This document shows, in pieces, positions 1-64,000 of a DNA stretch of 64,000 nt. Source of the stretch: Candidatus Brocadia pituitae (GTDB lineage Bacteria; Planctomycetota; Brocadiia; Brocadiales; Brocadiaceae); NCBI GenBank assembly GCA_017347445.1, contig AP021856.1:2488613-2552612 (forward strand), written 5' to 3'. The position numbers and the translations under genes are program-made. The notes under the pieces are model-generated. The model worked only from the letters and a program-made list of their open reading frames with translations, did no database searches and had not been told where the DNA came from. Within the stretch, counting starts at the first letter, position 1, and each line of letters opens with the position of its first letter.

Positions 1-75
1 GTGATAAAATGCAGCCGGTACAGAACGAATAAATTAATTTTTATAAATGAATATTTGTTAATTGTGCAGACTCGG

Positions 76-1296
76 ATGAAAACAGCCTCTCTCCAAAAAG
101 ATACTTCAGGACAGATTCAGATGGCAACCGTTTATACTATTTTGTTCGGCATCAGTTTTTCACACATGCTGAATGATATGATTCAATCCCTGATCCCGTC
201 CATTTATCCTCTTTTAAAAAATTCATTTAAACTGAGTTTTGCCCAGGTCGGTTTAATTCAACTGGCTTTTCAGATGACGGCCAGCATATTGCAACCCTTT
301 GTGGGTTTTTACTTTGATAAAAAACCACAGCCATTTTCCCTCACCATTGGAATGGGTTTTACCCTTGTTGGGCTCATCTTCATCTCTTTTGCCCATAGTT
401 TTACCGCTATCCTCATCTCTGTAGCCTTGATCGGTACCGGTTCATCTGTCTTCCATCCTGAATCTTCCAAGATCGCTTATATGGCATCCGGAGGCAAGCG
501 TGGCCTTGCACAATCTATTTTCCAGGTTGGAGGAAATGCAGGCACTGCTATCGGGCCATTATTGGCCGCTTTGATTGTTGTACATTTTGGCAGAAGCCAT
601 GCAATGTACTTCGGTATTTTGGCATTGATTGCAATTATTATCTTATTCTATGTCGGCAAATGGGCAAAACCGCGTTTAGCAGAAATGAAAAAACAAAAAA
701 GTATGGCAACAGTCACAGAATATCACCCGCATCTGTCAAAGCAAAAAGTTCTTATCTCTGTTGCAATCCTGTTGGTGCTTATTTTTTCCAAATTTTTCTA
801 CCTTGCCAGCATCAGCAGTTATTATACTTTTTTTCTGATTGATAAATTTTACGTAAGCATTAAACACTCTCAGTTATTCCTGTTTGTATTTTTGGCATCA
901 TCTGCATTGGGAACGTATTTCGGCGGGCCCCTGGGAGACAGGTTTGGGAGGAAATATGTGATCTGGTTTTCAATTCTTGGAGCTGCGCCATTCACCCTGC
1001 TCATGCCTTATATGAGTCTGTTCTGGACAGCAGTCTTCAGTGTAATCATCGGATTTATTTTGTCTTCTGCATTTCCGGCTATCTTAGTGTATGCACAGGA
1101 ACTGCTGCCTGTTAAAATAGGAATGATATCAGGATTATTTTTTGGATTTGCATTCGGAATGGGTGGCTTAGGTTCGGCTTTGCTGGGAATGCTGGCCGAC
1201 GCAACCAGCATTTATTATGTCTATCATGTTTGCGCCTTCCTTCCATTGATAGGATTAATCACCTGTCTGCTCCCAGATCTAAGTAAATCAGGGTAA
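76..1296 (+). CDS. MFS transporter, fosmidomycin-resistance (Fsr)-like
   Basis: This is a major facilitator exporter of the inner membrane with about 12 hydrophobic segments. The order and spacing of motifs (HMLNDM near the first helix, GTGSSVFHPESSK in the middle, GGPLGDRFGRK in the loop before the C-terminal half) resemble the fosmidomycin resistance branch of MFS drug exporters. The reading frame is open from base 1 with a GTG, but I place the start at the ATG at 76; the next ATG at 121 also gives a complete first helix. No strong ribosome site decides between them. Substrate cannot be told from sequence. It stands alone, followed by a 290-base gap. Confidence 0.85.
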   Translation: MKTASLQKDTSGQIQMATVYTILFGISFSHMLNDMIQSLIPSIYPLLKNSFKLSFAQVGLIQLAFQMTASILQPFVGFYFDKKPQPFSLTIGMGFTLVGLIFISFAHSFTAILISVALIGTGSSVFHPESSKIAYMASGGKRGLAQSIFQVGGNAGTAIGPLLAALIVVHFGRSHAMYFGILALIAIIILFYVGKWAKPRLAEMKKQKSMATVTEYHPHLSKQKVLISVAILLVLIFSKFFYLASISSYYTFFLIDKFYVSIKHSQLFLFVFLASSALGTYFGGPLGDRFGRKYVIWFSILGAAPFTLLMPYMSLFWTAVFSVIIGFILSSAFPAILVYAQELLPVKIGMISGLFFGFAFGMGGLGSALLGMLADATSIYYVYHVCAFLPLIGLITCLLPDLSKSG

Positions 1297-1401
1297 AAAC
1301 ACCTAAATAACAAAGAAAGAAAGAAAGAAAAAAAAACATCCGTACCTCTATTTATTTTAAAGTATACCCAAGAGGCTTACAACTTGTGATTTACACACTT
1401 G

Positions 1402-1461
1402 ATGACGGGTCGTCATAATCTAACGGGGTTGCACGGACAAGCACTACTTGTCCGTGTTTTT
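1402..1461 (+). terminator. Tandem hairpins ending in a T-run
   Basis: A small hairpin (ATGACG-GGT-CGTCAT, 1402-1416) is followed by a perfect 10-bp stem (CACGGACAAG 1432-1441, CTTGTCCGTG 1447-1456, loop CACTA) and TTTTT. The second hairpin has the form of an intrinsic terminator. It lies about 130 bases after the MFS stop and about 130 bases before the nitrite/formate channel start, so it could end the first gene's transcript or act in the leader of the second. Confidence 0.7.
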
Positions 1462-1592
1462 GCATCCCTGCTTACTTCCTTGTACTTGCACAACCTGCCT
1501 TGTATCGTCTATCCAAAGGATGAACATGGCCATCTGCCTTTTGCTGAAGCAAGAGGCGTAATTTTTCAGAATCGTATTTATCAAAAGTATTG

Positions 1593-2498
1593 ATGAGAAA
1601 AGATACTACTAAAAATCTTAATAATAGTACTGATCCTGATGCTTATTCGCCCCCTCAAATTGCTGACAGAATTGATAATGTAGCGATAGCAAAGGCAAGA
1701 CTAAGCTTCTCTCAGACCTTTATGTTGAGTGTTTTGGCAGGAGTCTATCTTGGAATAGGTGCCCAATTTTCCACTTTGGTAACCAGCGACTCTACCCTTC
1801 ATTTTGGAATTACCTCTTTTATTGAAGGCATCGTCTATTCACTTGGATTCATACTGGCAGTAATTGGCGGCGCGGAGGTATTTACCGGCAATTGCCTGAT
1901 AATCATGGGTTTTGTGAGTAAAAAGATTACGGCACGTGCATTACTCAGTAACTGGATTATTTCGTACACTGGTAATTTCGTGGGTAGTTTCACGATGGTC
2001 TGCTGGATATATAAAACACATCAATGGGAATTTTATGACCATATGGTTGGTGCAAAGGCCTTGCTTATTGCTCATAAAAAGGTTAACCTGTCTTTTCTAG
2101 CCGCCTTTGCCAGAGGGGTTCTTTGCAATGCTTTAATATGCCTTGCGGTCTGGTTGTGCTTTAGTGGCAGGAGTGTGGCAGACAAGGTCATTTCCATCAT
2201 ATTTCCCATAGGCGGTTTCTTTGCCAGCGGGTTTGAACAATGTGTCTCCAACATGTATTTCATTCCGATTGGAATCGTATTGCGGAAACACGAAGCAATA
2301 ATCGCAGCAGCTGAAAAAATGGCTGGAAAACCATTAGACCTTTCCCTGCTTACCTGGAGGGGTTTCTTTATAAACAATCTCATACCCGTTACCCTGGGAA
2401 ATATTGTAGGTGGAGTTATTCTGGTTGGTATATTCTTCTGGTTTGTTTACCTGCGACCGCATATTAATCTATCGTTGCGTGTTAAACGGGATTTCTGA
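1593..2498 (+). CDS. Formate/nitrite transporter family channel (FocA/NirC)
   Basis: This is an inner-membrane pentameric channel of the FNT family, which conducts small monovalent anions (formate, nitrite) or their acids. Visible are six hydrophobic segments, the GAEVFTGNC motif around residue 95, and the signature GFEQCVSNMYFIPIG around residue 210, which matches the conserved FEHxxANM-type segment of FNT proteins. The N-terminal 45 residues are a soluble extension. I choose the ATG at 1593; a TTG sits directly before it. In an anammox-like organism nitrite uptake is the obvious role, but the sequence cannot separate nitrite from formate. Confidence 0.88.
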   Translation: MRKDTTKNLNNSTDPDAYSPPQIADRIDNVAIAKARLSFSQTFMLSVLAGVYLGIGAQFSTLVTSDSTLHFGITSFIEGIVYSLGFILAVIGGAEVFTGNCLIIMGFVSKKITARALLSNWIISYTGNFVGSFTMVCWIYKTHQWEFYDHMVGAKALLIAHKKVNLSFLAAFARGVLCNALICLAVWLCFSGRSVADKVISIIFPIGGFFASGFEQCVSNMYFIPIGIVLRKHEAIIAAAEKMAGKPLDLSLLTWRGFFINNLIPVTLGNIVGGVILVGIFFWFVYLRPHINLSLRVKRDF

Positions 2499-2579
2499 AA
2501 ACAAAGGATAAAATCCTGGAAACCGGACTCTCTCAGAGAGAGAGAAAAAAGATTCAATCTTTATCAAAGGAACCGAGAA

Positions 2580-3722
2580 ATGAAACAATTTTGCGTGATA
2601 AGATGCAGTTTTATCCTGGGAATCTCAATTCTTTCTGCTTCTTGTTCTCCCGGATCAGGGGAAAAACATGTAATGCCAGCTGGTGTACCGGTTACTGTGG
2701 CTGTTGCTGAGCAAAAAGACATTCCCATCCAGATACGCACCATTGGAAACGTAGAGGCCTATTCTACGGTATCGATCAAGACACGGGTCGAAGGAGAACT
2801 GTCACGCGTCTATTTCAAGGAGGGTCAGGAAGTAAAAAAAGGTGATATGCTTTTCATGATTGATCCACGTCCCTTCAAGGCATCGCTTACGCAGTTCGAG
2901 GCCACGCTGGCAAGGGATACGGCTCAGATGAAAAAGGCAGAGTCAGACTCCCGCCGTCACGAAGAGTTGTTTAAAAGTGGCGTGGTCTCTAAGGAGGAAA
3001 TTGATCTCTATCGCACCAACCTTGAGGCTTTCATGGCAACCGTAAGAGCCGATAAGGCTGCTATAGAAAATGCCAGACTTCAGCTTGGATACTGTCACAT
3101 CCGTTCCCCCATAAACGGCCGTATTGGAAGGCTTGAAGTCAACCAGGGCAACATGGTTAAAGACATTGACACCATACTGGTAACGATTAATCAGACGAAA
3201 CCGATATATGTCTCTTTTTATTTGCCGGAACAGGAACTCTCGGAGGTCAGACGATACATGGCCCAGAAAAATCTGAAAGTTGAGGCAATTGTTCCCAACG
3301 ATGCAATGAATCCAGCTACCGGAGAACTGACTTTCATAAATAACGAAGTGAATGAATCAACAGGAACTGTTTTGTTAAAAGCGCTCTTTTCCAATGAAGA
3401 CGAATCCCTTTGGCCGCGGCAATTCGTTAACGTGATACTAACACTCAAGACACAGCCTGGCGCAGTGGTAATTCCATCGCATGCAATCCAGGTGGGACAA
3501 GAAGGTAATTATGTCTTTGTCGTCATGTCCGACTTTACCGTGGAATCCCGGCCAGTTGTTTTGGGAAATAGCTTCAATCAGGAAACGGTCATTACAAAAG
3601 GCATCCAACCAGGAGAGAAAGTAGTAATTGATGGTCAATTTCAGCTTATTCATGGGAGTAAAGTGGAAATTAAAAATGCCTCGGATTCCCTGGTACAAGA
3701 CAGTGCTGATTTCCCTAATTGA
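2580..3722 (+). CDS. RND efflux periplasmic adaptor lipoprotein (AcrA/MdtA-like)
   Basis: Membrane-fusion protein that links the inner-membrane RND pump encoded next to it to an outer-membrane channel. A lipoprotein signal peptide with lipobox LSASC (Cys about residue 22) is followed by the lipoyl/barrel-sandwich half motif VEGELSRVYFKEGQEVKKGD, a coiled-coil hairpin (residues about 100-160), the second lipoyl half (LGYCHIRSPINGRIGRL) and beta-barrel and membrane-proximal domains. The start ATG follows AAAGGAAC. The pump gene begins 51 bases after its stop, so the two are one operon. No outer-membrane factor gene is present in the window. Confidence 0.92.
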   Translation: MKQFCVIRCSFILGISILSASCSPGSGEKHVMPAGVPVTVAVAEQKDIPIQIRTIGNVEAYSTVSIKTRVEGELSRVYFKEGQEVKKGDMLFMIDPRPFKASLTQFEATLARDTAQMKKAESDSRRHEELFKSGVVSKEEIDLYRTNLEAFMATVRADKAAIENARLQLGYCHIRSPINGRIGRLEVNQGNMVKDIDTILVTINQTKPIYVSFYLPEQELSEVRRYMAQKNLKVEAIVPNDAMNPATGELTFINNEVNESTGTVLLKALFSNEDESLWPRQFVNVILTLKTQPGAVVIPSHAIQVGQEGNYVFVVMSDFTVESRPVVLGNSFNQETVITKGIQPGEKVVIDGQFQLIHGSKVEIKNASDSLVQDSADFPN

Positions 3723-3773
3723 AAAGATGACCACGATGAATAAAGTTATCAGACAAAACGGAGGAATTGACCA

Positions 3774-6700
3774 ATGAACATCTCTGGACCTTTTATCCGC
3801 CGCCCCGTCATGACCACGCTCGTTATGGTCGGGGTACTTCTCTTTGGCATTGCAGGGTATAGATTCCTGCCGGTAAGCGACCTGCCCAGCGTTGACTTTC
3901 CCACGCTTCTGGTAAGCGCCAGCTTACCTGGCGCCAGTCCGGACACCATGTCTTCGTCAGTCGCGACTCCTCTGGAACGGCAGTTTTCAACGATTGAAGG
4001 CCTGGACTCCATGACCTCCACCAGCTCACTGGGATCCACGCAGATTACCCTCCAGTTTAAGCTGAACCGGAATATCGATGCAGCGGCCCAGGACGTACAG
4101 ACTGCTATTACCCAGGCCACGGCATTTCTTCCTCAGGATCTGCCACAACCTCCAACTTACAAGAAGGTAAACCCTGCCGACCAGCCTATCATGTATATTG
4201 CCCTGTCTTCCCGGACATTGCCTCTCTGGGAACTGCACGATTATGCAGACACCATGATGGCGCAGCGTATCTCCATGACCAGCGGGGTTGCCCAGGTACA
4301 GATTTATGGACCACAGAAATACGCCGTGCGCGTCCAGCTTGACCCCAATGCCCTTGCCAGCAGGGGTATTGGAATCGACATGGTAGAAGATGCGCTGCGC
4401 AATGCAAATGTAAATCTGCCCACCGGAACCCTGCAGGGGACCCACGAGGCATTTACCATCCTCGCTACCGGACAACTATTTAAAGCCAGCGACTACCGTT
4501 CCGTTATCGTCACTTACCGTGACGGTTCTCCAGTACGCCTTGAAGAACTGGGGAGGATCATTGACAGCGTCGAAGATGATAAGGCTGCTGCCTGGTACGT
4601 GGACCAAAACGGAAGCCAGCGGGCTGTCGTGCTGGCAGTCCGGCGCCAGCCGGGGACGAATGCAGTCGAAGTGGCAGGAGCCGTTAAAAAACTCCTGCCT
4701 GATTTCCAATCCCATCTTCCGCCTTCGGCTGAGATGCATATTCTCTATGATCGTTCAGAATCAATCCAGAAATCGATCCATGAAGTCAAAATCACCATGA
4801 TCCTGACTTTGTTCCTGGTTGTTATGACCATACTCCTTTTCCTGCGCAATTTCTCTGCCACCGTGATTCCCAGTCTGGCGCTTCCTCTGTCCATCATGGG
4901 TACCTTTGCAGTAATGTATCTGATGAATTACAGCATGGACAACCTCTCTCTCATGGCCTTAATTCTTGCAATAGGGTTCGTGGTGGATGATGCCATCGTC
5001 ATCCTTGAAAATATCGTCCGTCATATGGAAATGGGAGAAAAGCCACTTCAGGCGGCGATCAAAGGGTCAGGGGAAATCGGTTTCACTATTCTGTCCATGA
5101 CACTCTCACTCGCGGCCGTCTTTATTCCCGTGCTGTTTATGGGGGGTGTAGTTGGACGATTATTCCGGGAATTTGCCGTTACCATCTGTGTGGCAATCCT
5201 GATATCGGGTTTCGTCTCTCTCAGTCTCACGCCCATGCTCTGCAGCCGTTTCTTACGTCCGCCCTCTGAGAAAAAACACGGACGTCTTTACCTGATTATT
5301 GAAAATTTCTTCAATACCCTGCTTAAAGGTTATGACCGGAGTCTCAAACTGGCTTTACAGTACCGCCTGACAACCATGATAGTTTCCGGTATCATTCTTT
5401 TGGCGACTGGATATTTTTTTGTAATAAATCCCAAAGGGTTCCTCCCGAACGAGGATCAGGGACAAATTTTTTCCATTACAGAAGCGCAGCAGGGCATCTC
5501 TTTCGACAAGATGAAGCAACTCCAGCAAGCCGTAGCAGACATTGTTCACAAAGACCCGAACGTCAGAGACTTCTATTCGAGTGTAGGCGGTTCCGGAGCT
5601 GCCAGCAGCTCCAACCAGGGCGTCCTGTTCATCCATTTGAAACACGGAGCCGGCCCCCGTTTAAGTTCTACGGAGGTAATTGAGGAATTGAGACAAAAGC
5701 TCGCCGTGATTCCGGGTATCAGGGTTTTCATGCAGGACCCTCCTGAAATCCGCATCGGAGGGAGGCTGACAAAAAGCCTGTATCAATTTACCTTACAAAG
5801 TCCGGATATGGAGGAACTGTATCATTATGCCCCAATCCTGGAGGCAGAAATGCAGAAACTGCCGATGTTGCAGGATGTCACCAGTGACCTGCAGGTTATG
5901 AATCCGCAGTTAAACGTCGTAATTCACCGGGATAAGGCTTCAACACGCGGGGTAACAGCGAGACAAATTGAAAGTGCGCTCTACAGCGCCTATGGCAACC
6001 GGTGGGTTTCAACGATCTATGCACCCAACGACCAATACAAGGTCATTATGGAATTAGAACCGCAGTATCAGACAAATCCGGATACCCTGCATATGCTTTA
6101 CATAAACTCATCGGATGGCCTCCCGGTTCCTTTATATACGGTAGCAACCTTGACTGAGAATCTTGGTCCTCAGACCATTAACCACATGGGACAGTTTCCG
6201 GCCGTCACAATTTCATTTAACCTCAAACCTGGGGTTTCCCTGAGCGAGGCCGTTACCGGGGTCAACAACCTTGCACGCGAGACCCTGCCCCCTGCGATCA
6301 ATACCAGCTTTCAGGGTACTGCACAGGAATTCCAGGCGTCAATGCAGGGTCTGGGAATGTTATTAGGTATGGCCATTCTGGTCATTTATATTGTACTGGG
6401 AATACTCTACGAGAGCTTCATCCACCCGATAACCATCCTGTCGGGGCTGCCTTCTGCTGGTTTAGGCGCGCTCCTGACACTCCGTATCTTCCATCTTGAT
6501 CTGGACGTGTACGCCTTTGTGGGACTCGTTATGCTAATAGGAATAGTCAAGAAGAACGCCATCATGCAGATCGATTTTGCGTTGGACGCGCAAAGAAAAG
6601 AGGGTAAAAATCCATTAGAAGCTATATACGAGGGATGTCTGGTCCGTTTTCGTCCCATCATGATGACCACCATGGCCGCGCTCATGGGTGCTTTACCAAT

Positions 6701-6905
6701 TGCCCTTGGCTTTGGTGCGGGGGCAGAGGCACGTCGTCCGTTGGGTCTCGTCATGGTGGGCGGTTTACTTTTCTCACAGTTTGTCACCCTCTACCTCACC
6801 CCTGTTTTTTATATCTACATGGATGCCTTTCAGAAAAAAGTTCGAAACTTATTTAAAACATCCTCAAGGAAGGAAATGGTAGGGCAACAATTAGCAAAAA
6901 CATGA
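3774..6905 (+). CDS. RND multidrug efflux permease (HAE1/MdtB type)
   Basis: Proton-driven trimeric efflux pump of the inner membrane, 1043 residues, the usual length for HAE1 family permeases. The N-terminus (FIRRPVMTTLVMVGVLL) is typical, the transmembrane proton-relay segment reads GFVVDDAIVILEN near residue 405, and the matching Lys segment reads GIVKKNAIMQIDFA near residue 925. It has two large periplasmic loops and 12 membrane helices. A good ribosome site (GGAGG) precedes the ATG. It forms an operon with the upstream adaptor lipoprotein. Substrate range cannot be inferred. Confidence 0.95.
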   Translation: MNISGPFIRRPVMTTLVMVGVLLFGIAGYRFLPVSDLPSVDFPTLLVSASLPGASPDTMSSSVATPLERQFSTIEGLDSMTSTSSLGSTQITLQFKLNRNIDAAAQDVQTAITQATAFLPQDLPQPPTYKKVNPADQPIMYIALSSRTLPLWELHDYADTMMAQRISMTSGVAQVQIYGPQKYAVRVQLDPNALASRGIGIDMVEDALRNANVNLPTGTLQGTHEAFTILATGQLFKASDYRSVIVTYRDGSPVRLEELGRIIDSVEDDKAAAWYVDQNGSQRAVVLAVRRQPGTNAVEVAGAVKKLLPDFQSHLPPSAEMHILYDRSESIQKSIHEVKITMILTLFLVVMTILLFLRNFSATVIPSLALPLSIMGTFAVMYLMNYSMDNLSLMALILAIGFVVDDAIVILENIVRHMEMGEKPLQAAIKGSGEIGFTILSMTLSLAAVFIPVLFMGGVVGRLFREFAVTICVAILISGFVSLSLTPMLCSRFLRPPSEKKHGRLYLIIENFFNTLLKGYDRSLKLALQYRLTTMIVSGIILLATGYFFVINPKGFLPNEDQGQIFSITEAQQGISFDKMKQLQQAVADIVHKDPNVRDFYSSVGGSGAASSSNQGVLFIHLKHGAGPRLSSTEVIEELRQKLAVIPGIRVFMQDPPEIRIGGRLTKSLYQFTLQSPDMEELYHYAPILEAEMQKLPMLQDVTSDLQVMNPQLNVVIHRDKASTRGVTARQIESALYSAYGNRWVSTIYAPNDQYKVIMELEPQYQTNPDTLHMLYINSSDGLPVPLYTVATLTENLGPQTINHMGQFPAVTISFNLKPGVSLSEAVTGVNNLARETLPPAINTSFQGTAQEFQASMQGLGMLLGMAILVIYIVLGILYESFIHPITILSGLPSAGLGALLTLRIFHLDLDVYAFVGLVMLIGIVKKNAIMQIDFALDAQRKEGKNPLEAIYEGCLVRFRPIMMTTMAALMGALPIALGFGAGAEARRPLGLVMVGGLLFSQFVTLYLTPVFYIYMDAFQKKVRNLFKTSSRKEMVGQQLAKT

Positions 6906-7000
6906 ATAATATTAACCCTGTCAGAGTTTAAAACTCTGACAGGGTTGACTCACAAATTTCGTGCTTTGGATTTTGTCTATTCCGATTCGTTCTGATTAGG
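6903..7000. repeat. Dispersed palindrome-containing repeat, copy 1
   Basis: Begins with a perfect 16-bp inverted repeat (AACCCTGTCAGAGTTT at 6914-6929 against 6931-6946, centre one base) and continues for about 50 bases. A second copy with the same palindrome and the same flanking text lies at 41150-41250. The palindrome sits directly behind the RND gene but has no T-run after it, so it is better read as a dispersed repeat than as a simple terminator. Confidence 0.65.
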
Positions 7001-7015
7001 ATATAATTTACAATG

Positions 7016-7101
7016 CGTGACAAGAAGCACGGCAACTTCTTAGATATATTGATACAGTCTATGTTTGCCGTTTTATACAGACTGTATAATCATTGTTAGC
7101 C
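7016..7101. repeat. attC-like element, family A copy 1 (ends GTTAGCC)
   Basis: An 86-base element that recurs at 14545-14630 with roughly 80 percent identity by eye. Both copies start CGTGACAA, contain the palindrome TATACAGNCTGTATA (here 7074-7088) and end with an integron-type right core, here GTTAGCC (7095-7101). The core is exactly complementary to GGCTAAC at 8131, the left core of the next attC, as expected for the start of a gene cassette. A canonical left core for this element itself is not evident, so it may be a truncated or atypical attC. Confidence 0.5.
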
Positions 7102-7165
7102 ACCTTCTTGCAAAACATAAATCTTTTGAAATTCCATAGACTGAAATTCCATAAACGGAGTCGCA

Positions 7166-8119
7166 ATGCCAGATTTTGGAAATATCAAGAAAATTAATAT
7201 CAAGGATATTTGGCAACATGAAGCCCAAAATTTCACGCCCTGGCTTGCCATAAATCTCGAAAAACTTGGCGAATCAGTTGGTATGGATTTAGAAATGATT
7301 GAGCAAGAAGCAAGCGTCGGTAACTTCTCGCTTGATATTCTTGCAAAAGATTTAAGCACAGGGCATAACGTCATTATTGAAAACCAATTTGGCGATACTG
7401 ACCATGACCATCTTGGGAAAATGCTTACTTATGCGGCAGGTTTTGACGCATCAAAAGTAATTTGGATTTCAGAAAATGTGCGTGATGAACATCGTCAAAC
7501 AATAGAATGGCTTAATCAGCGCACAGACACCGATACTCAATTTTTCGCAATAGAGATTGAAGTATTCAAAATTGATGATTCCAAGCCCGCCTACAATTTC
7601 AAGCCCATTGTTTTTCCGAATGAATGGCGAAAATCCAAAAAACAAAGTTCGAGCGAAAGCGCATCGGCAAAAGGTGAAGCCTATCGAGAATATTTTCAAT
7701 TCTTGATGGATGAATTGAGAACAAAGCATTCTTTCACAAAAGCCCGAATAGCCCAGCCCCAAAGTTGGTATATTTTCCCTACGGGTATTTCTGGAATCTC
7801 TTATGGAACATCATTCGCACAAGGCAAACGAGTACGAGCAGAGTTATATATTGATGTAGGCGATTCTGAAAAAAACAAAGGGCTGTTTGATTGGCTTTTT
7901 GAGAAAAAGCAAATTATAGAAAACGAGTTTGGCGAATCTCTAGATTGGGAAAGACTCGATGACCGCCGTGCTTCTCGTATTGCGATTTATCGTGAAGGCT
8001 CAATTGACGATGTTGAAGTATTGCCAGAAATACGAGCGTGGGCGATTCAAGAATTACTCAAGTTCAGAAAAGCGTTTTCATCCCATTTGAAAACGTATAA
8101 GAGCCAAGTCGGTTTATAA
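7166..8119 (+). CDS. DUF4268-family protein (PD-(D/E)XK nuclease-like)
   Basis: A 317-residue soluble protein. The N-terminal half (residues about 1-140) has the layout of a restriction-nuclease-like fold (SVGNFSLDILAKD then VIIENQFGDTDHDHLGKML), where the D and the E-N-Q pair sit where PD-(D/E)XK enzymes carry catalytic residues; the C-terminal half matches DUF4268 proteins (GTSFAQGKRVRAELYID). Such proteins are common in accessory DNA, and nuclease activity is only suggested. It is the cargo of an apparent integron cassette (about 7096-8258). The start ATG follows ACGGAGTCGCA. Confidence 0.75.
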   Translation: MPDFGNIKKINIKDIWQHEAQNFTPWLAINLEKLGESVGMDLEMIEQEASVGNFSLDILAKDLSTGHNVIIENQFGDTDHDHLGKMLTYAAGFDASKVIWISENVRDEHRQTIEWLNQRTDTDTQFFAIEIEVFKIDDSKPAYNFKPIVFPNEWRKSKKQSSSESASAKGEAYREYFQFLMDELRTKHSFTKARIAQPQSWYIFPTGISGISYGTSFAQGKRVRAELYIDVGDSEKNKGLFDWLFEKKQIIENEFGESLDWERLDDRRASRIAIYREGSIDDVEVLPEIRAWAIQELLKFRKAFSSHLKTYKSQVGL

Positions 8120-8130
8120 ATAATGGCGGT

Positions 8131-8264
8131 GGCTAACAAAGCGTGCAGCGGACGGCGGGGAGTCTGCGGCTTCGAGAAGCATTTTCCTAGCCTCAGCCTT
8201 TTCCTGCTCTCAGGCTTTTGTCTACCCCGCCCCCCCGTCCGCCGCTAATGCAAACCGTTGGAAG
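8131..8264 (+). repeat. attC recombination site (DUF4268 cassette)
   Basis: A 134-base imperfect palindrome. The left arm starts GGCTAACAAAGCGTGCAGCG and continues GACGGCGGGG; the right arm runs CCGTCCGCCGCTAATGCAAA and ends CCGTTGGAA. The left core GGCTAAC is the exact complement of GTTAGCC at 7095, the start of the same cassette. The right core GTTGGAA (8258-8264) departs from GTTRRRY only in its last base. The sequence style is that of integron attC sites known from environmental bacteria. Confidence 0.65.
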
Positions 8265-8315
8265 CATAATGACATACAACTTTGATAAAGCAAACTGTAA
8301 ATATGGAGACACAAA

Positions 8316-8450
8316 GTGGCTAGAAGAAAGACTCCCTCAATGGATACCGTGTATCAGCTCAAAATAACCTTAAAACACAGCCACCCTCTCCATTTGGAGA
8401 CGAGTACAAGTTCGCGCCAATATTCCGGCTTCATGCGCCTTGCCAGTGAG
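8316..8450 (+). pseudogene. Frameshifted fragment of a plasmid pRiA4b ORF-3-like protein
   Basis: The frame from GTG 8316 reads MARRKTPSMDTVYQLKITLK, the typical N-terminus of pRiA4b ORF-3 family proteins. The expected continuation PPIWRRVQVRANIPA is present but in a different frame: CATTTGGAGACGAGTACAAG reads IWRRVQ once one base is removed near 8390. Homology stops soon after, so both a frameshift and a large 3' deletion have occurred. It sits inside the same cassette as the toxin-antitoxin pair that follows. Confidence 0.65.
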
Positions 8451-8505
8451 CTTGTCGTTAGCCATGAAACAATAAGAACTATATGCAAGAAGGAGGCTTT
8501 AAGAT

Positions 8506-8706
8506 ATGAATAAAGTAGAGAAACTTGAAAAAGAAATTCAGAAACTTAGTCATTTAGAGCTTGCAACATTCCGAAAGTGGTTTTGCAGATTTGACGCTAA
8601 AGAATGGGACAAACAACTTGAGGAAGACATCCTTGCTGGGAAACTAGACAAATTAGCCGATAAATCTGTTGCTGATCACCATGCAGGTAGGAGTAAAGAA
8701 ATTTGA
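8506..8706 (+). CDS. Small antitoxin-like protein of a TA pair
   Basis: A 66-residue acidic/basic helical protein (KLEKEIQKLSHLELATFRKW then a charged C-terminus), with the size and style of antitoxins of RelE/ParE-type modules. A strong ribosome site (AAGGAGG) lies 10 bases before the ATG. Its stop codon overlaps the TTG start of the downstream toxin-like gene. Family membership beyond this pattern is not certain; the call rests mainly on context. Confidence 0.7.
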   Translation: MNKVEKLEKEIQKLSHLELATFRKWFCRFDAKEWDKQLEEDILAGKLDKLADKSVADHHAGRSKEI

Positions 8707-8957
8707 AACACTTTACTTCACCGGATTTTTGGGCATGTTACCAGATTCTTCCTGAATCTGTCCAAAATCTGGCTGACAAGAACTTTAAACTTCTTAAAAA
8801 CAATCCGTTCCATCCATCGTTACATCTTAAAAAGATTGGCAAATATCGGACAGTTCGTGTCGGTCTTTATTATCGGGCAATTGCTGTTGAAGTATCGAAT
8901 GGATTATTATGGTTTTGGATTGGACCACACGATGAATATGATAAAGTTTTGGGCTAG
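8703..8957 (+). CDS. RelE/ParE-family toxin-like protein
   Basis: An 84-residue protein with the RelE/ParE fold pattern: PESVQNLADKNFKLLKNNP helix region, then HLKKIGKYRTVRVGLYYRAI strand region and a C-terminal IGPHDEYDKVLG, which matches the common HDEYDRLL ending of HigB/RelE-like ribonuclease toxins. It starts at TTG overlapping the antitoxin stop by four bases, indicating translational coupling. Toxin activity (translation-dependent mRNA cleavage in this family) is inferred. TA modules are frequent cargo of integron cassettes. Confidence 0.8.
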   Translation: MKHFTSPDFWACYQILPESVQNLADKNFKLLKNNPFHPSLHLKKIGKYRTVRVGLYYRAIAVEVSNGLLWFWIGPHDEYDKVLG

Positions 8958-8964
8958 CAAATCA

Positions 8965-9015
8965 TTCCAACGGATGTGGGATAAAGCCCCGCACCACTGA
9001 ACTCAAACGGTAGGC
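8965..9015 (+). repeat. attC-like site (toxin-antitoxin cassette)
   Basis: Left core TTCCAAC (8965-8971) is the exact complement of GTTGGAA at 8258, the start of this cassette. The interior is short (GATGTGGG against CCCCGCAC) and the right core is degenerate, GGTAGGC (9009-9015) where GTTAGGC would be expected. The site is therefore probably a decayed attC. Confidence 0.45.
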
Positions 9016-9037
9016 GTTCACTGGTGAGGCAAGCATC

Positions 9038-9538
9038 GTGAAAAATTCTGAAGTGAATATTGGCAGAGCAACAGAAGCTGATCTGGATGGTATTATGGAG
9101 CTGCAGGCGGAAAATCAGCATGCGATTGGAGGTATGTTGTCAGCCAATTTTTCACGCGCTCGAATTATCGAAATGATGAATGAAATGCCGCTGATCGTTG
9201 CGCGTCATGGCGACCACATTATTGCTTTTTTAATGAGCAGCACGCGAAATGTAAATGAAGATGTACCGATCATTCGTGCCATGCTCAATGCGTATCCTGG
9301 TACCGCTAGTGCTTATGTCTATGGCCCTACCTGTGTAAGTTCTGAAGAGCGCGGCAAGGGATTGGCTCAGGCCATGTATAGGGAATTGCGACGCTTGGAG
9401 CCAGGACGTGAAGGCATTCTCTTTATCCAGCGGAGCAATCAGGCATCGCTGCGTGCACACGAAAAGATGGGTATGTGTGAGGTGACTAGTTTTGTCTTCA
9501 ACGGAAATGAATATGCCGTATTCTCATATTTCGGATGA
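9038..9538 (+). CDS. GNAT-family N-acetyltransferase
   Basis: A 166-residue single-domain acetyltransferase that uses acetyl-CoA. The acetyl-CoA pyrophosphate loop is seen at VYGPTCVSSEERGKGLAQAM (R/Q-x-x-G-x-G/A type), followed by RELRRLEPGREGILFIQRSN and HEKMGMCEV, the usual strand-helix ending of GNAT proteins. Start is GTG at 9038 preceded by GTGAGG. Substrate is unknown. It lies between attC-like sites and is probably a cassette gene. Confidence 0.85.
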   Translation: MKNSEVNIGRATEADLDGIMELQAENQHAIGGMLSANFSRARIIEMMNEMPLIVARHGDHIIAFLMSSTRNVNEDVPIIRAMLNAYPGTASAYVYGPTCVSSEERGKGLAQAMYRELRRLEPGREGILFIQRSNQASLRAHEKMGMCEVTSFVFNGNEYAVFSYFG

Positions 9539-9649
9539 TACTTTTCTGAAAAAAGCACTTACCCGCTCGTTGAAGGCTAACGTCGCTGACGGGCCGCAGC
9601 CTTACTCGATTGCATAGGATTTTCATTTTATTTAAACGATTTTCGGTAG

Positions 9650-9675
9650 GGTGGATTAAGCGAAGCGAATCCACC
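9650..9675. repeat. Short inverted repeat GGTGGATT / AATCCACC
   Basis: An 8-bp inverted repeat around AAGCGAAGCG in the 310-base gap between the GNAT gene and the amphi-Trp gene. A partial GGCTAAC (9577-9583) in the same gap could be the left core of a degraded attC, but no convincing right arm is visible. Confidence 0.35.
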
Positions 9676-9850
9676 ATATCATACAATATTGAAGGTGGAT
9701 ACGGCGTAAAAACCAAAGTCGCGATCAACCCGACATAACTGTTACCATCATACCAAAAACAGCTTCTTGGAATACCACTCATGCAAATAATGGTTGGGAA
9801 ATGGAAGAATCTGTGTTAATCTTATTTAAAGGATAAAGAGGGAGGTTTTT

Positions 9851-10081
9851 ATGTCGGCCAAGCGTGACCGGGATATCGAGAAAAGTTACTCAAAGGAAGA
9901 GTTTATCCAGAAGCTCCGTCGATTGGCGGATGCTATAGAAAACGGTGAGCGCTTCGAAATCCAGATTGCAGGGGAGCGGGTTTACGTCCCTGTGCGAGCC
10001 ACCTTCAACATTGAACATGAGCGTACAGATGGTGAAGAGGAGATAGAGTTTCAGATCAAGTGGGTGCTGGCACATGAGTAG
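9851..10081 (+). CDS. amphi-Trp domain-containing small protein
   Basis: A 76-residue soluble protein with the amphi-Trp domain pattern: SYSKEEFIQKLRRLADAIEN at the start and EEEIEFQIKWVL at the end, the alternating strand with a Trp that names the family. Function of the family is not established. A strong ribosome site (GAGGGAGG) precedes the ATG. The gene is followed after 8 bases by an attC-like site and is a typical single-gene cassette. Confidence 0.8.
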   Translation: MSAKRDRDIEKSYSKEEFIQKLRRLADAIENGERFEIQIAGERVYVPVRATFNIEHERTDGEEEIEFQIKWVLAHE

Positions 10082-10088
10082 GTGTGTC

Positions 10089-10152
10089 GCATAACCATTC
10101 GTCACAGGCGCAACGGTCATGATGGACCACTGCCTGAACGTAAACGTTAGTC
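10089..10152 (+). repeat. attC-like site (amphi-Trp cassette)
   Basis: A 64-base imperfect palindrome with left core GCATAAC (10089-10095), inner arms CAGGC / GCCTG and right core GTTAGTC (10146-10152), which fits GTTRRRY. The left core is not fully complementary to the right core, as is usual for neighbouring cassettes from different sources. I could not find the matching GTTATGC at the start of this cassette. Confidence 0.5.
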
Positions 10153-10179
10153 CGTTAACACGACAATGGAGGAAATAGT

Positions 10180-10653
10180 ATGAGAAGTAATAGTATGAGG
10201 AATAGAGGTATAAGGTCATTGCTATTGGGAGTCAGCGTGCTCCTTGCCACGATAACGATAGTTGGGGCAGGTGAGCTTCCGCCACCGGGCAGTAAACCGT
10301 TCTCGGCGATTCTCAAATCAATAGAGGGACAGGAATTGGGAGTCATCACGAGCGCCGAGTTCGACGACGGATGGTGGGAGGTCAAGGTTTATAAAGGCCG
10401 CGATTGCTTCGATCTTTACATCGACCCCAAGTCCGGTGAGGAGAAACGTCGCGAGCCAGTTCTTGTCGGTAATGAATTGCCACCGGCGAACGTCAAGACA
10501 CTCTCGTCTATCATCCAATCGCTCGAAGGGCGTAAACCAGGCGTCATCATGGGTGTCGAATTTGATGATGGGTTCTGGGAAGTCAAACTGCACAAAGACG
10601 GCAGGGAAATTAAACTGGATATCGATCCCAGGACTGGAGAAACAAGACGGTGA
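10180..10653 (+). CDS. Secreted tandem PepSY-like protein (copy 1)
   Basis: A 157-residue exported protein: basic N-terminus, hydrophobic signal segment (LLLGVSVLLATITIVGAG), then two copies of a PepSY_2-like unit. Each unit reads approximately LPP-x-x-KxxSxIxxSxEGxxxGVI followed by EFDDGxWEVK, then xxLxIDPxxGExxR. PepSY domains bind or inhibit in the periplasm; a precise role is unknown. A ribosome site GGAGG precedes the ATG. It has a paralogue at 14657-15118 with the same architecture, part of a duplicated module. Confidence 0.8.
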   Translation: MRSNSMRNRGIRSLLLGVSVLLATITIVGAGELPPPGSKPFSAILKSIEGQELGVITSAEFDDGWWEVKVYKGRDCFDLYIDPKSGEEKRREPVLVGNELPPANVKTLSSIIQSLEGRKPGVIMGVEFDDGFWEVKLHKDGREIKLDIDPRTGETRR

Positions 10654-10720
10654 GTAGAGAAGGAGCACAGCTGCCTAATCTGGTAAATAAGGTATATTAA
10701 TGTTAAAGAATTTCAAACAA

Positions 10721-10787
10721 AGATTCTTCGGTCGCTTCACTCCCTCAGAATGACACTTTTTGTCATTCTGAGCAAAGCGAAGAATCT
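10721..10787. repeat. REP-like palindrome, AGATTCTTCG family
   Basis: A long imperfect hairpin: outer arms AGATTCTTCG / CGAAGAATCT and inner arms TCAGAATGACA / TGTCATTCTGA around CTTTT. A diverged relative with the same outer arms lies at 61815-61914. Immediately after it (10820-10905) are further GC-rich hairpins (CCCCTC-GAGGGG and GGGGTGTG-CACACCCC). Together these fill the gap between the PepSY and SMR genes and have probably split the attC of the PepSY cassette, of which only a GCCTAAT remnant near 10672 is left. Confidence 0.6.
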
Positions 10788-10948
10788 AATTTAATATTAA
10801 GGAATTTCAAACCGGTAATTTCCCCTCTAGAAAGAGGGGATTAAGGGGTGTGTAAATCGGTCATAACACACCCCCGGCCACTCTTGATAGAGGGGTGTTT
10901 TATAGTTGCTGCCGAAGGCAGCCTAATTTAATGGTAGGCATTCAGGAA

Positions 10949-11278
10949 ATGTACTGGCTCTATTTAGCTATCGCTATCATGTCGGAAGTCGTTGCTACTT
11001 CTGCACTCAAGGCCGCCGGCGGGTTCACCCGGTGGGGTCCTTCATTGCTGGTTGTCACGGGCTATGCCTCGGCGTTCTATTTTCTCTCGCTTACCCTGCG
11101 CTCTATTCCGCTCGGCATCGCCTATGCTATCTGGTCTGGTGTTGGGGTGGCGCTGGTTTCAATTGCTGGTTGGGTTATCTATCATCAGTCGCTTGATGCC
11201 GCGGCGCTTATCGGCATCGCGATCATCATTGCAGGGGTGATGGTTCTGGACCTATTTTCAAAGTCGGTGTCCCACTGA
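10949..11278 (+). CDS. Small multidrug resistance (SMR/EmrE-QacE family) transporter
   Basis: A 109-residue four-helix membrane protein, the standard SMR length. The essential membrane glutamate is present in the first helix (AIAIMSEVVATSALK), and the family signature PLGIAYAIWSGVGV lies in the third helix. Members exchange protons for quaternary ammonium compounds, guanidinium or polyamines; substrate here is unknown. I prefer the ATG at 10949 by family length, with 10931 as alternative. SMR genes (qac) are classic integron cassette cargo. The first PepSY/DUF488/DUF2945 module contains this gene while the second does not. Confidence 0.88.
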   Translation: MYWLYLAIAIMSEVVATSALKAAGGFTRWGPSLLVVTGYASAFYFLSLTLRSIPLGIAYAIWSGVGVALVSIAGWVIYHQSLDAAALIGIAIIIAGVMVLDLFSKSVSH

Positions 11279-11370
11279 GCACCAAGCCTGATATCGCTTT
11301 AGGCAGGGACATGCAAAAAATGCCGTCCCACTAACTTAACCGTTCCGCCAACGCGCAACGGTTTCTTGTG

Positions 11371-11913
11371 ATGAGTAAAGAAGAGTTGACAGTTTGGACG
11401 GTCGGGCACTCAACCAGAACTCTTGGCGAATTCCTCGAACTACTTGCTGCCAATGAGATCGAGGCGGTTGCTGACGTGAGGCGCTATGCGGCTTCCCGCA
11501 AACATCCACACTTCAATAAGGACGCGTTGCGTAACGCTCTCTCGGGAATTGGAGCGGAATATATGCATCTGCCGGAACTCGGCGGACGAAGGCGCCCGCG
11601 TCCCGATTCACAAAACACAGTCTGGCGCAACGAGTCGTTCCGCGGCTATGCGGACTACATGGAGACGGAAGAATTTCGCGCTGGAATCGACCGACTGCTG
11701 GAACTGGCTCGTCGGCAGCGGACAGCCGTGATGTGTGCGGAGGCGGTATGGTGGAGGTGTCACCGGTCGCTAATTGCGGATTACCTGAAGGAGGGAGGCG
11801 TTTGTGTGCAACATATAATCAGCAGGAAAAAGAACGAGATTCACCCGTATACATCAGCGGCTCGGTTAAAGAATGGCAGACTGTCCTATCGTCAGGAAAA
11901 TGAATCGACGTAA
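11371..11913 (+). CDS. DUF488 family protein
   Basis: A 180-residue soluble protein of the DUF488 family, recognised from VWTVGHSTRTLGEFLELL at the N-terminus, AVADVRRYAASRKHPHF and the conserved C-terminal CAEAVWWRCHRSLIADYL. The family is widespread but without an established activity; the conserved Cys/His/Arg residues suggest an enzyme. The ATG at 11371 directly follows a GTG. Only the last 95 or so bases of a second copy survive at 15333-15427. Confidence 0.88.
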   Translation: MSKEELTVWTVGHSTRTLGEFLELLAANEIEAVADVRRYAASRKHPHFNKDALRNALSGIGAEYMHLPELGGRRRPRPDSQNTVWRNESFRGYADYMETEEFRAGIDRLLELARRQRTAVMCAEAVWWRCHRSLIADYLKEGGVCVQHIISRKKNEIHPYTSAARLKNGRLSYRQENEST

Positions 11914-11980
11914 CACCATGCACTGGAATAATGCCCTAACGCAGCAAAGCCGCAACCCAATTCCCCGTGGTGAAAGCGGG

Positions 11981-12071
11981 AGATTGCTTCGGGAAAGACC
12001 CCTCGCAATGACACAGGCTATGCTTTGATAACATATTATGCGTTGTCATTGCAAGCGAAGCGAAGCAATCT
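11981..12071. repeat. REP-like palindrome, AGATTGCTTCG family
   Basis: Outer arms AGATTGCTTCG (11981-11991) and CGAAGCAATCT (12061-12071), inner arms GCAATGACA (12005-12013) and TGTCATTGC (12044-12052). The left half, including the ACCCCTCGCAATG stretch, is repeated inside the 5' coding part of the PLD-like gene at 63323-63378. It sits in the 290-base gap between DUF488 and DUF2945, which also holds a CCCTAACGCAGC stretch that could be a degraded attC left core. Confidence 0.6.
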
Positions 12072-12204
12072 TTCTCTCATAAACAATCTGTACCTCATGA
12101 CAAGGGGTAGATATGATTGCAAAAACTCACAAAAAGATTTTTAAACAGTAATACTGTAATAACCTGGATCGACAGAGATAATCGAAAATAGGAGATGAAC
12201 CACC

Positions 12205-12420
12205 ATGCCACAAAAATTCAAAGCCGGCGATCACGTTACCTGGAACTCGGAGGCCGGGTACGTCAGCGGAACGATCATCAAGGTGCATACGAAAGATTTC
12301 GACTACAAGGGGTACACGCACCACGCCAGCAAAGATGATCCGCAGTATGAGATCAAAAGCGACAAGACCGACCATATCGCAGCACATAAGGGCTCGGCAT
12401 TAAGAAAAACAAACAGCTGA
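12205..12420 (+). CDS. DUF2945 (hypervirulence-associated TUDOR-like) protein, copy 1
   Basis: A 71-residue protein of the DUF2945/HVA1 family, with the features KFKAGDHVTWNSEAG, VSGTIIKVHT and a C-terminal HIAAHKGSALRK. The family has a small SH3/Tudor-like barrel and no proven function. Start ATG follows GGAGATGAACCACC. A near-identical copy lies at 15465-15713, and the about 150 bases behind both copies are also nearly identical. Confidence 0.85.
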   Translation: MPQKFKAGDHVTWNSEAGYVSGTIIKVHTKDFDYKGYTHHASKDDPQYEIKSDKTDHIAAHKGSALRKTNS

Positions 12421-12600
12421 AAGCAAATCCAAACGCTGCACCTGACTGCGAACAACTCCTGATTTCACGCGGTATGATGACGTTGCAGGCGACCCTGGTA
12501 GATATGTTTGGTAGTTAGGTGTCGCACACAATAGCTGATATTCAATTGGGCTGCCTTTGGCTGCGACTTTCAGATGCATGGCGATGTTAGCAAAAAAACA
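12421..12600. repeat. Conserved tail behind DUF2945, copy 1
   Basis: Non-coding sequence that matches 15714-15865 at about 90 percent by eye. It contains GTTAGGT (12514-12520), which fits the integron right core GTTRRRY, and ends in a GCTGCC-TTT-GGC hairpin. It may be the attC region of the DUF2945 cassette, although a clear left core is not visible. Confidence 0.5.
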
Positions 12601-12662
12601 CAACCCCCCGGCCGCCCTACATGGGGCGGGGATGCATCATGGCATTATGTACACACCTCTTC

Positions 12663-12768
12663 ATCCTAACCCGAACGAGTGGGTTGAAAATGACTATTCG
12701 CTTATTATTGTATAGTACGTTTGCTGATTACTTAATACAAAACTTTTTCGACTCATTCGGGTTAGGAT
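12663..12768. repeat. 106-base element with 18-bp inverted ends
   Basis: Ends are ATCCTAACCCGAACGAGT (12663-12680) and ACTCATTCGGGTTAGGAT (12751-12768), inverted repeats with one mismatch. The ends contain CCTAAC and GTTAGG, so it could be an unusual attC; it could equally be a small non-autonomous transposable element. There is no reading frame inside. Confidence 0.5.
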
Positions 12769-13251
12769 AATTGAATACCGTGTGGTAAAAGGCTGGGGAA
12801 AACATCTTCCTCTCATTTCTGCGACATCATCGTTGTTTCTCTCATGTTAAGGCTATGTTGAGGAACGAAACCTAACCTTAACATTTCACAAAAGTATTTT
12901 GACATTATTAGCATATATTGTAGCGCCGATCGCCCGACTGAGCTCACGACGAAGTCCCTTGTGATCGGCATTTTAACGGGCGATATACCTCCCACATTCC
13001 AACTTGTTCGGGTTAAACGCTTAAATAAAGATATTGGCATCATTCCCCTACCCAACCAACTACTACTGGGGATGGTGACCGGCTTGTGCATGATACTTCG
13101 CATTGTTATCAACTTTGTAGCTCATAACTCTACCATTTATTTCTATCAGCTCATGCATAACATTGAGCACCCTTGTTTCCCTTAAATACTCTTTCCTATC
13201 CCTATTATATTTATTTTGCCTTTTATTAGTGAACTATCGTATACTTATGTA
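12769..13251. other. Gene-poor stretch, unexplained
   Basis: No convincing gene. It holds an inverted repeat ATGTTAAGG/CCTTAACAT (about 12843-12890) and a GCCGATCGCCCG / GATCGGC-ACGGGCGA pair (about 12925-12985). On the minus strand a short frame reading HELIEINGRVMSYKVDNNAK (about 13080-13165) looks protein-like but stops quickly, so a decayed gene is possible. I recognise no family. Confidence 0.3.
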
Positions 13252-13281
13252 TTGACATTGTAACATCTCACCGTGTATACT
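13252..13281 (+). promoter_or_regulatory. Sigma-70-type promoter before carbonic anhydrase
   Basis: TTGACA (13252-13257) and TATACT (13276-13281) with an 18-base spacer. The next gene on this strand is the carbonic anhydrase, about 140 bases further on, so the cassette gene may carry its own promoter. Confidence 0.55.
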
Positions 13282-13430
13282 GTATTATGTAAATATTCGT
13301 TTACATAGAGATATATCCGATGGATATGAACGTGCGTAAAGGCAGGAGTATGAAAGGCTGTGGTTTGTACATAAGGTATTACTTCGTTCTTTAGATTTAA
13401 TTATGTTCGTACATTAAGGAGGAGTAAACT

Positions 13431-14198
13431 ATGGAATATTTTAATAAGGTGTTTAAACCAGTCGCTTTTGTATTTTTCTTCTTCTTTATAACAGCAAGTG
13501 CATTTGCCGGTGTTGGCGAACATCTTCCTCCAGCCCATTGGGGTTACGAAGGAAAAATTGGTCCTGATCATTGGGGCGCAATTTGCAAGTGCAAAATCGG
13601 GGAAAATCAATCACCCATCGATATTTCCACAACTGAAAAGGTCAAACTCAGCGATATAATCTTTCATTACCGCCCAACTCCTTTACGAATAATAAATAAT
13701 GGTCATACCCTTCAGGTCAACTATGAAAAAGGGAGTTCAATATCAATTGAACACAAGAAATATGAACTCTTGCAACTTCACTTCCATACACCGAGTGAAC
13801 ATGTAATACACGGAAAACATTACGATATGGAGGCGCATTTAGTTCATAGAGGTGAGCATGGAGAATTAGCTGTTATCGCTGTACTCATTAAGAAGGGGCA
13901 CGAAAATACCTTCATAAATACCTTATGGCGCAATTTCCCAAAAGACATAGATAAGGAACACATTGTATCAAAGGTAAAGATATGCGCGAGTCAACTCCTC
14001 CCGGATAACACCGGGGCATATTATACCTATGCTGGCTCACTTACCACCCCGCCTTGTAGTGAAAATGTGGATTGGATTATTTTAAAGACACCCATTGAGG
14101 TAACGAAGGCAGAGGTAGATAAATTTGTTTCGATCTTCAAAATGGATGCAAGACCAATCCAGCCTCTCCATGGCAGGATTGTAAAGGAGCGCGAATGA
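13431..14198 (+). CDS. Periplasmic alpha-carbonic anhydrase
   Basis: A 255-residue secreted zinc enzyme interconverting CO2 and bicarbonate. A signal peptide (VFFFFFITASAFA) is followed by HWGYEG, the zinc histidines in LLQLHFHTPSEH and EAHLVH, and the TTPPCSENV segment near the C-terminus, all characteristic of alpha-class enzymes; the conserved cysteine pair is also present. Start ATG follows AAGGAGGAGT. It is surrounded by attC-like and palindromic elements and differs from its neighbours in function, so it was probably acquired with the cassette block. Confidence 0.95.
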   Translation: MEYFNKVFKPVAFVFFFFFITASAFAGVGEHLPPAHWGYEGKIGPDHWGAICKCKIGENQSPIDISTTEKVKLSDIIFHYRPTPLRIINNGHTLQVNYEKGSSISIEHKKYELLQLHFHTPSEHVIHGKHYDMEAHLVHRGEHGELAVIAVLIKKGHENTFINTLWRNFPKDIDKEHIVSKVKICASQLLPDNTGAYYTYAGSLTTPPCSENVDWIILKTPIEVTKAEVDKFVSIFKMDARPIQPLHGRIVKERE

Positions 14199-14461
14199 TT
14201 GCACCTATTCAGCGTATGTCCGCTCGCAATCGCTATGAACGAATAAAGTCAGACAAATTCGTCATGACGGGTTAACCGTCTTGTGCATTGAACTCCATTA
14301 ACAATTTGCATTTGACATTACGCTTGTGGTATGTTATTTGTAGCCTTCGTTTTTATCATCATCCACAAAAAGGAGTTTAACACTGGTAGACAACAAATAA
14401 TAATTCCAGATGTCTCCGTCAAGGACGTCGGCATGTCCGGAGTCCAGTCGATTGTCGGTAA
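14199..14461. other. Intergenic stretch after carbonic anhydrase
   Basis: No supported gene. A TTGACA (14312-14317) is followed by only a weak -10 candidate. A 64-codon frame from 14331 has no ribosome site and no recognisable family. Confidence 0.3.
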
Positions 14462-14490
14462 TCCTGGTTATACAGCCTGTATAACCAGGA
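14462..14490. repeat. Perfect 14-bp inverted repeat with TATACAG core
   Basis: Arms TCCTGGTTATACAG and CTGTATAACCAGGA around a single C. Its core TATACAGNCTGTATA is also found in the two family A attC-like elements (7074-7088 and 14603-14617). Confidence 0.6.
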
Positions 14491-14544
14491 ATGAGCACCT
14501 TAGCGAAAAGATGGATAATACTTAATGTGAAGCAAGCTACACTA

Positions 14545-14630
14545 CGTGACAATAAGATCGGCAACTTCTTAAATATATCAGAACAGCTTGTCTTTACCGT
14601 TTTATACAGGCTGTATAATCATTGTTAGGC
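14545..14630. repeat. attC-like element, family A copy 2 (ends GTTAGGC)
   Basis: Same 86-base layout as 7016-7101: starts CGTGACAA, palindrome TATACAGGCTGTATA (14603-14617), right core GTTAGGC (14624-14630). The right core is exactly complementary to GCCTAAC at 15140, the left core of the following attC, marking the start of the PepSY copy 2 cassette. Confidence 0.55.
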
Positions 14631-14656
14631 AATCATTTCCTGAAAGGAGAAGTCCT

Positions 14657-15118
14657 ATGAAAAGCAAGAATGGCATATTATTTTTTTATCTCTTGATGTT
14701 TGCCCTGTTGCTCTCCCCGCTGGCTGCAGCTCTGGCCGATGAAGTGCCACCACTTGGCAGCAAGCCACTTTCGTTAATCCTCAAAATGGTGGAAGAACAA
14801 AAACTGGGGAGCATCACCGATGCCGAGTTTGATGACGGCCTGTGGGAGCTAAAGGTTTGCGCTGCCGCTGTTTGCCAGAAGCTCTACATTGATCCAAAGT
14901 CTGGCGCAGAGGTACGTCGGTTGAAGACGGATTCTGATGAAATACCACCGGCGAATGCCTTAGCCCTCTCAACAATTATTCTGTCCGTCGAAGCTCGAAA
15001 CCAGGGGATCATAACGGAAGTTGATTTCGATGATGGATTCTGGAAAGTCGATCTTCATAAGGATGGTCAAAAGATCAGACTGGTTATCGACCCAAAAACC
15101 GGAGAGACAGGGCGTTGA
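14657..15118 (+). CDS. Secreted tandem PepSY-like protein (copy 2)
   Basis: A 153-residue paralogue of the protein at 10180-10653: signal peptide (FYLLMFALLLSPLAAALA), then two PepSY_2-like units with the same hallmark FDDGLWELKV and FDDGFWKVDL segments and IDPKTGE endings. Start is the ATG at 14657 behind AAAGGAGAAG; an upstream in-frame codon at 14588 would put coding sequence across an attC. It is the sole gene of a well-delimited cassette (14625-15209). Confidence 0.82.
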   Translation: MKSKNGILFFYLLMFALLLSPLAAALADEVPPLGSKPLSLILKMVEEQKLGSITDAEFDDGLWELKVCAAAVCQKLYIDPKSGAEVRRLKTDSDEIPPANALALSTIILSVEARNQGIITEVDFDDGFWKVDLHKDGQKIRLVIDPKTGETGR

Positions 15119-15139
15119 TTTTGAGCACAGAGATTTCTT

Positions 15140-15215
15140 GCCTAACATCAGCGTCATACTCGGGCACGCAACTGTGATACGCTCCGTTGGACAACGGTTA
15201 TGCTGCATGTTAGAC
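15140..15215 (+). repeat. attC recombination site (PepSY copy 2 cassette)
   Basis: A 76-base imperfect palindrome. Left arm GCCTAACATCAGCGTCATA, right arm TATGCTGCATGTTAGAC. The arms pair over about 13 bases with one unpaired G on one side, the extrahelical-base pattern of attC sites. The left core GCCTAAC is the exact complement of GTTAGGC at 14624. The right core GTTAGAC fits GTTRRRY. Confidence 0.7.
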
Positions 15216-15332
15216 TGAATAACAAGACAAGCAGCATGCGATAGTCATGATGATTTCAGAAATACTGCTGAAAATTAGGAAACAGGTTGGCCCGCATGTG
15301 GTTGACACCTGGAATACCTACATCAGGCTATC

Positions 15333-15427
15333 ATCAGCGGAAAAAAACTGAGATTCACCCATAGACGTCCGCGGCACAGTTAAAAAATGACAAACTACCC
15401 TATCGCCAGACAAATGAACCGACGTAA
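15333..15427 (+). pseudogene. 3' remnant of a second DUF488 gene
   Basis: Bases from ATCAGCGG to the TAA align, with about 80 percent identity by eye, to the last part of the DUF488 gene (about 11819-11913) and on into its downstream CACCGTACGCTGGAAT. No upstream part of the gene is present and the frame is broken. Its position between PepSY copy 2 and DUF2945 copy 2 mirrors the intact gene. Confidence 0.75.
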
Positions 15428-15464
15428 CACCGTACGCTGGAATCACAACATAACAATCTGAGTC

Positions 15465-15713
15465 GTGAGAGATAATCAAAAGCGGGAGGCGACCATTATA
15501 CCACGAAAATTTAAAGTCGGTGACCACGTCACCTGGAACTCTGAAGCCGGGTATGTCAGCGGCACGATCATCAAGGTACATACGGAGGATTTCGACTACA
15601 AAGGGTACACGCACCACGCCAGCAAAGATGATCCGCAATATGAGATCAAAAGCGATAAGACTGACCATATCGCAGCTCATAAGGGGTCGGCATTGAGAAA
15701 AACAAACCGCTGA
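15465..15713 (+). CDS. DUF2945 protein, copy 2, with altered start codon
   Basis: Almost identical in protein to copy 1 at 12205-12420 (VTWNSEAGYVSGTIIKVHT and so on). The ATG used by copy 1 is ATA here (15498-15500), preceded by ATT. Either translation begins at the GTG at 15465, giving an 11-residue extension with no good ribosome site, or at the rare ATT codon behind GGGAGG, or the copy is no longer made. The body of the gene has no stop or frameshift, so loss of the start would be recent. Confidence 0.6.
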   Translation: MRDNQKREATIIPRKFKVGDHVTWNSEAGYVSGTIIKVHTEDFDYKGYTHHASKDDPQYEIKSDKTDHIAAHKGSALRKTNR

Positions 15714-15840
15714 AAGCCAATTCAAACGCTGTACCTGACTGCGAACAACTCCTGATTTCGCGCAGTATGATGACGTTGCAGGCGGCCCTGGTAGATATGT
15801 TTGGCCGTTAGGTGTCGCACACAATAGCTGGTATTCAATT
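15714..15840. repeat. Conserved tail behind DUF2945, copy 2
   Basis: Counterpart of 12421-12600, including GTTAGGT (15807-15813). The match between the copies outside the gene is about as strong as inside it. Confidence 0.5.
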
Positions 15841-15865
15841 GGGCTGCCTTTGGCAGCAACTTTTT
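15841..15865 (+). terminator. Intrinsic terminator behind DUF2945 copy 2
   Basis: Stem GCTGCC-TTT-GGCAGC followed by AACTTTTT. The same hairpin behind copy 1 has a base change (GGCTGC) and lacks the T-run. Confidence 0.5.
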
Positions 15866-16148
15866 AACTCCCCCCATGTAGGGCGACCAGCCCGGTCGCC
15901 CTACATGGGGCGGGGGTGTATCATGGCATTATGCACACACCTCTTAATCCTATAACCTCGGTGACATCATAATGACAAGCGGGGACGTTTGTCTTACCAA
16001 TAGGGGGAATTGCAAAAGATTGAAATTCCTTAACATCGAGGACTTCGGCGACTTCCCCCCCTGTTTCCTCCCCGTAAACGGGAGGGGATTATTGTGGGTA
16101 ATTGCTATTTCTGTACCTTAAAACAGGCAGTATCTTGAGAAAATTCAA
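15866..16148. other. Intergenic hairpins, end of the duplicated block
   Basis: Holds GGGCGACC-AGCCC-GGTCGCCC (about 15883-15903), whose right part also occurs behind DUF2945 copy 1, a TTAGGATA-free run of AT text, and a CCTCCCCGTAAACGGGAGGGG hairpin around 16065. No gene seen. Confidence 0.35.
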
Positions 16149-17006
16149 ATGAGTGTCCGACTACGACAAGGAACTATTGATGACGCCAAAACCTGCGGCC
16201 TGATCTGCTACACGGCGTTTAAGGCAATCGCTGATCAGCATAACTTTCCACCCGACTTTCCCGCTCCTGAGATTACTACCACACTGTTGTCGGAGTTCCT
16301 GTCACACCCCGACATGTATGGAGTGGTCGCCGAACTCGATGGCCGGGTTGTTGGCAGTAACTTTGCCGACGAGCGTTCGATTATCGCTGGCATCGGCCCG
16401 ATCACCGTTGATCCGGGCGTGCAGGACCGCGGGATTGGACGCGAACTGATGCACCACGTCCTGGAGCGGATTGCCCGGAGACGCTTCTCTGGGTGCCGGC
16501 TAGTTCAGGCAGCCTATCATAACCGGTCGCTTTCCCTTTACACCAAGCTAGGATTCACGGCCCGCGAGCCGCTGTCGACTATGCAGGGGCCACCCTTATC
16601 CGTGCAGATTCCCGGGTACACCGTACGCCCGGCCACTGCGCGCGATCTGGAAGCCTGCAATCAGGTGTGTTTGAGCGTTCATGGTCACGACCGTAGTGGC
16701 GAGCTGCTTGATGCACTCAAGCAGGGAACTGTTGCCGTAGTCGAGCATGAAAGCCGTATTACTGGCTATACTACCGCGGTCGCATTCTTTGGCCATGCCG
16801 TGGGAGAGACGAACGAAGAGCTGAAGGCGCTCATCGGGGCGGCGACAGCGTTCCCGGGTCCCGGATTTCTCCTGCCCACCCGCAATGGTAAGCTGCTCCG
16901 CTGGTGTTTGGAGCACGGCCTGCGCGTAGTCCAGCCGATGACGCTTATGAGTGTTGGGCTCTATAATGAGCCTGCAGGGGCGTTCCTGCCATCGATCCTC
17001 TACTGA
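16149..17006 (+). CDS. Double GNAT-family acetyltransferase
   Basis: A 285-residue protein with two GNAT domains. The N-terminal one (residues 1-145) has a complete acetyl-CoA loop, VDPGVQDRGIGRELM, and the ending YHNRSLSLYTKLGFTAREP. The C-terminal one (residues about 157-280, starting YTVRPATARDLEAC) lacks an obvious loop and may serve in substrate binding. Base composition is clearly richer in G+C than in the surrounding genes, which suggests transfer. The start ATG has no strong ribosome site. Substrate unknown. Confidence 0.85.
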   Translation: MSVRLRQGTIDDAKTCGLICYTAFKAIADQHNFPPDFPAPEITTTLLSEFLSHPDMYGVVAELDGRVVGSNFADERSIIAGIGPITVDPGVQDRGIGRELMHHVLERIARRRFSGCRLVQAAYHNRSLSLYTKLGFTAREPLSTMQGPPLSVQIPGYTVRPATARDLEACNQVCLSVHGHDRSGELLDALKQGTVAVVEHESRITGYTTAVAFFGHAVGETNEELKALIGAATAFPGPGFLLPTRNGKLLRWCLEHGLRVVQPMTLMSVGLYNEPAGAFLPSILY

Positions 17007-17094
17007 GCCTGAGCCACCCGGAAACAAAGCAGAAAAGGTCCGAAGACAATTATTAGCATTTTACAAACAACGAAAATGTTGCTAAAAGCCTGGA

Positions 17095-18444
17095 TCACAT
17101 TTTTGGAGGAGAATTACGTCGAAATGCGAAGACAACCTTTGCATGTGCCGGCTTCCCGCCAATTTCAAGCACCGGATATGCCAGAATGTTTATCGATCCT
17201 GACACTGGCCGGGGGTCTGGTTTGAGATCGCGCCCTCGGCTAAATTCGATACGGTTTGCCGGATGATGTCCAAAGAAATATCCCGCTAAGACGCTGCACT
17301 TGTTAGCCTCACTTATATCAACTGGCCACCACTTGCCTTCGGTGTAAAATTCAACCCAGCAATGATAGCCGTCAATGCCACCTTCATCACGCTCAGATGC
17401 AATTGCCGCCCCGACAGCAAAACGCGCCGGAATACCAACCGCCCGGCACAAGGCGATGAAGAAGGCATGGAAATCAGAACAGTTGCCGCTGCGTGTATTG
17501 CAGGCATATACGGCATCGCCATGGCCCCAGCCTTGACCATACTTGGCATATCGAAAATTGTCGATTATATAGTCGTAAAACGCCCTTGCACGGACAAGAT
17601 CTCCTGTCTTGCCTGCGATGATTGAATTGGCCAGTTTCCAAAACGTTTGTTCGTTCGGCACAAGAGATTCCGGCTGAAGATATTTTTTCACATCAGATGA
17701 TTCTGCATCATACACTCCTTTTTCAAGACGCTGCACCTGAAACCGCATGGTAACATACCGACCGCTGTGCTCCGGGCCGAGTTTCATAAAAAGAATGCGA
17801 TTGCCATATTCAGACTCATGCAGTATTTCATACCGTACAGGGGCCGTTATTGTCATGACGTTAATGGTCTGAAATGCATCGGATGTCGGTAAAGGCAGCC
17901 ACAGAGAGGCGAAATCCCCGATCTCTGGTAAAATCGTACGATAGATAAACTCAAATTCATCCCTGCCGGCTATTACCCCCAGTAATTCCGGCGCAGCTGC
18001 GTCCACTTCAACGCGGTGCCACGTTTCATCCTTTCGCTGTTTCCATACATACAAGGGCTTTCCATTAATCTTGTGAACGGTCGTTTCCGTCACAACCATT
18101 TCGCCCGGATCGCCATAAAGAAAAAAATCCACGTCATAAACATTTCCATCAGGACAAGCCAGGTCAACGCATGCAAAATGGACACCCGGCTCCAGCGTAG
18201 CCAAATACTCTGTATGAACACGCACTAGCTTCAGTTTGAGTTCTTTTCCTTCAAAAGAAAGTCTGAAACACCCCTCACCAAGACGACTTTGCTCATCGAT
18301 ATGTACTTCTATTCCTTCCTGTATATCTCTGGTAACAGGAGATAGGAGTGCAGACTTATCTTCCGTCTCCTGTTGCAGTATATTACAGCCTGAAATACAT
18401 ATACAGGCAATCAGTGCTGCCGATACCATTTTTCGCAGGTTCAT
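17095..18444 (-). CDS. Transglutaminase-like (cysteine protease fold) lipoprotein
   Basis: A roughly 449-residue envelope lipoprotein. The signal peptide ends in the lipobox ISGC. The N-terminal 250 residues form beta-rich domains of unknown family; the C-terminal part is a transglutaminase-like domain with the triad visible as SGNCSDFHAFF (Cys), GYHCWVEFY (His) and WWPVDIS (Asp). Such proteins act as peptidases or amide-bond enzymes in the cell envelope. I place the start at the ATG at 18444 behind AAAGAGAGAATT; a TTG five codons upstream is less likely. It is monocistronic. Confidence 0.85.
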   Translation of the reverse strand: MNLRKMVSAALIACICISGCNILQQETEDKSALLSPVTRDIQEGIEVHIDEQSRLGEGCFRLSFEGKELKLKLVRVHTEYLATLEPGVHFACVDLACPDGNVYDVDFFLYGDPGEMVVTETTVHKINGKPLYVWKQRKDETWHRVEVDAAAPELLGVIAGRDEFEFIYRTILPEIGDFASLWLPLPTSDAFQTINVMTITAPVRYEILHESEYGNRILFMKLGPEHSGRYVTMRFQVQRLEKGVYDAESSDVKKYLQPESLVPNEQTFWKLANSIIAGKTGDLVRARAFYDYIIDNFRYAKYGQGWGHGDAVYACNTRSGNCSDFHAFFIALCRAVGIPARFAVGAAIASERDEGGIDGYHCWVEFYTEGKWWPVDISEANKCSVLAGYFFGHHPANRIEFSRGRDLKPDPRPVSGSINILAYPVLEIGGKPAHAKVVFAFRRNSPPKM

Positions 18445-18843
18445 AATTCTCTCTTTCAATTATCAATGATTTCTGCTCAGTTCGATGATAAACCAACCAT
18501 GAATATAATTGCAAGTATTTCTTTTTTCTTCTACGATTCTGCTGCACTCAACAAAAAAGGGAGTAATTTATTTTTTAAATATTTTTCAATATTTACAAGA
18601 AATGTCGTACAGGACAGAGGCACGGCATTTGTCCGATTTGGTATGAATGCGTTCATGACAATTATAACAAATGCCTCGCTCCTACTTTTTCAAAAGGAAC
18701 GTTGTTACAATGCAATGAATTTTAGGTGTTCTGCGAAGATAAATCTTCACTGGAAATTTTTATCATAATAGTTTATAACCTTATTTGAAAAAAATAGCAA
18801 CTATCCGGTAAAACACGTATAAATACTCCTGAGAAGCAACGCA
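18445..18843. other. Intergenic region with decayed repeat
   Basis: No supported gene. The stretch 18600-18710 contains GGCATTTGT/ACAAATGCC and the text AATGCCTCGCTCCTACTTTT TCAAAAGGAAC, which resembles the right end of the element at 36069-36235 (AATGCTTCGCCCCTACTTTT TCAAAAAAC). It is probably an old, decayed copy. Confidence 0.4.
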
Positions 18844-20433
18844 ATGTACGATCTGACAAATTTTACCATCCAGGACATGACCCAGTGCGGAGACGCGCTG
18901 GAGCATCTTGGGTATAAAGCGAAAAACCTAGAAGAGCTGGCGGATTCGATAGTTCGTTATTTTTACGAACACCTTATTGACAAACGAACCGGAGTAAAAT
19001 CTTCTGCGCTGGTACGTTTTTTCATGACGTATCCTTATGAAAGTCTTGAAGAAACATTACGTCAGTTAGCGAACAATATCGCGGGAGAACGTTCTTTGAC
19101 TAAGTCTACGTGTTGCTTAGTCCTCCTGGCAACCACGGGACAGAAGCCTGAGTGGAATGTGAGGGAATTTTCCAAAGGACACCGCGTCATCCCACTCGTA
19201 GACAAGCAAACGGCTGAACAACATCCCATGATTGCACAATTAGTTTACCAGTTAGGGATCGATATGAACAATGTACTCAATCCTCACCCTACACCAGAGA
19301 TTGAACTGGAAAGTAAGATATTTAATGTATTTCACGTGCCCGATGCCCTGGGAAGCCCCCACATTCCGGCGCAGAATGAATTCGTGATCCCGTTTGGAAT
19401 TAAATCGGCCTTGGGATTTGGCAGTATGTTGCCGACGGGTAATTTATTTACGGTGGTTATTTTTTCAAAAACACGGGTGCCAGGAAATACAGCGGAGATG
19501 TTCAAATATCTCGCCCTGAATGCGAGGATGGCGGTATTGCCGTTTGTATCAAAAAAGATCTACATAAACGAGAAGGCCGTGCTTGACGAAACCGAGAGAC
19601 TCAGGTCGATCATTGCCACACAAACAAGCTTGTTGAGTGTCTACAAAAAAACCGCTGTTCGTCAGTCCAGACGGCTGGAGGGCTTTTCATGGAAATTTAC
19701 GTTGTCCCTGGCGAAATTTACCAAAAAGGCATGGCTCTACCTTTCTTTGTCAACCGCATCATCCTTCTTTTTGTATGTGTTCTATACGACGCATATCGAA
19801 TTTATGTTGCATGTTGCTGCAATTCCGCTTGAAGTATTGCTAGGCGCCTTATTAATAGAAAGGCTTTTAGAAAGGAAAGAGAAGGCAGAAAAATTCAATA
19901 AATTGATGTACATAAAGAGTTACCTGTATCGGTCAGAGATGCGCGACCTTTTTATTACCAATTTTAGCTCATTAAAATTTCCGGTAATAACCATGTCGAA
20001 AATCAAAAATGCAAGTTTAGAAGAATTAAAGCAGATGCGCAGCGGTGCGGATCACCTGGAATATTTTTCTCTGGACGCAATGGAATTGGTGATTGGAGAG
20101 TATGTTTCAGCCTACCAGGTATTTCGCGACTTTATGGATCGTGCAAGCACGTACGGTATAGACAGTCTTTTTCAGGATATGATTTATATTTTGCATTTCA
20201 TTCAGGATGTTAAATTGTTTCGGCAAGCGAATCCTGATAAGCCGTTCATCTACGAAGCACAGGAACATCCTTTTTTAATGGAAAAAGCAAAAAAGGTTTT
20301 GGGGGATGGTACCCAGAAATTTCTTGATTATATGATTGAGTTAAAAGAAAAAAAGCCGGATCTATTCTACGACCTCTTAAACGACTACGAATTATCGTCA
20401 CACAGAATGACCCCTATCATGAGTAAACGATAA
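18844..20433 (+). CDS. Membrane protein with N-terminal sensor-like domain, unknown
   Basis: A 529-residue protein with no output domain I recognise. The first 240 residues resemble a GAF-like input domain seen at the N-terminus of some cyanobacterial and planctomycete signalling proteins (ALEHLGYKAKNLEELADSIV, then ALVRFFMTYPYESLEETL). Next come a short coiled coil (residues about 240-280) and two adjacent membrane helices (about 295-345), then a helical cytoplasmic domain of about 180 residues. No kinase, GGDEF or methyl-accepting motif is seen. Start is ATG at 18844. It is monocistronic, pointing in the opposite direction from its left neighbour. Confidence 0.7.
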   Translation: MYDLTNFTIQDMTQCGDALEHLGYKAKNLEELADSIVRYFYEHLIDKRTGVKSSALVRFFMTYPYESLEETLRQLANNIAGERSLTKSTCCLVLLATTGQKPEWNVREFSKGHRVIPLVDKQTAEQHPMIAQLVYQLGIDMNNVLNPHPTPEIELESKIFNVFHVPDALGSPHIPAQNEFVIPFGIKSALGFGSMLPTGNLFTVVIFSKTRVPGNTAEMFKYLALNARMAVLPFVSKKIYINEKAVLDETERLRSIIATQTSLLSVYKKTAVRQSRRLEGFSWKFTLSLAKFTKKAWLYLSLSTASSFFLYVFYTTHIEFMLHVAAIPLEVLLGALLIERLLERKEKAEKFNKLMYIKSYLYRSEMRDLFITNFSSLKFPVITMSKIKNASLEELKQMRSGADHLEYFSLDAMELVIGEYVSAYQVFRDFMDRASTYGIDSLFQDMIYILHFIQDVKLFRQANPDKPFIYEAQEHPFLMEKAKKVLGDGTQKFLDYMIELKEKKPDLFYDLLNDYELSSHRMTPIMSKR

Positions 20434-20662
20434 AAGGTGCTCCTCCTGTTTCACCTAAAAACAATAATTCACCGTCATTCTAAGACCCTTACTTTATGTC
20501 ATCCTGAGCACCTTCATTCCGATCATTGTAAACTCCGTGAGGAATCTGATCTTGACGTAACCCCTGGTCTTTGGTTCGGGGTAATAGTTTTATTATCCCT
20601 TGCGAGCCAGAGGCTCACAGATGTTTCATTACACAATACCACACCGTAGCGATTAGGCAATC
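20434..20662. other. Convergent intergenic region
   Basis: Lies between two genes that point at each other. It carries CACCGTCATTCTAAGACCC and TGTCATCCTGAGCACC, fragments of the same kind of GTCATTCTGAG repeat seen at 10745-10771. No terminator with a clear T-run is seen. Confidence 0.3.
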
Positions 20663-22006
20663 CTATACCATAACACGCCTCCATCTTCCTCTTTTATACA
20701 GAAGGTACATAGCAATGGCACGGATAATCCAGTCAATTACTGCACCAAACCATACGCCTGCCAGTCCCCATTGGAGCGTAATACCAAAGAGATACGCCAG
20801 GGGGACGTGGAGACACAACGTGCCGACAATTGCCACAATCATGGGACTCACGGTATCGCCTGCGCCCCGAAGTCCGCCGGCATAGACCATATAGACAGCT
20901 AACGCAGGCTGTTCAATAGCAGAAATCATGAGGCAAAAGGCAGCCAGAGAATGCACTTTATCTTCGGGTTGAAATAACCCGGTTATTTGCAGAGGAAAGA
21001 AAAGAAAGATCAAGGCAAAAAATCCCATCAAACCTAAGGCAAAATAACAACAACGTTTCATGCTGAGCAATGCCAGGTTAATATTCTTCGCTCCAAGGCT
21101 CTGTCCCACCAAAGTAGCCGTTGACACAGCAAGAGCAAACCCCGGCATGAATGAAACCGATTCGATACGAAGGGCAATTTCGTGTGCAGCCAGGGGCACA
21201 GTGCCGAGAATTGCAACAACTTTGGTAAAAAACAAAAATCCCATCTGGGTTAAAAAGGTATCGATAGCAGCCGGGATAGAGATGCGGATAATTCTCTTAA
21301 ACGATTCGAGATGTAATCGGGTTATCTGTTTCATGGAGATCATCATAACAGACCCTTTCGTAAAGAGTTTTGCCAAAAGTAAACCAGTACCAACCATATA
21401 GGCAATTACCGTAGCACACCCTACTCCAAAAACACCTAATTTCGGAAATGGTCCTATTCCAAAGATTAATAACCAATTAAACAGAATATTCAAGATATTA
21501 ACGACCAGCGTTACCTTCATTGATGTCTTGGTATCGCCGGCTCCACGCAGTATTCCGCTGCATGCGAGCATAATGAGCCGAAACACCAGAAAACCGCAGA
21601 CAATCTGCAGATACCCGACTCCAAGATCCACAACGACAGGCTCTGCACTCATGAAAACCAGCAGCTTTCTTGCGAAAAGAACAAAAAATGGGGAGACGAA
21701 GACGCCCAGGAAAAAAGACAGGGCAATAGACTGCGCTGCTATCAACTGCGCTGAGCCAATTTCTTTTGCCCCGACATGCCTTGCAATAATACTTGCTGAA
21801 CCAATATTAAGGGAAGAGAAGACGATGGAGATAATAAAAAAAATGGTGCTTGACAGTCCAACAGCAGCTATAGCGGCGGTTCCCAGACATACCACCATAA
21901 TAGTGTCTGAAATGAAAACCGTCATATGCAAAATGTTTTCGATGATTAACGGAATGCTTAACTTAATAATGTTTTTATTCAGATTATTTTCGGTGAGCTC
22001 GAGCAT
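20663..22006 (-). CDS. MATE family efflux protein
   Basis: A 447-residue inner-membrane exporter of the MATE family (NorM/DinF-like), with about 12 helices in two similar halves. The first helix region reads LSIPLIIENILHMTVFISDTIMV, and the second half has PAAIDTFLTQMGFLFFTKVV and GAGDTVSPM, the repeated G-x-G-D-T segment seen in both halves (GAGDTKTSM near residue 150). Members expel cationic drugs using sodium or proton gradients. Start ATG follows CTGGAGGAGT. Possible last gene of the minus-strand string, 214 bases after glgC. Confidence 0.92.
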   Translation of the reverse strand: MLELTENNLNKNIIKLSIPLIIENILHMTVFISDTIMVVCLGTAAIAAVGLSSTIFFIISIVFSSLNIGSASIIARHVGAKEIGSAQLIAAQSIALSFFLGVFVSPFFVLFARKLLVFMSAEPVVVDLGVGYLQIVCGFLVFRLIMLACSGILRGAGDTKTSMKVTLVVNILNILFNWLLIFGIGPFPKLGVFGVGCATVIAYMVGTGLLLAKLFTKGSVMMISMKQITRLHLESFKRIIRISIPAAIDTFLTQMGFLFFTKVVAILGTVPLAAHEIALRIESVSFMPGFALAVSTATLVGQSLGAKNINLALLSMKRCCYFALGLMGFFALIFLFFPLQITGLFQPEDKVHSLAAFCLMISAIEQPALAVYMVYAGGLRGAGDTVSPMIVAIVGTLCLHVPLAYLFGITLQWGLAGVWFGAVIDWIIRAIAMYLLYKRGRWRRVMV

Positions 22007-22220
22007 ACTCCTCCAGATAAGTTTTATTTTTGGAAAAACAAGGCTCGTGTATTATAAAAACATAATTTAAAAAGCAAAATACAAAAAACAGATTTCCTGG
22101 AAGCGGCAAGACCGAAAAAAAACAGGGTTGTGGTACTTAATGTGAAGAGGCGAGATAATAGAGAAAATGTGATATTTTCGGTGGAGAGACAAACGCTGCC
22201 ATAGGTTCTCATCGTAATAA

Positions 22221-23465
22221 TCAAAGCAAAGGTAACTCCTTGGGGACTACAACAATGCCTCTTTCTGTTACGGTAAACTGCCTGGCATCTTCTTCAGGAT
22301 TGTACCCGATCTGCTTCCCATCAGGGACAATGACCGATTTATCAATAATGGTATTTCGAATTTTGACATTTTTACCGATCCGAACCCCCTCCATGATGAT
22401 TGAATCATAAACTTCAGAATGATCTTCGATTCTCACGTTTGGTGATATAACGGATTTTTCCACGCGTGCCCCGCTGATAATACATCCGTTGGAAACCAGA
22501 GAACTCAGAACCATGCCGCATCTTCCCCCGTGGAATTGTTCCGAAAACACGGTTTTTGCGGGAGGGTATTGTTCATAATACGTGCGAATTGGCCAGGAAG
22601 TGTCGTACAGGTTAAAAATAGGTTCTACCTGCACAAGATCCATATTCGCATCCCAGTATGCATCAAGCGTCCCAATGTCCCTCCAATACTTCACCGCTTT
22701 GTTATTTTTATCATTAAATATATATGCAAACAAGCGACCATTATTGATCATTGACGGAATAATGTTCTTTCCAAAATCATGGCTGGTATCTTGTTTTGCG
22801 TCTCCAATCACCTGTTTTATTAATACTTCCGTATTGAACAGGTATATTCCCATGGATACCAGCGCCACATGGGGATTTGTTGGCATCGGCGTTGGATGAG
22901 CTGGTTTTTCCACAAAATCCGTAATTTGCAACTCGTTATCAATCGTTACAATTCCAAAACGACTCGCTTCATGTAAGGGAACCTCTATGCAGGGGATGGT
23001 TACATCTGCCTGCTTTGATTCATGGTATGTTATTAATTCACGATAATCCATTTTATAAATATGGTCACCGGCCAGGATCAACACTTTTTCTGGTCTTTCC
23101 CTTTCTAATACGTAAATATTTTGATGTACGGCGTCGGCTGTCCCCTGGTACCACAAATCACTTGTTCTTTTTTGCGGTGGTATGCTTTCAATAAATTCAC
23201 CTAATTCATAATTACCAATATTCCACCCGATGCGTAAATGTCTGTCCAGGGAGTAAGATTTATACTGCGTCAAGACAGAAATCTTCTTCAGGCCAGAATT
23301 CAGACAATTACTTAAGGGAAAATCAATAATACGATAGATGCCGCCAAAGGGAACTGCTGGTTTTGCCCTGTCTTTTGTCAGTGGGTAGAGACGTTCGCCC
23401 TGCCCACCGGCAAGCAATAACACCAGCACTTTTTCAGCTTTGTCATAAATAAAAAGAGGGGACAT
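22221..23465 (-). CDS. glgC: Glucose-1-phosphate adenylyltransferase (ADP-glucose synthase)
   Basis: Makes ADP-glucose from glucose-1-phosphate and ATP for glycogen synthesis. At 414 residues it has the family length. The nucleotide-binding start [26 protein letters not shown], the catalytic DHIYKMDY and FVEKP segments, and a C-terminal left-handed beta-helix (repeated hydrophobic hexads such as [14 protein letters not shown]) are present. It is the last gene of polA-coaE-rho-glgC, 37 bases behind rho. No strong ribosome site was seen before the ATG. Confidence 0.94.
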
Positions 23466-23502
23466 ATGGTGTTTTTATATATTCCAAAATAAAAGAAATT
23501 CA

Positions 23503-24837
23503 TTACGTAATATTCATCGTCATGAGGAATTCGGCATTGGTCTTTGTTTTCGCCAATCTGTTTTTCAGCAATTCCATGGCCTCGACAGGATTCATTTCGT
23601 TAAGCACCTTTCGAAGCATCCACATGCGTTTAATTTCCTCCGCATTTACAATCAACTCTTCTTTCCGGGTACCAGAGCGGGTAATGTCTATAGCAGGAAA
23701 CAATCTGCGATCTGCCAATTTTCTGTCCAGATGCAGTTCCATATTCCCCGTGCCTTTAAACTCCTCAAAGATCACCTCATCCATCCTGCTTCCGGTATCG
23801 ATTAATGCGGTTGCAATAATCGTAAGGCTTCCACCTTCTTCAATATTTCTTGCTGCGCCAAAAAACCTCTTCGGTTTTTGCAGAGCACTGGCATCCACAC
23901 CACCAGAGAGGATCTTTCCACTATGAGGGACCTCAGTATTGTACGCCCTCGCCAACCTCGTAATAGAATCAAGGAGCACGACAACGTCCCTACCATATTC
24001 CACCATCCGTTTTGCCTTTTCAATCACCATCTCAGCCACCTGAATGTGCCGGCTTGCTGGTTCATCAAATGTTGAACCAATAACTTCGGCTTCCACGGAT
24101 CTGTCCATATCAGTTACCTCTTCCGGACGTTCATCAATGAGCAGGATAATCAAATACACTTCAGGATGATTCTTGGTAATACTGTTTGCAATCTTTTGTA
24201 ATAAAACGGTTTTTCCTGTTCTGGGGGGAGCAACGATCAGCCCCCTTTGGCCCTTTCCGATAGGGGTAACCAGATCCATAATCCTTGTTTCAAGTTCTGT
24301 CGGGTTTTTTTCTAAAAATATTCTTTCCGTGGGGTGTAAAGGAGTTAAATCATCGAAGACTATCTTTTCCCCCATGATTTCTGGATTCTCAAAATTGATC
24401 GCCTCTACCCGCAACAAAGCAAAATACCGTTCTGTATCCTTCGGTGGTCTGATCTGCCCGGACACAACGACTCCTGTCCTGATGCCGAATCGGCGAATCT
24501 GGGAAGGAGAGATATAGATGTCATCGGGGCAAGGCAAATAATTGTAATCCGGTGACCGCAAAAATCCAAATCCTTCCGGAAGCACCTCAACTACCCCTTC
24601 CCCATACATAAGACCGTTCTGATTAACCCGCTCTTTCAGAATTTTAAAAATCAAGTCTTGCTTCTTCAGTCCGGTATACTCTTTAATCCCTTCACTTTTT
24701 GCGGTTTCCTGCAGTTCCTTAATGGTCATTTTCTGCAATTCGGTAATATGCATCTCACCGCGTTTAATTTCTTCGTATTTTTCATTTGTTTCCTGATCTA
24801 CAATCACAGGTTCCTTTCTCCCATTTGCAGTCGCCAT
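23503..24837 (-). CDS. rho: Transcription termination factor Rho
   Basis: Hexameric RNA helicase that ends transcription. At 444 residues it shows the N-terminal Rho_N helix bundle ([19 protein letters not shown]), the RNA-binding cold-shock-like domain ([20 protein letters not shown]), Walker A ([15 protein letters not shown]), Walker B region ([18 protein letters not shown]) and the Q/R-loop regions ([28 protein letters not shown]). The first 28 residues are a short extension. A strong ribosome site (GAAGGAGGG) precedes the ATG. It begins 30 bases after coaE. Confidence 0.97.
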
Positions 24838-24867
24838 GCACTGTTCCCTCCTTCAAATAATTGAGAA

Positions 24868-25479
24868 TTACCTTTTCTCCAGATAAATTTGCCAGAATTC
24901 TTTTATTTGCCTGTACGTGTTTTCTTCAGTAAAATTATTGTCAACAACATAATCTGCCTTCTTTTTCTTGTCTTCTAAACTCATTTGAAAACGTTCCCTT
25001 CGTTCTAATTCATCAATCTGCCAGTGTCGGCTGATTGTGCTACGGCACACCCTGTGATCTCTCCCGGTATTTACAAAAATAACAAAATCACACAGTAAGG
25101 AAAGATCAGACTCCTCTAATAATGCTGCATCAATAACAATAGCCTTGCGACGTCCCCGGTTTTCAATCTCGCCTATCTTCGATCGTATCTGTTCAATAAC
25201 AATGGGGTGCAGGATACTACAGAGGTCATCTAAGCTGGTCTTGTCCTGAAACACGATCCCCGCCAGCCGTGCACGGTCTATCTTGTCATAGGTGTCCAAG
25301 ATGCTCTTTCCAAACCTTTCTATGATTTTCGCTTTTATATCTTTTTTAAGGAAGAGCTTATGGCACATTACATCGGCATCAATAACTTCTGCACCTAATG
25401 AAGCCAGCATACGGGCAATGGTGCTTTTTCCGCTTGATATCCCACCAGTTATGCCAATAATCTTTGGTTTTGAGTTCAC
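24868..25479 (-). CDS. coaE: Dephospho-CoA kinase
   Basis: Last step of coenzyme A synthesis, phosphorylating dephospho-CoA with ATP. The 203-residue protein starts with the P-loop IGITGGISSGKSTIARML and has the LID/CoA segments (DADVMCHKLF, VFQDKTSLDDLCSILHPIV). It starts with GTG, whose last bases form the polA stop codon (GTGA overlap), so it is translationally coupled to polA. Confidence 0.95.
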   Translation of the reverse strand: MNSKPKIIGITGGISSGKSTIARMLASLGAEVIDADVMCHKLFLKKDIKAKIIERFGKSILDTYDKIDRARLAGIVFQDKTSLDDLCSILHPIVIEQIRSKIGEIENRGRRKAIVIDAALLEESDLSLLCDFVIFVNTGRDHRVCRSTISRHWQIDELERRERFQMSLEDKKKKADYVVDNNFTEENTYRQIKEFWQIYLEKR

Positions 25480-28142
25480 TCTGTTTCCATCCAGTTTATC
25501 CCGGTCTTTATGTTTACCTTGATCGGAACATTCAGGACAACAGCATGACTCATTTCCTCTTGTACGAGAAAACGTGCCTGTGTCAGGGTATTTCTCTGCA
25601 CCTCAAAAAGCAATTCATCATGTATCTGAAGAAGCATCTTCGCCCCAAAGTCGCATTTCTTTAACTTTGCATAAATATTGTTCATGGCAACCTTGATTAA
25701 ATCGGCCGCTGAGCCCTGAATAATGGTATTAACAGCAATACGTTCTGATAAGTTTCTCAGTTTTTTATCTTTAGAACGAAGATCGGACACAAACCGTTTT
25801 CTCTGAAACAGCGTTTTTACATAACCACAGGTTCTTGCTTCTTCTATAACCGTGTCTCGAAATCCTTTTACTCCCTTGTATAAAGCAAAATAGGTGTCAA
25901 TAAACTCCCGTGCCTTTTCCAGTGATAGCCCGGTATCACGGGAAAGCCCAAATTCACTCAGTCCGTAAATTATTCCAAAGTTAACCGCCTTTGCATTACG
26001 CCTCATTTCTGGAACCACGTTTTCTATCGGAACGTTATACATTGCTGCGGCAACAGCAGCGTGAATATCCTTGTCCTGATGAAATGCCTCAACGAGGGCC
26101 TCATCTCCGGAAAAATGCGCCAGGATGCGCAATTCTATCTGTGAATAATCTGCCGACAAAAATACAGCGTCATTTCCGCGGGGGATGAAGGCACGCCGAA
26201 TCTGCCTCCCCATTTCTGTGCGAATGGGAATATTTTGCAGGTTTGGCTCACTGCTACTGAGCCGGCCCGTTGCCGTAACGGTCTGATTAAACGAGGTATG
26301 AATGCAGCCCGTATCGGAGTTTACCATTTCCGGCAAGGCATCGATATACGTATTTTTTAATTTCATAAGCTGACGGTATTCGAGGACTAACTTAGGGAGG
26401 GTATGTTGCCACGCAAGGGAGGTCAGGACATTTGCATCCGTTGACAATCCCGTTTTGGTGCGCCTAAGACGGGGTAATTCAAGTTTTTCAAAAAGAATTT
26501 CACTCAACTGCCGGGGCGAACTGATATTAAACTTGTATCCTGCTGAAGCATAAATTTCCTTTTCGACCTGCTGCAATTTCACAGTTAAAATATCGGACAT
26601 CTCCTTTAAAACATGAATGTCTAGACAAATCCCATTCCATTCCATTTCAGCCAAAACATAAATTAATGGTACCTCTACATCTTGCAAGAGCTGCGATAAC
26701 GTACTTTCTTTAAGACGCGGTTCCATCACACCAGCTAAACGAAAAGAGATATCAGCATCCTGGCATGCATATTCGCAGACCTTTTCAACATCAGCCTTGT
26801 CCATGGTGATTTGTTCCTTTCCCGACCCAATCACCTCTGATGTGGTTATGGTCTTATACGATAAATACTCAAAGGCAATATCGTCAAGGTTGTGATTCCT
26901 CTTCCCTGGATTCAGGAGATAGGAAGCAATCATCGTGTCAAATGCAATCCCCTGTAAAAAAATGTTATTCTTTCTGAGTACCAAGGCGTCGTATTTAATA
27001 TTCTGCCCGATTTTTTTAATATTTTCATCTTCTAAAACAGGACGGAGTTGAGAAAGCACGATGTCTGGATTTACCCGTGCTGTTCCTTCCGGTGCCATCA
27101 GTGGTATATAATGCGCTTCCCGTTCCTTCCAAGAAAGTGAAATCCCCACGATCCTGGCCATAAGGGGATTCGTGCTGGTCGTTTCTAAATCTATGGCAAT
27201 TATCCTCTGGGTATTCAATTGGGCAAGAAATTCATGAAACTTTTCTCCAGTGTCTACCAGTTGATACCGTGTATCCTCGGTCTTTGCCGTTGCAACTCTA
27301 TCCGTAAGAAGGGTATGAAACCCATACGCCCTGAACAGTTTTTTTAGTTCTGTCGTTTCGATGGAATTTCTCTTGCATGCACTCAAGCTCAGGGTGATAG
27401 GGATGTCACAATGCAGAAGCAATAGTTTTTGGGAAAGCCTTGCCTGGTCAGCAAATAACCGCAAATTTTCCTGCCTCTTTTTTCCAGAAATGAGATTTAC
27501 ATTGGTAAGCACAGATTCCAGCGACCCCCATTTTTGAATAAGTTCCAAAGCAGTTTTATTGCCGATGCCGGGCACCCCCGGTATATTGTCCGAAGCATCG
27601 CCGGAGAGTGCCAACACTTCAACCACCTGTTCTGGTCGTATGCCTTTTTCATTGAAAAGAACCTCCGGGTCAATCATCTTTCCCTTTTTTGCATGCAATA
27701 TTTTTACCCTGGAATTGAGTAATTGTTCCATATCCTTATCTGTAGTCACTATGACAACTTCAACCGGTTTATCAGAAAGTAATTTAACGAGGGTGCCGAT
27801 TATATCGTCTGCCTCATAACCTTTAGCAGCGTAAACGGGAATATGAAAAGCCCTGACAATTTTATAAATCAGCGGAATTTGTACCTGCAATTCATCGGGC
27901 GTCGGTTTACGGTTTGCTTTGTACTCACGATAACTGCTATGTCTATGGGTAGTACCTCTTGTATCAAATACTACCGCTACATATTCGGGACGATGCTCCC
28001 TGAGTAACTTCTGCAGCATCCGCGTAAATCCATACACTGCATTTGCCGGTTTTCCAGCAGGGGTTGTCAGTCTTGCCGTAATAGCATAAAAGGCCTGATA
28101 GCACTGTGAATGACCATCAATAATATAGAATCGCTCTGACAT
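25476..28142 (-). CDS. polA: DNA polymerase I
   Basis: An 888-residue repair and Okazaki-fragment polymerase. Domains in order: 5'-3' exonuclease (YIIDGHSQCYQAFYAI to about residue 290, with EADDIIGTL and SGDASDNIPGVPGIG), a 3'-5' proofreading domain (IIAIDLETTSTNPLMA onward, acidic DLE present) and the A-family polymerase domain (FLSADYSQIELRILAHF motif A, RRNAKAVNFGIIYGLSEFG motif B, LLQIHDELLFE motif C). All catalytic motifs look intact. First gene of the minus-strand string. Confidence 0.97.
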   Translation of the reverse strand: MSERFYIIDGHSQCYQAFYAITARLTTPAGKPANAVYGFTRMLQKLLREHRPEYVAVVFDTRGTTHRHSSYREYKANRKPTPDELQVQIPLIYKIVRAFHIPVYAAKGYEADDIIGTLVKLLSDKPVEVVIVTTDKDMEQLLNSRVKILHAKKGKMIDPEVLFNEKGIRPEQVVEVLALSGDASDNIPGVPGIGNKTALELIQKWGSLESVLTNVNLISGKKRQENLRLFADQARLSQKLLLLHCDIPITLSLSACKRNSIETTELKKLFRAYGFHTLLTDRVATAKTEDTRYQLVDTGEKFHEFLAQLNTQRIIAIDLETTSTNPLMARIVGISLSWKEREAHYIPLMAPEGTARVNPDIVLSQLRPVLEDENIKKIGQNIKYDALVLRKNNIFLQGIAFDTMIASYLLNPGKRNHNLDDIAFEYLSYKTITTSEVIGSGKEQITMDKADVEKVCEYACQDADISFRLAGVMEPRLKESTLSQLLQDVEVPLIYVLAEMEWNGICLDIHVLKEMSDILTVKLQQVEKEIYASAGYKFNISSPRQLSEILFEKLELPRLRRTKTGLSTDANVLTSLAWQHTLPKLVLEYRQLMKLKNTYIDALPEMVNSDTGCIHTSFNQTVTATGRLSSSEPNLQNIPIRTEMGRQIRRAFIPRGNDAVFLSADYSQIELRILAHFSGDEALVEAFHQDKDIHAAVAAAMYNVPIENVVPEMRRNAKAVNFGIIYGLSEFGLSRDTGLSLEKAREFIDTYFALYKGVKGFRDTVIEEARTCGYVKTLFQRKRFVSDLRSKDKKLRNLSERIAVNTIIQGSAADLIKVAMNNIYAKLKKCDFGAKMLLQIHDELLFEVQRNTLTQARFLVQEEMSHAVVLNVPIKVNIKTGINWMETE

Positions 28143-28695
28143 TCTGTTAGCGATGTAAAACCTTGCGCGCCATCAAAACGATGATTTGCTCAGAAGCATC
28201 TGAAAATAATACAGACATGCAATTGATTGGCAAGACAAATTGCGGAGATATAACGTAAAAATTATTTATGATTTATAGTTAAAAATTGTGGAAATTTAAA
28301 GCAAGGCAACTGTGTTATACAATTAATGCGATTTATTAACGATGTTGTGAGTACCAGAACAAATTAAAGGGAAGGTTAGCGTACAGCTTTTGCTAACTTC
28401 AGGCTGGACAACCTATCATTATCCGAAACTAATTATGTTTGGATAACATATAGTAACAAGAATATCATCATTAAAAATTATTGTCAAGTGAAATAATAAA
28501 TTTTGTTTCAAGGAATCTATTGTCGTCATTTTACAGAACCAGGTTGATGGCTTTTCATTAAAAACAGGAATATTCCTTGAAAATGTTCATCAGAGGTGGT
28601 ATTCTTTTCACTATCTGAATCCGAGCAGCAGATGATTTTACAATGATTTCAGTTTTGTTTCTGAAATATCCATCGCAAAAGCAACAGAATGAGGT
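28143..28695. other. Intergenic region upstream of polA and tRNA-Met
   Basis: About 550 AT-rich bases between divergently read polA and the tRNA. An inverted repeat TTATCC/GGATAA lies near 28420-28445. Promoters for both sides must lie here but none stands out. No gene seen. Confidence 0.35.
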
Positions 28696-28771
28696 GGCGG
28701 TGTAGCTCAGTTGGTAGAGCAGCGGACTCATAAGCCGCGCGTCGGGGGTTCAATTCCCTCCACCGCTACCA
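28696..28771 (+). tRNA. tRNA-Met (anticodon CAT)
   Basis: A complete 76-nt cloverleaf with encoded CCA. Acceptor GGCGGTG pairs with CACCGCT, the D arm is AGCTCAGTTGGTAGAGC, the anticodon loop is CTCATAA, and the T arm contains GGTTCAATTCC. The close match to elongator tRNA-Met in other bacteria (GGCGGTGTAGCTCAG...CACCGCTACCA) favours Met over the lysidine-modified Ile tRNA, which also has CAT. The last anticodon-stem pair is an A-G mismatch. Confidence 0.93.
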
Positions 28772-29159
28772 AAAATCTCTGAATTAAATCCACAAGCAAA
28801 CCCTTTCCTTTTTTTGACCATGTCTAATCGCATGGATGTTATGGATTCTTTTTTCATAAGTTTTTATACCGGCTTACGTTGAAGGATTTAATTCAGCAAT
28901 TATCAGGTATTTATTACTATCAAGCCCAACAAAGTCTAATCCGTTGTCAAAAATTGTCGATAGTTAAAAAGATCTTTCATGATGCTTCTCGTTGATTATG
29001 TTATCAGCTTAGATATAATCACCTGCAATTTTTCAATGTTTCGCAGAATCTTATCTGTCCCTGGACTGCGAAACGACAAATTCTGCATAAAGGCAGAAGG
29101 AATCTCATTGATTCATCTTTATCTCTTATATCATCCCTTTATTTTTAGAGGAGTTGCCC
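28772..29159. other. Intergenic region after tRNA-Met
   Basis: No gene supported. A 65-codon frame at 28979 has no ribosome site or family resemblance. Confidence 0.3.
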
Positions 29160-29747
29160 TTGAAGAAAATTATTAGCTTGCTTGCCGTTACCCTGTTTTG
29201 CATTACACAATCGGTTTGGGCAAACTCGTCCAATCCACGCATTCGCTTGGAAACCAACAAAGGCACCATTGTTCTTGAGCTCGATCAAAAATCGTCTCCT
29301 AAAACCGTTGATAATTTTCTCGGTTATGTACGCAATGGATTTTATAACGGCACCATTTTTCACCGGGTAATCAGAGATTTTATGATCCAGGGTGGCGGTT
29401 TTACTGCCAATATGCACCAAAAACCTACGAGAGCTCCCATCACAAACGAAGCTGATAACGGACTTGGAAATCTTCGCGGCACCGTAGCCATGGCGCGTAC
29501 CATGGACCCTCATTCTGCTACAGCCCAATTCTTCATCAATACCGTGGATAACCCCTTCCTCGACCACAAGGGGAAGGATTCTCATGGCTGGGGTTATTGC
29601 GTCTTTGGCAAAGTCGTGGAAGGTATGCACGTCGTTGACGCCATTGCAAGTCTGCCGACCATCACCAAGTCTGGCTTTGATGATGTGCCTGCTTCTCTCG
29701 TAATTATTGAACAAACGACTTTTGATAGAGAGACCAAATCTAATTGA
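29160..29747 (+). CDS. Secreted cyclophilin-type peptidyl-prolyl isomerase
   Basis: Catalyses cis-trans isomerisation of proline bonds during folding of exported proteins. A signal peptide (LLAVTLFCITQSVWA) precedes a cyclophilin domain with the active-site stretch FHRVIRDFMIQGGGF, the GTVAMART segment with SATAQFFI, and FGKVVEGMHVVDAI. I choose the TTG at 29160, spaced six bases from AGAGGAG; another TTG two codons upstream is too close. About 195 residues, normal for periplasmic PpiA-like proteins. Confidence 0.93.
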   Translation: MKKIISLLAVTLFCITQSVWANSSNPRIRLETNKGTIVLELDQKSSPKTVDNFLGYVRNGFYNGTIFHRVIRDFMIQGGGFTANMHQKPTRAPITNEADNGLGNLRGTVAMARTMDPHSATAQFFINTVDNPFLDHKGKDSHGWGYCVFGKVVEGMHVVDAIASLPTITKSGFDDVPASLVIIEQTTFDRETKSN

Positions 29748-29828
29748 TTACAACATGCTTTTCCCGGCTGCATTATGGCAATGACACAGCAGTAGAGATA
29801 CGGACAAGAATTTTAAGGTAAATTCATT

Positions 29829-31028
29829 ATGAAGGAATTCATTGGCTTTATAGCAATAATTATTAGCCTGTTGCTTCTTTTGCTATTGGCTTTCGGATTA
29901 CTTCGGGTAGCGCTTATAACCTTGCCTGCCTGTACGGTGGCTATCAGTGTAATGCTTTTAGTCTTGTATCTCTTTCGTGCCCAAAGAGTCCATTATTTGA
30001 ACTCCCACGGGGTTTTGTCAAGAATACTCGTTGTCCAGTTTGAAGGACACAAATTACATTGGGAACTGGAAGAATCACAAATTGCGTTGTATGCAAAAGC
30101 AAAACTGGCAACCTTCTTTAGCATTATCCTGGGTATAACATCAATATGGGTGATATTAAGTTTCACCTATAAAAAAGGCGCCTTCAATAATCTAACGAGA
30201 CTTTCTTCAGATGCCAACATGATTATAGGATATATAATATCCGGCATCGTTATTATTATAACAATCATTAAGGCAAAACCGGCAGAAACCCTCAAGGATG
30301 CAATATGGGACCGGGGAAGTTACCTTGTAAACCAGATTAATACCCAGCTTGAAAGAATCCATGAATTAGGCTCTTTGGAAACTTCGATTCAATCCCTTGC
30401 TTATCAATTAAAAATCTCTTTTCCTGCAGATTTCAAAACAGCAATTCAAAAGTTTGTCTGCACTCACAAGAACGAACTGCTCTCTGATACAACCGACCTG
30501 AACAATTTGATTGCAGCACAAATCAAACACGCCGAAGAAGACAGAATGTATTTAGAAAAAGCAAACAATCACTACCGTGCGGCAATGAAACTTTACATGG
30601 TCGTGGCTGTTGAAGTGAACTGGACCGGCAGTATATCACTGATAAAAGAAATGGAATATGATTACGAAGGATTAACCTCCGAAAATATGAAATCCCTTTT
30701 ATCAGAGAGAAAATGGGATGATTTCCATGATATCGTGCAGGAAATCATGAAGGATCTTCAACAACTGAGAGAACTAGCCAGAAAATACCAGGAAGAGGGA
30801 ACTCCTGATAACAAGAAAGAGACTGACGAAGAAAAGGCATATCGTCTTATGGAAATTTCTCCTGCTGCCTCAAATGAAGAAATTAAAAAGGCATACCGAG
30901 ACCTGGCGCTTAACTATCATCCCGACAATGCAGAACAAACAACCCTGGGCATTAAAAAATTGGCAGAAGATCATTTTAAAGAGATTAACTGGGCATATGA
31001 TTTTTTAAAACAAATTCGAAGCCTCTGA
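29829..31028 (+). CDS. Membrane protein with C-terminal J domain
   Basis: A 399-residue protein. Two hydrophobic segments at residues about 5-55 and two more at about 95-150 anchor it, followed by a long helical region (about 155-320). The last 65 residues are a DnaJ domain with the HPD tripeptide in YRDLALNYHPDNAEQ, so it should stimulate an Hsp70 at the membrane. No Gly/Phe or zinc-finger region is present. The next gene, a VWA protein, starts 15 bases later with its own ribosome site, so they form a two-gene unit. The role is unknown. Confidence 0.82.
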   Translation: MKEFIGFIAIIISLLLLLLLAFGLLRVALITLPACTVAISVMLLVLYLFRAQRVHYLNSHGVLSRILVVQFEGHKLHWELEESQIALYAKAKLATFFSIILGITSIWVILSFTYKKGAFNNLTRLSSDANMIIGYIISGIVIIITIIKAKPAETLKDAIWDRGSYLVNQINTQLERIHELGSLETSIQSLAYQLKISFPADFKTAIQKFVCTHKNELLSDTTDLNNLIAAQIKHAEEDRMYLEKANNHYRAAMKLYMVVAVEVNWTGSISLIKEMEYDYEGLTSENMKSLLSERKWDDFHDIVQEIMKDLQQLRELARKYQEEGTPDNKKETDEEKAYRLMEISPAASNEEIKKAYRDLALNYHPDNAEQTTLGIKKLAEDHFKEINWAYDFLKQIRSL

Positions 31029-31043
31029 TAAGGAATACCATGC

Positions 31044-31694
31044 ATGAATAAGAAGAAAAATTCCATTGATTCTACGAACAAAGACGGTGCCATCGAAAGA
31101 TATCAGCAAAAACCATGGGCAAAAAAACTTGCAGCTGCCTCTGGAAAACCAGTAATCATACGACGGTCTGCCAAAAATGTCTATCTCCTTGTAGATTGCT
31201 CGGGAAGCATGACGGAGGGCAACAAACTAGAACAGGTGAAAAATGGCGCTATCGGCTTTGCCAAAGAAGCTCTGAGGAAGGAATACTCGGTCGGTCTCAT
31301 TCAGTTTGCATCTCACGCTGAGCACCTGCTTGAATTACAGAATGAACTTACGTATCTCACTACGAAAGTAGAAAGCATGTCGGCCTGTGGCTCAACGAAC
31401 ATGGCAGCTGCCATCCAAATAGCAAGAGATAGTTTCGCCGATACGGCCAGTGAGAAAGTAGTTTGCCTGGTTACAGACGGAATGCCAGACGATAAAAAAG
31501 CCACCATTGAAGCGGCAAATGAACTCAGAACGAAGGGAGTAGAAATCATGACCATTGGAACGGATGATGCCGATAAAGAATTTCTTGAAAAACTTGCGAC
31601 TCGAAAAGAACTTTCCCTCATGGTTTTAAGAGACCAGCTTGAAAGGGGCATTATTTCTATGGCTAAGATGCTCCCCCATACAATTGAGTGCTAA
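31044..31694 (+). CDS. VWA-domain protein
   Basis: A 216-residue soluble protein that is almost only a von Willebrand factor A domain. All metal-site (MIDAS) elements are present: DCSGSM near residue 52, the Thr in CGSTNMAAAI, and the Asp in VTDGMPDD. VWA domains bind partner proteins through the metal ion. No signal peptide is seen. It follows the J-domain membrane protein closely, with AAGGAAT before its ATG, suggesting a chaperone-linked assembly function; this is inference. Confidence 0.88.
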   Translation: MNKKKNSIDSTNKDGAIERYQQKPWAKKLAAASGKPVIIRRSAKNVYLLVDCSGSMTEGNKLEQVKNGAIGFAKEALRKEYSVGLIQFASHAEHLLELQNELTYLTTKVESMSACGSTNMAAAIQIARDSFADTASEKVVCLVTDGMPDDKKATIEAANELRTKGVEIMTIGTDDADKEFLEKLATRKELSLMVLRDQLERGIISMAKMLPHTIEC

Positions 31695-31799
31695 CGATCA
31701 CCAAGTTTTTCCAGAAGTGTTCTGGAGAAATTATTGCTTATTACGATAGAACTCGTTATTATTTCTATTAAGTATAAATGAGTTTGATTGCAAATAAAT

Positions 31800-31842
31800 C
31801 CTAAATTTCCATGCATATCATGGGGATTTAGGTTTATTTTTT
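31800..31842 (+). terminator. Intrinsic terminator after the J-domain/VWA unit
   Basis: A 14-bp stem (CCTAAATTTCCATG with CATGGGGATTTAGG, one mismatch, loop CATAT) followed by TTTATTTTTTT. It ends about 30 bases before ychF, so ychF must be transcribed from a promoter overlapping it or by read-through. Confidence 0.75.
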
Positions 31843-31872
31843 TATTATCTTAACCAGGAGAAGGATTTATAC

Positions 31873-32961
31873 ATGGGCTTAAATTGTGGTATCGTTGGAT
31901 TACCAAACGTGGGAAAATCCACTATCTTTAATGCATTAACTTCAGCCAAGGCCGTTTCTGCAAATTATCCTTTTTGCACCATTGACCCCAATGTGGGTGT
32001 CGTTGCAGTTCCGGATCAACGGCTTGATAAAATAGCAGAACTGATTACGACTGAAAAAATTGTTCCTACCACGGTAGAGTTTGTTGATATCGCAGGCCTA
32101 GTGAAGGGTGCCAGCCAGGGGGAAGGCTTGGGAAATCAATTTTTGGGACATATCAAAAGTGTTAATGCGGTCTTACATGTGGTGCGATGTTTTGAGAAAA
32201 GTGATATCATTCACGTAGAAGGTGAAATAAATCCGGTCAGGGATATTGAAATTATCAATACAGAACTGATTCTTGCAGATCTGGAAACCGTAGAAAAGCG
32301 TTTAATGAAAAATGAAAAGTTGACGAAGACAGGAGATAAAAATATTATTGCTTCTGTTGCCGCGTTAAAAAAAATCCGCGATGCTTTGAATAACAGCATA
32401 CCTGCCAGACTGGCTATCCAGACTGATGATGAAAGAAAACACATTGATGACCTGCATTTATTGACTGCAAAACCTGTATTATATGTTATTAATGTCTTTG
32501 ATTACGAAAAGGACAAACCTTACATAGACAAGGTCACCAATCACGCCCAGAAGGAACATTCCAAATGCGTTGTTATTTCTGGCGATATAGAAGCAGAAAT
32601 TTCTCAGATGGAACCAACGGAGAGGAAGCACTACTATCAGGAGATGGGAATAGAAGAATCCGGGCTTGAAAGGTTGATTCGAGAAACGTACCACTTGTTA
32701 GGCTTAATCACCTACTTCACAGCAGGACCTAAAGAAGTAAAGGCATGGACCATCAAACAAGGAACAAAGGCTCCTCAGGCAGCCGGTGTGATCCATTCTG
32801 ACTTTGAACGTGGATTTATCTGCGCTGAGACTTACAATTATCACGACCTGATATCGACAGGTACAGAACAAAAAGTCAGGGAGAAGGGGTTTTTAAGACT
32901 TGAGGGAAAAGAATATGTTGTAAAAGACGGGGACATTATGCATTTCAGGTTTAATGTGTGA
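31873..32961 (+). CDS. ychF: Ribosome-binding ATPase YchF (OLA1 family)
   Basis: A 362-residue Obg-like ATPase that binds ribosomes. Motifs: GLPNVGKSTIFNALT (P-loop), FVDIAGLVKGASQGEGLGNQF (G3 region), an altered G4 typical of YchF that gives ATP preference (VLYVINVFDYEK), and the C-terminal TGS domain (LITYFTAGPKEVKAWTIKQG to the end). A good ribosome site (AGGAGAAGGA) precedes the ATG. Monocistronic. Confidence 0.96.
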   Translation: MGLNCGIVGLPNVGKSTIFNALTSAKAVSANYPFCTIDPNVGVVAVPDQRLDKIAELITTEKIVPTTVEFVDIAGLVKGASQGEGLGNQFLGHIKSVNAVLHVVRCFEKSDIIHVEGEINPVRDIEIINTELILADLETVEKRLMKNEKLTKTGDKNIIASVAALKKIRDALNNSIPARLAIQTDDERKHIDDLHLLTAKPVLYVINVFDYEKDKPYIDKVTNHAQKEHSKCVVISGDIEAEISQMEPTERKHYYQEMGIEESGLERLIRETYHLLGLITYFTAGPKEVKAWTIKQGTKAPQAAGVIHSDFERGFICAETYNYHDLISTGTEQKVREKGFLRLEGKEYVVKDGDIMHFRFNV

Positions 32962-33149
32962 GAATATCTGCAGGTTATCAGCTTGCAATGGTTATGACCT
33001 GGCCGTTTATGTACGAGCGTACCGTAGCCGTACCTGATTAGACAACCGGAGAAATAACGGGTTTAAAAATACCCGCCTGACCATGCAGAATACGTTCCGC
33101 AAGTCTCCCGACTACATCACATTTAGAGCCAAGGTCTCTGTGGATGTAA

Positions 33150-33224
33150 AAGCCCGCGATCGGAGTCGAACCGACAACCTCATCATTACGAATGACGTGC
33201 TCCGCCAATTGAGCTACGCGGGCT
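33150..33224 (-). tRNA. tRNA-Thr (anticodon CGT)
   Basis: A cloverleaf on the minus strand: acceptor AGCCCGC/GCGGGCT, D arm TAGCTCAATTGGCGGAGC, anticodon loop TTCGTAA, T arm GTCGGTTCGACTCCGAT. No CCA is encoded, unlike the tRNA-Met in this window. The first pair is A-T rather than the usual G-C of many Thr tRNAs. Confidence 0.9.
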
Positions 33225-33434
33225 AAAGATGTCTATTCAAAAGCAAAGAATCATATTATACGATTTTTTTTCTTATTTACAATAAATTATTCATAACCTG
33301 AACAAGTCGGAAAAGACAAAAGCTGAAACATGAATTCACGCGTTAACCCTGACAAGATTAATATTAATCGTATTTTGGTAAAACCATCGTTGGAAAATAC
33401 GCAACCCCGGACAATGAATGATAATTATCGAGTG
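33225..33434. other. Short intergenic region
   Basis: No gene supported; the 64-codon frame starting at 33330 overlaps the 3' end of kdsA on the other strand and has no family resemblance. Confidence 0.3.
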
Positions 33435-34253
33435 CTATTTGCACGACACAACCTTGTGAATCTCCAATACCTGCTCAATGAGACACGAGAGATCCTGAAG
33501 AGGCAGCATGGTCGCTGCATCTGAAAGCGCCGTCTCCGGGGTTTCGTGCACTTCAAGAAACAGGCCATCACAACCGGCAGCAATGGCAGCCCTGGCAAGC
33601 GGCACAATCATCTTTCTTTCACCTCCAGATACGTTTCCCTGCCCGCCTGGAAGCTGAACGCTGTGTGTGGCATCGTAGATTACCGGATAACCCGATTCCC
33701 GCATAATAACCAGCGACCGCATATCGCTGACCAGATTATTATAGCCAAAACTTGTTCCCCGCTCCGTTAACAGAATCTGTTCGTTTCCCGTACTCCGGAT
33801 TTTTTCGACAACCGATTTCATATCCCAAGGGGCAAGAAACTGTCCTTTTTTCATATTCACCGGTTTACCAGTCTTTGCAGCCGCCACAATTAAATCAGTT
33901 TGGCGGCACAGAAATGCGGGAATTTGTAGAATATCAAGCGTTTCTGCTGCCAATGGGACGTCTTCCGCGCCATGGACGTCAGAAAGCACGGGCACACCAA
34001 CCTGTCTCTTAATATCTGCCAAAATTTTTAGTCCCTCTTTTATTCCAGGCCCCCGATATGAATGGACTGACGTCCGGTTTGCCTTGTCATAGGACGCCTT
34101 AAAGACAAAAGGTATTTTTTTGGGCTGAAAAATCATCTTTAATTTTTCAGCCAATTTCAAACAACCTTCATGGCTCTCAATGACACACGGACCTGCAATG
34201 AAGACCAGGGGATGCCCCCGCCCTATCGAAAAGTCTTTGATCTTTACCAACAT
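33435..34253 (-). CDS. kdsA: 3-deoxy-8-phosphooctulonate synthase (KDO-8P synthase)
   Basis: Condenses arabinose-5-phosphate with phosphoenolpyruvate to KDO-8P, the precursor of the inner core sugar of lipopolysaccharide. The 272-residue protein shows the family motifs LVFIAGPCVIESHEG, FKASYDKANRTSVHSYRGPG, VPVLSDVHGAEDV and FDAT-like YDATHSVQLPGG. Presence of this gene supports an LPS-bearing cell envelope. Its start ATG is at 34253, and it stands alone. Confidence 0.95.
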   Translation of the reverse strand: MLVKIKDFSIGRGHPLVFIAGPCVIESHEGCLKLAEKLKMIFQPKKIPFVFKASYDKANRTSVHSYRGPGIKEGLKILADIKRQVGVPVLSDVHGAEDVPLAAETLDILQIPAFLCRQTDLIVAAAKTGKPVNMKKGQFLAPWDMKSVVEKIRSTGNEQILLTERGTSFGYNNLVSDMRSLVIMRESGYPVIYDATHSVQLPGGQGNVSGGERKMIVPLARAAIAAGCDGLFLEVHETPETALSDAATMLPLQDLSCLIEQVLEIHKVVSCK

Positions 34254-34559
34254 AGTTATTTCAGTATACCAAAGTAATGAATACGAGATACAAAAAAATA
34301 TTTATTGTTTTTAGTAATTAATTGGACCTTCGGCAGCAACCTTTAAGCTCACCTCTAATAAGATATGGGCAGAGTGTGTTATGGCCAATATATACCGTAC
34401 TATAAATAACAATTTGAGATGTGTCAACAAGATAAACCCAATGCCGACATTACGAAAAAGGGGTTGCCACCTTCGTATTTAGCAGGTACAATAACTTTTT
34501 TTATTTCAGATATTCACCAGAACATTTTTACAAAAGTGAAATTTGAGGATAGTATATTT

Positions 34560-34925
34560 ATGAAAAACAGGGTTTTTGTATGGGTTTGGGTGTTGCTCGG
34601 TTTATCTCTTCCCGCATTCGGACAGTCTTATGAGTATGAAGCGCCTGAAATCAGATTAAGAACCGGACTACCGACGGTATTTACCGTTGAGAGCGTCAGG
34701 CAAATAACGGGAAGTGACGAGGAATCGGTACTCAATATCGGTATCAGCATAAAGAAAGGCAAAATTGAGTCCGTCAGTAGAGATGCGGGGACATGGGTGG
34801 TTACGATAAGAACCAGCAGTAAGGAGGCCTCGACATATTTAATAAAAGATAGTCAATTTAAGATTATGGGTGAGGAATCGAAAAAGGTCATGGTTAATGC
34901 CATTCACTGGAAAGATGGAAACTAA
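34560..34925 (+). CDS. Small exported protein of unknown function
   Basis: A 121-residue protein with a clear signal peptide (MKNRVFVWVWVLLGLSLPAFG) and a mature part of about 100 residues that is rich in beta-strand pattern (SVLNIGISIKKGKIESVSRD, TWVVTIRTSSKEASTYLI). I choose the ATG at 34560 because GAGGAT precedes it and the signal peptide starts there; the frame is open further upstream. It ends five bases before cobM/cbiF and is probably co-transcribed with it. I do not recognise a family. Confidence 0.65.
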   Translation: MKNRVFVWVWVLLGLSLPAFGQSYEYEAPEIRLRTGLPTVFTVESVRQITGSDEESVLNIGISIKKGKIESVSRDAGTWVVTIRTSSKEASTYLIKDSQFKIMGEESKKVMVNAIHWKDGN

Positions 34926-34930
34926 ACCAT

Positions 34931-35656
34931 ATGAAGGTTTATTTTATAGGTGCCGGGCCGGGCGATCCTGAGTTAGTAACCGTCAAAGGACTGAAGATCA
35001 TCAAGCAGTCTGGATATTGTATTTATGCAGGCTCTCTCGTGAATCCAGAGTTGCTCAAGTCACTTCCGGCTGATGCAAAGGCCTACGACTCTTCCAGAAT
35101 GAGCCTGGAAGACATGGTTGTTGTATACAAGGAAGCCATGGAACACAACATGGACGTTGCCAGGGTGCACTCGGGAGATCCATCCATTTATGGAGCAATA
35201 CAGGAACAGATGCATGCCCTTGATAAGCTTGGAATTACCTATGAGATCATTCCCGGGGTGAGTTCATTTGTTGCTGCTGCAGCGGTTTTGCAACAGGAAT
35301 TAACCCTTCCCGGTGTGACACAAACCATTGTTATCACTCGCATGGAGGGAAAAACCCCTATCCCAGAAAAGGAACATCTGAGCGTTCTGGCCACTGCCAC
35401 ACCAACGTTATGCATTTTCTTAAGCATTGATAAAATAGAAGAAATCTCAAAAACCTTGTTGCCTCACTATGGGCAGGATTGCCCGGTAGCTGTTGTGTAT
35501 AAGGCAACGTGGCCTGACCAGAAAATCATAAGCACAAAACTATCAGATATTACTGAAGCGGTAAAACGGGAAGCCATTAAAAAGTCTGCGCTTATTATCG
35601 TAGGGTGGATGCTAGGAAAAGAATTTACAAGGTCTGTGTTATATAGTCAACGTTAA
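34931..35656 (+). CDS. cobM: Precorrin-4/cobalt-precorrin-4 C11-methyltransferase
   Basis: Methylates C-11 of the corrin precursor with S-adenosylmethionine in cobalamin synthesis (CobM in the oxygen-dependent, CbiF in the anaerobic route). At 241 residues it has the tetrapyrrole methylase pattern: MKVYFIGAGPGDPELVTVKG, CIYAGSLVNPELL, ARVHSGDPSIYGAIQEQM and EIIPGVSSFVAAAAVL. No other cobalamin gene is near; the partner genes must lie elsewhere. The preceding short exported protein ends five bases upstream. Confidence 0.92.
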   Translation: MKVYFIGAGPGDPELVTVKGLKIIKQSGYCIYAGSLVNPELLKSLPADAKAYDSSRMSLEDMVVVYKEAMEHNMDVARVHSGDPSIYGAIQEQMHALDKLGITYEIIPGVSSFVAAAAVLQQELTLPGVTQTIVITRMEGKTPIPEKEHLSVLATATPTLCIFLSIDKIEEISKTLLPHYGQDCPVAVVYKATWPDQKIISTKLSDITEAVKREAIKKSALIIVGWMLGKEFTRSVLYSQR

Positions 35657-36068
35657 ATATTCCGTATTCGTCAGTGCCGGGAGCTAAGGCGTGATGATTT
35701 TCAAATTGCCAAATTCACAATCTTTTCAAATTCATTCTTTGATAATCACATTACCGATAATCTTGGTTGTTTCATAAGTCCAATGCCTTGTAAAGTTGGT
35801 TCTGTCTTGATTTGCCTTAATGATATTGGCGCCTCAAAGGTTTTTTCTTGATTCAAAATCTACTGCAAGCCAATGTGCATCGTTTTCTTAGTTTTACATG
35901 GCTCGTAACCTCCCCATGCGTGAGATTCGGTGCTGGACTGGAGCTACCCTTTGTCCAGATTGAGACTTGCATTGTAAGAACTAATGTGCTTACCCGGCAC
36001 ACACATGATCAGGTCTTCACCAATGGCATACAACGCCATAATCCACTCTATCCATATCTTGATGTTAA
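35657..36068. other. Intergenic stretch left of the MITE-like element
   Basis: No convincing gene. A 77-codon plus-strand frame (35848-36081) runs into the MITE inverted repeat and has no ribosome site. The stretch around 35900-36010 has an irregular, protein-like texture on the minus strand but no open frame, so a decayed mobile element is possible. Confidence 0.3.
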
Positions 36069-36235
36069 AGAATTCTCGTAACAATTTAGTTTTTTGAAAA
36101 TCCCAATAATAGCGATGTTTACCATACCGTGTAGGGGCGAAGCATTTACTGCAATTGGCACAAACATGTCCATACCCAAGCGGGCAAATGCTTCGCCCCT
36201 ACTTTTTCAAAAAACTAAATTGTTACGAGAATTCT
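36069..36235. mobile_element. MITE-like element with perfect 32-bp terminal inverted repeats
   Basis: Left end 36069-36100 begins AGAATTCTCGTAACAATTTA; right end 36204-36235 is its exact reverse complement over 32 bases. Nested inside is a second perfect 17-bp inverted repeat, GTAGGGGCGAAGCATTT (36131-36147) against 36186-36202. There is no coding capacity in 167 bases. A decayed relative of the right half occurs near 18600-18710. No clear target-site duplication is visible. Confidence 0.7.
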
Positions 36236-36367
36236 AAGTGATAAACGACGCTTTGCGTAATGATCACAATACCTCCACGATTACCCTTGACACAGCAACC
36301 TCTTTTGTTATAATCTCAAATCTTTTCATAAGTGTCTATTTTTAGTAAGAGAACAGGTATTTAGCTC

Positions 36368-37255
36368 ATGGAAGATGCCATACGCAAGGCGGGTATTCTC
36401 ATCGAGGCCCTGCCTTATATACGATCGTTCAGAAATAAAATAGTTGTTATCAAGTTTGGTGGAGGGGCAATGTCGAGCGATGACGTGCTTACCAACGTCC
36501 TCCAGGATATTGTTTTTATGAAAACAGTTGGTATTTTTCCCATTCTGGTACATGGCGGTGGCCCCCATATCAGCCAGGAGATGACCAGAAGGGGTTTGAG
36601 CCCCAAATTTATCGAAGGGCACAGAATTACCGATCGTGAAACCCTGGAAATAGCCAGAGACGTTCTGATACATCAGATTAGTGCCTCTATCGTAAAGAAG
36701 ATTTCAGAATTGGGTAACGGTGCCGCTTGTATTTGGGAAAATGGCTATTGTCCAATAAAGGCAGAAAAATACTATGTTGAAACGAAGACGGAGCAGGGAG
36801 ACATAAAGAGATTAGATATTGGTTTTGTCGGCAAGGTTACGGAAATTGATAGGAATTGGTTCACGAATTTATGTACCTCATGCACCATACCGATAGTACC
36901 GCCTATTGCGAAAGGCACCAATGGTGACGTCTACAATATTAATGCAGATAACGTTGCAGCGTTTATTGCAAAATCGCTTGGTGCAGAAAAACTCGTATTT
37001 CTTTCAAATACTCATGGTATCATGACACGGCCAAAAGATGAAACATCTTTTGCTTCAACGTTACACGAAGATGAAGTTCACGCACTCATCGATAAAAAGG
37101 TAATTAGTGAGGGTATGCTCCCCAAGGCACTAGCCTGTATCAGTGCAGTGAAGGCAGGGGTGAAGAAGGCCCATATTATCAATGGAATGATTCCGCATGC
37201 GCTTTTATTGGAAATTTTTACCGATAAAGGTGTCGGAACGCAGATTATCGTATAA
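36368..37255 (+). CDS. argB: Acetylglutamate kinase
   Basis: Second step of arginine synthesis, phosphorylating N-acetylglutamate. The 295-residue protein has the amino-acid-kinase motifs VVIKFGGGAMSSDD, PILVHGGGPHISQEM, NADNVAAFIAKSLGAEKLVFLS and GMLPKALACISAVKAGVKKAHII. The N-terminal helix (AIRKAGILIEALPYIRSF) is the extension typical of arginine-sensitive hexameric enzymes, so feedback inhibition by arginine is likely. First gene of argB-argD-argF-rph-rdgB. Confidence 0.96.
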   Translation: MEDAIRKAGILIEALPYIRSFRNKIVVIKFGGGAMSSDDVLTNVLQDIVFMKTVGIFPILVHGGGPHISQEMTRRGLSPKFIEGHRITDRETLEIARDVLIHQISASIVKKISELGNGAACIWENGYCPIKAEKYYVETKTEQGDIKRLDIGFVGKVTEIDRNWFTNLCTSCTIPIVPPIAKGTNGDVYNINADNVAAFIAKSLGAEKLVFLSNTHGIMTRPKDETSFASTLHEDEVHALIDKKVISEGMLPKALACISAVKAGVKKAHIINGMIPHALLLEIFTDKGVGTQIIV

Positions 37256-37262
37256 AAGATTG

Positions 37263-37340
37263 TTGTATCTCATAATGAATATTGTATAATTCTGGGGAGG
37301 GATTGAATTTGAATGGTTCTTTCAATCCCTTTTTCGTTTT
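37263..37340 (+). promoter_or_regulatory. Promoter plus hairpin/T-run leader in front of argD
   Basis: TTGTAT (37263-37268) and TATAAT (37285-37290) with a 16-base spacer would start RNA near 37297. Directly there begins a perfect 10-bp stem AGGGATTGAA (37298-37307) / TTCAATCCCT (37321-37330) followed by TTTTCGTTTTT. The argD ribosome site comes next. The hairpin may stop argB transcripts or attenuate argD expression. Confidence 0.55.
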
Positions 37341-37354
37341 TAAGGAAGAAAGGC

Positions 37355-38536
37355 ATGAATACAAAAGAGATTCAAGAAATTTACGACCGCTACGTCATCC
37401 CCAATTATATTCGAAATCCTATTTTACTTGCAAAAGGGAGTGGGGTGGATGTGTGGGACGCGGAAGGCAAACGCTACCTTGACCTTTTTTCAGGGTGGGC
37501 GGTGAGCCTGTTAGGGCACTGTCATCCTCATGTTGTTGCCGCTATTCAAAACCAGGCAGCCAAACTCCAGCATGCCCCAAATATCTATTACACAGAACCA
37601 CAGGGACTGCTGGCAAAACAGATATCTGAAAAATCCTTTGGCGGTCAGTGTTTCTTCTGTAACAGTGGCGCTGAGGCTAACGAAGCAGCGATCAAGCTTG
37701 CCCGTATCCATAATACCGACAAAGGTAGGTATAAGATCATTACCTTTTTAGATTCATTCCATGGTAGAACCCTTGCCACAGTTACTGCGACTGCCCAGCC
37801 AAAATATCACAAGGGATTTACACCACTTGTTGAAGGCTTTTCTTATGTCCCATTTAATAATTTGGAGGCACTCAAAGAATCAGTGGACGATAAGACGTGT
37901 GCAATTCTGTTAGAGCCCATTCAGGGCGAGGGTGGCATTAATATCGCCACGAAAGAATTCATGCAGGGCATAAGAAAACTATGTGATGAGAAAGGCTTGC
38001 TGATGATCCTCGACGAGGTACAATGCGGTATGGGAAGGTCGGGAAAATATTTTGCTTATCAGCACTATGGTATTGAACCGGATATCATGACCCTTGCAAA
38101 GGCGCTCGGGGGCGGCGTTGCCATTGGAGCAATGACTGCCAAAAAAGAGATTGCAAAGAGTCTTGTTCCCGGCAGCCATGCCTCCACGTTTGGCGGAAAT
38201 CCTTTGGCATGCGCAGCAGGGGCAGCGGTGTTTGAAACAATTGAAAAAGAAGGACTGATTTCTCATGTTACCAACATGGGGGAATATGCTATCGATCAGT
38301 TAAAAGCATTACAAAAGACGCACAAAATAATTCATGAGGTGCGCGGTGTGGGCCTTATGATTGGGATTGAACTTACGGTGAATGGTGCCGAATTTATCAA
38401 ACGTTGTATTCAGTCAGGACTGTTCCTCAATTGTACTCATGAGAAAGTCATTCGGTTTATGCCTCCTTTGAACGTTAAAAAAGAACATATCGATGAGGGG
38501 CTTACTATTATAAATGCTGTCCTTTCTAAACTCTAA
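37355..38536 (+). CDS. argD: Acetylornithine aminotransferase
   Basis: PLP enzyme that converts N-acetylglutamate semialdehyde to N-acetylornithine. The catalytic lysine is in MTLAKALGGGVAIGA, the PLP-phosphate site includes CNSGAEANEAAIKLAR, and the ILDEVQCGMGRSGKYFAYQ stretch carries the Asp that binds the ring nitrogen. I choose the ATG at 37355 (393 residues), which has AAGGAAGAAAGG before it; an in-frame ATG at 37313 would lie inside the hairpin. It ends 17 bases before argF. Confidence 0.95.
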   Translation: MNTKEIQEIYDRYVIPNYIRNPILLAKGSGVDVWDAEGKRYLDLFSGWAVSLLGHCHPHVVAAIQNQAAKLQHAPNIYYTEPQGLLAKQISEKSFGGQCFFCNSGAEANEAAIKLARIHNTDKGRYKIITFLDSFHGRTLATVTATAQPKYHKGFTPLVEGFSYVPFNNLEALKESVDDKTCAILLEPIQGEGGINIATKEFMQGIRKLCDEKGLLMILDEVQCGMGRSGKYFAYQHYGIEPDIMTLAKALGGGVAIGAMTAKKEIAKSLVPGSHASTFGGNPLACAAGAAVFETIEKEGLISHVTNMGEYAIDQLKALQKTHKIIHEVRGVGLMIGIELTVNGAEFIKRCIQSGLFLNCTHEKVIRFMPPLNVKKEHIDEGLTIINAVLSKL

Positions 38537-38553
38537 TCTATAAGAGAATACCT

Positions 38554-39477
38554 ATGAAATGCAAGGATTTAATCTCTATTGCGGACCTTTTGCAATCAGA
38601 CATAGAGGAAATATTTCATGTCACCAGGGAACTCAAGGAATGGCACAACAAGGGTTACGATGAGAAATGTCTGAATGGGAAGATCCTGGGGATGATCTTC
38701 GAAAAGAGTTCTATGCGCACACGAGTTTCCTTTGAAGTGGCAATGATACAGTTGGGCGGTCATGCCATCTACCTGCCCCAAAGCGATATCAACCTCGGTA
38801 AAAGGGAGGCGGTAAAAGACGGCGCCAAGGTGCTGTCGAGGTACGTCGATGGAATCGTTATCCGTACCTTCGGCCAGGACACCATTCAGGAACTGGCCAG
38901 ATATGCCACCGTGCCGGTTATCAATGCCTTATCAGACTATCTTCATCCATGTCAGGCGCTTACCGACCTGTACACGATCAAAGAAAAATTCGATACCTAC
39001 ACTAATGTAAAGATATCCTATATTGGAGATGGAAATAATGTGGCGCGGTCTTTGGTGCAAATCTGCTCAAAACTTGGTATCCATTTATATGTTGCATCAC
39101 CAAAGGGATATGAGCTTTCACCAGATTTTATTACTAAAGCCAAACAGATGACGGATAGCGGCGACTTGATACACCTCTGTAATGATCCAAAAGAAGTAGC
39201 AAAAAATGCGCATGTGCTGTACACTGATACGTGGGTTAGTATGGGGCAGGAAGCAGAAAAAGAGGTGAGACAACAGGCATTCAAGGGTTTTCAGATTAAT
39301 AACGATATCGTTAAATTGGCAAAGGACGATGTCAAAATAATGCACTGCCTGCCCGCCCACCGTGGAGAAGAGATTACGGATGAAATTATTGACGGGCCAC
39401 ATTCTATTGTCTATGATCAGGCAGAAAACAGGCTTCATGTGGAAAAAGCGCTTTTGAAACTTTTGTTACGTAAATAA
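38554..39477 (+). CDS. argF: Ornithine carbamoyltransferase
   Basis: Makes citrulline from ornithine and carbamoyl phosphate. At 307 residues it has the carbamoyl-phosphate motif [10 protein letters not shown] (Met in place of the more common Thr), the HPCQALTD segment and the ornithine-site [10 protein letters not shown]. It follows argD by 17 bases and precedes rph by 4 bases, consistent with one operon. Confidence 0.96.
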
Positions 39478-39481
39478 AACT

Positions 39482-40213
39482 ATGAGAGTAGATAATCGCG
39501 TACCAGATGAATTGCGCCCGATAATCATCACCAGGCATTACACGAAATATGCGCCGGGGTCCGTACTTATGCAAACCGGCAATACCAAAGTTATCTGCAC
39601 GGCTTCGATAGAAGAAAGTGTTCCTCCCCATATAAAAAATACCGGAGAAGGCTGGATTACGGCAGAATATTCTCTCCTGCCAGGTTCCACACCGGTAAGA
39701 GCTCCGAGAGAATCTTCCAGAGGAAAAGTGGGAGGGAGAACCCACGAAATACAGAGACTCATTGGCCGTTCTTTACGATCTATTATTGACCTTGCTTTGC
39801 TGAAAGAACGGACGATCTGGATCGACTGCGATGTAATCCAGGCAGATGGAGGTACCCGTACTGCTGCTATTACCGGGAGTTATATAGCATTAATGGATGC
39901 TGTCCGGTGGCTGAAAAGCAAAGATTTGATTAAGGAAAATCCGGTCATAAATAGTGTCGCAGCGGTAAGTGTTGGGATTGTTAATGATGCCGCCCTGTTA
40001 GATCTCTGCTATGCAGAAGATGCCGCCGCTCAGGTCGACATGAATGTGGTGATGACAGGCGATGGCAAATTTATCGAATTACAAGGTACCGGAGAAGAAT
40101 ATGCCTTTGATGACGAACAACTGGCGGAGATGCTGAAGTTGGCGAAAAAAGGCATTTGGGAAATAACTGAAATCCAAAAGAAGGTATTGGAAACCGCAGT
40201 TTGCATATGCTAG
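39482..40213 (+). CDS. rph: Ribonuclease PH
   Basis: Phosphorolytic 3'-5' exoribonuclease that trims tRNA 3' ends. The 243-residue protein carries the RNase PH hallmarks [20 protein letters not shown] and [20 protein letters not shown], and ends with [20 protein letters not shown]. It starts four bases after the argF stop. Relevant to the missing CCA of the tRNA-Thr only in a general way. Confidence 0.96.
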
Positions 40214-40454
40214 GGTTGTTCTTGCCTCTGAAGACTGAAGAATCCATTCCACATTGAAAGAACCCGGCTCTGCTCAGTATGTTGATGATACGTTGGTAAC
40301 GACATTTTTCAATGGTCTATTTTCAGAAAAATATGTGCCGTGAATATTTAAGCATCCGTTGGAATATCATAAAAAAATTTATTCAAATAGCAGAACCAAT
40401 TTACAGAACTTTAATTCAGAAAAGAGAAGCCGTTTTGCAAACAGGAGAAGAGAG

Positions 40455-41087
40455 ATGACTTCATTCGTAAATACCCTACATGCAAAAACCATTGTAATTG
40501 CTACACAAAACGAAAAAAAGAGGGCGGAGATAAAAGAAATCCTTAAGGATGCTCCTGGCATTTTGCTTAAAGGCCCTGATGATTTTCCCTTTTTACCACA
40601 GGTAGAAGAAGACGGAACTACCTTTCAGGAAAATGCGATAAAAAAAGCAATTCTTCTTGCAAAAGCATGTAACACCTGGGCAATGTCAGATGATTCAGGA
40701 CTGGAAATTGATGCACTGAGCGGGCGGCCGGGCATCTATTCATGCAGGTATGCGGGCGCTCATGCAACTGATGAAAAAAATATAGAAAAAGTATTGTCTG
40801 AATTGAGGGGAGTACCCAAGGAGCGGCGCACGGCCAGGTTTGTTTGTGCCATTGCCCTTGCCGGCCCATATGGACTGTTTTTTGTCGTTGAAGGTCGCTG
40901 CGAGGGATTTATTGCCGAAGAGCCTAAAGGAAAATATGGATTTGGATACGATCCTATTTTTTATGTGCCTGATCACCGTCAGACCTTTGCTGAATTAAAT
41001 CCATTGATTAAAAACAAGATGAGTCATCGTGCTCATGCCCTGGAACAATTTAAAGAAAAATTACAGCCTCTGATTCAAAAACTTTAG
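40455..41087 (+). CDS. rdgB: XTP/dITP pyrophosphatase (RdgB/HAM1)
   Basis: Hydrolyses non-canonical purine nucleotides such as dITP and XTP to keep them out of nucleic acids. Motifs: IVIATQNEKKRAEIKEIL, AMSDDSGLEIDALSGRPGIYS and GFGYDPIFY. I take the ATG at 40455, which is preceded by AGGAGAAGAG and gives the normal length of about 210 residues; the open frame extends upstream to 40359. It pairs with rph in many bacterial genomes. Confidence 0.94.
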   Translation: MTSFVNTLHAKTIVIATQNEKKRAEIKEILKDAPGILLKGPDDFPFLPQVEEDGTTFQENAIKKAILLAKACNTWAMSDDSGLEIDALSGRPGIYSCRYAGAHATDEKNIEKVLSELRGVPKERRTARFVCAIALAGPYGLFFVVEGRCEGFIAEEPKGKYGFGYDPIFYVPDHRQTFAELNPLIKNKMSHRAHALEQFKEKLQPLIQKL

Positions 41088-41149
41088 TATCTTCCACAGA
41101 TAATTTTGACATTTCCCTACGCGAAAACGCAGAGGCATCTTTTATCAAA

Positions 41150-41250
41150 AATGAGAATGTTAACCCTGTCAGGGTTTAAAGCCCTGATAGGGTCGAATCA
41201 CGAATTTCGAACTTTAGATTATGCCTTTTTCGGCTCATTCTGGTCAGACC
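41150..41250. repeat. Dispersed palindrome-containing repeat, copy 2
   Basis: Matches 6903-7000 from ATGAxAATxTTAACCCTGTC to the TTCTGxTxAG region. The palindrome here (AACCCTGTCAGGG 41162-41174, CCCTGATAGGG 41182-41192) has one mismatch. As in copy 1, it lies behind the 3' end of an operon. Confidence 0.65.
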
Positions 41251-41390
41251 GGCATGAAATCCCTTTTCTGAATTCCCTCCCAATACCAATCAATCGTTTC
41301 TTGCATTCTTCTCAGCATGCCTTCCTGCTGCACTGGTTTAAAGAGATGCGCATATCTCCCTGTTCTTTGGAGTAGGCTCAATACCATAAT
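41244..41390 (-). pseudogene. C-terminal fragment of an unidentified protein-coding gene
   Basis: On the minus strand a frame ends at TGA 41246-41244 and reads LQRTGRYAHLFKPVQQEGML then RRMQETIDWYWEGIQKRDF. It has a normal protein texture but no start. The pattern resembles the C-terminus of 2-oxoacid:ferredoxin oxidoreductase beta subunits (RY-HLF-P then helix with YW), but I cannot confirm this. The repeat copy at 41150-41250 abuts or slightly overlaps its end. Confidence 0.35.
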
Positions 41391-41406
41391 ACCTTCCTCT
41401 CAAGAC

Positions 41407-42216
41407 TTAAATTTCGAATAAATCCCAATAGCCAATATCGTCTGAATTGTTATCATGCACGAATAATGAGTATTGCAGTGCCCACCTTCCCATGATCCCA
41501 AGAAGGATTGCTATCACAAAGCTGATCATGGTGCCGATTAATATGTATTCTGATTCTTTCCGTCCGTTCGGTGTTCGGGTTTCCCCAAACCGCAGGATGG
41601 ATTTTGCGGCAATCAGGAAACCAATGGCTTCAAAGTGATTAAGCAGAATAAATGTCAGAATCAACACACGTTCCAGGCGTCCAATCCATAGTCCGGCCTT
41701 CTCAAGTCCCTGGAACGGTGTTTCTTTGGCTATTTCACCGCGCCATGGTTTGGTAATCTTGCCGATCAGGATACCGGCTGGCCAAATTACCAGCATATAG
41801 GCTAGCATTACGGTCCAAAACCGCACATCTGATATGCAGGTGAACAAAAACGAGACAATGTCTGATAGCGTTCCAGGTATCAGTAATATCCAGCAACCCA
41901 GGATAATAATACCATGCCCCAGGTGATCCAAAGCGAAAAATCGTGCGGCATCTTCTTCCTGAGGCTTCAAAGCGTCACGCAAAACGTGTGAAATAGAAAT
42001 AACGAACGGGAGCCACAACGCATTCCAGAAACCCGCAAAAGCATATGCGAGCGCTCCGGCAAGGATTCCATGCACATAAAGCCCGCAGGACCGCCATTGT
42101 TTCCCGAACTGCTGCCCTGTCAGGGTATCCCTCTGAAATAAGAAGTCTGCAATCACGTGGGCTGCGATAAGGCGCAGGAGCAATGAAACATCATTTTGGT
42201 TCAAGGGGCTGTACAT
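41407..42216 (-). CDS. DUF3307 integral membrane protein
   Basis: A 269-residue membrane protein with about seven hydrophobic segments. The N-terminus LLLRLIAAHVIADFLFQRD and the AALDHLGH-like segment FFALDHLGHGIIIL are typical of DUF3307, a family commonly encoded next to SatD proteins. Function is unknown. It is the second gene of a satD-DUF3307 unit; the TTATAAGC motif at 42216-42223 overlaps its start. Confidence 0.85.
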   Translation of the reverse strand: MYSPLNQNDVSLLLRLIAAHVIADFLFQRDTLTGQQFGKQWRSCGLYVHGILAGALAYAFAGFWNALWLPFVISISHVLRDALKPQEEDAARFFALDHLGHGIIILGCWILLIPGTLSDIVSFLFTCISDVRFWTVMLAYMLVIWPAGILIGKITKPWRGEIAKETPFQGLEKAGLWIGRLERVLILTFILLNHFEAIGFLIAAKSILRFGETRTPNGRKESEYILIGTMISFVIAILLGIMGRWALQYSLFVHDNNSDDIGYWDLFEI

Positions 42217-42231
42217 TATAAGCTCCTGTAC

Positions 42232-42924
42232 TTATTGTCTTTTATTATAAGCCTGCAGACTTCTTTTTTCGCAGATTACCTGTTCGTACCGGCGGCACAA
42301 TGCTTCAATTGCCCAGCCGCCAGCGCTTTTTAAACGTTGACGGACTGCTGGCTGAGAAACGCCGAATTCCCTGGCAGCCTTTTCCTGGGTTAAACCCCGG
42401 ATTTGACCAAGGATTGCCTGAGCCTGCTCGCTGGACCACCGGTTGATCAGGGCATCGAGCAGGGCACATGCTGTATCAAATTCTGCATCAAACTCTTGCC
42501 ATGGAGTTCTTATGATGAGTCTTTGGTCACCTTTCATCGCATCTAATGTCTGTCCGGAGCGGCGAAATGCAGATCCATCTCCTTCTGATCCGCGGCCGGC
42601 AGGAAGAAAGTCGATTTGCCCGATCCCCACAGCAATCCGTGCATCCAGTGCATGGCGACGCTGTTTTGTCTCAAAACCATGGCGCAAGCAGGTACGAATA
42701 GCAATAGCTACCCGGAGAGCCGCCTCAGGCTTGGATAACACCCCCTGGAAACTATCCCCCCGGTGTATTTCAAATGGTGCCCGTATTCCATCAATCATGA
42801 TATTTTTAAGAGCATGAAACGAGGATTTTAGTACCGATAATAAATGACCCCGCTGACTTGCTGTGAGTTTTGATGACCCGACAATATCACCTGTTATTAC
42901 CGCATAAAGTCCACGATTTTTCAT
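42232..42924 (-). CDS. SatD family protein with C-terminal helix-turn-helix
   Basis: A roughly 230-residue SatD-like protein. The N-terminal half (LYAVITGDIVGSSKLTASQR, then EIHRGDSFQGVLSKPEAALR) matches the family, which has a nucleotide-cyclase-like appearance but no proven activity. Residues about 185-225 look like a DNA-binding helix-turn-helix (EKAAREFGVSQPAVRQRLKS). The ATG at 42924 fits the family N-terminus; an in-frame ATG at 42951 is possible. Palindromic motifs in its promoter suggest autoregulation. Confidence 0.8.
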   Translation of the reverse strand: MKNRGLYAVITGDIVGSSKLTASQRGHLLSVLKSSFHALKNIMIDGIRAPFEIHRGDSFQGVLSKPEAALRVAIAIRTCLRHGFETKQRRHALDARIAVGIGQIDFLPAGRGSEGDGSAFRRSGQTLDAMKGDQRLIIRTPWQEFDAEFDTACALLDALINRWSSEQAQAILGQIRGLTQEKAAREFGVSQPAVRQRLKSAGGWAIEALCRRYEQVICEKRSLQAYNKRQ

Positions 42925-42979
42925 ACCCCTGTATTCTCCGGTGCCTCCCATAATTATAAGCCTTCGGGATTATAGATAC

Positions 42980-43009
42980 AGTATATAAGTCTTGAGGCTT
43001 ATAAATCAA
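42980..43009 (-). promoter_or_regulatory. satD-like promoter with 20-bp palindromic operator
   Basis: Reading the minus strand, TTGATT (43009-43004) and TATACT (42985-42980) are 18 bases apart. The spacer is a near-palindrome, TATAAGCCTCAAGACTTATA. Additional TTATAAGCC half sites lie in the leader (42954-42962) and in the satD-DUF3307 junction (42245-42253, and 42216-42223 as TTATAAGC). The arrangement suggests that the SatD helix-turn-helix binds TTATAAGNCT. Confidence 0.5.
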
Positions 43010-43204
43010 GGGAATACTGATAAATGGTTAGGTACACGAGCCCCCCAACAATGGAAGGTAGTTTTATTTGGCTTCTCACTATTAGAGTTTACCATTGATA
43101 AGCCGGAAATTTGAAAGGTATTTTTATTGCCAGCATTTTAATTTGTGATAAAGGATTAAATGTTTTTCTGGCTGATCCGTAAACGCCGCTCCCGCCGCAG
43201 TTAT

Positions 43205-44056
43205 TTATTCAGATTTTATGGGAACGAGTTCCCTGATGCCCAGAAGTGTAAGGCACTGATTAAAGTCAGCAGGGAGGGGTGCTGTTACTAATACCATTTT
43301 CCGGGTATAGGGGTGCTCAAACGATAGTTGATACGCATGGAGCATCTGCCGGGTGATTTGTCTCATAAGCGGGTGTTCTATCGGTTTGCGATCATATTCC
43401 ATTTCTCCGATAACGGAATGTCCTGATGAGGCAAGATGTATTCTGATCTGATGCGTCCTACCGGTCTCAGTACTCACTTCCAGATAGGAGGCACCCTTGC
43501 CGATCTTTAAGAGCTTTACGTGAGTCACGGCCTTTTGTCCATGGATTGGTGTATCCAGGGTAAAAGTTTTTTTACTTATGCCGCCCCTTACGATAACCCG
43601 GTAGACCTTTTTTATCAGGTTTTTTTTAAACATCGTCTTCATCTGTTCAAAGGCATCCCTGTTCATTGCAAAGATGATTGCGCCGGAGGTGTCTTTATCC
43701 AGCCGATGGGCGGCCTGAATATGGTTGTCCTGGAAATATACCCTCAGCTCGTCTTCGAGACTTTCTTGTCCGTTTGTTATGATATGAGCCGGTTTTGCAA
43801 CAATAAGGTAGTGCTTATCCTGAAACAGGATGGCGTTTTTTTGAAATAATGATGATCTTACCTCTTCCGTGTGGATCTCTATGGAATCTCTTTCTTTGAG
43901 CTGGTATGAGGCAATCCAAACCCGCTTGTTGTTCACGAAGACGCGCCGGTGGTCGAGAAGTTGTTTCGCCTTTTTTTTGGATAACTGTAGTTTCTGCGCA
44001 ATAAAATTCAGCAATATAGGTACATTATCTTTATTTGTTAGGGTAAATCGCTGCAT
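43205..44056 (-). CDS. RluA-family RNA pseudouridine synthase
   Basis: Isomerises uridine to pseudouridine in rRNA or tRNA. The 283-residue protein has an N-terminal S4-like RNA-binding domain (LSKKKAKQLLDHRRVFVNNK) and the catalytic motif AAHRLDKDTSGAIIFA with the essential Asp; STETGRTHQIRIHLASSG follows. It could be RluC, RluD or a related branch; the sequence alone does not tell. Monocistronic. Confidence 0.93.
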   Translation of the reverse strand: MQRFTLTNKDNVPILLNFIAQKLQLSKKKAKQLLDHRRVFVNNKRVWIASYQLKERDSIEIHTEEVRSSLFQKNAILFQDKHYLIVAKPAHIITNGQESLEDELRVYFQDNHIQAAHRLDKDTSGAIIFAMNRDAFEQMKTMFKKNLIKKVYRVIVRGGISKKTFTLDTPIHGQKAVTHVKLLKIGKGASYLEVSTETGRTHQIRIHLASSGHSVIGEMEYDRKPIEHPLMRQITRQMLHAYQLSFEHPYTRKMVLVTAPLPADFNQCLTLLGIRELVPIKSE

Positions 44057-44398
44057 TGCATTACCTGAAATCTGGAAATAACTCCTTATGCCCGGAATAA
44101 AATATTGTTAAAACAATCGTTTGTTAAGGCCAACGTTGATCTTTTTTCTCTGTGTTCATAATACAAACTTCCAAATTATTATAGCATCCATAATACATTA
44201 GGTAATTTAGGCCTATAATAATATTTATTATACATTTATCAAATAAATTTTATTGTATGATGTTAAGGTTAATAAAGCTATTAAACGATAGTAAAACATA
44301 TACATCCGCTGGCATAATTATTCCTTACAGATGTTAATTGACCGTAGATAGATGATGTTGTTACTATGCTTGCGCAAGGAGTATACGGGAAATCATTT
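44057..44398. other. AT-rich intergenic region
   Basis: About 340 AT-rich bases with no gene, no clear terminator and no recognisable repeat. Confidence 0.35.
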
Positions 44399-44665
44399 TC
44401 AATTAGGGTATTCTTTCTTCAAAGGGTATTTTTCTGGATTTTCAAGATTATCTATTTCTAAATCGATATCCAAATCATGCCAGTATAAATGATATTCATG
44501 AAGTAATTGAACATTTTGTATAGATTTTACGGTTTGATCTTTAAAACAAGGAAATTCCTTATAACTGAGGAAGTATTCTTTTCCTTTTACAAAAAGCCAT
44601 ATACCAAAAGGAGTAATATTTTCAATGCTTACCGAAATATCTTTGCCACGCTTCAATAATCTCAT
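44399..44665 (-). CDS. DUF2442 small protein
   Basis: An 88-residue protein with DUF2442 features: SIENITPFGIWLFVKGKEYF, a middle YKEFPCF and the closing YHLYWHDLDIDLEIDNL, which matches the HW-x-DLDxDL ending of the family. DUF2442 genes often follow DUF4160 genes as apparent toxin-antitoxin-like pairs. Its start ATG lies inside the end of the DUF4160 pseudogene in another frame, so the two were translationally coupled. Confidence 0.75.
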   Translation of the reverse strand: MRLLKRGKDISVSIENITPFGIWLFVKGKEYFLSYKEFPCFKDQTVKSIQNVQLLHEYHLYWHDLDIDLEIDNLENPEKYPLKKEYPN

Positions 44666-44864
44666 ATTTATGCCTCTCGATAATTTTTTGAATCTCGTTT
44701 AATTTTTGTGAGTTTAACCTATGGTATATTGCTAAAGCTATCATGGGCTCCAATCAAAATTTTGCTTCTCCATTCTCGCATGTCACATGAACATGAATTC
44801 GTTTTTCTTCGTTTGAATGAAAATAAAATCTATATCATTTTTCTCTGAATATTGTGGGGCTCAT
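44622..44864 (-). pseudogene. DUF4160 gene interrupted by two in-frame TGA codons
   Basis: From ATG at 44864 the frame reads MSPTIFREK*YRFYFHSNEE, then KRIHVHVTCENGEAKF*LEP and ends ...HKYEIIEAWQRYFGKH with a TGA at 44624-44622. This is a full-length DUF4160 protein of 80 codons, with stops at codons 10 and 37. At codon 37 the family has Trp (EAKFW), so TGG became TGA; at codon 10 Gly is common. There is no frameshift. The downstream DUF2442 partner is intact. Confidence 0.7.
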
Positions 44865-44917
44865 GCTCCTGCAATGTACAAAATTAATTTCTTTTTTCAA
44901 CATAAAAGATTGTAAAC

Positions 44918-45352
44918 ATGCCAGCAGAATTCTGGGTCTTTTTCTGGCTTAATCGCTACCTCATGAACCTTATCCCCCTCATCGCTGCAACCATCATTAA
45001 AGATTGGGCACACGAAAAGGGTTTTCTTCCCGGTGTCTTTCTTGCCATCCACACCTTTGGCAGAGACCTTAAAAGAAACATCCACATCCATCTCTCCACC
45101 ACAGCCGGTGGACTTTCCTCCTGCCACATCCCTGATAAAAACTTCAGAAACATACGTTACTATGGATTCTTATCACACAAACTCCGAGGGAAACTCTTAC
45201 CAAGAGAGGCACGTCTTCTAGAGACCAGAAATGCCGGCGATCCCGTCTGTTCTGTCAAAGAAGAGTGCGATATCTGTCACATTGGCTCCATGATCCCAGT
45301 ACACTATACTGAACTGACAAACAAGGAAAAACGTATCTTTTCCATGAGGTAA
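44918..45352 (+). pseudogene. Internally deleted IS91-like transposase remnant
   Basis: A 144-codon frame in which FLPGVFLAIHTFGRDLKRNI followed by HIHLSTTAGGLS matches the catalytic-region HUH/Y2-type segment of IS91 family transposases, and HIPDKNFRNIRYYGFLSHKL plus RGKLLP matches the C-terminal segment. The roughly 100 residues normally between these, and the N-terminal zinc domain and C-terminus, are missing. No IS91 ori or ter ends were recognised. Confidence 0.65.
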
Positions 45353-45449
45353 CACCAAAAATCAAAAACCTTGACCCAAATACCGTTACAAAAGGCATCT
45401 TCGGTACTCATTTTTTCCGGGATTGAAATTCCTATACTTTGAGATAGTC

Positions 45450-45502
45450 GCAGGCTTGCAGCTCATTCCCAAACAGAGTTTGGGAATGAGCTGCAAGCCT
45501 GC
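45450..45502. repeat. Perfect hairpin with 25-bp arms and 3-base loop
   Basis: Arms 45450-45474 (starting GCAGGCTTGCAGCTC) and 45478-45502 are exact reverse complements around AGA. It lies about 100 bases behind the IS91 remnant and 150 bases before the nitroreductase. No T-run follows (ATAAATAAAATG), so it is not a standard terminator; it could still end transcription in both directions or be an element end. Confidence 0.75.
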
Positions 45503-45654
45503 ATAAATAAAATGACACCCCTCTGGTAATAAAAACCTTGAAATTTCAACTGGTTTATGAAATAATTTACCAAATTTAGATCAGAACGGCTTTCCTGCAG
45601 AATGGAAAAGGCTAATCATAGCATCTTACACAGCATTGACGTAAGAGGGTGATA

Positions 45655-46296
45655 ATGCACCATATGGATGTCAAAGAAGCTATTCAAAAACGGCGAAGTA
45701 TCAGAAGATTCACATCTGACCCTGTACCTGATGAGTTGATAGCGCAGCTCCTCGAGAGCGCAAGGCTTGCCCCGTCAGGTTCCAACACGCAACCCTGGAG
45801 ATTTATTGTAGTAAAAGACGCCGAAACAAGAAAAAAACTACAATTGGCCTCGCATCATCAACGACATGTCGGGCAAGCGCCTGTCATTATTGCCTGTTGC
45901 GCAGACATAAAGGCATTTGGAGAATTCCCAAAACGAATTGATGAACTTATTGATGCCGGCGCACTCCCTGCAAAAACCCGCGAGGTCTTTGTCCCTTCAT
46001 TAAAAAAGGGCGGAATAAGCGCCGACATGAAATGGCATCTGCTTATTGCCGCTACGGGAAATGCGGATATTGCCATTGAACATATCGTTCTTCACGCTGT
46101 AGAATTGGGGTTGGGAACGTGCTGGGTCAGATGGTTCGATGACAATAAAGTGAAAGAGATACTTGAAATTCCGGACCATGTCGAAATTATTGCCCTGCTC
46201 CCGTTAGGATACCCTGCTGAAGAGCCACCGCAAAGACCACGATTTACTCTTGAGAAGATTGTTTCTTACGAAAAATATGGAAATCAAAAAATTTAA
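45655..46296 (+). CDS. Nitroreductase-family flavoprotein
   Basis: A roughly 213-residue FMN-dependent oxidoreductase of the nitroreductase superfamily. The FMN-binding N-terminus is clear (AIQKRRSIRRFTSDPVP, RLAPSGSNTQPWRFIVV), as is the C-terminal GLGTCWVRWFDD and LPLGYPAEEPPQR. Substrates in this superfamily are diverse. The ATG at 45655 follows AAGAGGG; a GTG two codons upstream is possible. Its last 20 bases overlap the start of pyruvate carboxylase, so the two are co-transcribed. Confidence 0.9.
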   Translation: MHHMDVKEAIQKRRSIRRFTSDPVPDELIAQLLESARLAPSGSNTQPWRFIVVKDAETRKKLQLASHHQRHVGQAPVIIACCADIKAFGEFPKRIDELIDAGALPAKTREVFVPSLKKGGISADMKWHLLIAATGNADIAIEHIVLHAVELGLGTCWVRWFDDNKVKEILEIPDHVEIIALLPLGYPAEEPPQRPRFTLEKIVSYEKYGNQKI

Positions 46297-49200
46297 AAAG
46301 CTCCTTGTTGCCAACCGCAGTGAAATAGCAATCCGTGTCTGCCGGGCAGCATATGAAGTCGGCATACCAACGGTTGCAATATACTCCCATGAAGACCGCT
46401 TTGCGCTTCATCGGTTTAAGGCAGATGAAGCCTATCAGATCGGGAGGGGAAAAGACCCGGTAAAGGCATATTTGGATATCGATGGCATCATTCAACTGGC
46501 AATAGACAAGGGAGTGGATGCCATTCACCCCGGATACGGGTTTCTTTCTGAGAATGCTAACTTCGCCCGTGCCTGTGAAAAGGCAGGCATTACTTTCGTT
46601 GGCCCCCGTCCGGAGATTCTTGAGATGCTCGGCAACAAAACCTCAGCCAAAATAATTGCTGAGAAAGTAAAGGTACCCATACTGTCCGGCTGTAATCATC
46701 CCATAAAAGATCTTGATGAGGCCAAAGCTCTTTGCGATACTTTGGGCTATCCGGTTATTATCAAGGCTGCCCATGGCGGTGGCGGTCGCGGCATGCGCGT
46801 GGTTCGCAATGAATTAGATTTAAGCCGCCGTCTTCATGAAGCACAACGTGAATCCCTGACAGCTTTTGGTTCTGATGAGTGTTTCATAGAAAAATATGTT
46901 GAAAAAGCGCGTCATATTGAGGTGCAGATCCTTGGTGACAAATACAATAACATTGTACATCTCTTTGAACGTGATTGCTCGCTCCAGAGACGTCACCAAA
47001 AAGTTGTTGAGATTGCACCGGCGCAAAATCTTGAAGAAAACGTCAGACAGCGCATCTGTGATGCAGCCGTTAAAATATGTAAATCAGTTAATTATGATAA
47101 CGCAGGCACCGTTGAATTTCTTCTCGACACCGAAACAAATCAATTTTATTTTATCGAAATTAACCCCAGAATTCAGGTTGAGCATACCGTCACCGAAATT
47201 ATTACCGGCTTTGATCTGGTGAAAAGACAAATCCTTATCAGTGAAGGATTTCCTCTCAATTCTCCTGAAATCTCTATACCGAACCAGGAAGCGATTCAGA
47301 CACATGGCATTGCCTTTCAGTGCCGGATTACCACCGAAGACCCTTCCAACAAGTTTATTCCCGACTACGGCCGTATTCAGCATTACCGTTCTGCCGGAGG
47401 CATGGGTATCCGGCTTGACGCCGGCACTGCCTTCTCCGGAGCCCTGGTAACGCCCTACTACGATTCTATGCTGGTAAAAGTTACTGCTTATGGATCCTGT
47501 TTCGAAGAAACGATACGCCGCATGGACAGGGCGTTGCAGGAATTCAGGATTCGCGGCGTGAAAACCAATATTCCATTTCTCATTAATCTGATTAACCGCA
47601 AGGATTTCCATACCGGGAGATTCACGACACGTTTTATTGATGAAAATCATGATATCTTCCGCTTCGCAAGCCGCAGAGACCGCGCCTTCCGCATTATGCG
47701 TTTTATCGGAGATATTCTCGTAAACGGACACCCGTTTATTAAGGAACCTCCTAAAACGATTTGCCGCCGTGAAGCTCCTGTTCCCGCTGTTGACCGTAAA
47801 AAAGACAGACAGAAAGGCAGCCGTGATCTTCTTCTTGAAATGGGGCCTGCCAAATTTGTACAACACATCCTCAGGGAACAAAGGCTCCTGCTTACGGATA
47901 CTACCTTCCGCGATGCACATCAGTCTCTCCTGGCTACCCGTATGAGAACCGTGGATATGCTGAAAATAACCGAGGCCTACTCAAGAAATCACGCTGATTT
48001 CTTCTCACTGGAAATGTGGGGTGGGGCAACGTTTGACACCGCCATGAGATTTCTCTGGGAATGTCCCTGGGAACGCCTGCACCACATGCGCAAGCTAGCT
48101 CCCAACATCCTTTTCCAGATGCTGCTCAGGGCCTCGAATGGAGTAGGCTACACCAATTACCCCGACAACGTCGTCAGGGCATTCATTAAACAGTCTGCCG
48201 AAAGCGGCATAGATGTCTTCCGTGTTTTCGACTCACTCAACTGGGTTGAAAATATGAAAGTGGCAATGGATGCCGTACTGGAAACCCATGCCCTCTGTGA
48301 GGCGGCTATCTGTTACACCGGTGACATTCTCAATCCGAAGCGGAACAAATACACGCTGGATTATTATGTAAAAATGGCAAAACAACTGGAAGCACTTGGA
48401 GCCCACATCCTGGCAATCAAGGACATGGCCGGGCTCCTGAAGCCTTACGCAGCCTTTGAACTGGTGAGCGCCCTGAAATCTGAATTGAAGATCCCCATAC
48501 ACCTCCACACCCATGACACATCGGGAGGCCAGATCGCTACGCTCATCAAGGCAGCAGAGGCTGGCGTGGATATTGTTGATGTTGCCATAGGACCCTTTTC
48601 CGGGCTCACATCTCAACCCAATATGAATACCCTCGTGGAAATGATGCGTTTTCATGAACGAGACACGGGTATGGATTTCAAGGCACTCGGGTCACTCTCT
48701 GCTTACTGGGAAGTGGTCAGAGATTATTATGAAATATTTGAATCCATTCAAAAAGCTAGCACGGCAGAAGTTTATCACCACGAAATCCCCGGCGGACAAT
48801 TTACCAACCTTTTCCAGCAGGCACAATCTATGGGTTTGGCTCACCGCTGGCACGAAATCACCAACGTCTATGCAGACGTCAATAAGCTTTTTGGGGATAT
48901 TGTCAAAGTTACTCCCTCTTCGAAGGTCGTCGGAGATATGACCCTCTTTCTGGTAACGAATAACATCCCTGCACGGGATATTATCACCAATTCCAGAGAC
49001 ATTTCCTTCCCCACCTCTGTTGTAGAATTTTTTGAAGGCCGTCTTGGTCAGCCGACCGGAGGTTTCCCGCGTGAGGTACAGGAGAAAATTTTGCGCGGAG
49101 CTTCAGTTTCAACGGAAAGACCAGGCGCCAATCTATTGCCGGTGAATCTTGATGAAACCAGGGAAAATGTTGAAATGCGGATCTCAAGAGCAATTACCAA

Positions 49201-49726
49201 AGAAGATCTCATGTCTTATCTGATGTATCCCGATGTCTTCATTCAATATGCCGAGCACCGGAAGAAATATGACGATGTCTCTGTCATTCCTACGGACGTC
49301 TTCTTTTACGGTCTGCCTATGAACGAAGAGGTCTCTATTGAAATCGAGGAGGGAAAGACGTTGATTTTTAAACTGGTCGCCATAAGCCCGGTAAACGTGG
49401 AGGGAAACTGCACCGTCTTCTTTGAATATAACGGCCAGCCACGGGACGTAGTGATTGCCAATCACAAGGTGGCTACTTCAGTAGCCAAACGTCTTCAGGC
49501 AGAAGAAGAAAACGCGAAACATGTCGGGGCTCCTATGCCAGGCATGGTTGTCAGTGTGAAAGTAGCAGCTGGTGATAAAGTGAGTAAAAATGATCCGCTT
49601 CTCATTATGGAAGCCATGAAGATGGAGGCAACGGTGTATGCCGAACACGACGGCGTAATTAGCCAGGTTCTGGTGAAGGCAAAGGAGAGTGTCGTGGCAA
49701 GAGATCTCCTGATCGTCTACCAATGA
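46277..49726 (+). CDS. pyc: Pyruvate carboxylase (single-chain)
   Basis: Biotin enzyme that carboxylates pyruvate to oxaloacetate. About 1149 residues with all parts: biotin carboxylase (KLLVANRSEIAIRVCRAAYE, AAHGGGGRGMR, FIEINPRIQVEHTVTE), carboxyltransferase (LLLTDTTFRDAHQSLLATRM, FRVFDSLNWVENM, HLHTHDTSG), the tetramerisation region and a C-terminal biotinyl domain with the lysine in IMEAMKMEATV. I choose the ATG at 46277 since the frame upstream is shared with the nitroreductase. It would feed gluconeogenesis and the citric acid cycle in an autotroph. Confidence 0.96.
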   Translation: MEIKKFKKLLVANRSEIAIRVCRAAYEVGIPTVAIYSHEDRFALHRFKADEAYQIGRGKDPVKAYLDIDGIIQLAIDKGVDAIHPGYGFLSENANFARACEKAGITFVGPRPEILEMLGNKTSAKIIAEKVKVPILSGCNHPIKDLDEAKALCDTLGYPVIIKAAHGGGGRGMRVVRNELDLSRRLHEAQRESLTAFGSDECFIEKYVEKARHIEVQILGDKYNNIVHLFERDCSLQRRHQKVVEIAPAQNLEENVRQRICDAAVKICKSVNYDNAGTVEFLLDTETNQFYFIEINPRIQVEHTVTEIITGFDLVKRQILISEGFPLNSPEISIPNQEAIQTHGIAFQCRITTEDPSNKFIPDYGRIQHYRSAGGMGIRLDAGTAFSGALVTPYYDSMLVKVTAYGSCFEETIRRMDRALQEFRIRGVKTNIPFLINLINRKDFHTGRFTTRFIDENHDIFRFASRRDRAFRIMRFIGDILVNGHPFIKEPPKTICRREAPVPAVDRKKDRQKGSRDLLLEMGPAKFVQHILREQRLLLTDTTFRDAHQSLLATRMRTVDMLKITEAYSRNHADFFSLEMWGGATFDTAMRFLWECPWERLHHMRKLAPNILFQMLLRASNGVGYTNYPDNVVRAFIKQSAESGIDVFRVFDSLNWVENMKVAMDAVLETHALCEAAICYTGDILNPKRNKYTLDYYVKMAKQLEALGAHILAIKDMAGLLKPYAAFELVSALKSELKIPIHLHTHDTSGGQIATLIKAAEAGVDIVDVAIGPFSGLTSQPNMNTLVEMMRFHERDTGMDFKALGSLSAYWEVVRDYYEIFESIQKASTAEVYHHEIPGGQFTNLFQQAQSMGLAHRWHEITNVYADVNKLFGDIVKVTPSSKVVGDMTLFLVTNNIPARDIITNSRDISFPTSVVEFFEGRLGQPTGGFPREVQEKILRGASVSTERPGANLLPVNLDETRENVEMRISRAITKEDLMSYLMYPDVFIQYAEHRKKYDDVSVIPTDVFFYGLPMNEEVSIEIEEGKTLIFKLVAISPVNVEGNCTVFFEYNGQPRDVVIANHKVATSVAKRLQAEEENAKHVGAPMPGMVVSVKVAAGDKVSKNDPLLIMEAMKMEATVYAEHDGVISQVLVKAKESVVARDLLIVYQ

Positions 49727-49781
49727 CCACACATGAAATAACTTTATTAGCATGCTTTTTATTAAATATCATGCCGTATCT

Positions 49782-51854
49782 TTACCCCACACCTGTTTGA
49801 TGTTTGCTTGGCCACACCGGCACACAACTTTTTACGGGTAGCGTAAAAACGAAGGTACTTCCTTTTCCAAAGATACTTTTTACCCAAATCTTGCCACCGT
49901 GCAATTCAACCAGACGTTTTGTGAGTACCAAACCAAGTCCGGTGCCCTCATACTTCCGCGAAAATGAACTATCCACCTGAAGAAACGCCTTAAATAATTT
50001 ATCCATGTCTTCTTGCCGGATGCCAATGCCTGTGTCACCCACTGCGATCTGGACATGTTGATTGATAAGCTTTGCATTGATGGAAACCCTGCCATTCTCG
50101 GGTGTGAATTTAAAAGCATTCGATAACAAATTATGCATGATCTGTTGAAATTTTTCCTTATCCGCCGTTATCGGCGGCATATCCTTCTGGATATAAGCGC
50201 GTACCCGGATACATTTTTTGTGGAAAGCCCCTTCGATGGTATTCAACACCCCTTGTATGGTTTCTTCTATAGGAAACTCTTCATACTGAAGTTCTAATTT
50301 ACCAGCCTCAATCTTTGAAAGGTCCAGAATACCGTTAATCATGCCGAGGAGATGTTGCCCGCTACTGTGGATATCACTTACAAATTCTTTTTGATCCGTA
50401 CTAAGAGAACCGCTTACTTCGTCCCGTAAAACCTCGGCAAAACCGATAATGGCATTGAGCGGTGTGCGCAGTTCATGCGACATGGTTGCCAAAAACTCCG
50501 ATTTGAGTTTGTTCGCTTTTTCAAGTGCGACATTCGCCTTCTGAAGTTCGTCCGTCCTTTCTGTAACCCTTTTCTCCAGTAAGACGTTCAGGTCTTGAAG
50601 TCTGGTAATACGCATAAAATCTAGCCATGAAGCAACGTCTTCGTATTCGGTAACATTAAGTCCCCTTTTTTCTTCCTCCTGGCTTACCCGGATGCCTATG
50701 GTCTTCTTTAAGCACCAGAAAAAGAGCATGCCCAGACCGAATGACCACGCAAAGGCCACGCCGACACCAATCGCCTGAACGCCAAGCTGATGCGTGCGGT
50801 TACCATGTTCCACCAAAAACTTGGTTGTATCACCGAAAAGGGCAACACAAAGCGTCCCGATAGCGCCACCTACCCCATGAACCGCAACTGCAGAAACGGG
50901 ATCGTCTATCCTCAGCACCTTTTCAATGAAATCCTGGGCGAGGATTGACAGAATACCAGCAATAAGACCAATATAAACAGCACCATCGGGGTTTACCAGA
51001 TCTGACCCTGCGGTAACTGCCACTAAACCTGCCAATATTGACGTAAAGAGCTTACTGGCATTGATTTTCTTCTCTCTTACATAATTAAATATCAACGCCG
51101 ATACCCCGGCTGCAGCCGGAGATAGATTGGTATTGGTAATAACAAGCCCAATGTCTGCGCTTGCCTTGAGCAAACTGCCACCATTAAATCCAAACCAGCC
51201 AAACCAAAGGAAAAAGGTACCTATGGTAACTAACGGAATATTGTGGAGGCCCATTTGGTTAGAAGTACCGTCCGGATTGTATTTGCCAATTCTTGGACCC
51301 ACGACGATAGCCCCTGCCAGGGCAAACCATCCGCCAACAGAATGCACAATCGTAGAACCTGCAAAATCAATAAACCCCAATTTTTCCAGCCAGCCTGACT
51401 GTTCCGGGCAAAAGAGATGCCCCCATGCCCAATGACCAAAAACCGGGTAAATAATGCCGGTTACAAATACGACTGCGATAACATTGGAAATAAAATTTGA
51501 CCGCTCGGCAATAGCTCCTGTCAAGATGGTAGCAGCAGTAGCAGCAAAGACTAATTGAAAAAAGAAAAAACTATACGCTAAATTGTCCTGATGTAACATT
51601 ACTCCCAAGGCAAAGAAATGGTCTGTGCCTATCCAGCCGGAATAGCTTTTGCCAAACATTAATCCAAATCCCACGGTATAAAACACAAGGGAGGCTACCA
51701 GGGTAACCATGAGGTTTTTGATACAAACGCTGATGGCATTTTTGGATTGTGCAAATCCCGCCTCGTAAGAAGTAAAGCCAAGCTGCATGAAAAACACCAT
51801 GCAAGCCGCAGCCATAACCCAGATGTGATTCATATTTATTTGTATATTTTCCAT
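49782..51854 (-). CDS. Ammonium channel-histidine kinase fusion (Amt sensor kinase)
   Basis: A 690-residue fusion. Residues 1-410 form an Amt/Rh-type channel with 11 helices (QLGFTSYEAGFAQSKNAISV, GHWAWG, FAGSTIVHSVGGWFALAGA, VHGVGGAIGTL). A short coiled coil (about 430-470) leads to a dimerisation domain with the phospho-accepting His in ATMSHELRTPLNAIIGF and a kinase ATPase domain (NLLSNAFKFT, GDTGIGIRQEDM, GTGLGL). In the anammox bacterium Kuenenia a protein of this build (Ks-Amt5) is known to sense ammonium rather than transport it. No receiver domain or response regulator is adjacent. It lies 31 bases behind the PilZ protein gene. Confidence 0.95.
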   Translation of the reverse strand: MENIQINMNHIWVMAAACMVFFMQLGFTSYEAGFAQSKNAISVCIKNLMVTLVASLVFYTVGFGLMFGKSYSGWIGTDHFFALGVMLHQDNLAYSFFFFQLVFAATAATILTGAIAERSNFISNVIAVVFVTGIIYPVFGHWAWGHLFCPEQSGWLEKLGFIDFAGSTIVHSVGGWFALAGAIVVGPRIGKYNPDGTSNQMGLHNIPLVTIGTFFLWFGWFGFNGGSLLKASADIGLVITNTNLSPAAAGVSALIFNYVREKKINASKLFTSILAGLVAVTAGSDLVNPDGAVYIGLIAGILSILAQDFIEKVLRIDDPVSAVAVHGVGGAIGTLCVALFGDTTKFLVEHGNRTHQLGVQAIGVGVAFAWSFGLGMLFFWCLKKTIGIRVSQEEEKRGLNVTEYEDVASWLDFMRITRLQDLNVLLEKRVTERTDELQKANVALEKANKLKSEFLATMSHELRTPLNAIIGFAEVLRDEVSGSLSTDQKEFVSDIHSSGQHLLGMINGILDLSKIEAGKLELQYEEFPIEETIQGVLNTIEGAFHKKCIRVRAYIQKDMPPITADKEKFQQIMHNLLSNAFKFTPENGRVSINAKLINQHVQIAVGDTGIGIRQEDMDKLFKAFLQVDSSFSRKYEGTGLGLVLTKRLVELHGGKIWVKSIFGKGSTFVFTLPVKSCVPVWPSKHQTGVG

Positions 51855-51885
51855 GTCGAATATACTATCCGCAATGTTGTTATGA

Positions 51886-53304
51886 TCATGATGGGGACGA
51901 TATTATCATCCTGTCGATTTGGTTCGATTCATTCTGTCCCTCTTCTTCCGGAGCTCTTTGTAATCCAATAACCGGTTGAGACCCATTCGTTATCCGCCTG
52001 ATTACGAATTGCTTATTGTTCAGGAAATGATCTGCGATGAAATCTGCTACACGTGGTTCAATTGATGATTCACCTTGCAGCGTAACGACCTGCCCCTTGT
52101 CCCGTAGAAGATCCGCAGCCTCTACTTTCAAGGAAACGCCTTCGCGGGAATAATCACAAACAGAGGCTTTTATTATCGTTTTTCGATCCTGCAAACAGAC
52201 ATGTAACGACGGTTGTTTCCATTCCCATCTCTGACGGGGGAATTTGCGTTGATCGTTGCTATAGAGCGCATGACATTTAGACGCATGTAGCGCATCGAAA
52301 AGATATTTCAACCTTGAAGCATGGGAATCGATGATGTCTTTAACAATCCGATTACGGTCTGCTATACGAGACTCCATATGAAACAAATCCATACCTGACA
52401 TCAGCCACACCTTCTGGAAATGATCTTCGAGTATTTCAAAAGGTTTCCCGCTTTGCTGCATCTGATATTTAAATACCGGCATATGAGATCCGACGCACAG
52501 ATTCGACGAACGCTGGCTTGCGCTTCGCCCAAAGGTATATGGCTGAAAATAAGCCATATTATCAATAATCATAAGCCAGCCTGATGGATTTTGCGTATAA
52601 AATCTGACTGCAGATTCAATATCGGAATAGTTCTGAAGCCTGTCAAAAGTATGGGCAAAGTCGCTGTAGAGTCGCAGATGAAAGATAGGATCATCAGTTG
52701 ACAGTGTTTTTGTCCTGTCTGTATTGATTGTCTTTTCAACCTCATGAGCGGCGCTCTCAAAAAACGTACGGAAAACGGCAGTTTCCTGAAATACGTCGAG
52801 GAGAAGTATCTTGATATCGAGCCCCTTGGTTATCTTTTCGTTCAACGTGGAAAGCAATTCATCGAGATGGACATTTTCAGATAAGGTAATACCGAGAAGC
52901 CAAACCCGCTTTTCTGCCGTTTCAATGGCATCGTAGATATCACCTTTTACATCTTTACGGGAGCAATAGATATTCGTTAAACCGCAGAGGGCTGCCGATC
53001 CGATGAGCCGGTTGGTATGTTGCAGGGATTTCTCTAGAGAATTCCTGTTGTCATCGATCAGTTGGTGTGTGGCCTGAAGGGTTTCTTTTAAAATATTTCT
53101 GATATGCCCAAAGATTTCCCACCACAGATATGCATATTCCATAATGTGCACACACATTATGGCGCTGAAGACAAGAAGCAGATGCTTCACAATCTCAGGA
53201 ATATTGTGCCAGTAACGGGGTAACAGGATGTTCATAGTAACTGCGATAAAAAAGAATAAACACGCTATTACCATTCGAATAAACGGTCTCGGTCTTTCAT
53301 TCAT
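51886..53304 (-). CDS. Membrane-anchored protein with C-terminal PilZ-like domain
   Basis: A 472-residue protein. Two membrane helices (residues about 10-65) are followed by a coiled coil (about 70-100), a central alpha/beta domain (about 100-330, from KRVWLLGITLSENVHLDELL on) that recalls PLD-like or related nuclease folds without catalytic HKD, and a C-terminal domain with RKFPRQRWEW and CDYSREGVSL, which fits the RxxxR and D/NxSxxG motifs of c-di-GMP-binding PilZ domains. An excellent ribosome site (GGAGGTGATGATCT) precedes the ATG. Operon position before the Amt kinase suggests a link between ammonium sensing and c-di-GMP. Confidence 0.72.
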   Translation of the reverse strand: MNERPRPFIRMVIACLFFFIAVTMNILLPRYWHNIPEIVKHLLLVFSAIMCVHIMEYAYLWWEIFGHIRNILKETLQATHQLIDDNRNSLEKSLQHTNRLIGSAALCGLTNIYCSRKDVKGDIYDAIETAEKRVWLLGITLSENVHLDELLSTLNEKITKGLDIKILLLDVFQETAVFRTFFESAAHEVEKTINTDRTKTLSTDDPIFHLRLYSDFAHTFDRLQNYSDIESAVRFYTQNPSGWLMIIDNMAYFQPYTFGRSASQRSSNLCVGSHMPVFKYQMQQSGKPFEILEDHFQKVWLMSGMDLFHMESRIADRNRIVKDIIDSHASRLKYLFDALHASKCHALYSNDQRKFPRQRWEWKQPSLHVCLQDRKTIIKASVCDYSREGVSLKVEAADLLRDKGQVVTLQGESSIEPRVADFIADHFLNNKQFVIRRITNGSQPVIGLQRAPEEEGQNESNQIDRMIISSPS

Positions 53305-53863
53305 AGATCATCACCTCCGTGTAAATGAAAATTGCTTCATTTTGCCAAATAAGTTCATACAGAACTTTTCATGGACGTTCAGACCGTAAAGTTACTCGCT
53401 TGTCTATCGTTGTAATAGGCAAGGAAGGTTAATTTAAGAAGTATTCATTCAATTATCCCTGTTTATTGTATCGTGTAAATAATTAAATGGCAAAATGAAT
53501 ACCATACCCATATCGCAATACAAAATCATACCCATAGTCAACAGTGCTGTAAAATCTTATTATAGAATGACTTTCAATCACAAACAAGGACAGAATATAA
53601 TAGATACAAGTCGATGATTTTATTTAATACTATCAATAAAAGTGTGCCATGGCACACAAGTGTGTCGTCACAGAAGTGTGTCATGGCACGTATTAATAAC
53701 TTTTACTTTGATACTACCACAAATTTTTCATTTTTCAACAAACTAAGAGCGAGAAGGTACCGCGAAGGGTGATAGGTATGGATAAAAGGAAAGATAGATG
53801 AGACTTATAACCTATACGTTGGCGTAAAGAGAACGTTATTCATGCTTCCCTTTATATATTATA
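53305..53863. other. Long regulatory-looking gap with palindromes
   Basis: No gene in 560 bases. It contains the 16-bp perfect palindrome GTGTGCCATGGCACAC (53642-53657), a following AGTGTGTCGTCACAG and AGTGTGTCATGGCACG (53675-53690), i.e. three spaced AGTGTG units. TTCATTTTGCCA occurs at about 53336 and again inverted at about 53488. The promoter of the PilZ/Amt-kinase unit must lie here. Confidence 0.5.
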
Positions 53864-54490
53864 TTACCTTATTGGATTGTGTGATAGAAAAAGCTTTGTG
53901 GGTTCCGGAACTGGTTTCAGGCTGAGATTGTCATACCATCCGGCAACTCTTCCATGCAACCAATCCTGCCGTGTCTCTGTAAAGACGGTAATAACCTCTT
54001 TCGATGGAATGATTACCAGAGAAAATTCCACCCATGGTGAAATAGCATTGCCGCCGATATAATATCTGTTCACTGCAGTATAGGTAAGTGCCGGATTCCA
54101 GGAGCTGTCAAGGATTCCAATAATTGCTATATCTCCTATGTCATCTCCATAAAATGACACGTAACCAGTTAACACATAAGGGGTATTTACAATTACCTTG
54201 ACTTCCTGATAAAGACCTCCCCGCGCAGTTCCGCCAGAACCAACTTGTTGCGTCAGGGCAAAGAAACCGCTGGTACTGGGGGGCATAGGAATTCCAATAT
54301 TACCAGGGAAGGCAATCGTCAGGTGTGTCGGCAATTCTACAGGGGCTCCATCTCCATCCCATGGATAGGTCTCCCAATACCTCCAGCCCGTAATGTCCGC
54401 TGTCTCAAAATCACCGTTTTTCAGTAATTCCACAGCAGGCAATGAACGTATGAACACGATAAGTATGAATACCAGTACACAATATTTCAT
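53864..54490 (-). CDS. Secreted carbohydrate-binding-like protein with truncated PEP-CTERM-like tail
   Basis: A 208-residue exported protein: signal peptide (YCVLVFILIVFIRSLPAV), then a beta-sandwich pattern starting ELLKNGDFETADITGWRYW, which is typical of carbohydrate-binding-module-like domains of PEP-CTERM proteins. The C-terminus reads LSLKPVPEPTKLFLSHNPIR: the VPEPT motif is present, but the hydrophobic helix and basic end that normally follow are absent. So the sorting tail is cut or the stop is premature. Monocistronic. Confidence 0.65.
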   Translation of the reverse strand: MKYCVLVFILIVFIRSLPAVELLKNGDFETADITGWRYWETYPWDGDGAPVELPTHLTIAFPGNIGIPMPPSTSGFFALTQQVGSGGTARGGLYQEVKVIVNTPYVLTGYVSFYGDDIGDIAIIGILDSSWNPALTYTAVNRYYIGGNAISPWVEFSLVIIPSKEVITVFTETRQDWLHGRVAGWYDNLSLKPVPEPTKLFLSHNPIR

Positions 54491-54534
54491 CTGATGTATG
54501 ACATATATTTATAAATTTTACTAAACACCTTTAT

Positions 54535-55545
54535 CTATTTCCGCTTTGGTTTTAATCTCTTATATGTTGCATATGCTTCGTCGGCTTCTTTTTTCATGCC
54601 TTTTTTATCATAGGCAATGCTCAGGTTAAAATAGGCAATGACGCAATTTGGGTCTACTTCAATGGCCTTTTTATATTCCGTGACAGCATCCTCGTACATC
54701 CCTTTGCGCAGATAAAGATCTCCTTTTTCGTTATGCACCTCAGGAGTATTTGAATACAGAGAGTCACGAGGGGATTCTTTTGCCACGGGCACGGGCATTG
54801 TTTCTGTTGCGGAAGATTGCGGCACCGACGCAACAAGTTGTTGATGCGCTTTTACCGGTACGGATAAGGTTGCCACCTTGATTTCTTTTGCACGCAACAA
54901 GCTCAGCCTGGCTTCTTTGCCGGCAGTTCTTTCAATAAGTTGTTTCAGGTAATTCCGGTTCTCAATTTTTTCGCCATTCCATTCAACAAGGAGGTCTTCT
55001 GTTGCAATACCCGCAGCAGATGCAATGCTTCCAGGCTGAACATGAACAACAATAACCCCTTGTTGTGATTTTTTATAACCAAACCATTCCTTATTCTCCG
55101 GAGTGAGATTGCATAACAAAAGGCCAAGGGAATTATGGGATTCCAGGAACTGAATTGCCATTCCCTTACACCATGATGTGTATCTTACCCCATAATCAGT
55201 CCCTCCCAATTCCCCATATCCTTGCCATGTTTTCGAAGCTCCCGTATCGTATTGAACATTGATCACTGCCTGAGCACCCACCGCACGGGCCTTTTCCCTG
55301 ATTTTCATTGCCAAAATATCGTGCCCGGAAAAACCGTACTCTCCCAGGCTGACTTCACCCAATTTTTTGTACGTAACATCAATATCCCCTGCACACACAA
55401 AGAGACCTTCATTCTTTAGCGCATCAGAAGCTTGTGATCCCTTTTTAGGTTCAAGACTAGCTTCTTCACGCTTAAAAGGAGATATTGAGCCACAGCCGGT
55501 CACAAAAATGGCAAGAGCAAGTGAGAGCAGCTTTTTTTTATTCAT
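54535..55545 (-). CDS. Lipoprotein with PDZ and TPR domains
   Basis: A 336-residue lipoprotein. Lipobox VTGC at residue about 18; residues about 50-130 (KKLGEVSLGEYGFSGHDILA) look like a YbjQ/RcsF-type fold with Gly-rich strands; residues about 150-220 are a PDZ-like domain (GVIVVHVQPGSIASAAGIAT, DLLVEWNGEKIENRNYL); the C-terminus is two TPR repeats (GDLYLRKGMYEDAVTEYKKA and onward). It starts four bases after the PGPGW gene stop and belongs to the U32-PGPGW-lipoprotein unit. Its exact role in the envelope is unknown. Confidence 0.78.
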   Translation of the reverse strand: MNKKKLLSLALAIFVTGCGSISPFKREEASLEPKKGSQASDALKNEGLFVCAGDIDVTYKKLGEVSLGEYGFSGHDILAMKIREKARAVGAQAVINVQYDTGASKTWQGYGELGGTDYGVRYTSWCKGMAIQFLESHNSLGLLLCNLTPENKEWFGYKKSQQGVIVVHVQPGSIASAAGIATEDLLVEWNGEKIENRNYLKQLIERTAGKEARLSLLRAKEIKVATLSVPVKAHQQLVASVPQSSATETMPVPVAKESPRDSLYSNTPEVHNEKGDLYLRKGMYEDAVTEYKKAIEVDPNCVIAYFNLSIAYDKKGMKKEADEAYATYKRLKPKRK

Positions 55546-55549
55546 GCTT

Positions 55550-55792
55550 TTATTTGTTCTTTCCCTTAAATTTTGATTTTATTTTTGATTCTATTTTAAT
55601 GACATATCGTTGGTAAAATTTTGTCTTCTTCAACCTGGCAACAAGGGCAGGTTTTCCCGGAAAACTGGTGATATACAAACCTGCCAGGATGGTGAGTAAT
55701 CCAGGACCAGGGGTAAAAATCAACATACATCCAATAATTATCAGGAAAACACCGCCGACGTTCTTCGCAATATGCTTCACGACACTTTTCAT
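55550..55792 (-). CDS. PGPGW-type small transmembrane protein
   Basis: An 80-residue protein with one or two membrane helices and the hallmark FTPGPGLLTILAGLYI, the PGPG motif of the family named after PGPGW (Leu here replaces the Trp), then a basic cytoplasmic tail (KIESKIKSKFKGKNK). Function of the family is unknown. Its start overlaps the stop of the U32 gene by four bases, so translation is coupled. Confidence 0.78.
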   Translation of the reverse strand: MKSVVKHIAKNVGGVFLIIIGCMLIFTPGPGLLTILAGLYITSFPGKPALVARLKKTKFYQRYVIKIESKIKSKFKGKNK

Positions 55793-57030
55793 CCGTATTT
55801 CCTCAGCATAAAATATTTCCCGACGGGGCGTGACATCTTGATCAGTACCTTTTGTCCAACCTGAGCGGCTTCAATAGATTCATTGAATTCATTCCTGATG
55901 TCCAGCAGTACCTGGGCAAAATCTTCACTCAGATGCCTTCCCATAATCTCTATGGAAGTATTACTCAAAATTCTGTTCTTTACTACGACCTCTGCCATAT
56001 CATCGGGCAGAACACTATGAATCATACCAAGATAATCGTATTTCTTCAGATATTCATCCCCAGGATGCGTTGTCTGACTCTGATATCCTTGATTTCCAAA
56101 AAAGAAGCCGACTCCGTATTCCCGGTGACTAACCTTTTCAAGCTCAGCCAACCATCTCGGATCATACACATAGGTATCGGGGTCGGCACAGTAACGGTCC
56201 AAAGCCTCCCGGTATACCCTGGTCACAGCGGCAACATAATAGGGACTTTTCATACGGCCTTCGATTTTCCATGCCGTAACGCCGGCATGGCACAATTCCG
56301 GGATGTATTGAATCATACAAAGGTCTTTGGAACTCAGGATAAAGGTGCCGCTTTCATCCTCCACAATAGGATAGGATTCATTGGGTCGTTTTTCTTCTTT
56401 TAATACATAGCGCCATCGGCATGAATGGGAGCAATCTCCGAGATTGGCGTGCCGGTTGGCCATAAAGCCACTCAAAAGACAACGGCCTGAATATGACATA
56501 CACATAGCGCCATGCACAAAGACTTCTGTTTCTGTCTGAGAAATGTTCGTGATTTCCCGAATCTCCCCCAGGGTCAGTTCCCGTGCAAGAACAACCCGCT
56601 TCACACCCTGCCGATACCAGAACTCAACGGATTTTGCATTCGTGGTATTCGCCTGTGTGCTGAGATGAACCGGAATATGGGGAGCAATCTCTTTCACAGC
56701 TAAAAATATTCCTGGATCAGATACAATGACGGCATCGACTGGGATTTCTGCAAGTCTTTTCAGATAAGAACGTATGCCGGAAATATGATAATTACGGGCA
56801 AAGATGTTCAGGGCAATATAAATTTTTCTTTCCCGGCTGTGAATCCATTCTGTGGCTTCTCTGATCTCCGGTAAACTCAGAGTGGAAGCGCCCATTCGCA
56901 GGTTGAAACCCTCTCCACCCACATATACTGCATCGGCACCGTATTCAATTGCCGTTTTGAGTTTTTCAAGGTCACCCGCCGGCGCCACCAGTTCAGGTTT
57001 TTTGAATGATGCATCGTTTTCCCGTATCAT
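55789..57030 (-). CDS. U32 family peptidase-like protein (TrhP/YegQ type)
   Basis: A 413-residue protein of the U32 family: LVAPAGDLEKLKTAIEYGAD at the start and the signature EVFVHGAMCMSYSGRCLLSG followed by NLGDCSHSCRWRY, whose cysteines probably hold an iron-sulphur cluster. Members such as TrhP act in tRNA uridine-34 hydroxylation from prephenate; others are called collagenases. The tRNA-modification role is the better guess. First gene of a three-gene unit. Confidence 0.88.
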   Translation of the reverse strand: MIRENDASFKKPELVAPAGDLEKLKTAIEYGADAVYVGGEGFNLRMGASTLSLPEIREATEWIHSRERKIYIALNIFARNYHISGIRSYLKRLAEIPVDAVIVSDPGIFLAVKEIAPHIPVHLSTQANTTNAKSVEFWYRQGVKRVVLARELTLGEIREITNISQTETEVFVHGAMCMSYSGRCLLSGFMANRHANLGDCSHSCRWRYVLKEEKRPNESYPIVEDESGTFILSSKDLCMIQYIPELCHAGVTAWKIEGRMKSPYYVAAVTRVYREALDRYCADPDTYVYDPRWLAELEKVSHREYGVGFFFGNQGYQSQTTHPGDEYLKKYDYLGMIHSVLPDDMAEVVVKNRILSNTSIEIMGRHLSEDFAQVLLDIRNEFNESIEAAQVGQKVLIKMSRPVGKYFMLRKYG

Positions 57031-57358
57031 TTGCTGGCATTGAGACCGTCTGAATAGTGCTGCAAAATCAATTGCATGCCAATTCCAAGGAGATTATTTA
57101 TTACCATCCCGCTTCGCTTTCCGACACAATCAATTTCATGAATACGCATAATTGAAGGCTAAAGAATTTCACCTGCGCTTCCTACCTCCCGATAAGAGGA
57201 ACAGCCAGGAGATAACCAAGGACTTGCCGAGCATGATTTAGTATACTATTAGTGCGAAAATACCTCTCCCCCCCGACCCGCTTGCACAAGGGACGAGTAA
57301 AATTCCTTCCCTTGATATGAGGAATAGAGAGGTGGTCTTTCACTGCTACGGTACAGTA
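57031..57358. other. Intergenic region
   Basis: About 330 bases with no gene, a few short inverted repeats (CCTCTC...GAGAGG around 57265-57335) and no T-run terminator. Nothing else seen. Confidence 0.3.
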
Positions 57359-58696
57359 TTAGAAATATCCCAGACACAACAATATCATTCCGGCGCCCAG
57401 CGGCATGAGCAGGTTGTCCAGAGATCTCAAAGGTAATGACTCAATTATACTGGAAAAGAATGCGGTAAGTAAAGCAGGGAAAAAAGGCAAAGAGATCCAT
57501 CCGCATAAAAAAGCAACCGTCAGGGCGGCAAGCGAACCTTCAATACTTTTTTTAATGTTATAAGGAATTCTGTGGTTGCCCATACTCATACCAACCATTG
57601 CAGCCGCAGTATCAGCAAAGGCCACAATCCAGATAACGGTGCTGGCAATGTGCAAGGGGAAGCATAATAAGCAAAGACATGCGCCCAGAACCAGGGTTAT
57701 TGGTCCGTAAGCAATACCTCGTTCCTCCAGTTTACGGATGCTCGACTTCGTTACACCACCAAAGAGGGGAAGCGAATATCCGTTGATCCTCAAACCCTCT
57801 GAAATGAGATACACAATCACTATAGAAAATAGCGTTATCAACGTCGTATGGTATATAAAATGCGCAAACACCGGAGCAAAGGCAATGAGAACATGTAAGA
57901 ATTTCCTTCTGATTTCCTGATACCAGGAATGAGCAAATTGTTTGCGCATTCCAGCAAACAACGTCTTATAAGAATCTGCATCTTCGACATCCATGATGTC
58001 CAGCATCTCTGACAGGTTTCCGCTGTCAATTAGATACTGTGCCCGCTTCCGGACGGCATAATGTGCATTGACACCGATGTTAATGCCTGCTTTTTCCATA
58101 ATATCGATGTTATTACGATCATCCACCAGGACAATGGTATCTTGCCATGAAAGATTATTTTTTACCAACATCTCTTCAATAAGGTCTTTTTTCCCTCCGG
58201 GTTTTAAAAGCGGCCCAAATACCACCCCGGTCAACCGATCAGCATTCGTATCAATTCCTATACCATATCCATGATTCGCAGACAGTCTTGCCGCAAGGTC
58301 TTTCACAAAGGGATCCGGTACGCCACTGCTGATGAAAACCACCAGATATCCATGATTTCTCAGGGTTGCAATCGTTTCCCTTGCACGCACTATCACGGGA
58401 ATATTTTCATAGATCCTTTGAGCCTGCCCAAGCATAATGCCTTGAAAACGGGCGTATACCCGTGTAATCAACGTGTGGATTGACATTTTATCCATGTTAA
58501 AGAGGAGACAGAGTAATGCAGTACGTATATACACCAGTATTCCAAGAGAACGTGCAACATGCAAGATAAACTGTCCTTTGAACAGGACTCCATCCACGTC
58601 CATGACAACGAGTTTTTTCCACGTTATTTGCAAAGGGGTAGAATGCGAAGAAACAGATTGGGTGAGATTCTGTGGAGTTATGGTTATCGGTACCAT
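57359..58696 (-). CDS. HAD phosphatase fused to dolichol/phytol-kinase-like membrane domain
   Basis: A 445-residue fusion. Residues about 30-235 are a SerB-like HAD hydrolase (VMDVDGVLFKGQ nucleophile loop, VVFISSGVPDPF, GGKKDLIEEML, IVLVDDRNNIDIMEKAG). Residues about 265-445 are a polytopic membrane domain (EIRRKFLHVLIAFAPVFAHF, GVTKSSIRKLEERGIAYGPI, VAFADTAAAMVGMSMG, KSIEGSLAALTVAF) like dolichol kinase, phytol kinase (VTE5) and CDP-diglyceride synthase relatives. A phosphatase and a CTP-dependent lipid kinase in one chain suggests prenyl-alcohol or lipid head-group metabolism. Two genes away lies the geranylgeranyl-reductase-like protein. Confidence 0.8.
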   Translation of the reverse strand: MVPITITPQNLTQSVSSHSTPLQITWKKLVVMDVDGVLFKGQFILHVARSLGILVYIRTALLCLLFNMDKMSIHTLITRVYARFQGIMLGQAQRIYENIPVIVRARETIATLRNHGYLVVFISSGVPDPFVKDLAARLSANHGYGIGIDTNADRLTGVVFGPLLKPGGKKDLIEEMLVKNNLSWQDTIVLVDDRNNIDIMEKAGINIGVNAHYAVRKRAQYLIDSGNLSEMLDIMDVEDADSYKTLFAGMRKQFAHSWYQEIRRKFLHVLIAFAPVFAHFIYHTTLITLFSIVIVYLISEGLRINGYSLPLFGGVTKSSIRKLEERGIAYGPITLVLGACLCLLCFPLHIASTVIWIVAFADTAAAMVGMSMGNHRIPYNIKKSIEGSLAALTVAFLCGWISLPFFPALLTAFFSSIIESLPLRSLDNLLMPLGAGMILLCLGYF

Positions 58697-58718
58697 GTAA
58701 TTTGGAAACGGCTGTGGG

Positions 58719-58961
58719 TTAAAACATCCCCCCTACCATGCGTTTAACAACACCTAAGCCAATAAACACAATTACGGGGGAAAAATCTATGCCTCTGAAA
58801 GGCGGAATGAGCTTGCGTACGGGATTTAACACAGGATCAGTAATTTTATAAAGAAACTGTATGGCCTGGTTATAGGGATTATGCGGTACCCATGAAAGAA
58901 CGATTCTGATAAGCAATGCAATTTCATAAAGACTAATGAGTTTACCGAGAATCTCTCCCAC
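58719..58961 (-). CDS. YggT family membrane protein
   Basis: An 80-residue protein with two membrane helices and the family pattern LLIRIVLSWVPHNPYNQAI and KITDPVLNPVRKLIPPFRGIDFSPVI. The family (YggT/YlmG) is linked to envelope or division-site functions, not in detail known. It starts with GTG behind AAAGGAGTT. It ends 22 bases before the HAD fusion gene on the same strand, so these two are probably co-transcribed. Confidence 0.9.
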   Translation of the reverse strand: MGEILGKLISLYEIALLIRIVLSWVPHNPYNQAIQFLYKITDPVLNPVRKLIPPFRGIDFSPVIVFIGLGVVKRMVGGMF

Positions 58962-59090
58962 GCGATAACTCCTTTTTGTATGGAATAGAATTATCTATTA
59001 TAATCTTTCACATTTTGAAACGATTAAAATTTTAACACAGCTCATTGTGGAGAGCAACAAAAATAAATATGCGATTAGGAAAAAAACCAC

Positions 59091-61781
59091 TTATTGAAGC
59101 GCAAGAAATGACAGCATGCGTTTTACCAGCCAGCAAATAATTGCCGTGGATATTTTGCGTATAACTGATATGCTGATTGTATCGAATACAATCTCCCGGT
59201 ATGGCTTTTTCCCTGACACGCTGTCGAACAATGCCTTTTTCAATGCAGGGTCGTTTTTTGCAATCTGAATGACCGGTGTAAGGAAACCATAATAGGCACC
59301 CCAGATCACCAATCTCCTCACGGTATGCGCATAGGGAAGGTCTTTTATAACCTCACGAAAGCCCTGCAGGTACGTACGAAATGCCTTTTGGGATATCCCT
59401 ACGTTCATCATGACCTCTGCCGCTCTGATGCCCATTAAGCAAGCAGAATTAATCCCTTTGCCTTTGAAAGGGCGAATAAGACCTGCCGCATCGCCAACGG
59501 TGACATATCTGTCTCCAAAGAGATGGCTGGCAGGTTTTATGGGAAAACAACCGCGATGATAATCCAGTTTCTCCTGCGATTTACTGAAGTTTTTGGGAAG
59601 TATTTCCAGAACATCTGACAAGCATAAAAATTCATCCATCGATCTGGTGGAAATTTTTGCCCCGGCAATGTTGATGGTATAATGATCTGCCTTCGGGGTT
59701 ATTGCGCCAAACTCTATGCCTTTTATGGAAGGCAAAAAGGCATGGATATACCCATCCATAACTTCCAGACTGTGATGCTTGCCTTTCGGATGAAATTTCG
59801 TGAGTAAGGTTAATAAAAATTTTGGAGACTGATAGGGTGTCTCACGTTCAAATATCCTTTGGGTACCTTCTTCAAGCCCAAACGCCCCTACAACGGCATC
59901 GGCCCGTACGTGTCTTGTTTCACTGTATACCGCAACATGATTTTTTGCAATTTCAACATCAGTGACCTTGCTGCGAATTACCGTGGCTCCGGCTTCTGTT
60001 GCCTTTTGCAAGAGATAGGCATCAAACTGTACCCGCCGGAGCGCATATGAAACTTCTCCCTCTCCATCGAGTTTGGTGACATAGCCGTTGGTATGAAGAT
60101 AATAGCCAGGCACTTTCCTTTTCACGAGGTGCCAGGGGAAAGGGATGCCTAGATTGTCTTCAATAATATGTTCAATGGGTTGCGAGAGAACACCAGCGCA
60201 TTCATTGTGGTCAATCCCCCCTTCAAAGTCCTTGTATTCGTAAATAATAACGTCCAGATTGATATTGCTTTTTTTTGCAAGATTTTTCAGGGCGATCGCA
60301 CAACTGGCACCGGCAGGGCCTCCGCCAATGATTGCAACGGTTTGGCCATCTTTCAGGGGGCCCATATCTCCCGCCGGGAGATATTTTTGTTTTTTCGTAT
60401 GCCCGAAGAGTATCGGGTACCGGAGATAATCATATCCCTGTCTTACTGCAGCACGTACTATGTGCGGGAACATGGCAAGGTGCAAACGCACGTCAATAGC
60501 CTTGAAAAAAATCTCTTTATAGCTTGCATTGCCAGTAACCATATTCCAAAGGACATTATTAATCTGGATCGATTCCCATGCATTCGGTTGGTTCGTCAAG
60601 AGCTCAATCTGCACGTTTACCAGGTGTTTTTTGGACGTAATATGCTCATGAATGCGGAACAAGAGATTGCCAAAAAAATTGTCCTGCGCCAAAAGCCTTA
60701 AGGCAGGTTGATAATACCCCTTTTTAAAATGCTCCTCAGAAATACCCCGTTCAAAGATGGTGCGGGCGGCTAATTGTGCCGTATCAAATGCAGATTCAAT
60801 GCCGTTTTTGTAGGTACGGGAAATACTCGCTTCGCCAATGATCACGAACCTGTGTGTATAGGGATGGTCAGCATGGGTAACGGGTATTTTGGGAAAACAG
60901 ATACAGAGGTCTTTGGGCAACGACCACCCATCAGGAAGAAGTTCGCGCACCCTGGGATGTCTCATGAATTCAACCAGGTGGGCCTTTGTCATGTCATCCT
61001 TGCCGATAAGAGAGATCGTAACATAGTCCACCTTTGGTATAAAAGCGGCAAATTTGATCGGTTTAATACCTAAGGCGAATGCGTAAATAGTGTTGTGAAA
61101 ACGTTCCTGAATGAAGGAACTTCCCAGGTAGATTTCGGCATTGCACGTCCGCACCGATTTTGGTTCCCGATAGCCGAATTCTTTTCCCACAATCCGTTTA
61201 ACAAGCGCAGTGTTCAACCCAAATGCGCCGACGATGAGATCGGCAGACATCTTTTTTCTGACATTAGCCTCTTTATATACAATATTTACAAAATCCTGCG
61301 GATCTTTCGGCAACTCTATCTCTTCTACAACTGCCCCAACAAGCTTTGCCCCCTGAGAAGTAACCTGTTTCAGTAAAAAATCGTCAAAACTAATATTGGT
61401 TATTTCCGTTGAAAATCGGGGACCATTCCCGCGAAAGACCGTAATTATTCTTGGTTTATGTCCGGGGTTTGGGTGGTGAAGTTGAATGCCGCGTTCCTGC
61501 GTCTGGAAGTAGTAGCCGTCAATTTCCTGCTGGACCCGCATTTTGGGGAGTACGATCTTCTGTCCCTCCATTTTATCAAGGAGGGTTTCAGACAGGACCC
61601 CTGCGCACATGTTGCATCCAACGGGACCTTTTTGAATAAAGTTTCTGCCATCAAGAATGGTTATGTGAATCCGGAGCCCATGTTTCTTTGCAAGTTCCAG
61701 GGCAAAATGGGTAAAAAAACTCCCCGCCGGACCGCCACCAATAACTACAATACTTGACCCGTCTCTGAGTTGAAGATTCAT
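59091..61781 (-). CDS. Double-headed geranylgeranyl-reductase-like flavoprotein
   Basis: An 896-residue protein made of two complete copies of a geranylgeranyl-reductase/FixC-type FAD enzyme. Copy 1 (residues about 8-450) has IVVIGGGPAGSFFTH and GCNMCAGVLSETLLDKM; copy 2 (about 480-896) has VAIIGGGPAGASCAIAL, HNECAGVLSQPIEHII and the canonical second FAD motif YVTVGDAAGLIRPFKGKGIN. In copy 1 that second motif is altered (VIIGEASISRTYKNGIE). The family saturates isoprenoid chains of lipids or quinones. The single-copy enzymes have about 400 residues, so the fusion is unusual. Confidence 0.88.
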   Translation of the reverse strand: MNLQLRDGSSIVVIGGGPAGSFFTHFALELAKKHGLRIHITILDGRNFIQKGPVGCNMCAGVLSETLLDKMEGQKIVLPKMRVQQEIDGYYFQTQERGIQLHHPNPGHKPRIITVFRGNGPRFSTEITNISFDDFLLKQVTSQGAKLVGAVVEEIELPKDPQDFVNIVYKEANVRKKMSADLIVGAFGLNTALVKRIVGKEFGYREPKSVRTCNAEIYLGSSFIQERFHNTIYAFALGIKPIKFAAFIPKVDYVTISLIGKDDMTKAHLVEFMRHPRVRELLPDGWSLPKDLCICFPKIPVTHADHPYTHRFVIIGEASISRTYKNGIESAFDTAQLAARTIFERGISEEHFKKGYYQPALRLLAQDNFFGNLLFRIHEHITSKKHLVNVQIELLTNQPNAWESIQINNVLWNMVTGNASYKEIFFKAIDVRLHLAMFPHIVRAAVRQGYDYLRYPILFGHTKKQKYLPAGDMGPLKDGQTVAIIGGGPAGASCAIALKNLAKKSNINLDVIIYEYKDFEGGIDHNECAGVLSQPIEHIIEDNLGIPFPWHLVKRKVPGYYLHTNGYVTKLDGEGEVSYALRRVQFDAYLLQKATEAGATVIRSKVTDVEIAKNHVAVYSETRHVRADAVVGAFGLEEGTQRIFERETPYQSPKFLLTLLTKFHPKGKHHSLEVMDGYIHAFLPSIKGIEFGAITPKADHYTINIAGAKISTRSMDEFLCLSDVLEILPKNFSKSQEKLDYHRGCFPIKPASHLFGDRYVTVGDAAGLIRPFKGKGINSACLMGIRAAEVMMNVGISQKAFRTYLQGFREVIKDLPYAHTVRRLVIWGAYYGFLTPVIQIAKNDPALKKALFDSVSGKKPYREIVFDTISISVIRKISTAIICWLVKRMLSFLALQ

Positions 61782-61814
61782 TGTCGTGGGTAACCTTCCT
61801 GCGTAGATGGAATT

Positions 61815-61914
61815 AGATTCTTCGGGGAGATTACACTGAACGAAGTAAATGTGCTCAGAATAACATTTTCACATTACTCTGTTATTCCGAGAAAGTGAAA
61901 CAACCGAAGAATCT
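61815..61914. repeat. REP-like palindrome, AGATTCTTCGG family copy 2
   Basis: Ends AGATTCTTCGG (61815-61825) and CCGAAGAATCT (61904-61914) are an 11-bp perfect inverted repeat; inside are CTCAGAATAACA and TGTTATTCCGAG, diverged versions of the inner arms of the copy at 10721-10787. It fills the gap between P-II and the flavoprotein gene. Confidence 0.6.
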
Positions 61915-61936
61915 CAATTTTGAAATCCCTAAACCT

Positions 61937-62275
61937 CTAGATAGCCATTTCTCCCCTTTCCGCGGTGCGAATACGAACAACATTTTCAACAGTGGAAATA
62001 AAAATCTTGCCGTCTCCAATATTCCCTGTTTTGGCCTCTTTTATAATGCATTCCACAATTTTGTCAACATCCCTGTCTGCAACCACCATTTCCAGCTGTA
62101 TTTTTTTCAAAAGTTCTGTTCTGTACGTCCTTCCACGCCACTGCTCGGTAATGCCCTTTTGGTGTCCATGCCCTTTGACCTCGGTTATTGTCATGCCTGG
62201 ATATCCGATATCTAATAAGGCGTCCTTCACCATTACAAATCTATCCTCTCTCACAATTGCCACAATTTTTTTCAT
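61937..62275 (-). CDS. P-II family nitrogen regulatory protein (GlnB/GlnK-like)
   Basis: A 112-residue trimeric signalling protein that reports nitrogen and energy state by binding 2-oxoglutarate and ATP/ADP. The start MKKIVAIVREDRFVMVKDAL, the T-loop GHGHQKGITEQWRGRTYRTE with the conserved Tyr (candidate uridylylation site) and the B-loop TGNIGDGKIFIS are present. The ATG at 62275 is spaced from GGAGAA; an upstream TTG is less likely. P-II genes usually neighbour amt; here the Amt kinase is 10 kb away on the same strand. Confidence 0.93.
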   Translation of the reverse strand: MKKIVAIVREDRFVMVKDALLDIGYPGMTITEVKGHGHQKGITEQWRGRTYRTELLKKIQLEMVVADRDVDKIVECIIKEAKTGNIGDGKIFISTVENVVRIRTAERGEMAI

Positions 62276-62292
62276 ATGTTTGTTCTCCAATA

Positions 62293-63429
62293 CTATTCTA
62301 TATCCCCGTCTTCTAAACGATAAGGAGCATCGAAACCCGCACGTGACACCAATTTGCCGCTATAGGTAATCGTGCTTCCTGTTCTTATATTTAATACTTT
62401 TTCAAACAACCGCCAGTCAAACAAGATCTCTACCTCAGCCTTTTTACCCGGCTGACGGCTTACCCCGACACGGTTCCAGTCTACCCGCCCCATCCCCTTA
62501 TACAGTACAATTCCCTGCCAGCGAACATATTTACCCTTATATTTTTTCCACAAGCTTTTTTTTTCCGCGCGCGATAACGTACTTTGCCTACTGAATTGCT
62601 TGTCCAGTTCTTCAAAAGAGATATCAAGTGAGTCTTTTGTTTGTGCCGGTACGATGGTTTCCAAAGGCCTCTCAGAAACGCCTGTTTCCCCCGGAAAGTT
62701 TTGATGCAGAATGTTTTGTCCACCTTTCTGATTATCAGAAAAATATGCCGGTGCAGGGGGATTTTTCATGGCAACGACTTTTCCTTGATTCTCGCCAAAG
62801 GGAACAGGCTCACCCTCCGCAAACAAACGGTAAAAAGCATTCTTGTACCTGCGGATTCTATCCTGATCGTAATGAAACAGCACTTCATTGTCAATCTTCC
62901 GGTTGCGGTAGGCAAGCCAGTTGTATGTCCCGGTTATCAACACCCTGTCGTCTAGTAAAATAAAGTCCTGCACCCGGTTCTTGCTTGTTGAAGTTCTGTG
63001 TACTCTGATATCAAAGCCTTGTCCAATCAAGGCTCCTGCCAGTAAACCACATTCCTTGCCAGGGAGGTATTCCAGGATTACGATACGCATCCGAACGCCC
63101 CGATCCCTTGCGGCCACTAATTCCTTTTCAACGTCTATGGCAGCAAAGTTGTGAATACATATGTCTATCCCTTGCTGTGCATATTCAATCCCTTCTCTCA
63201 ATCGCTCTTCAACCGTGCCGTGAGGGACATAACTAACAGAATCTCCCGCATGCAGGGAAACAAAAGTCCACATAAGCATTCCTAGAGTAAAAACAAAAAG
63301 GAACTTATTTCTGTGTACACAGCGAAGCAATCCAAACTTTGGAGATTGCTTCGGGTTACCACCCTCGCAATGGCACGTACCGGTATCTTTATGTATTACA
63401 CCTCCCAATACCATGCATATTCTTTTCAT
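62293..63429 (-). CDS. PLD-like protein with C-terminal OB-type domain; repeat within 5' coding end
   Basis: A protein of up to 378 residues. Residues about 75-220 are a single phospholipase-D-like unit (EERLREGIEYAQQGIDICIH, ILLDDRVLITGTYNWLA, IDNEVLFHYD). The catalytic HxK of the family is not conserved (VQDFILLDD where HxKxxxxD is expected), so it may not be an active nuclease. The C-terminal 100 residues look like an OB-type domain. The frame can start at ATG 63429, overlapping the nnrD stop, but then a palindromic repeat (63323-63378) is translated in frame before the hydrophobic segment FLFVFTLGMLMWTFVSLHAG. A later start in the signal peptide is possible. Confidence 0.65.
   Translation of the reverse strand: MKRICMVLGGVIHKDTGTCHCEGGNPKQSPKFGLLRCVHRNKFLFVFTLGMLMWTFVSLHAGDSVSYVPHGTVEERLREGIEYAQQGIDICIHNFAAIDVEKELVAARDRGVRMRIVILEYLPGKECGLLAGALIGQGFDIRVHRTSTSKNRVQDFILLDDRVLITGTYNWLAYRNRKIDNEVLFHYDQDRIRRYKNAFYRLFAEGEPVPFGENQGKVVAMKNPPAPAYFSDNQKGGQNILHQNFPGETGVSERPLETIVPAQTKDSLDISFEELDKQFSRQSTLSRAEKKSLWKKYKGKYVRWQGIVLYKGMGRVDWNRVGVSRQPGKKAEVEILFDWRLFEKVLNIRTGSTITYSGKLVSRAGFDAPYRLEDGDIE
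63323..63378. repeat. REP-like palindrome, AGATTGCTTCG family, in coding sequence
   Basis: Plus-strand text CGAAGCAATCCAAACTTTGG followed by AGATTGCTTCG forms a hairpin (CGAAGCAAT/ATTGCTTCG with CCAAA/TTTGG inside). The following GGTTACCACCCTCGCAATGG matches the text after AGATTGCTTCG at 11981. It lies within the open frame of the PLD-like gene. Confidence 0.6.
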
Positions 63430-64000
63430 CGATCATTATTTTTCTGGTAAGCCAAAAGAGCTTTTGGCAATTTATCCAAAATATCTGAGGCGATCAGAGA
63501 TATTTCACCCGTTTCCTGTGCCGCAAGATCCCCGGCTAAACCGTGTAAATATACTCCCAACTGAGCGGCGTCAAAAGATGAATACTTTTGTCCTAAAAAG
63601 GCTGCAATCATGCCAGTCAGGATGTCTCCCACCCCTGCGGTAGCCATACCAGGATTACCCGTCTTATTTACATAGAATTTCTCTTCATTGACTACAAGGG
63701 TCCGATGTCCTTTCAGGACAAGGGTTACCTTATCCCTTCCTCTTATAAACATCTGTGATATTTCCAGCCGTTTCGATTGAATCTCCTGAGTTGAGGACAC
63801 CCCCATAAGTCGTGCCATTTCACCAGGATGTGGCGTAAGGATAATCTGTTTTTTTATCTGACGTAATACATCGGGATTGTCGGCAAGCGCATTAATACCA
63901 TCTGCATCCAATACGATGGGACAATCCAAAGATTGCAACAACCACAAGATCAACCGTTTTGTTTCTAAGCATTGAGAGAGGCCCGGGCCAACAGCGACAA
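63426..64000 (-). CDS. nnrD: ADP/ATP-dependent NAD(P)H-hydrate dehydratase domain (partial)
   Basis: C-terminal part of an NAD(P)HX dehydratase, which repairs hydrated NADH and NADPH. The frame continues past the window end (VAVGPGLSQCLETKR is read from the last bases), so the start is missing. Visible motifs: the GPGL at the edge, VLDADGINALADNP, LTPHPGEMARLMG and AGVGDILTGMIAAFLGQ with the catalytic Asp. It may be the second half of a fused NnrE-NnrD protein. Its TGA overlaps the ATG of the PLD-like gene. Confidence 0.92.
   Translation of the reverse strand, partial: VAVGPGLSQCLETKRLILWLLQSLDCPIVLDADGINALADNPDVLRQIKKQIILTPHPGEMARLMGVSSTQEIQSKRLEISQMFIRGRDKVTLVLKGHRTLVVNEEKFYVNKTGNPGMATAGVGDILTGMIAAFLGQKYSSFDAAQLGVYLHGLAGDLAAQETGEISLIASDILDKLPKALLAYQKNNDR

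What the first reader, a model, noticed from the sequence alone, without database searches (positions are those of the whole stretch)
59091..61781. Tandem geranylgeranyl-reductase fusion with one altered FAD motif
Two full GGR-like units are fused in one 896-residue chain. The C-terminal unit has a canonical GDAAG motif, while the N-terminal one has GEASISRT, suggesting one catalytic and one regulatory or differently specific head. Fused double GGRs are unusual, and in an anammox-like organism with exotic lipids a role in saturating polyprenyl or other polyunsaturated lipid chains deserves testing.
Basis: partly seen in the sequence, partly recalled or inferred. Interest (0 to 1): 0.7.

Follow-up and report, generated by a model that had tools for sequence, protein, structure and literature searches.

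The report
Two-headed flavoprotein fused in anammox bacteria
The gene really encodes two related flavin-binding (geranylgeranyl-reductase-like) units in one chain, but the same pair occurs in several unrelated bacterial phyla, sometimes fused and sometimes as two neighbouring genes; in Scalindua, in a second anammox family and in Aminicenantes it lies beside respiratory Rieske/cytochrome b genes, so it is more likely an uncharacterised menaquinone- or isoprenoid-linked respiratory enzyme than a ladderane-lipid invention.

Summary
In detail: window 59091..61781 (-) is an intact 896-residue ORF with two GGR-fold FAD units (N 1-453, C 471-896, 29% identical) and a disordered linker. The interpretation mostly fails. 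(1) The 'altered FAD motif' GEAS is a private D-to-E change of this species; almost all Brocadiaceae relatives have GDAS, and both halves are under equal purifying selection. (2) The N+C pair is not tied to ladderanes: it is fused or adjacent in Aminicenantes, Myxococcota, Abyssobacteria, Poribacteria, Zixibacteria and Chloroflexota, with at least 6 fused/separate switches on the C tree; one anammox family has it split, and one 99%-complete anammox genome lacks it. (3) The prenyl-binding YxWxFP...GxG motif of proven GGRs is absent from both heads; the active-site Cys is kept. New leads: an invariant Cys signature in all 90 N units (C56, C293, C295; C59 in 76); linkage to Rieske/cytochrome b operons, three of them with an NAD(P) oxidoreductase gene; N units fused to NDH-2 or to a cyclic-nucleotide-binding domain. 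Best reading: a membrane-associated two-flavin oxidoreductase acting on the menaquinone/isoprenoid pool. Substrate unproven; linkage is not obligatory.

The parts
59091..61781 (-). Fused two-headed GGR-superfamily flavoprotein, 896 aa
   Evidence: Intact ORF; conserved as one ORF across the order; AF2 model pLDDT 85.6, pTM 0.75
60423..61781 (-). N unit (residues 1-453): FAD domain, substrate domain, C-terminal helical region
   Evidence: GG-red-SF match; AF2 of the unit alone pLDDT 92.7, pTM 0.92; Foldseek hits squalene epoxidase, halogenases, GGR, FixC
61722..61739 (-). N unit GGGPAG (15-20), FAD dinucleotide motif
   Evidence: Near-invariant in 90 N units
61605..61616 (-). N unit C56-N-M-C59; C59 is at the position of the GGR active-site Cys
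   Evidence: C56 in 90/90, C59 in 76/90 N units (Ser in 14)
60897..60905 (-). N unit C293-I-C295
   Evidence: Both Cys in 90/90 N units
60825..60836 (-). N unit GEAS (316-319), the 'altered' motif; codon 317 is GAA
   Evidence: Asp in 83/90 N units; Glu here and in one Chloroflexota sequence; Ser/Gly/Asn in Scalindua-like fused heads
60372..60422 (-). Disordered linker (454-470)
   Evidence: AF2 pLDDT below 50
59091..60371 (-). C unit (residues 471-896)
   Evidence: Profile of the C family matches FixC 7koe (E=5e-11) and GGR 3oz2; separate gene in one anammox family and in other phyla
60309..60326 (-). C unit GGGPAG (486-491)
   Evidence: Invariant glycines in 51 C units
60198..60200 (-). C unit C528, position of the GGR active-site Cys
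   Evidence: 47/51 C units; Arg in the anammox family f2
59454..59495 (-). C unit GDAAGLIRPFKGKG (763-776)
   Evidence: Nearly invariant in 51 C units
59097..59171 (-). Hydrophobic C-terminal helix (871-895), possible membrane contact
   Evidence: AF2 helix; most hydrophobic 19-residue stretch of the protein
57359..58696 (-). Downstream conserved neighbour in Brocadiaceae: HAD phosphatase domain plus membrane domain (resembles dolichol/phytol kinases from memory only)
   Evidence: HAD match; near the fused gene in 14 Brocadiaceae loci

Best explanation
The gene encodes a membrane-associated, two-flavin oxidoreductase made of two ancient, non-equivalent members of the GGR/FixC branch of group-A flavoproteins (N and C), which normally work as a pair and were joined into one chain in several lineages. 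Most likely it works on the menaquinone/polyprenyl pool of the respiratory membrane. One head takes up two electrons on its FAD and passes them, with help from the flavin-adjacent Cys (C59/C528) and the extra conserved Cys set of the N head (C56, C293, C295), to or from a membrane isoprenoid, menaquinone being the first candidate, in functional association with Rieske/cytochrome b complexes. Shown: fold (predicted model), fusion, ancient pairing, motif conservation, gene linkage in some lineages. Inferred: FAD in both heads, electron transfer between heads, membrane location, quinone as substrate, direction of the reaction.
For: N and C occur together across phyla as one ORF or as neighbouring genes; in the genome samples outside the anammox order every genome with a C match also had an N match. 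Fold of GGR, FixC and squalene epoxidase type, all acting on membrane lipids or quinones. In Scalindua the fused gene follows, on the same strand, Rieske - NAD(P) oxidoreductase - cyt b - subunit IV - cyt c - multihaem - N copy. In family f2 the lone C gene follows the same kind of operon. In Aminicenantes the fused gene lies about 7 kb from an NAD(P) oxidoreductase - Rieske - cyt b cluster. In CSMAG_2693 it adjoins a hexahaem cytochrome gene (NapC-type by Pfam in its relative L168) with Rieske/cyt b about 5-6 kb on. Cyt b within 10 kb in 4 of 18 lineages, expected 0.38, P=3.7e-4, chosen post hoc. N-type units are fused to an NDH-2-like NADH:quinone oxidoreductase in two Chloroflexota. Rieske/cyt b complexes of this kind are proposed to make NAD(P)H from menaquinol (PMC12954380).
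Against: The linkage is not obligatory: in Brocadia, Kuenenia and most other lineages no cyt b gene is near, and in the Aminicenantes phylum sample the marker cytochrome c of the complex and the N-C pair often occur apart (overlap 2 of 6 and 6 in 149 genomes, P=0.019). Restricted to non-anammox lineages the cyt b linkage is weak (P=0.019). The main quinone of K. stuttgartiensis is named MK-7 (PMC12954380), so constitutive saturation of its side chain is unlikely. No cofactor, substrate or location has been measured.
Confidence: 0.38

Rival explanations
1. It is a prenyl/polyprenyl reductase in the ordinary GGR sense, saturating isoprenoid chains of lipids, polyprenols or quinones, the two heads reducing different bonds.
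For: GGR fold with TaGGR as best structural match of the fused model; active-site Cys at the GGR position in both heads; GKG at the GGG/GEG/REG position in the C head; in Brocadiaceae a HAD-plus-membrane-domain gene lies near.
Against: YxWxFPx7-8GxG, present in the proven GGRs compared in PMC6309074, is absent in both heads and in the families as a whole; below the NCBIfam cut-off; K. stuttgartiensis carries the fused gene yet its main quinone is listed as MK-7 (PMC12954380).
Confidence: 0.22
2. It serves ladderane lipid synthesis.
For: Present, fused or split, in all anammox families examined; the only copy in Kuenenia is the fused gene.
Against: Same pair, often fused, in at least five other phylum-level groups; split in anammox family f2; absent from the hzsA-positive, 99%-complete genome G010, though that genome also lacks the neighbouring gene, so a gap in the assembly is possible; no geranylgeranyl reductase is mentioned among the candidate ladderane genes of PMC2649909.
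Confidence: 0.05
3. It is an FixC/ETF-QO-like electron entry point that passes electrons from a soluble donor to menaquinone without modifying it.
For: The C-family profile hits FixC best among solved structures (E=5e-11); N-type units fused to NDH-2; respiratory neighbours.
Against: No ETF (fixAB) or fixX genes recognised beside the loci read (not searched genome-wide); ETF-QO's own Fe-S domain is not present.
Confidence: 0.2
4. It is a redox-sensing or signalling flavoprotein.
For: Paralogous N-type genes sit with cNMP-binding proteins, histidine kinases and a response regulator with a cyclase domain; one is fused to a cNMP-binding domain (L175); in Scalindua a histidine kinase and response regulator follow the fused gene.
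Against: That context is mainly of the separate N3 clade; in Brocadia the fused gene has no such neighbours; catalytic-type residues are strictly conserved.
Confidence: 0.12

Closest known systems
Geranylgeranyl reductases (TaGGR 3oz2, SaGGR 4opt, ChlP/BchP, Myxococcota sterol reductase Bsr)
   Same: Fold, FAD motifs, active-site Cys position, GKG at the GGG/GEG position in the C head
   Different: Two heads in one chain; no YxWxFP and no GxG; N head one residue shorter after GDAS and with an extra conserved Cys set; 20% identity or less
FixC / ETF-quinone oxidoreductase (7koe chain C, 2gmh)
   Same: Same superfamily, best PDB profile hit of the C family, membrane quinone chemistry
   Different: No ETF partners recognised nearby, no FixX/4Fe-4S domain; tandem architecture
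Squalene epoxidase and KMO-type group-A flavoproteins (6c6n, 6foz)
   Same: Best structural matches of the N unit include these, with a helical C-terminal region
   Different: Those are O2-dependent monooxygenases; anammox hosts are anaerobes and sequence identity is about 12-15%
Rieske/cytochrome b complexes with NAD(P) oxidoreductase of K. stuttgartiensis (Kuste4569-4574, Kustd1480-1485)
   Same: The same kind of operon adjoins the N-C genes in Scalindua, anammox family f2 and Aminicenantes
   Different: The N-C protein is not the NAD(P) oxidoreductase subunit, which is a separate GltD-like Fe-S/FAD gene

Membership tests
Geranylgeranyl reductase (GGR) | GGR/PHBH-type flavoprotein fold with GxGxxG FAD motif | tested here: met
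Geranylgeranyl reductase (GGR) | Active-site cysteine behind the isoalloxazine (SaGGR Cys47, TaGGR Cys45) | tested here: met
   C59 and C528 precede the (A/G)G-V-L element; assigned by motif position, not by a solved structure; Ser in 14 of 90 N units, Arg in 4 of 51 C units
Geranylgeranyl reductase (GGR) | YxWxFPx7-8GxG substrate motif | tested here: not met
   N: FAAFIPK...LIG; C: FGAITPK...IAG; TaGGR has YIWVFPKGEGMANVGIG at the same place
Geranylgeranyl reductase (GGR) | GGG motif (GEG/REG in bacterial and plant enzymes) | tested here: inconclusive
   C head GKG, N head K-NG and one residue shorter
Geranylgeranyl reductase (GGR) | Score above the curated NCBIfam TIGR02032 cut-off | tested here: not met
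   145.2 bits for both units together against 158.8; N unit alone 54.5
Geranylgeranyl reductase (GGR) | Reduction of prenyl double bonds | not testable with these tools
   Needs enzyme assay
FixC / ETF-QO | Sequence-profile and fold similarity | tested here: met
FixC / ETF-QO | ETF (fixAB) and fixX/ferredoxin partners | tested here: inconclusive
   Not recognised among neighbours read; no genome-wide search made
Ladderane biosynthesis gene | Restricted to ladderane makers | tested here: not met
   Pair present in several non-anammox phyla; absent in one near-complete anammox genome
Component of the Rieske/cyt b complex | Constant gene linkage and co-occurrence | tested here: not met
   Linked in 4 of 18 lineages only; co-occurrence loose

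The most novel reading that the evidence does not exclude
N-C is an unrecognised respiratory enzyme: a two-flavin protein whose N head carries an additional redox centre (Fe-S cluster or flavin-coupled disulfide) built from the C-x2-C and C-x-C cysteines, exchanging electrons between the menaquinone pool and an isoprenoid or quinone substrate beside NAD(P)H-forming Rieske/cytochrome b complexes, with paralogues gated by cyclic nucleotides.
Probability: 0.15. Interest if true: 0.75.

Novelty: new variant of a known kind. Interest (0 to 1): 0.48.

Why it matters
It replaces a lipid curiosity with a testable, cross-phylum flavoprotein pair that no paper found here describes. If it works on menaquinone beside the Rieske/cytochrome b complexes that are thought to make NAD(P)H in anammox bacteria, it bears directly on how these chemolithoautotrophs obtain reducing power, an open question (PMC12954380). 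It also shows that annotating such genes as geranylgeranyl reductase is unsafe.

Tried and rejected
Assembly artefact: rejected (single complete contig, dozens of homologues as one ORF). Degenerate N head: rejected for Brocadia (dN/dS 0.09 and 0.07 against 0.07 and 0.09 in the C head). Triple fusion in Scalindua, suspected from open-frame lengths near 1,400: rejected, a stop separates the N copy from the fused gene. A sulfur or thiamine role from thiE-thiL-thiM, CysK, SiR-like and JAMM/TusA neighbours: thiamine genes are near only in Aminicenantes and the sulfur genes mostly in anammox; kept as a lead only. Paper searches for the fusion or for this gene in anammox bacteria found nothing relevant. 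Distances between the conserved cysteines could not be measured because model coordinates were not supplied.

Full report
Observation. The ORF at 59091..61781 (-) is intact, 896 aa. Its host genome is a single 4,075,302-base contig with hydrazine synthase (PF18582); the nearest named relatives are Brocadia. Each half scores as a GGR-superfamily protein, though below the curated cut-off. The halves are 29% identical. AlphaFold2 gives two units with a disordered linker at 454-470; Foldseek puts TaGGR first for the fusion, and squalene epoxidase, halogenases, GGR and FixC among the best for the N unit.

The altered motif. GEAS is a species-specific change. In one search, residue 317 is Asp in 83 of 90 N units; Glu occurs only here and in one Chloroflexota sequence. 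All other Brocadiaceae fusions in which the motif could be read have Asp. The nearest relative with the gene, G008, is 84% identical and has GDAS. dN/dS is 0.09 (N) and 0.07 (C) against G008, 0.07 and 0.09 against G001. So there is no sign that one head is degenerate or merely regulatory here.

Distribution. The fused gene, whole or in part, is in 29 of 33 Brocadiaceae genomes examined, 2 of 2 in f5 (Anammoxibacter), 16 of 17 in f4 and 1 of 1 in f3. In family f2, also hzsA-positive, the two units are separate, unlinked genes (counts made by hand from the table). In the genomes sampled outside the order but in the phylum only weak generic matches appear. A scan of 84,980 species genomes found the pair elsewhere at 34-51% identity: one ORF in Aminicenantes, Myxococcota, Abyssobacteria, Poribacteria and an unassigned bacterium; adjacent separate ORFs in Zixibacteria, Anaerolineae and other Chloroflexota and in Aminicenantes JdFR-78. 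Such low identity makes anammox contamination an unlikely source for these; one contig labelled Parcubacteria (L147) looks misbinned. Trees need 7 (C) and 6 (N) changes between fused and separate, at least 6 and 5 forced by well-supported branches. The fusion is therefore a recurrent state of an old partnership.

Membership. Published GGR hallmarks (PMC6309074, PMC12004948) are an active-site Cys, YxWxFPx7-8GxG and GGG/GEG/REG. The Cys is kept in both heads (C59, C528). YxWxFP reads FAAFIP in N and FGAITP in C, and GxG is lost, across both families. It is therefore not filed as a GGR, though it may work like one. The N family has its own mark: C56, C293 and C295 in 90 of 90, C59 in 76 of 90.

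Context. Clustering of neighbours ranks cytochrome b first and other subunits of a Rieske/cyt b complex near the top among families shared between anammox and other phyla. Reading outwards showed in Scalindua, on one strand: siroheme gene, SiR-like, DsrE, JAMM, Rieske, NAD(P) oxidoreductase, cyt b, subunit IV, cyt c, multihaem, N copy, fused N-C, histidine kinase, response regulator. In f2 the lone C gene ends such an operon, and the N gene sits by SiR-like/CysK/JAMM genes. In Aminicenantes G117 both fused copies lie about 7 kb from an alternative-complex-III-like, NAD(P) oxidoreductase, Rieske, cyt b cluster. Cyt b within 10 kb: 4 of 18 lineages against 0.38 expected, P=3.7e-4, with family and distance chosen after seeing the data; non-anammox lineages alone give P=0.019. 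The complex and the pair also occur apart (overlap P=0.019), and in Brocadia and Kuenenia no cyt b lies near. The complex type was described in K. stuttgartiensis as a likely NAD(P)H generator (PMC12954380).

Domain fusions of N-type units: with an NDH-2-like module in L171 (Pfam) and by eye in L172; with a cNMP-binding domain in L175; with an NAD-epimerase/DUF2867 protein in L170. In the host genome a separate N-type gene (C1:3324001-3325299) is followed by a cNMP-binding-like gene, an ABC-type binding protein, a histidine kinase and a response regulator with a guanylate/adenylate cyclase domain (the cNMP domain was confirmed by Pfam in the Scalindua counterpart L059).

Explanation. I favour a membrane-associated two-flavin oxidoreductase working on the menaquinone/isoprenoid pool (0.38). 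Shown: fusion, pairing, predicted fold, conservation, partial linkage. Inferred: flavin in both heads, electron transfer between heads, substrate, location. Rivals: ordinary prenyl reductase (0.22), FixC-like electron entry (0.20), signalling flavoprotein (0.12), ladderane enzyme (0.05).

Verdict. Real fusion, wrong emphasis. An uncharacterised cross-phylum variant of a known superfamily, of moderate interest.

Noticed in passing
Host genome C1:3324001-3325299 and downstream (locus L071, 1509-7393): A separate N-type flavoprotein gene followed by a cNMP-binding-like gene, an ABC substrate-binding protein, a histidine kinase and a response regulator with an adenylate/guanylate cyclase domain; the N-cNMP pairing recurs in the Aminicenantes phylum, Abyssobacteria and Chloroflexota and is fused in L175.
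   Followed up: partly
L034, L035, L037, L038 and L094-L102 (Scalindua): The fused N head has lost the Asp of GDAS in all Scalindua-like genomes read, while an intact N gene lies just upstream: possible division of labour after duplication.
   Followed up: partly
L171 6530-9133 and L172 7070-9595: N-type unit fused to an NDH-2-like NADH dehydrogenase in Chloroflexota.
   Followed up: partly
L044 1403-8410 (Anammoxibacter): Fused gene followed by genes that read like HdrABC and MvhD subunits (recognised by eye).
   Followed up: no
window 51886-53304 and L055 5220-7025: The window protein shares a C-terminal domain (KFPR..WEW...PSL..CLQD...DYSREG) with a domain fused to an N-type unit in L055; looks PilZ-like by eye, no Pfam match for L055 at E 0.001.
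   Followed up: no
window 49782-51854: Ammonium transporter fused to a histidine kinase (by eye), about 10 kb from a P-II gene (61937-62290).
   Followed up: no
L093 (5998-8773), L101 (6047-8705), G007 C17: Fused gene broken into two overlapping frames in three Brocadia-like genomes; sequencing error or true frameshift not decided.
   Followed up: no
L147: Contig labelled Parcubacteria carries Scalindua-like N-C, histidine kinase and response regulator genes: probably misbinned.
   Followed up: no
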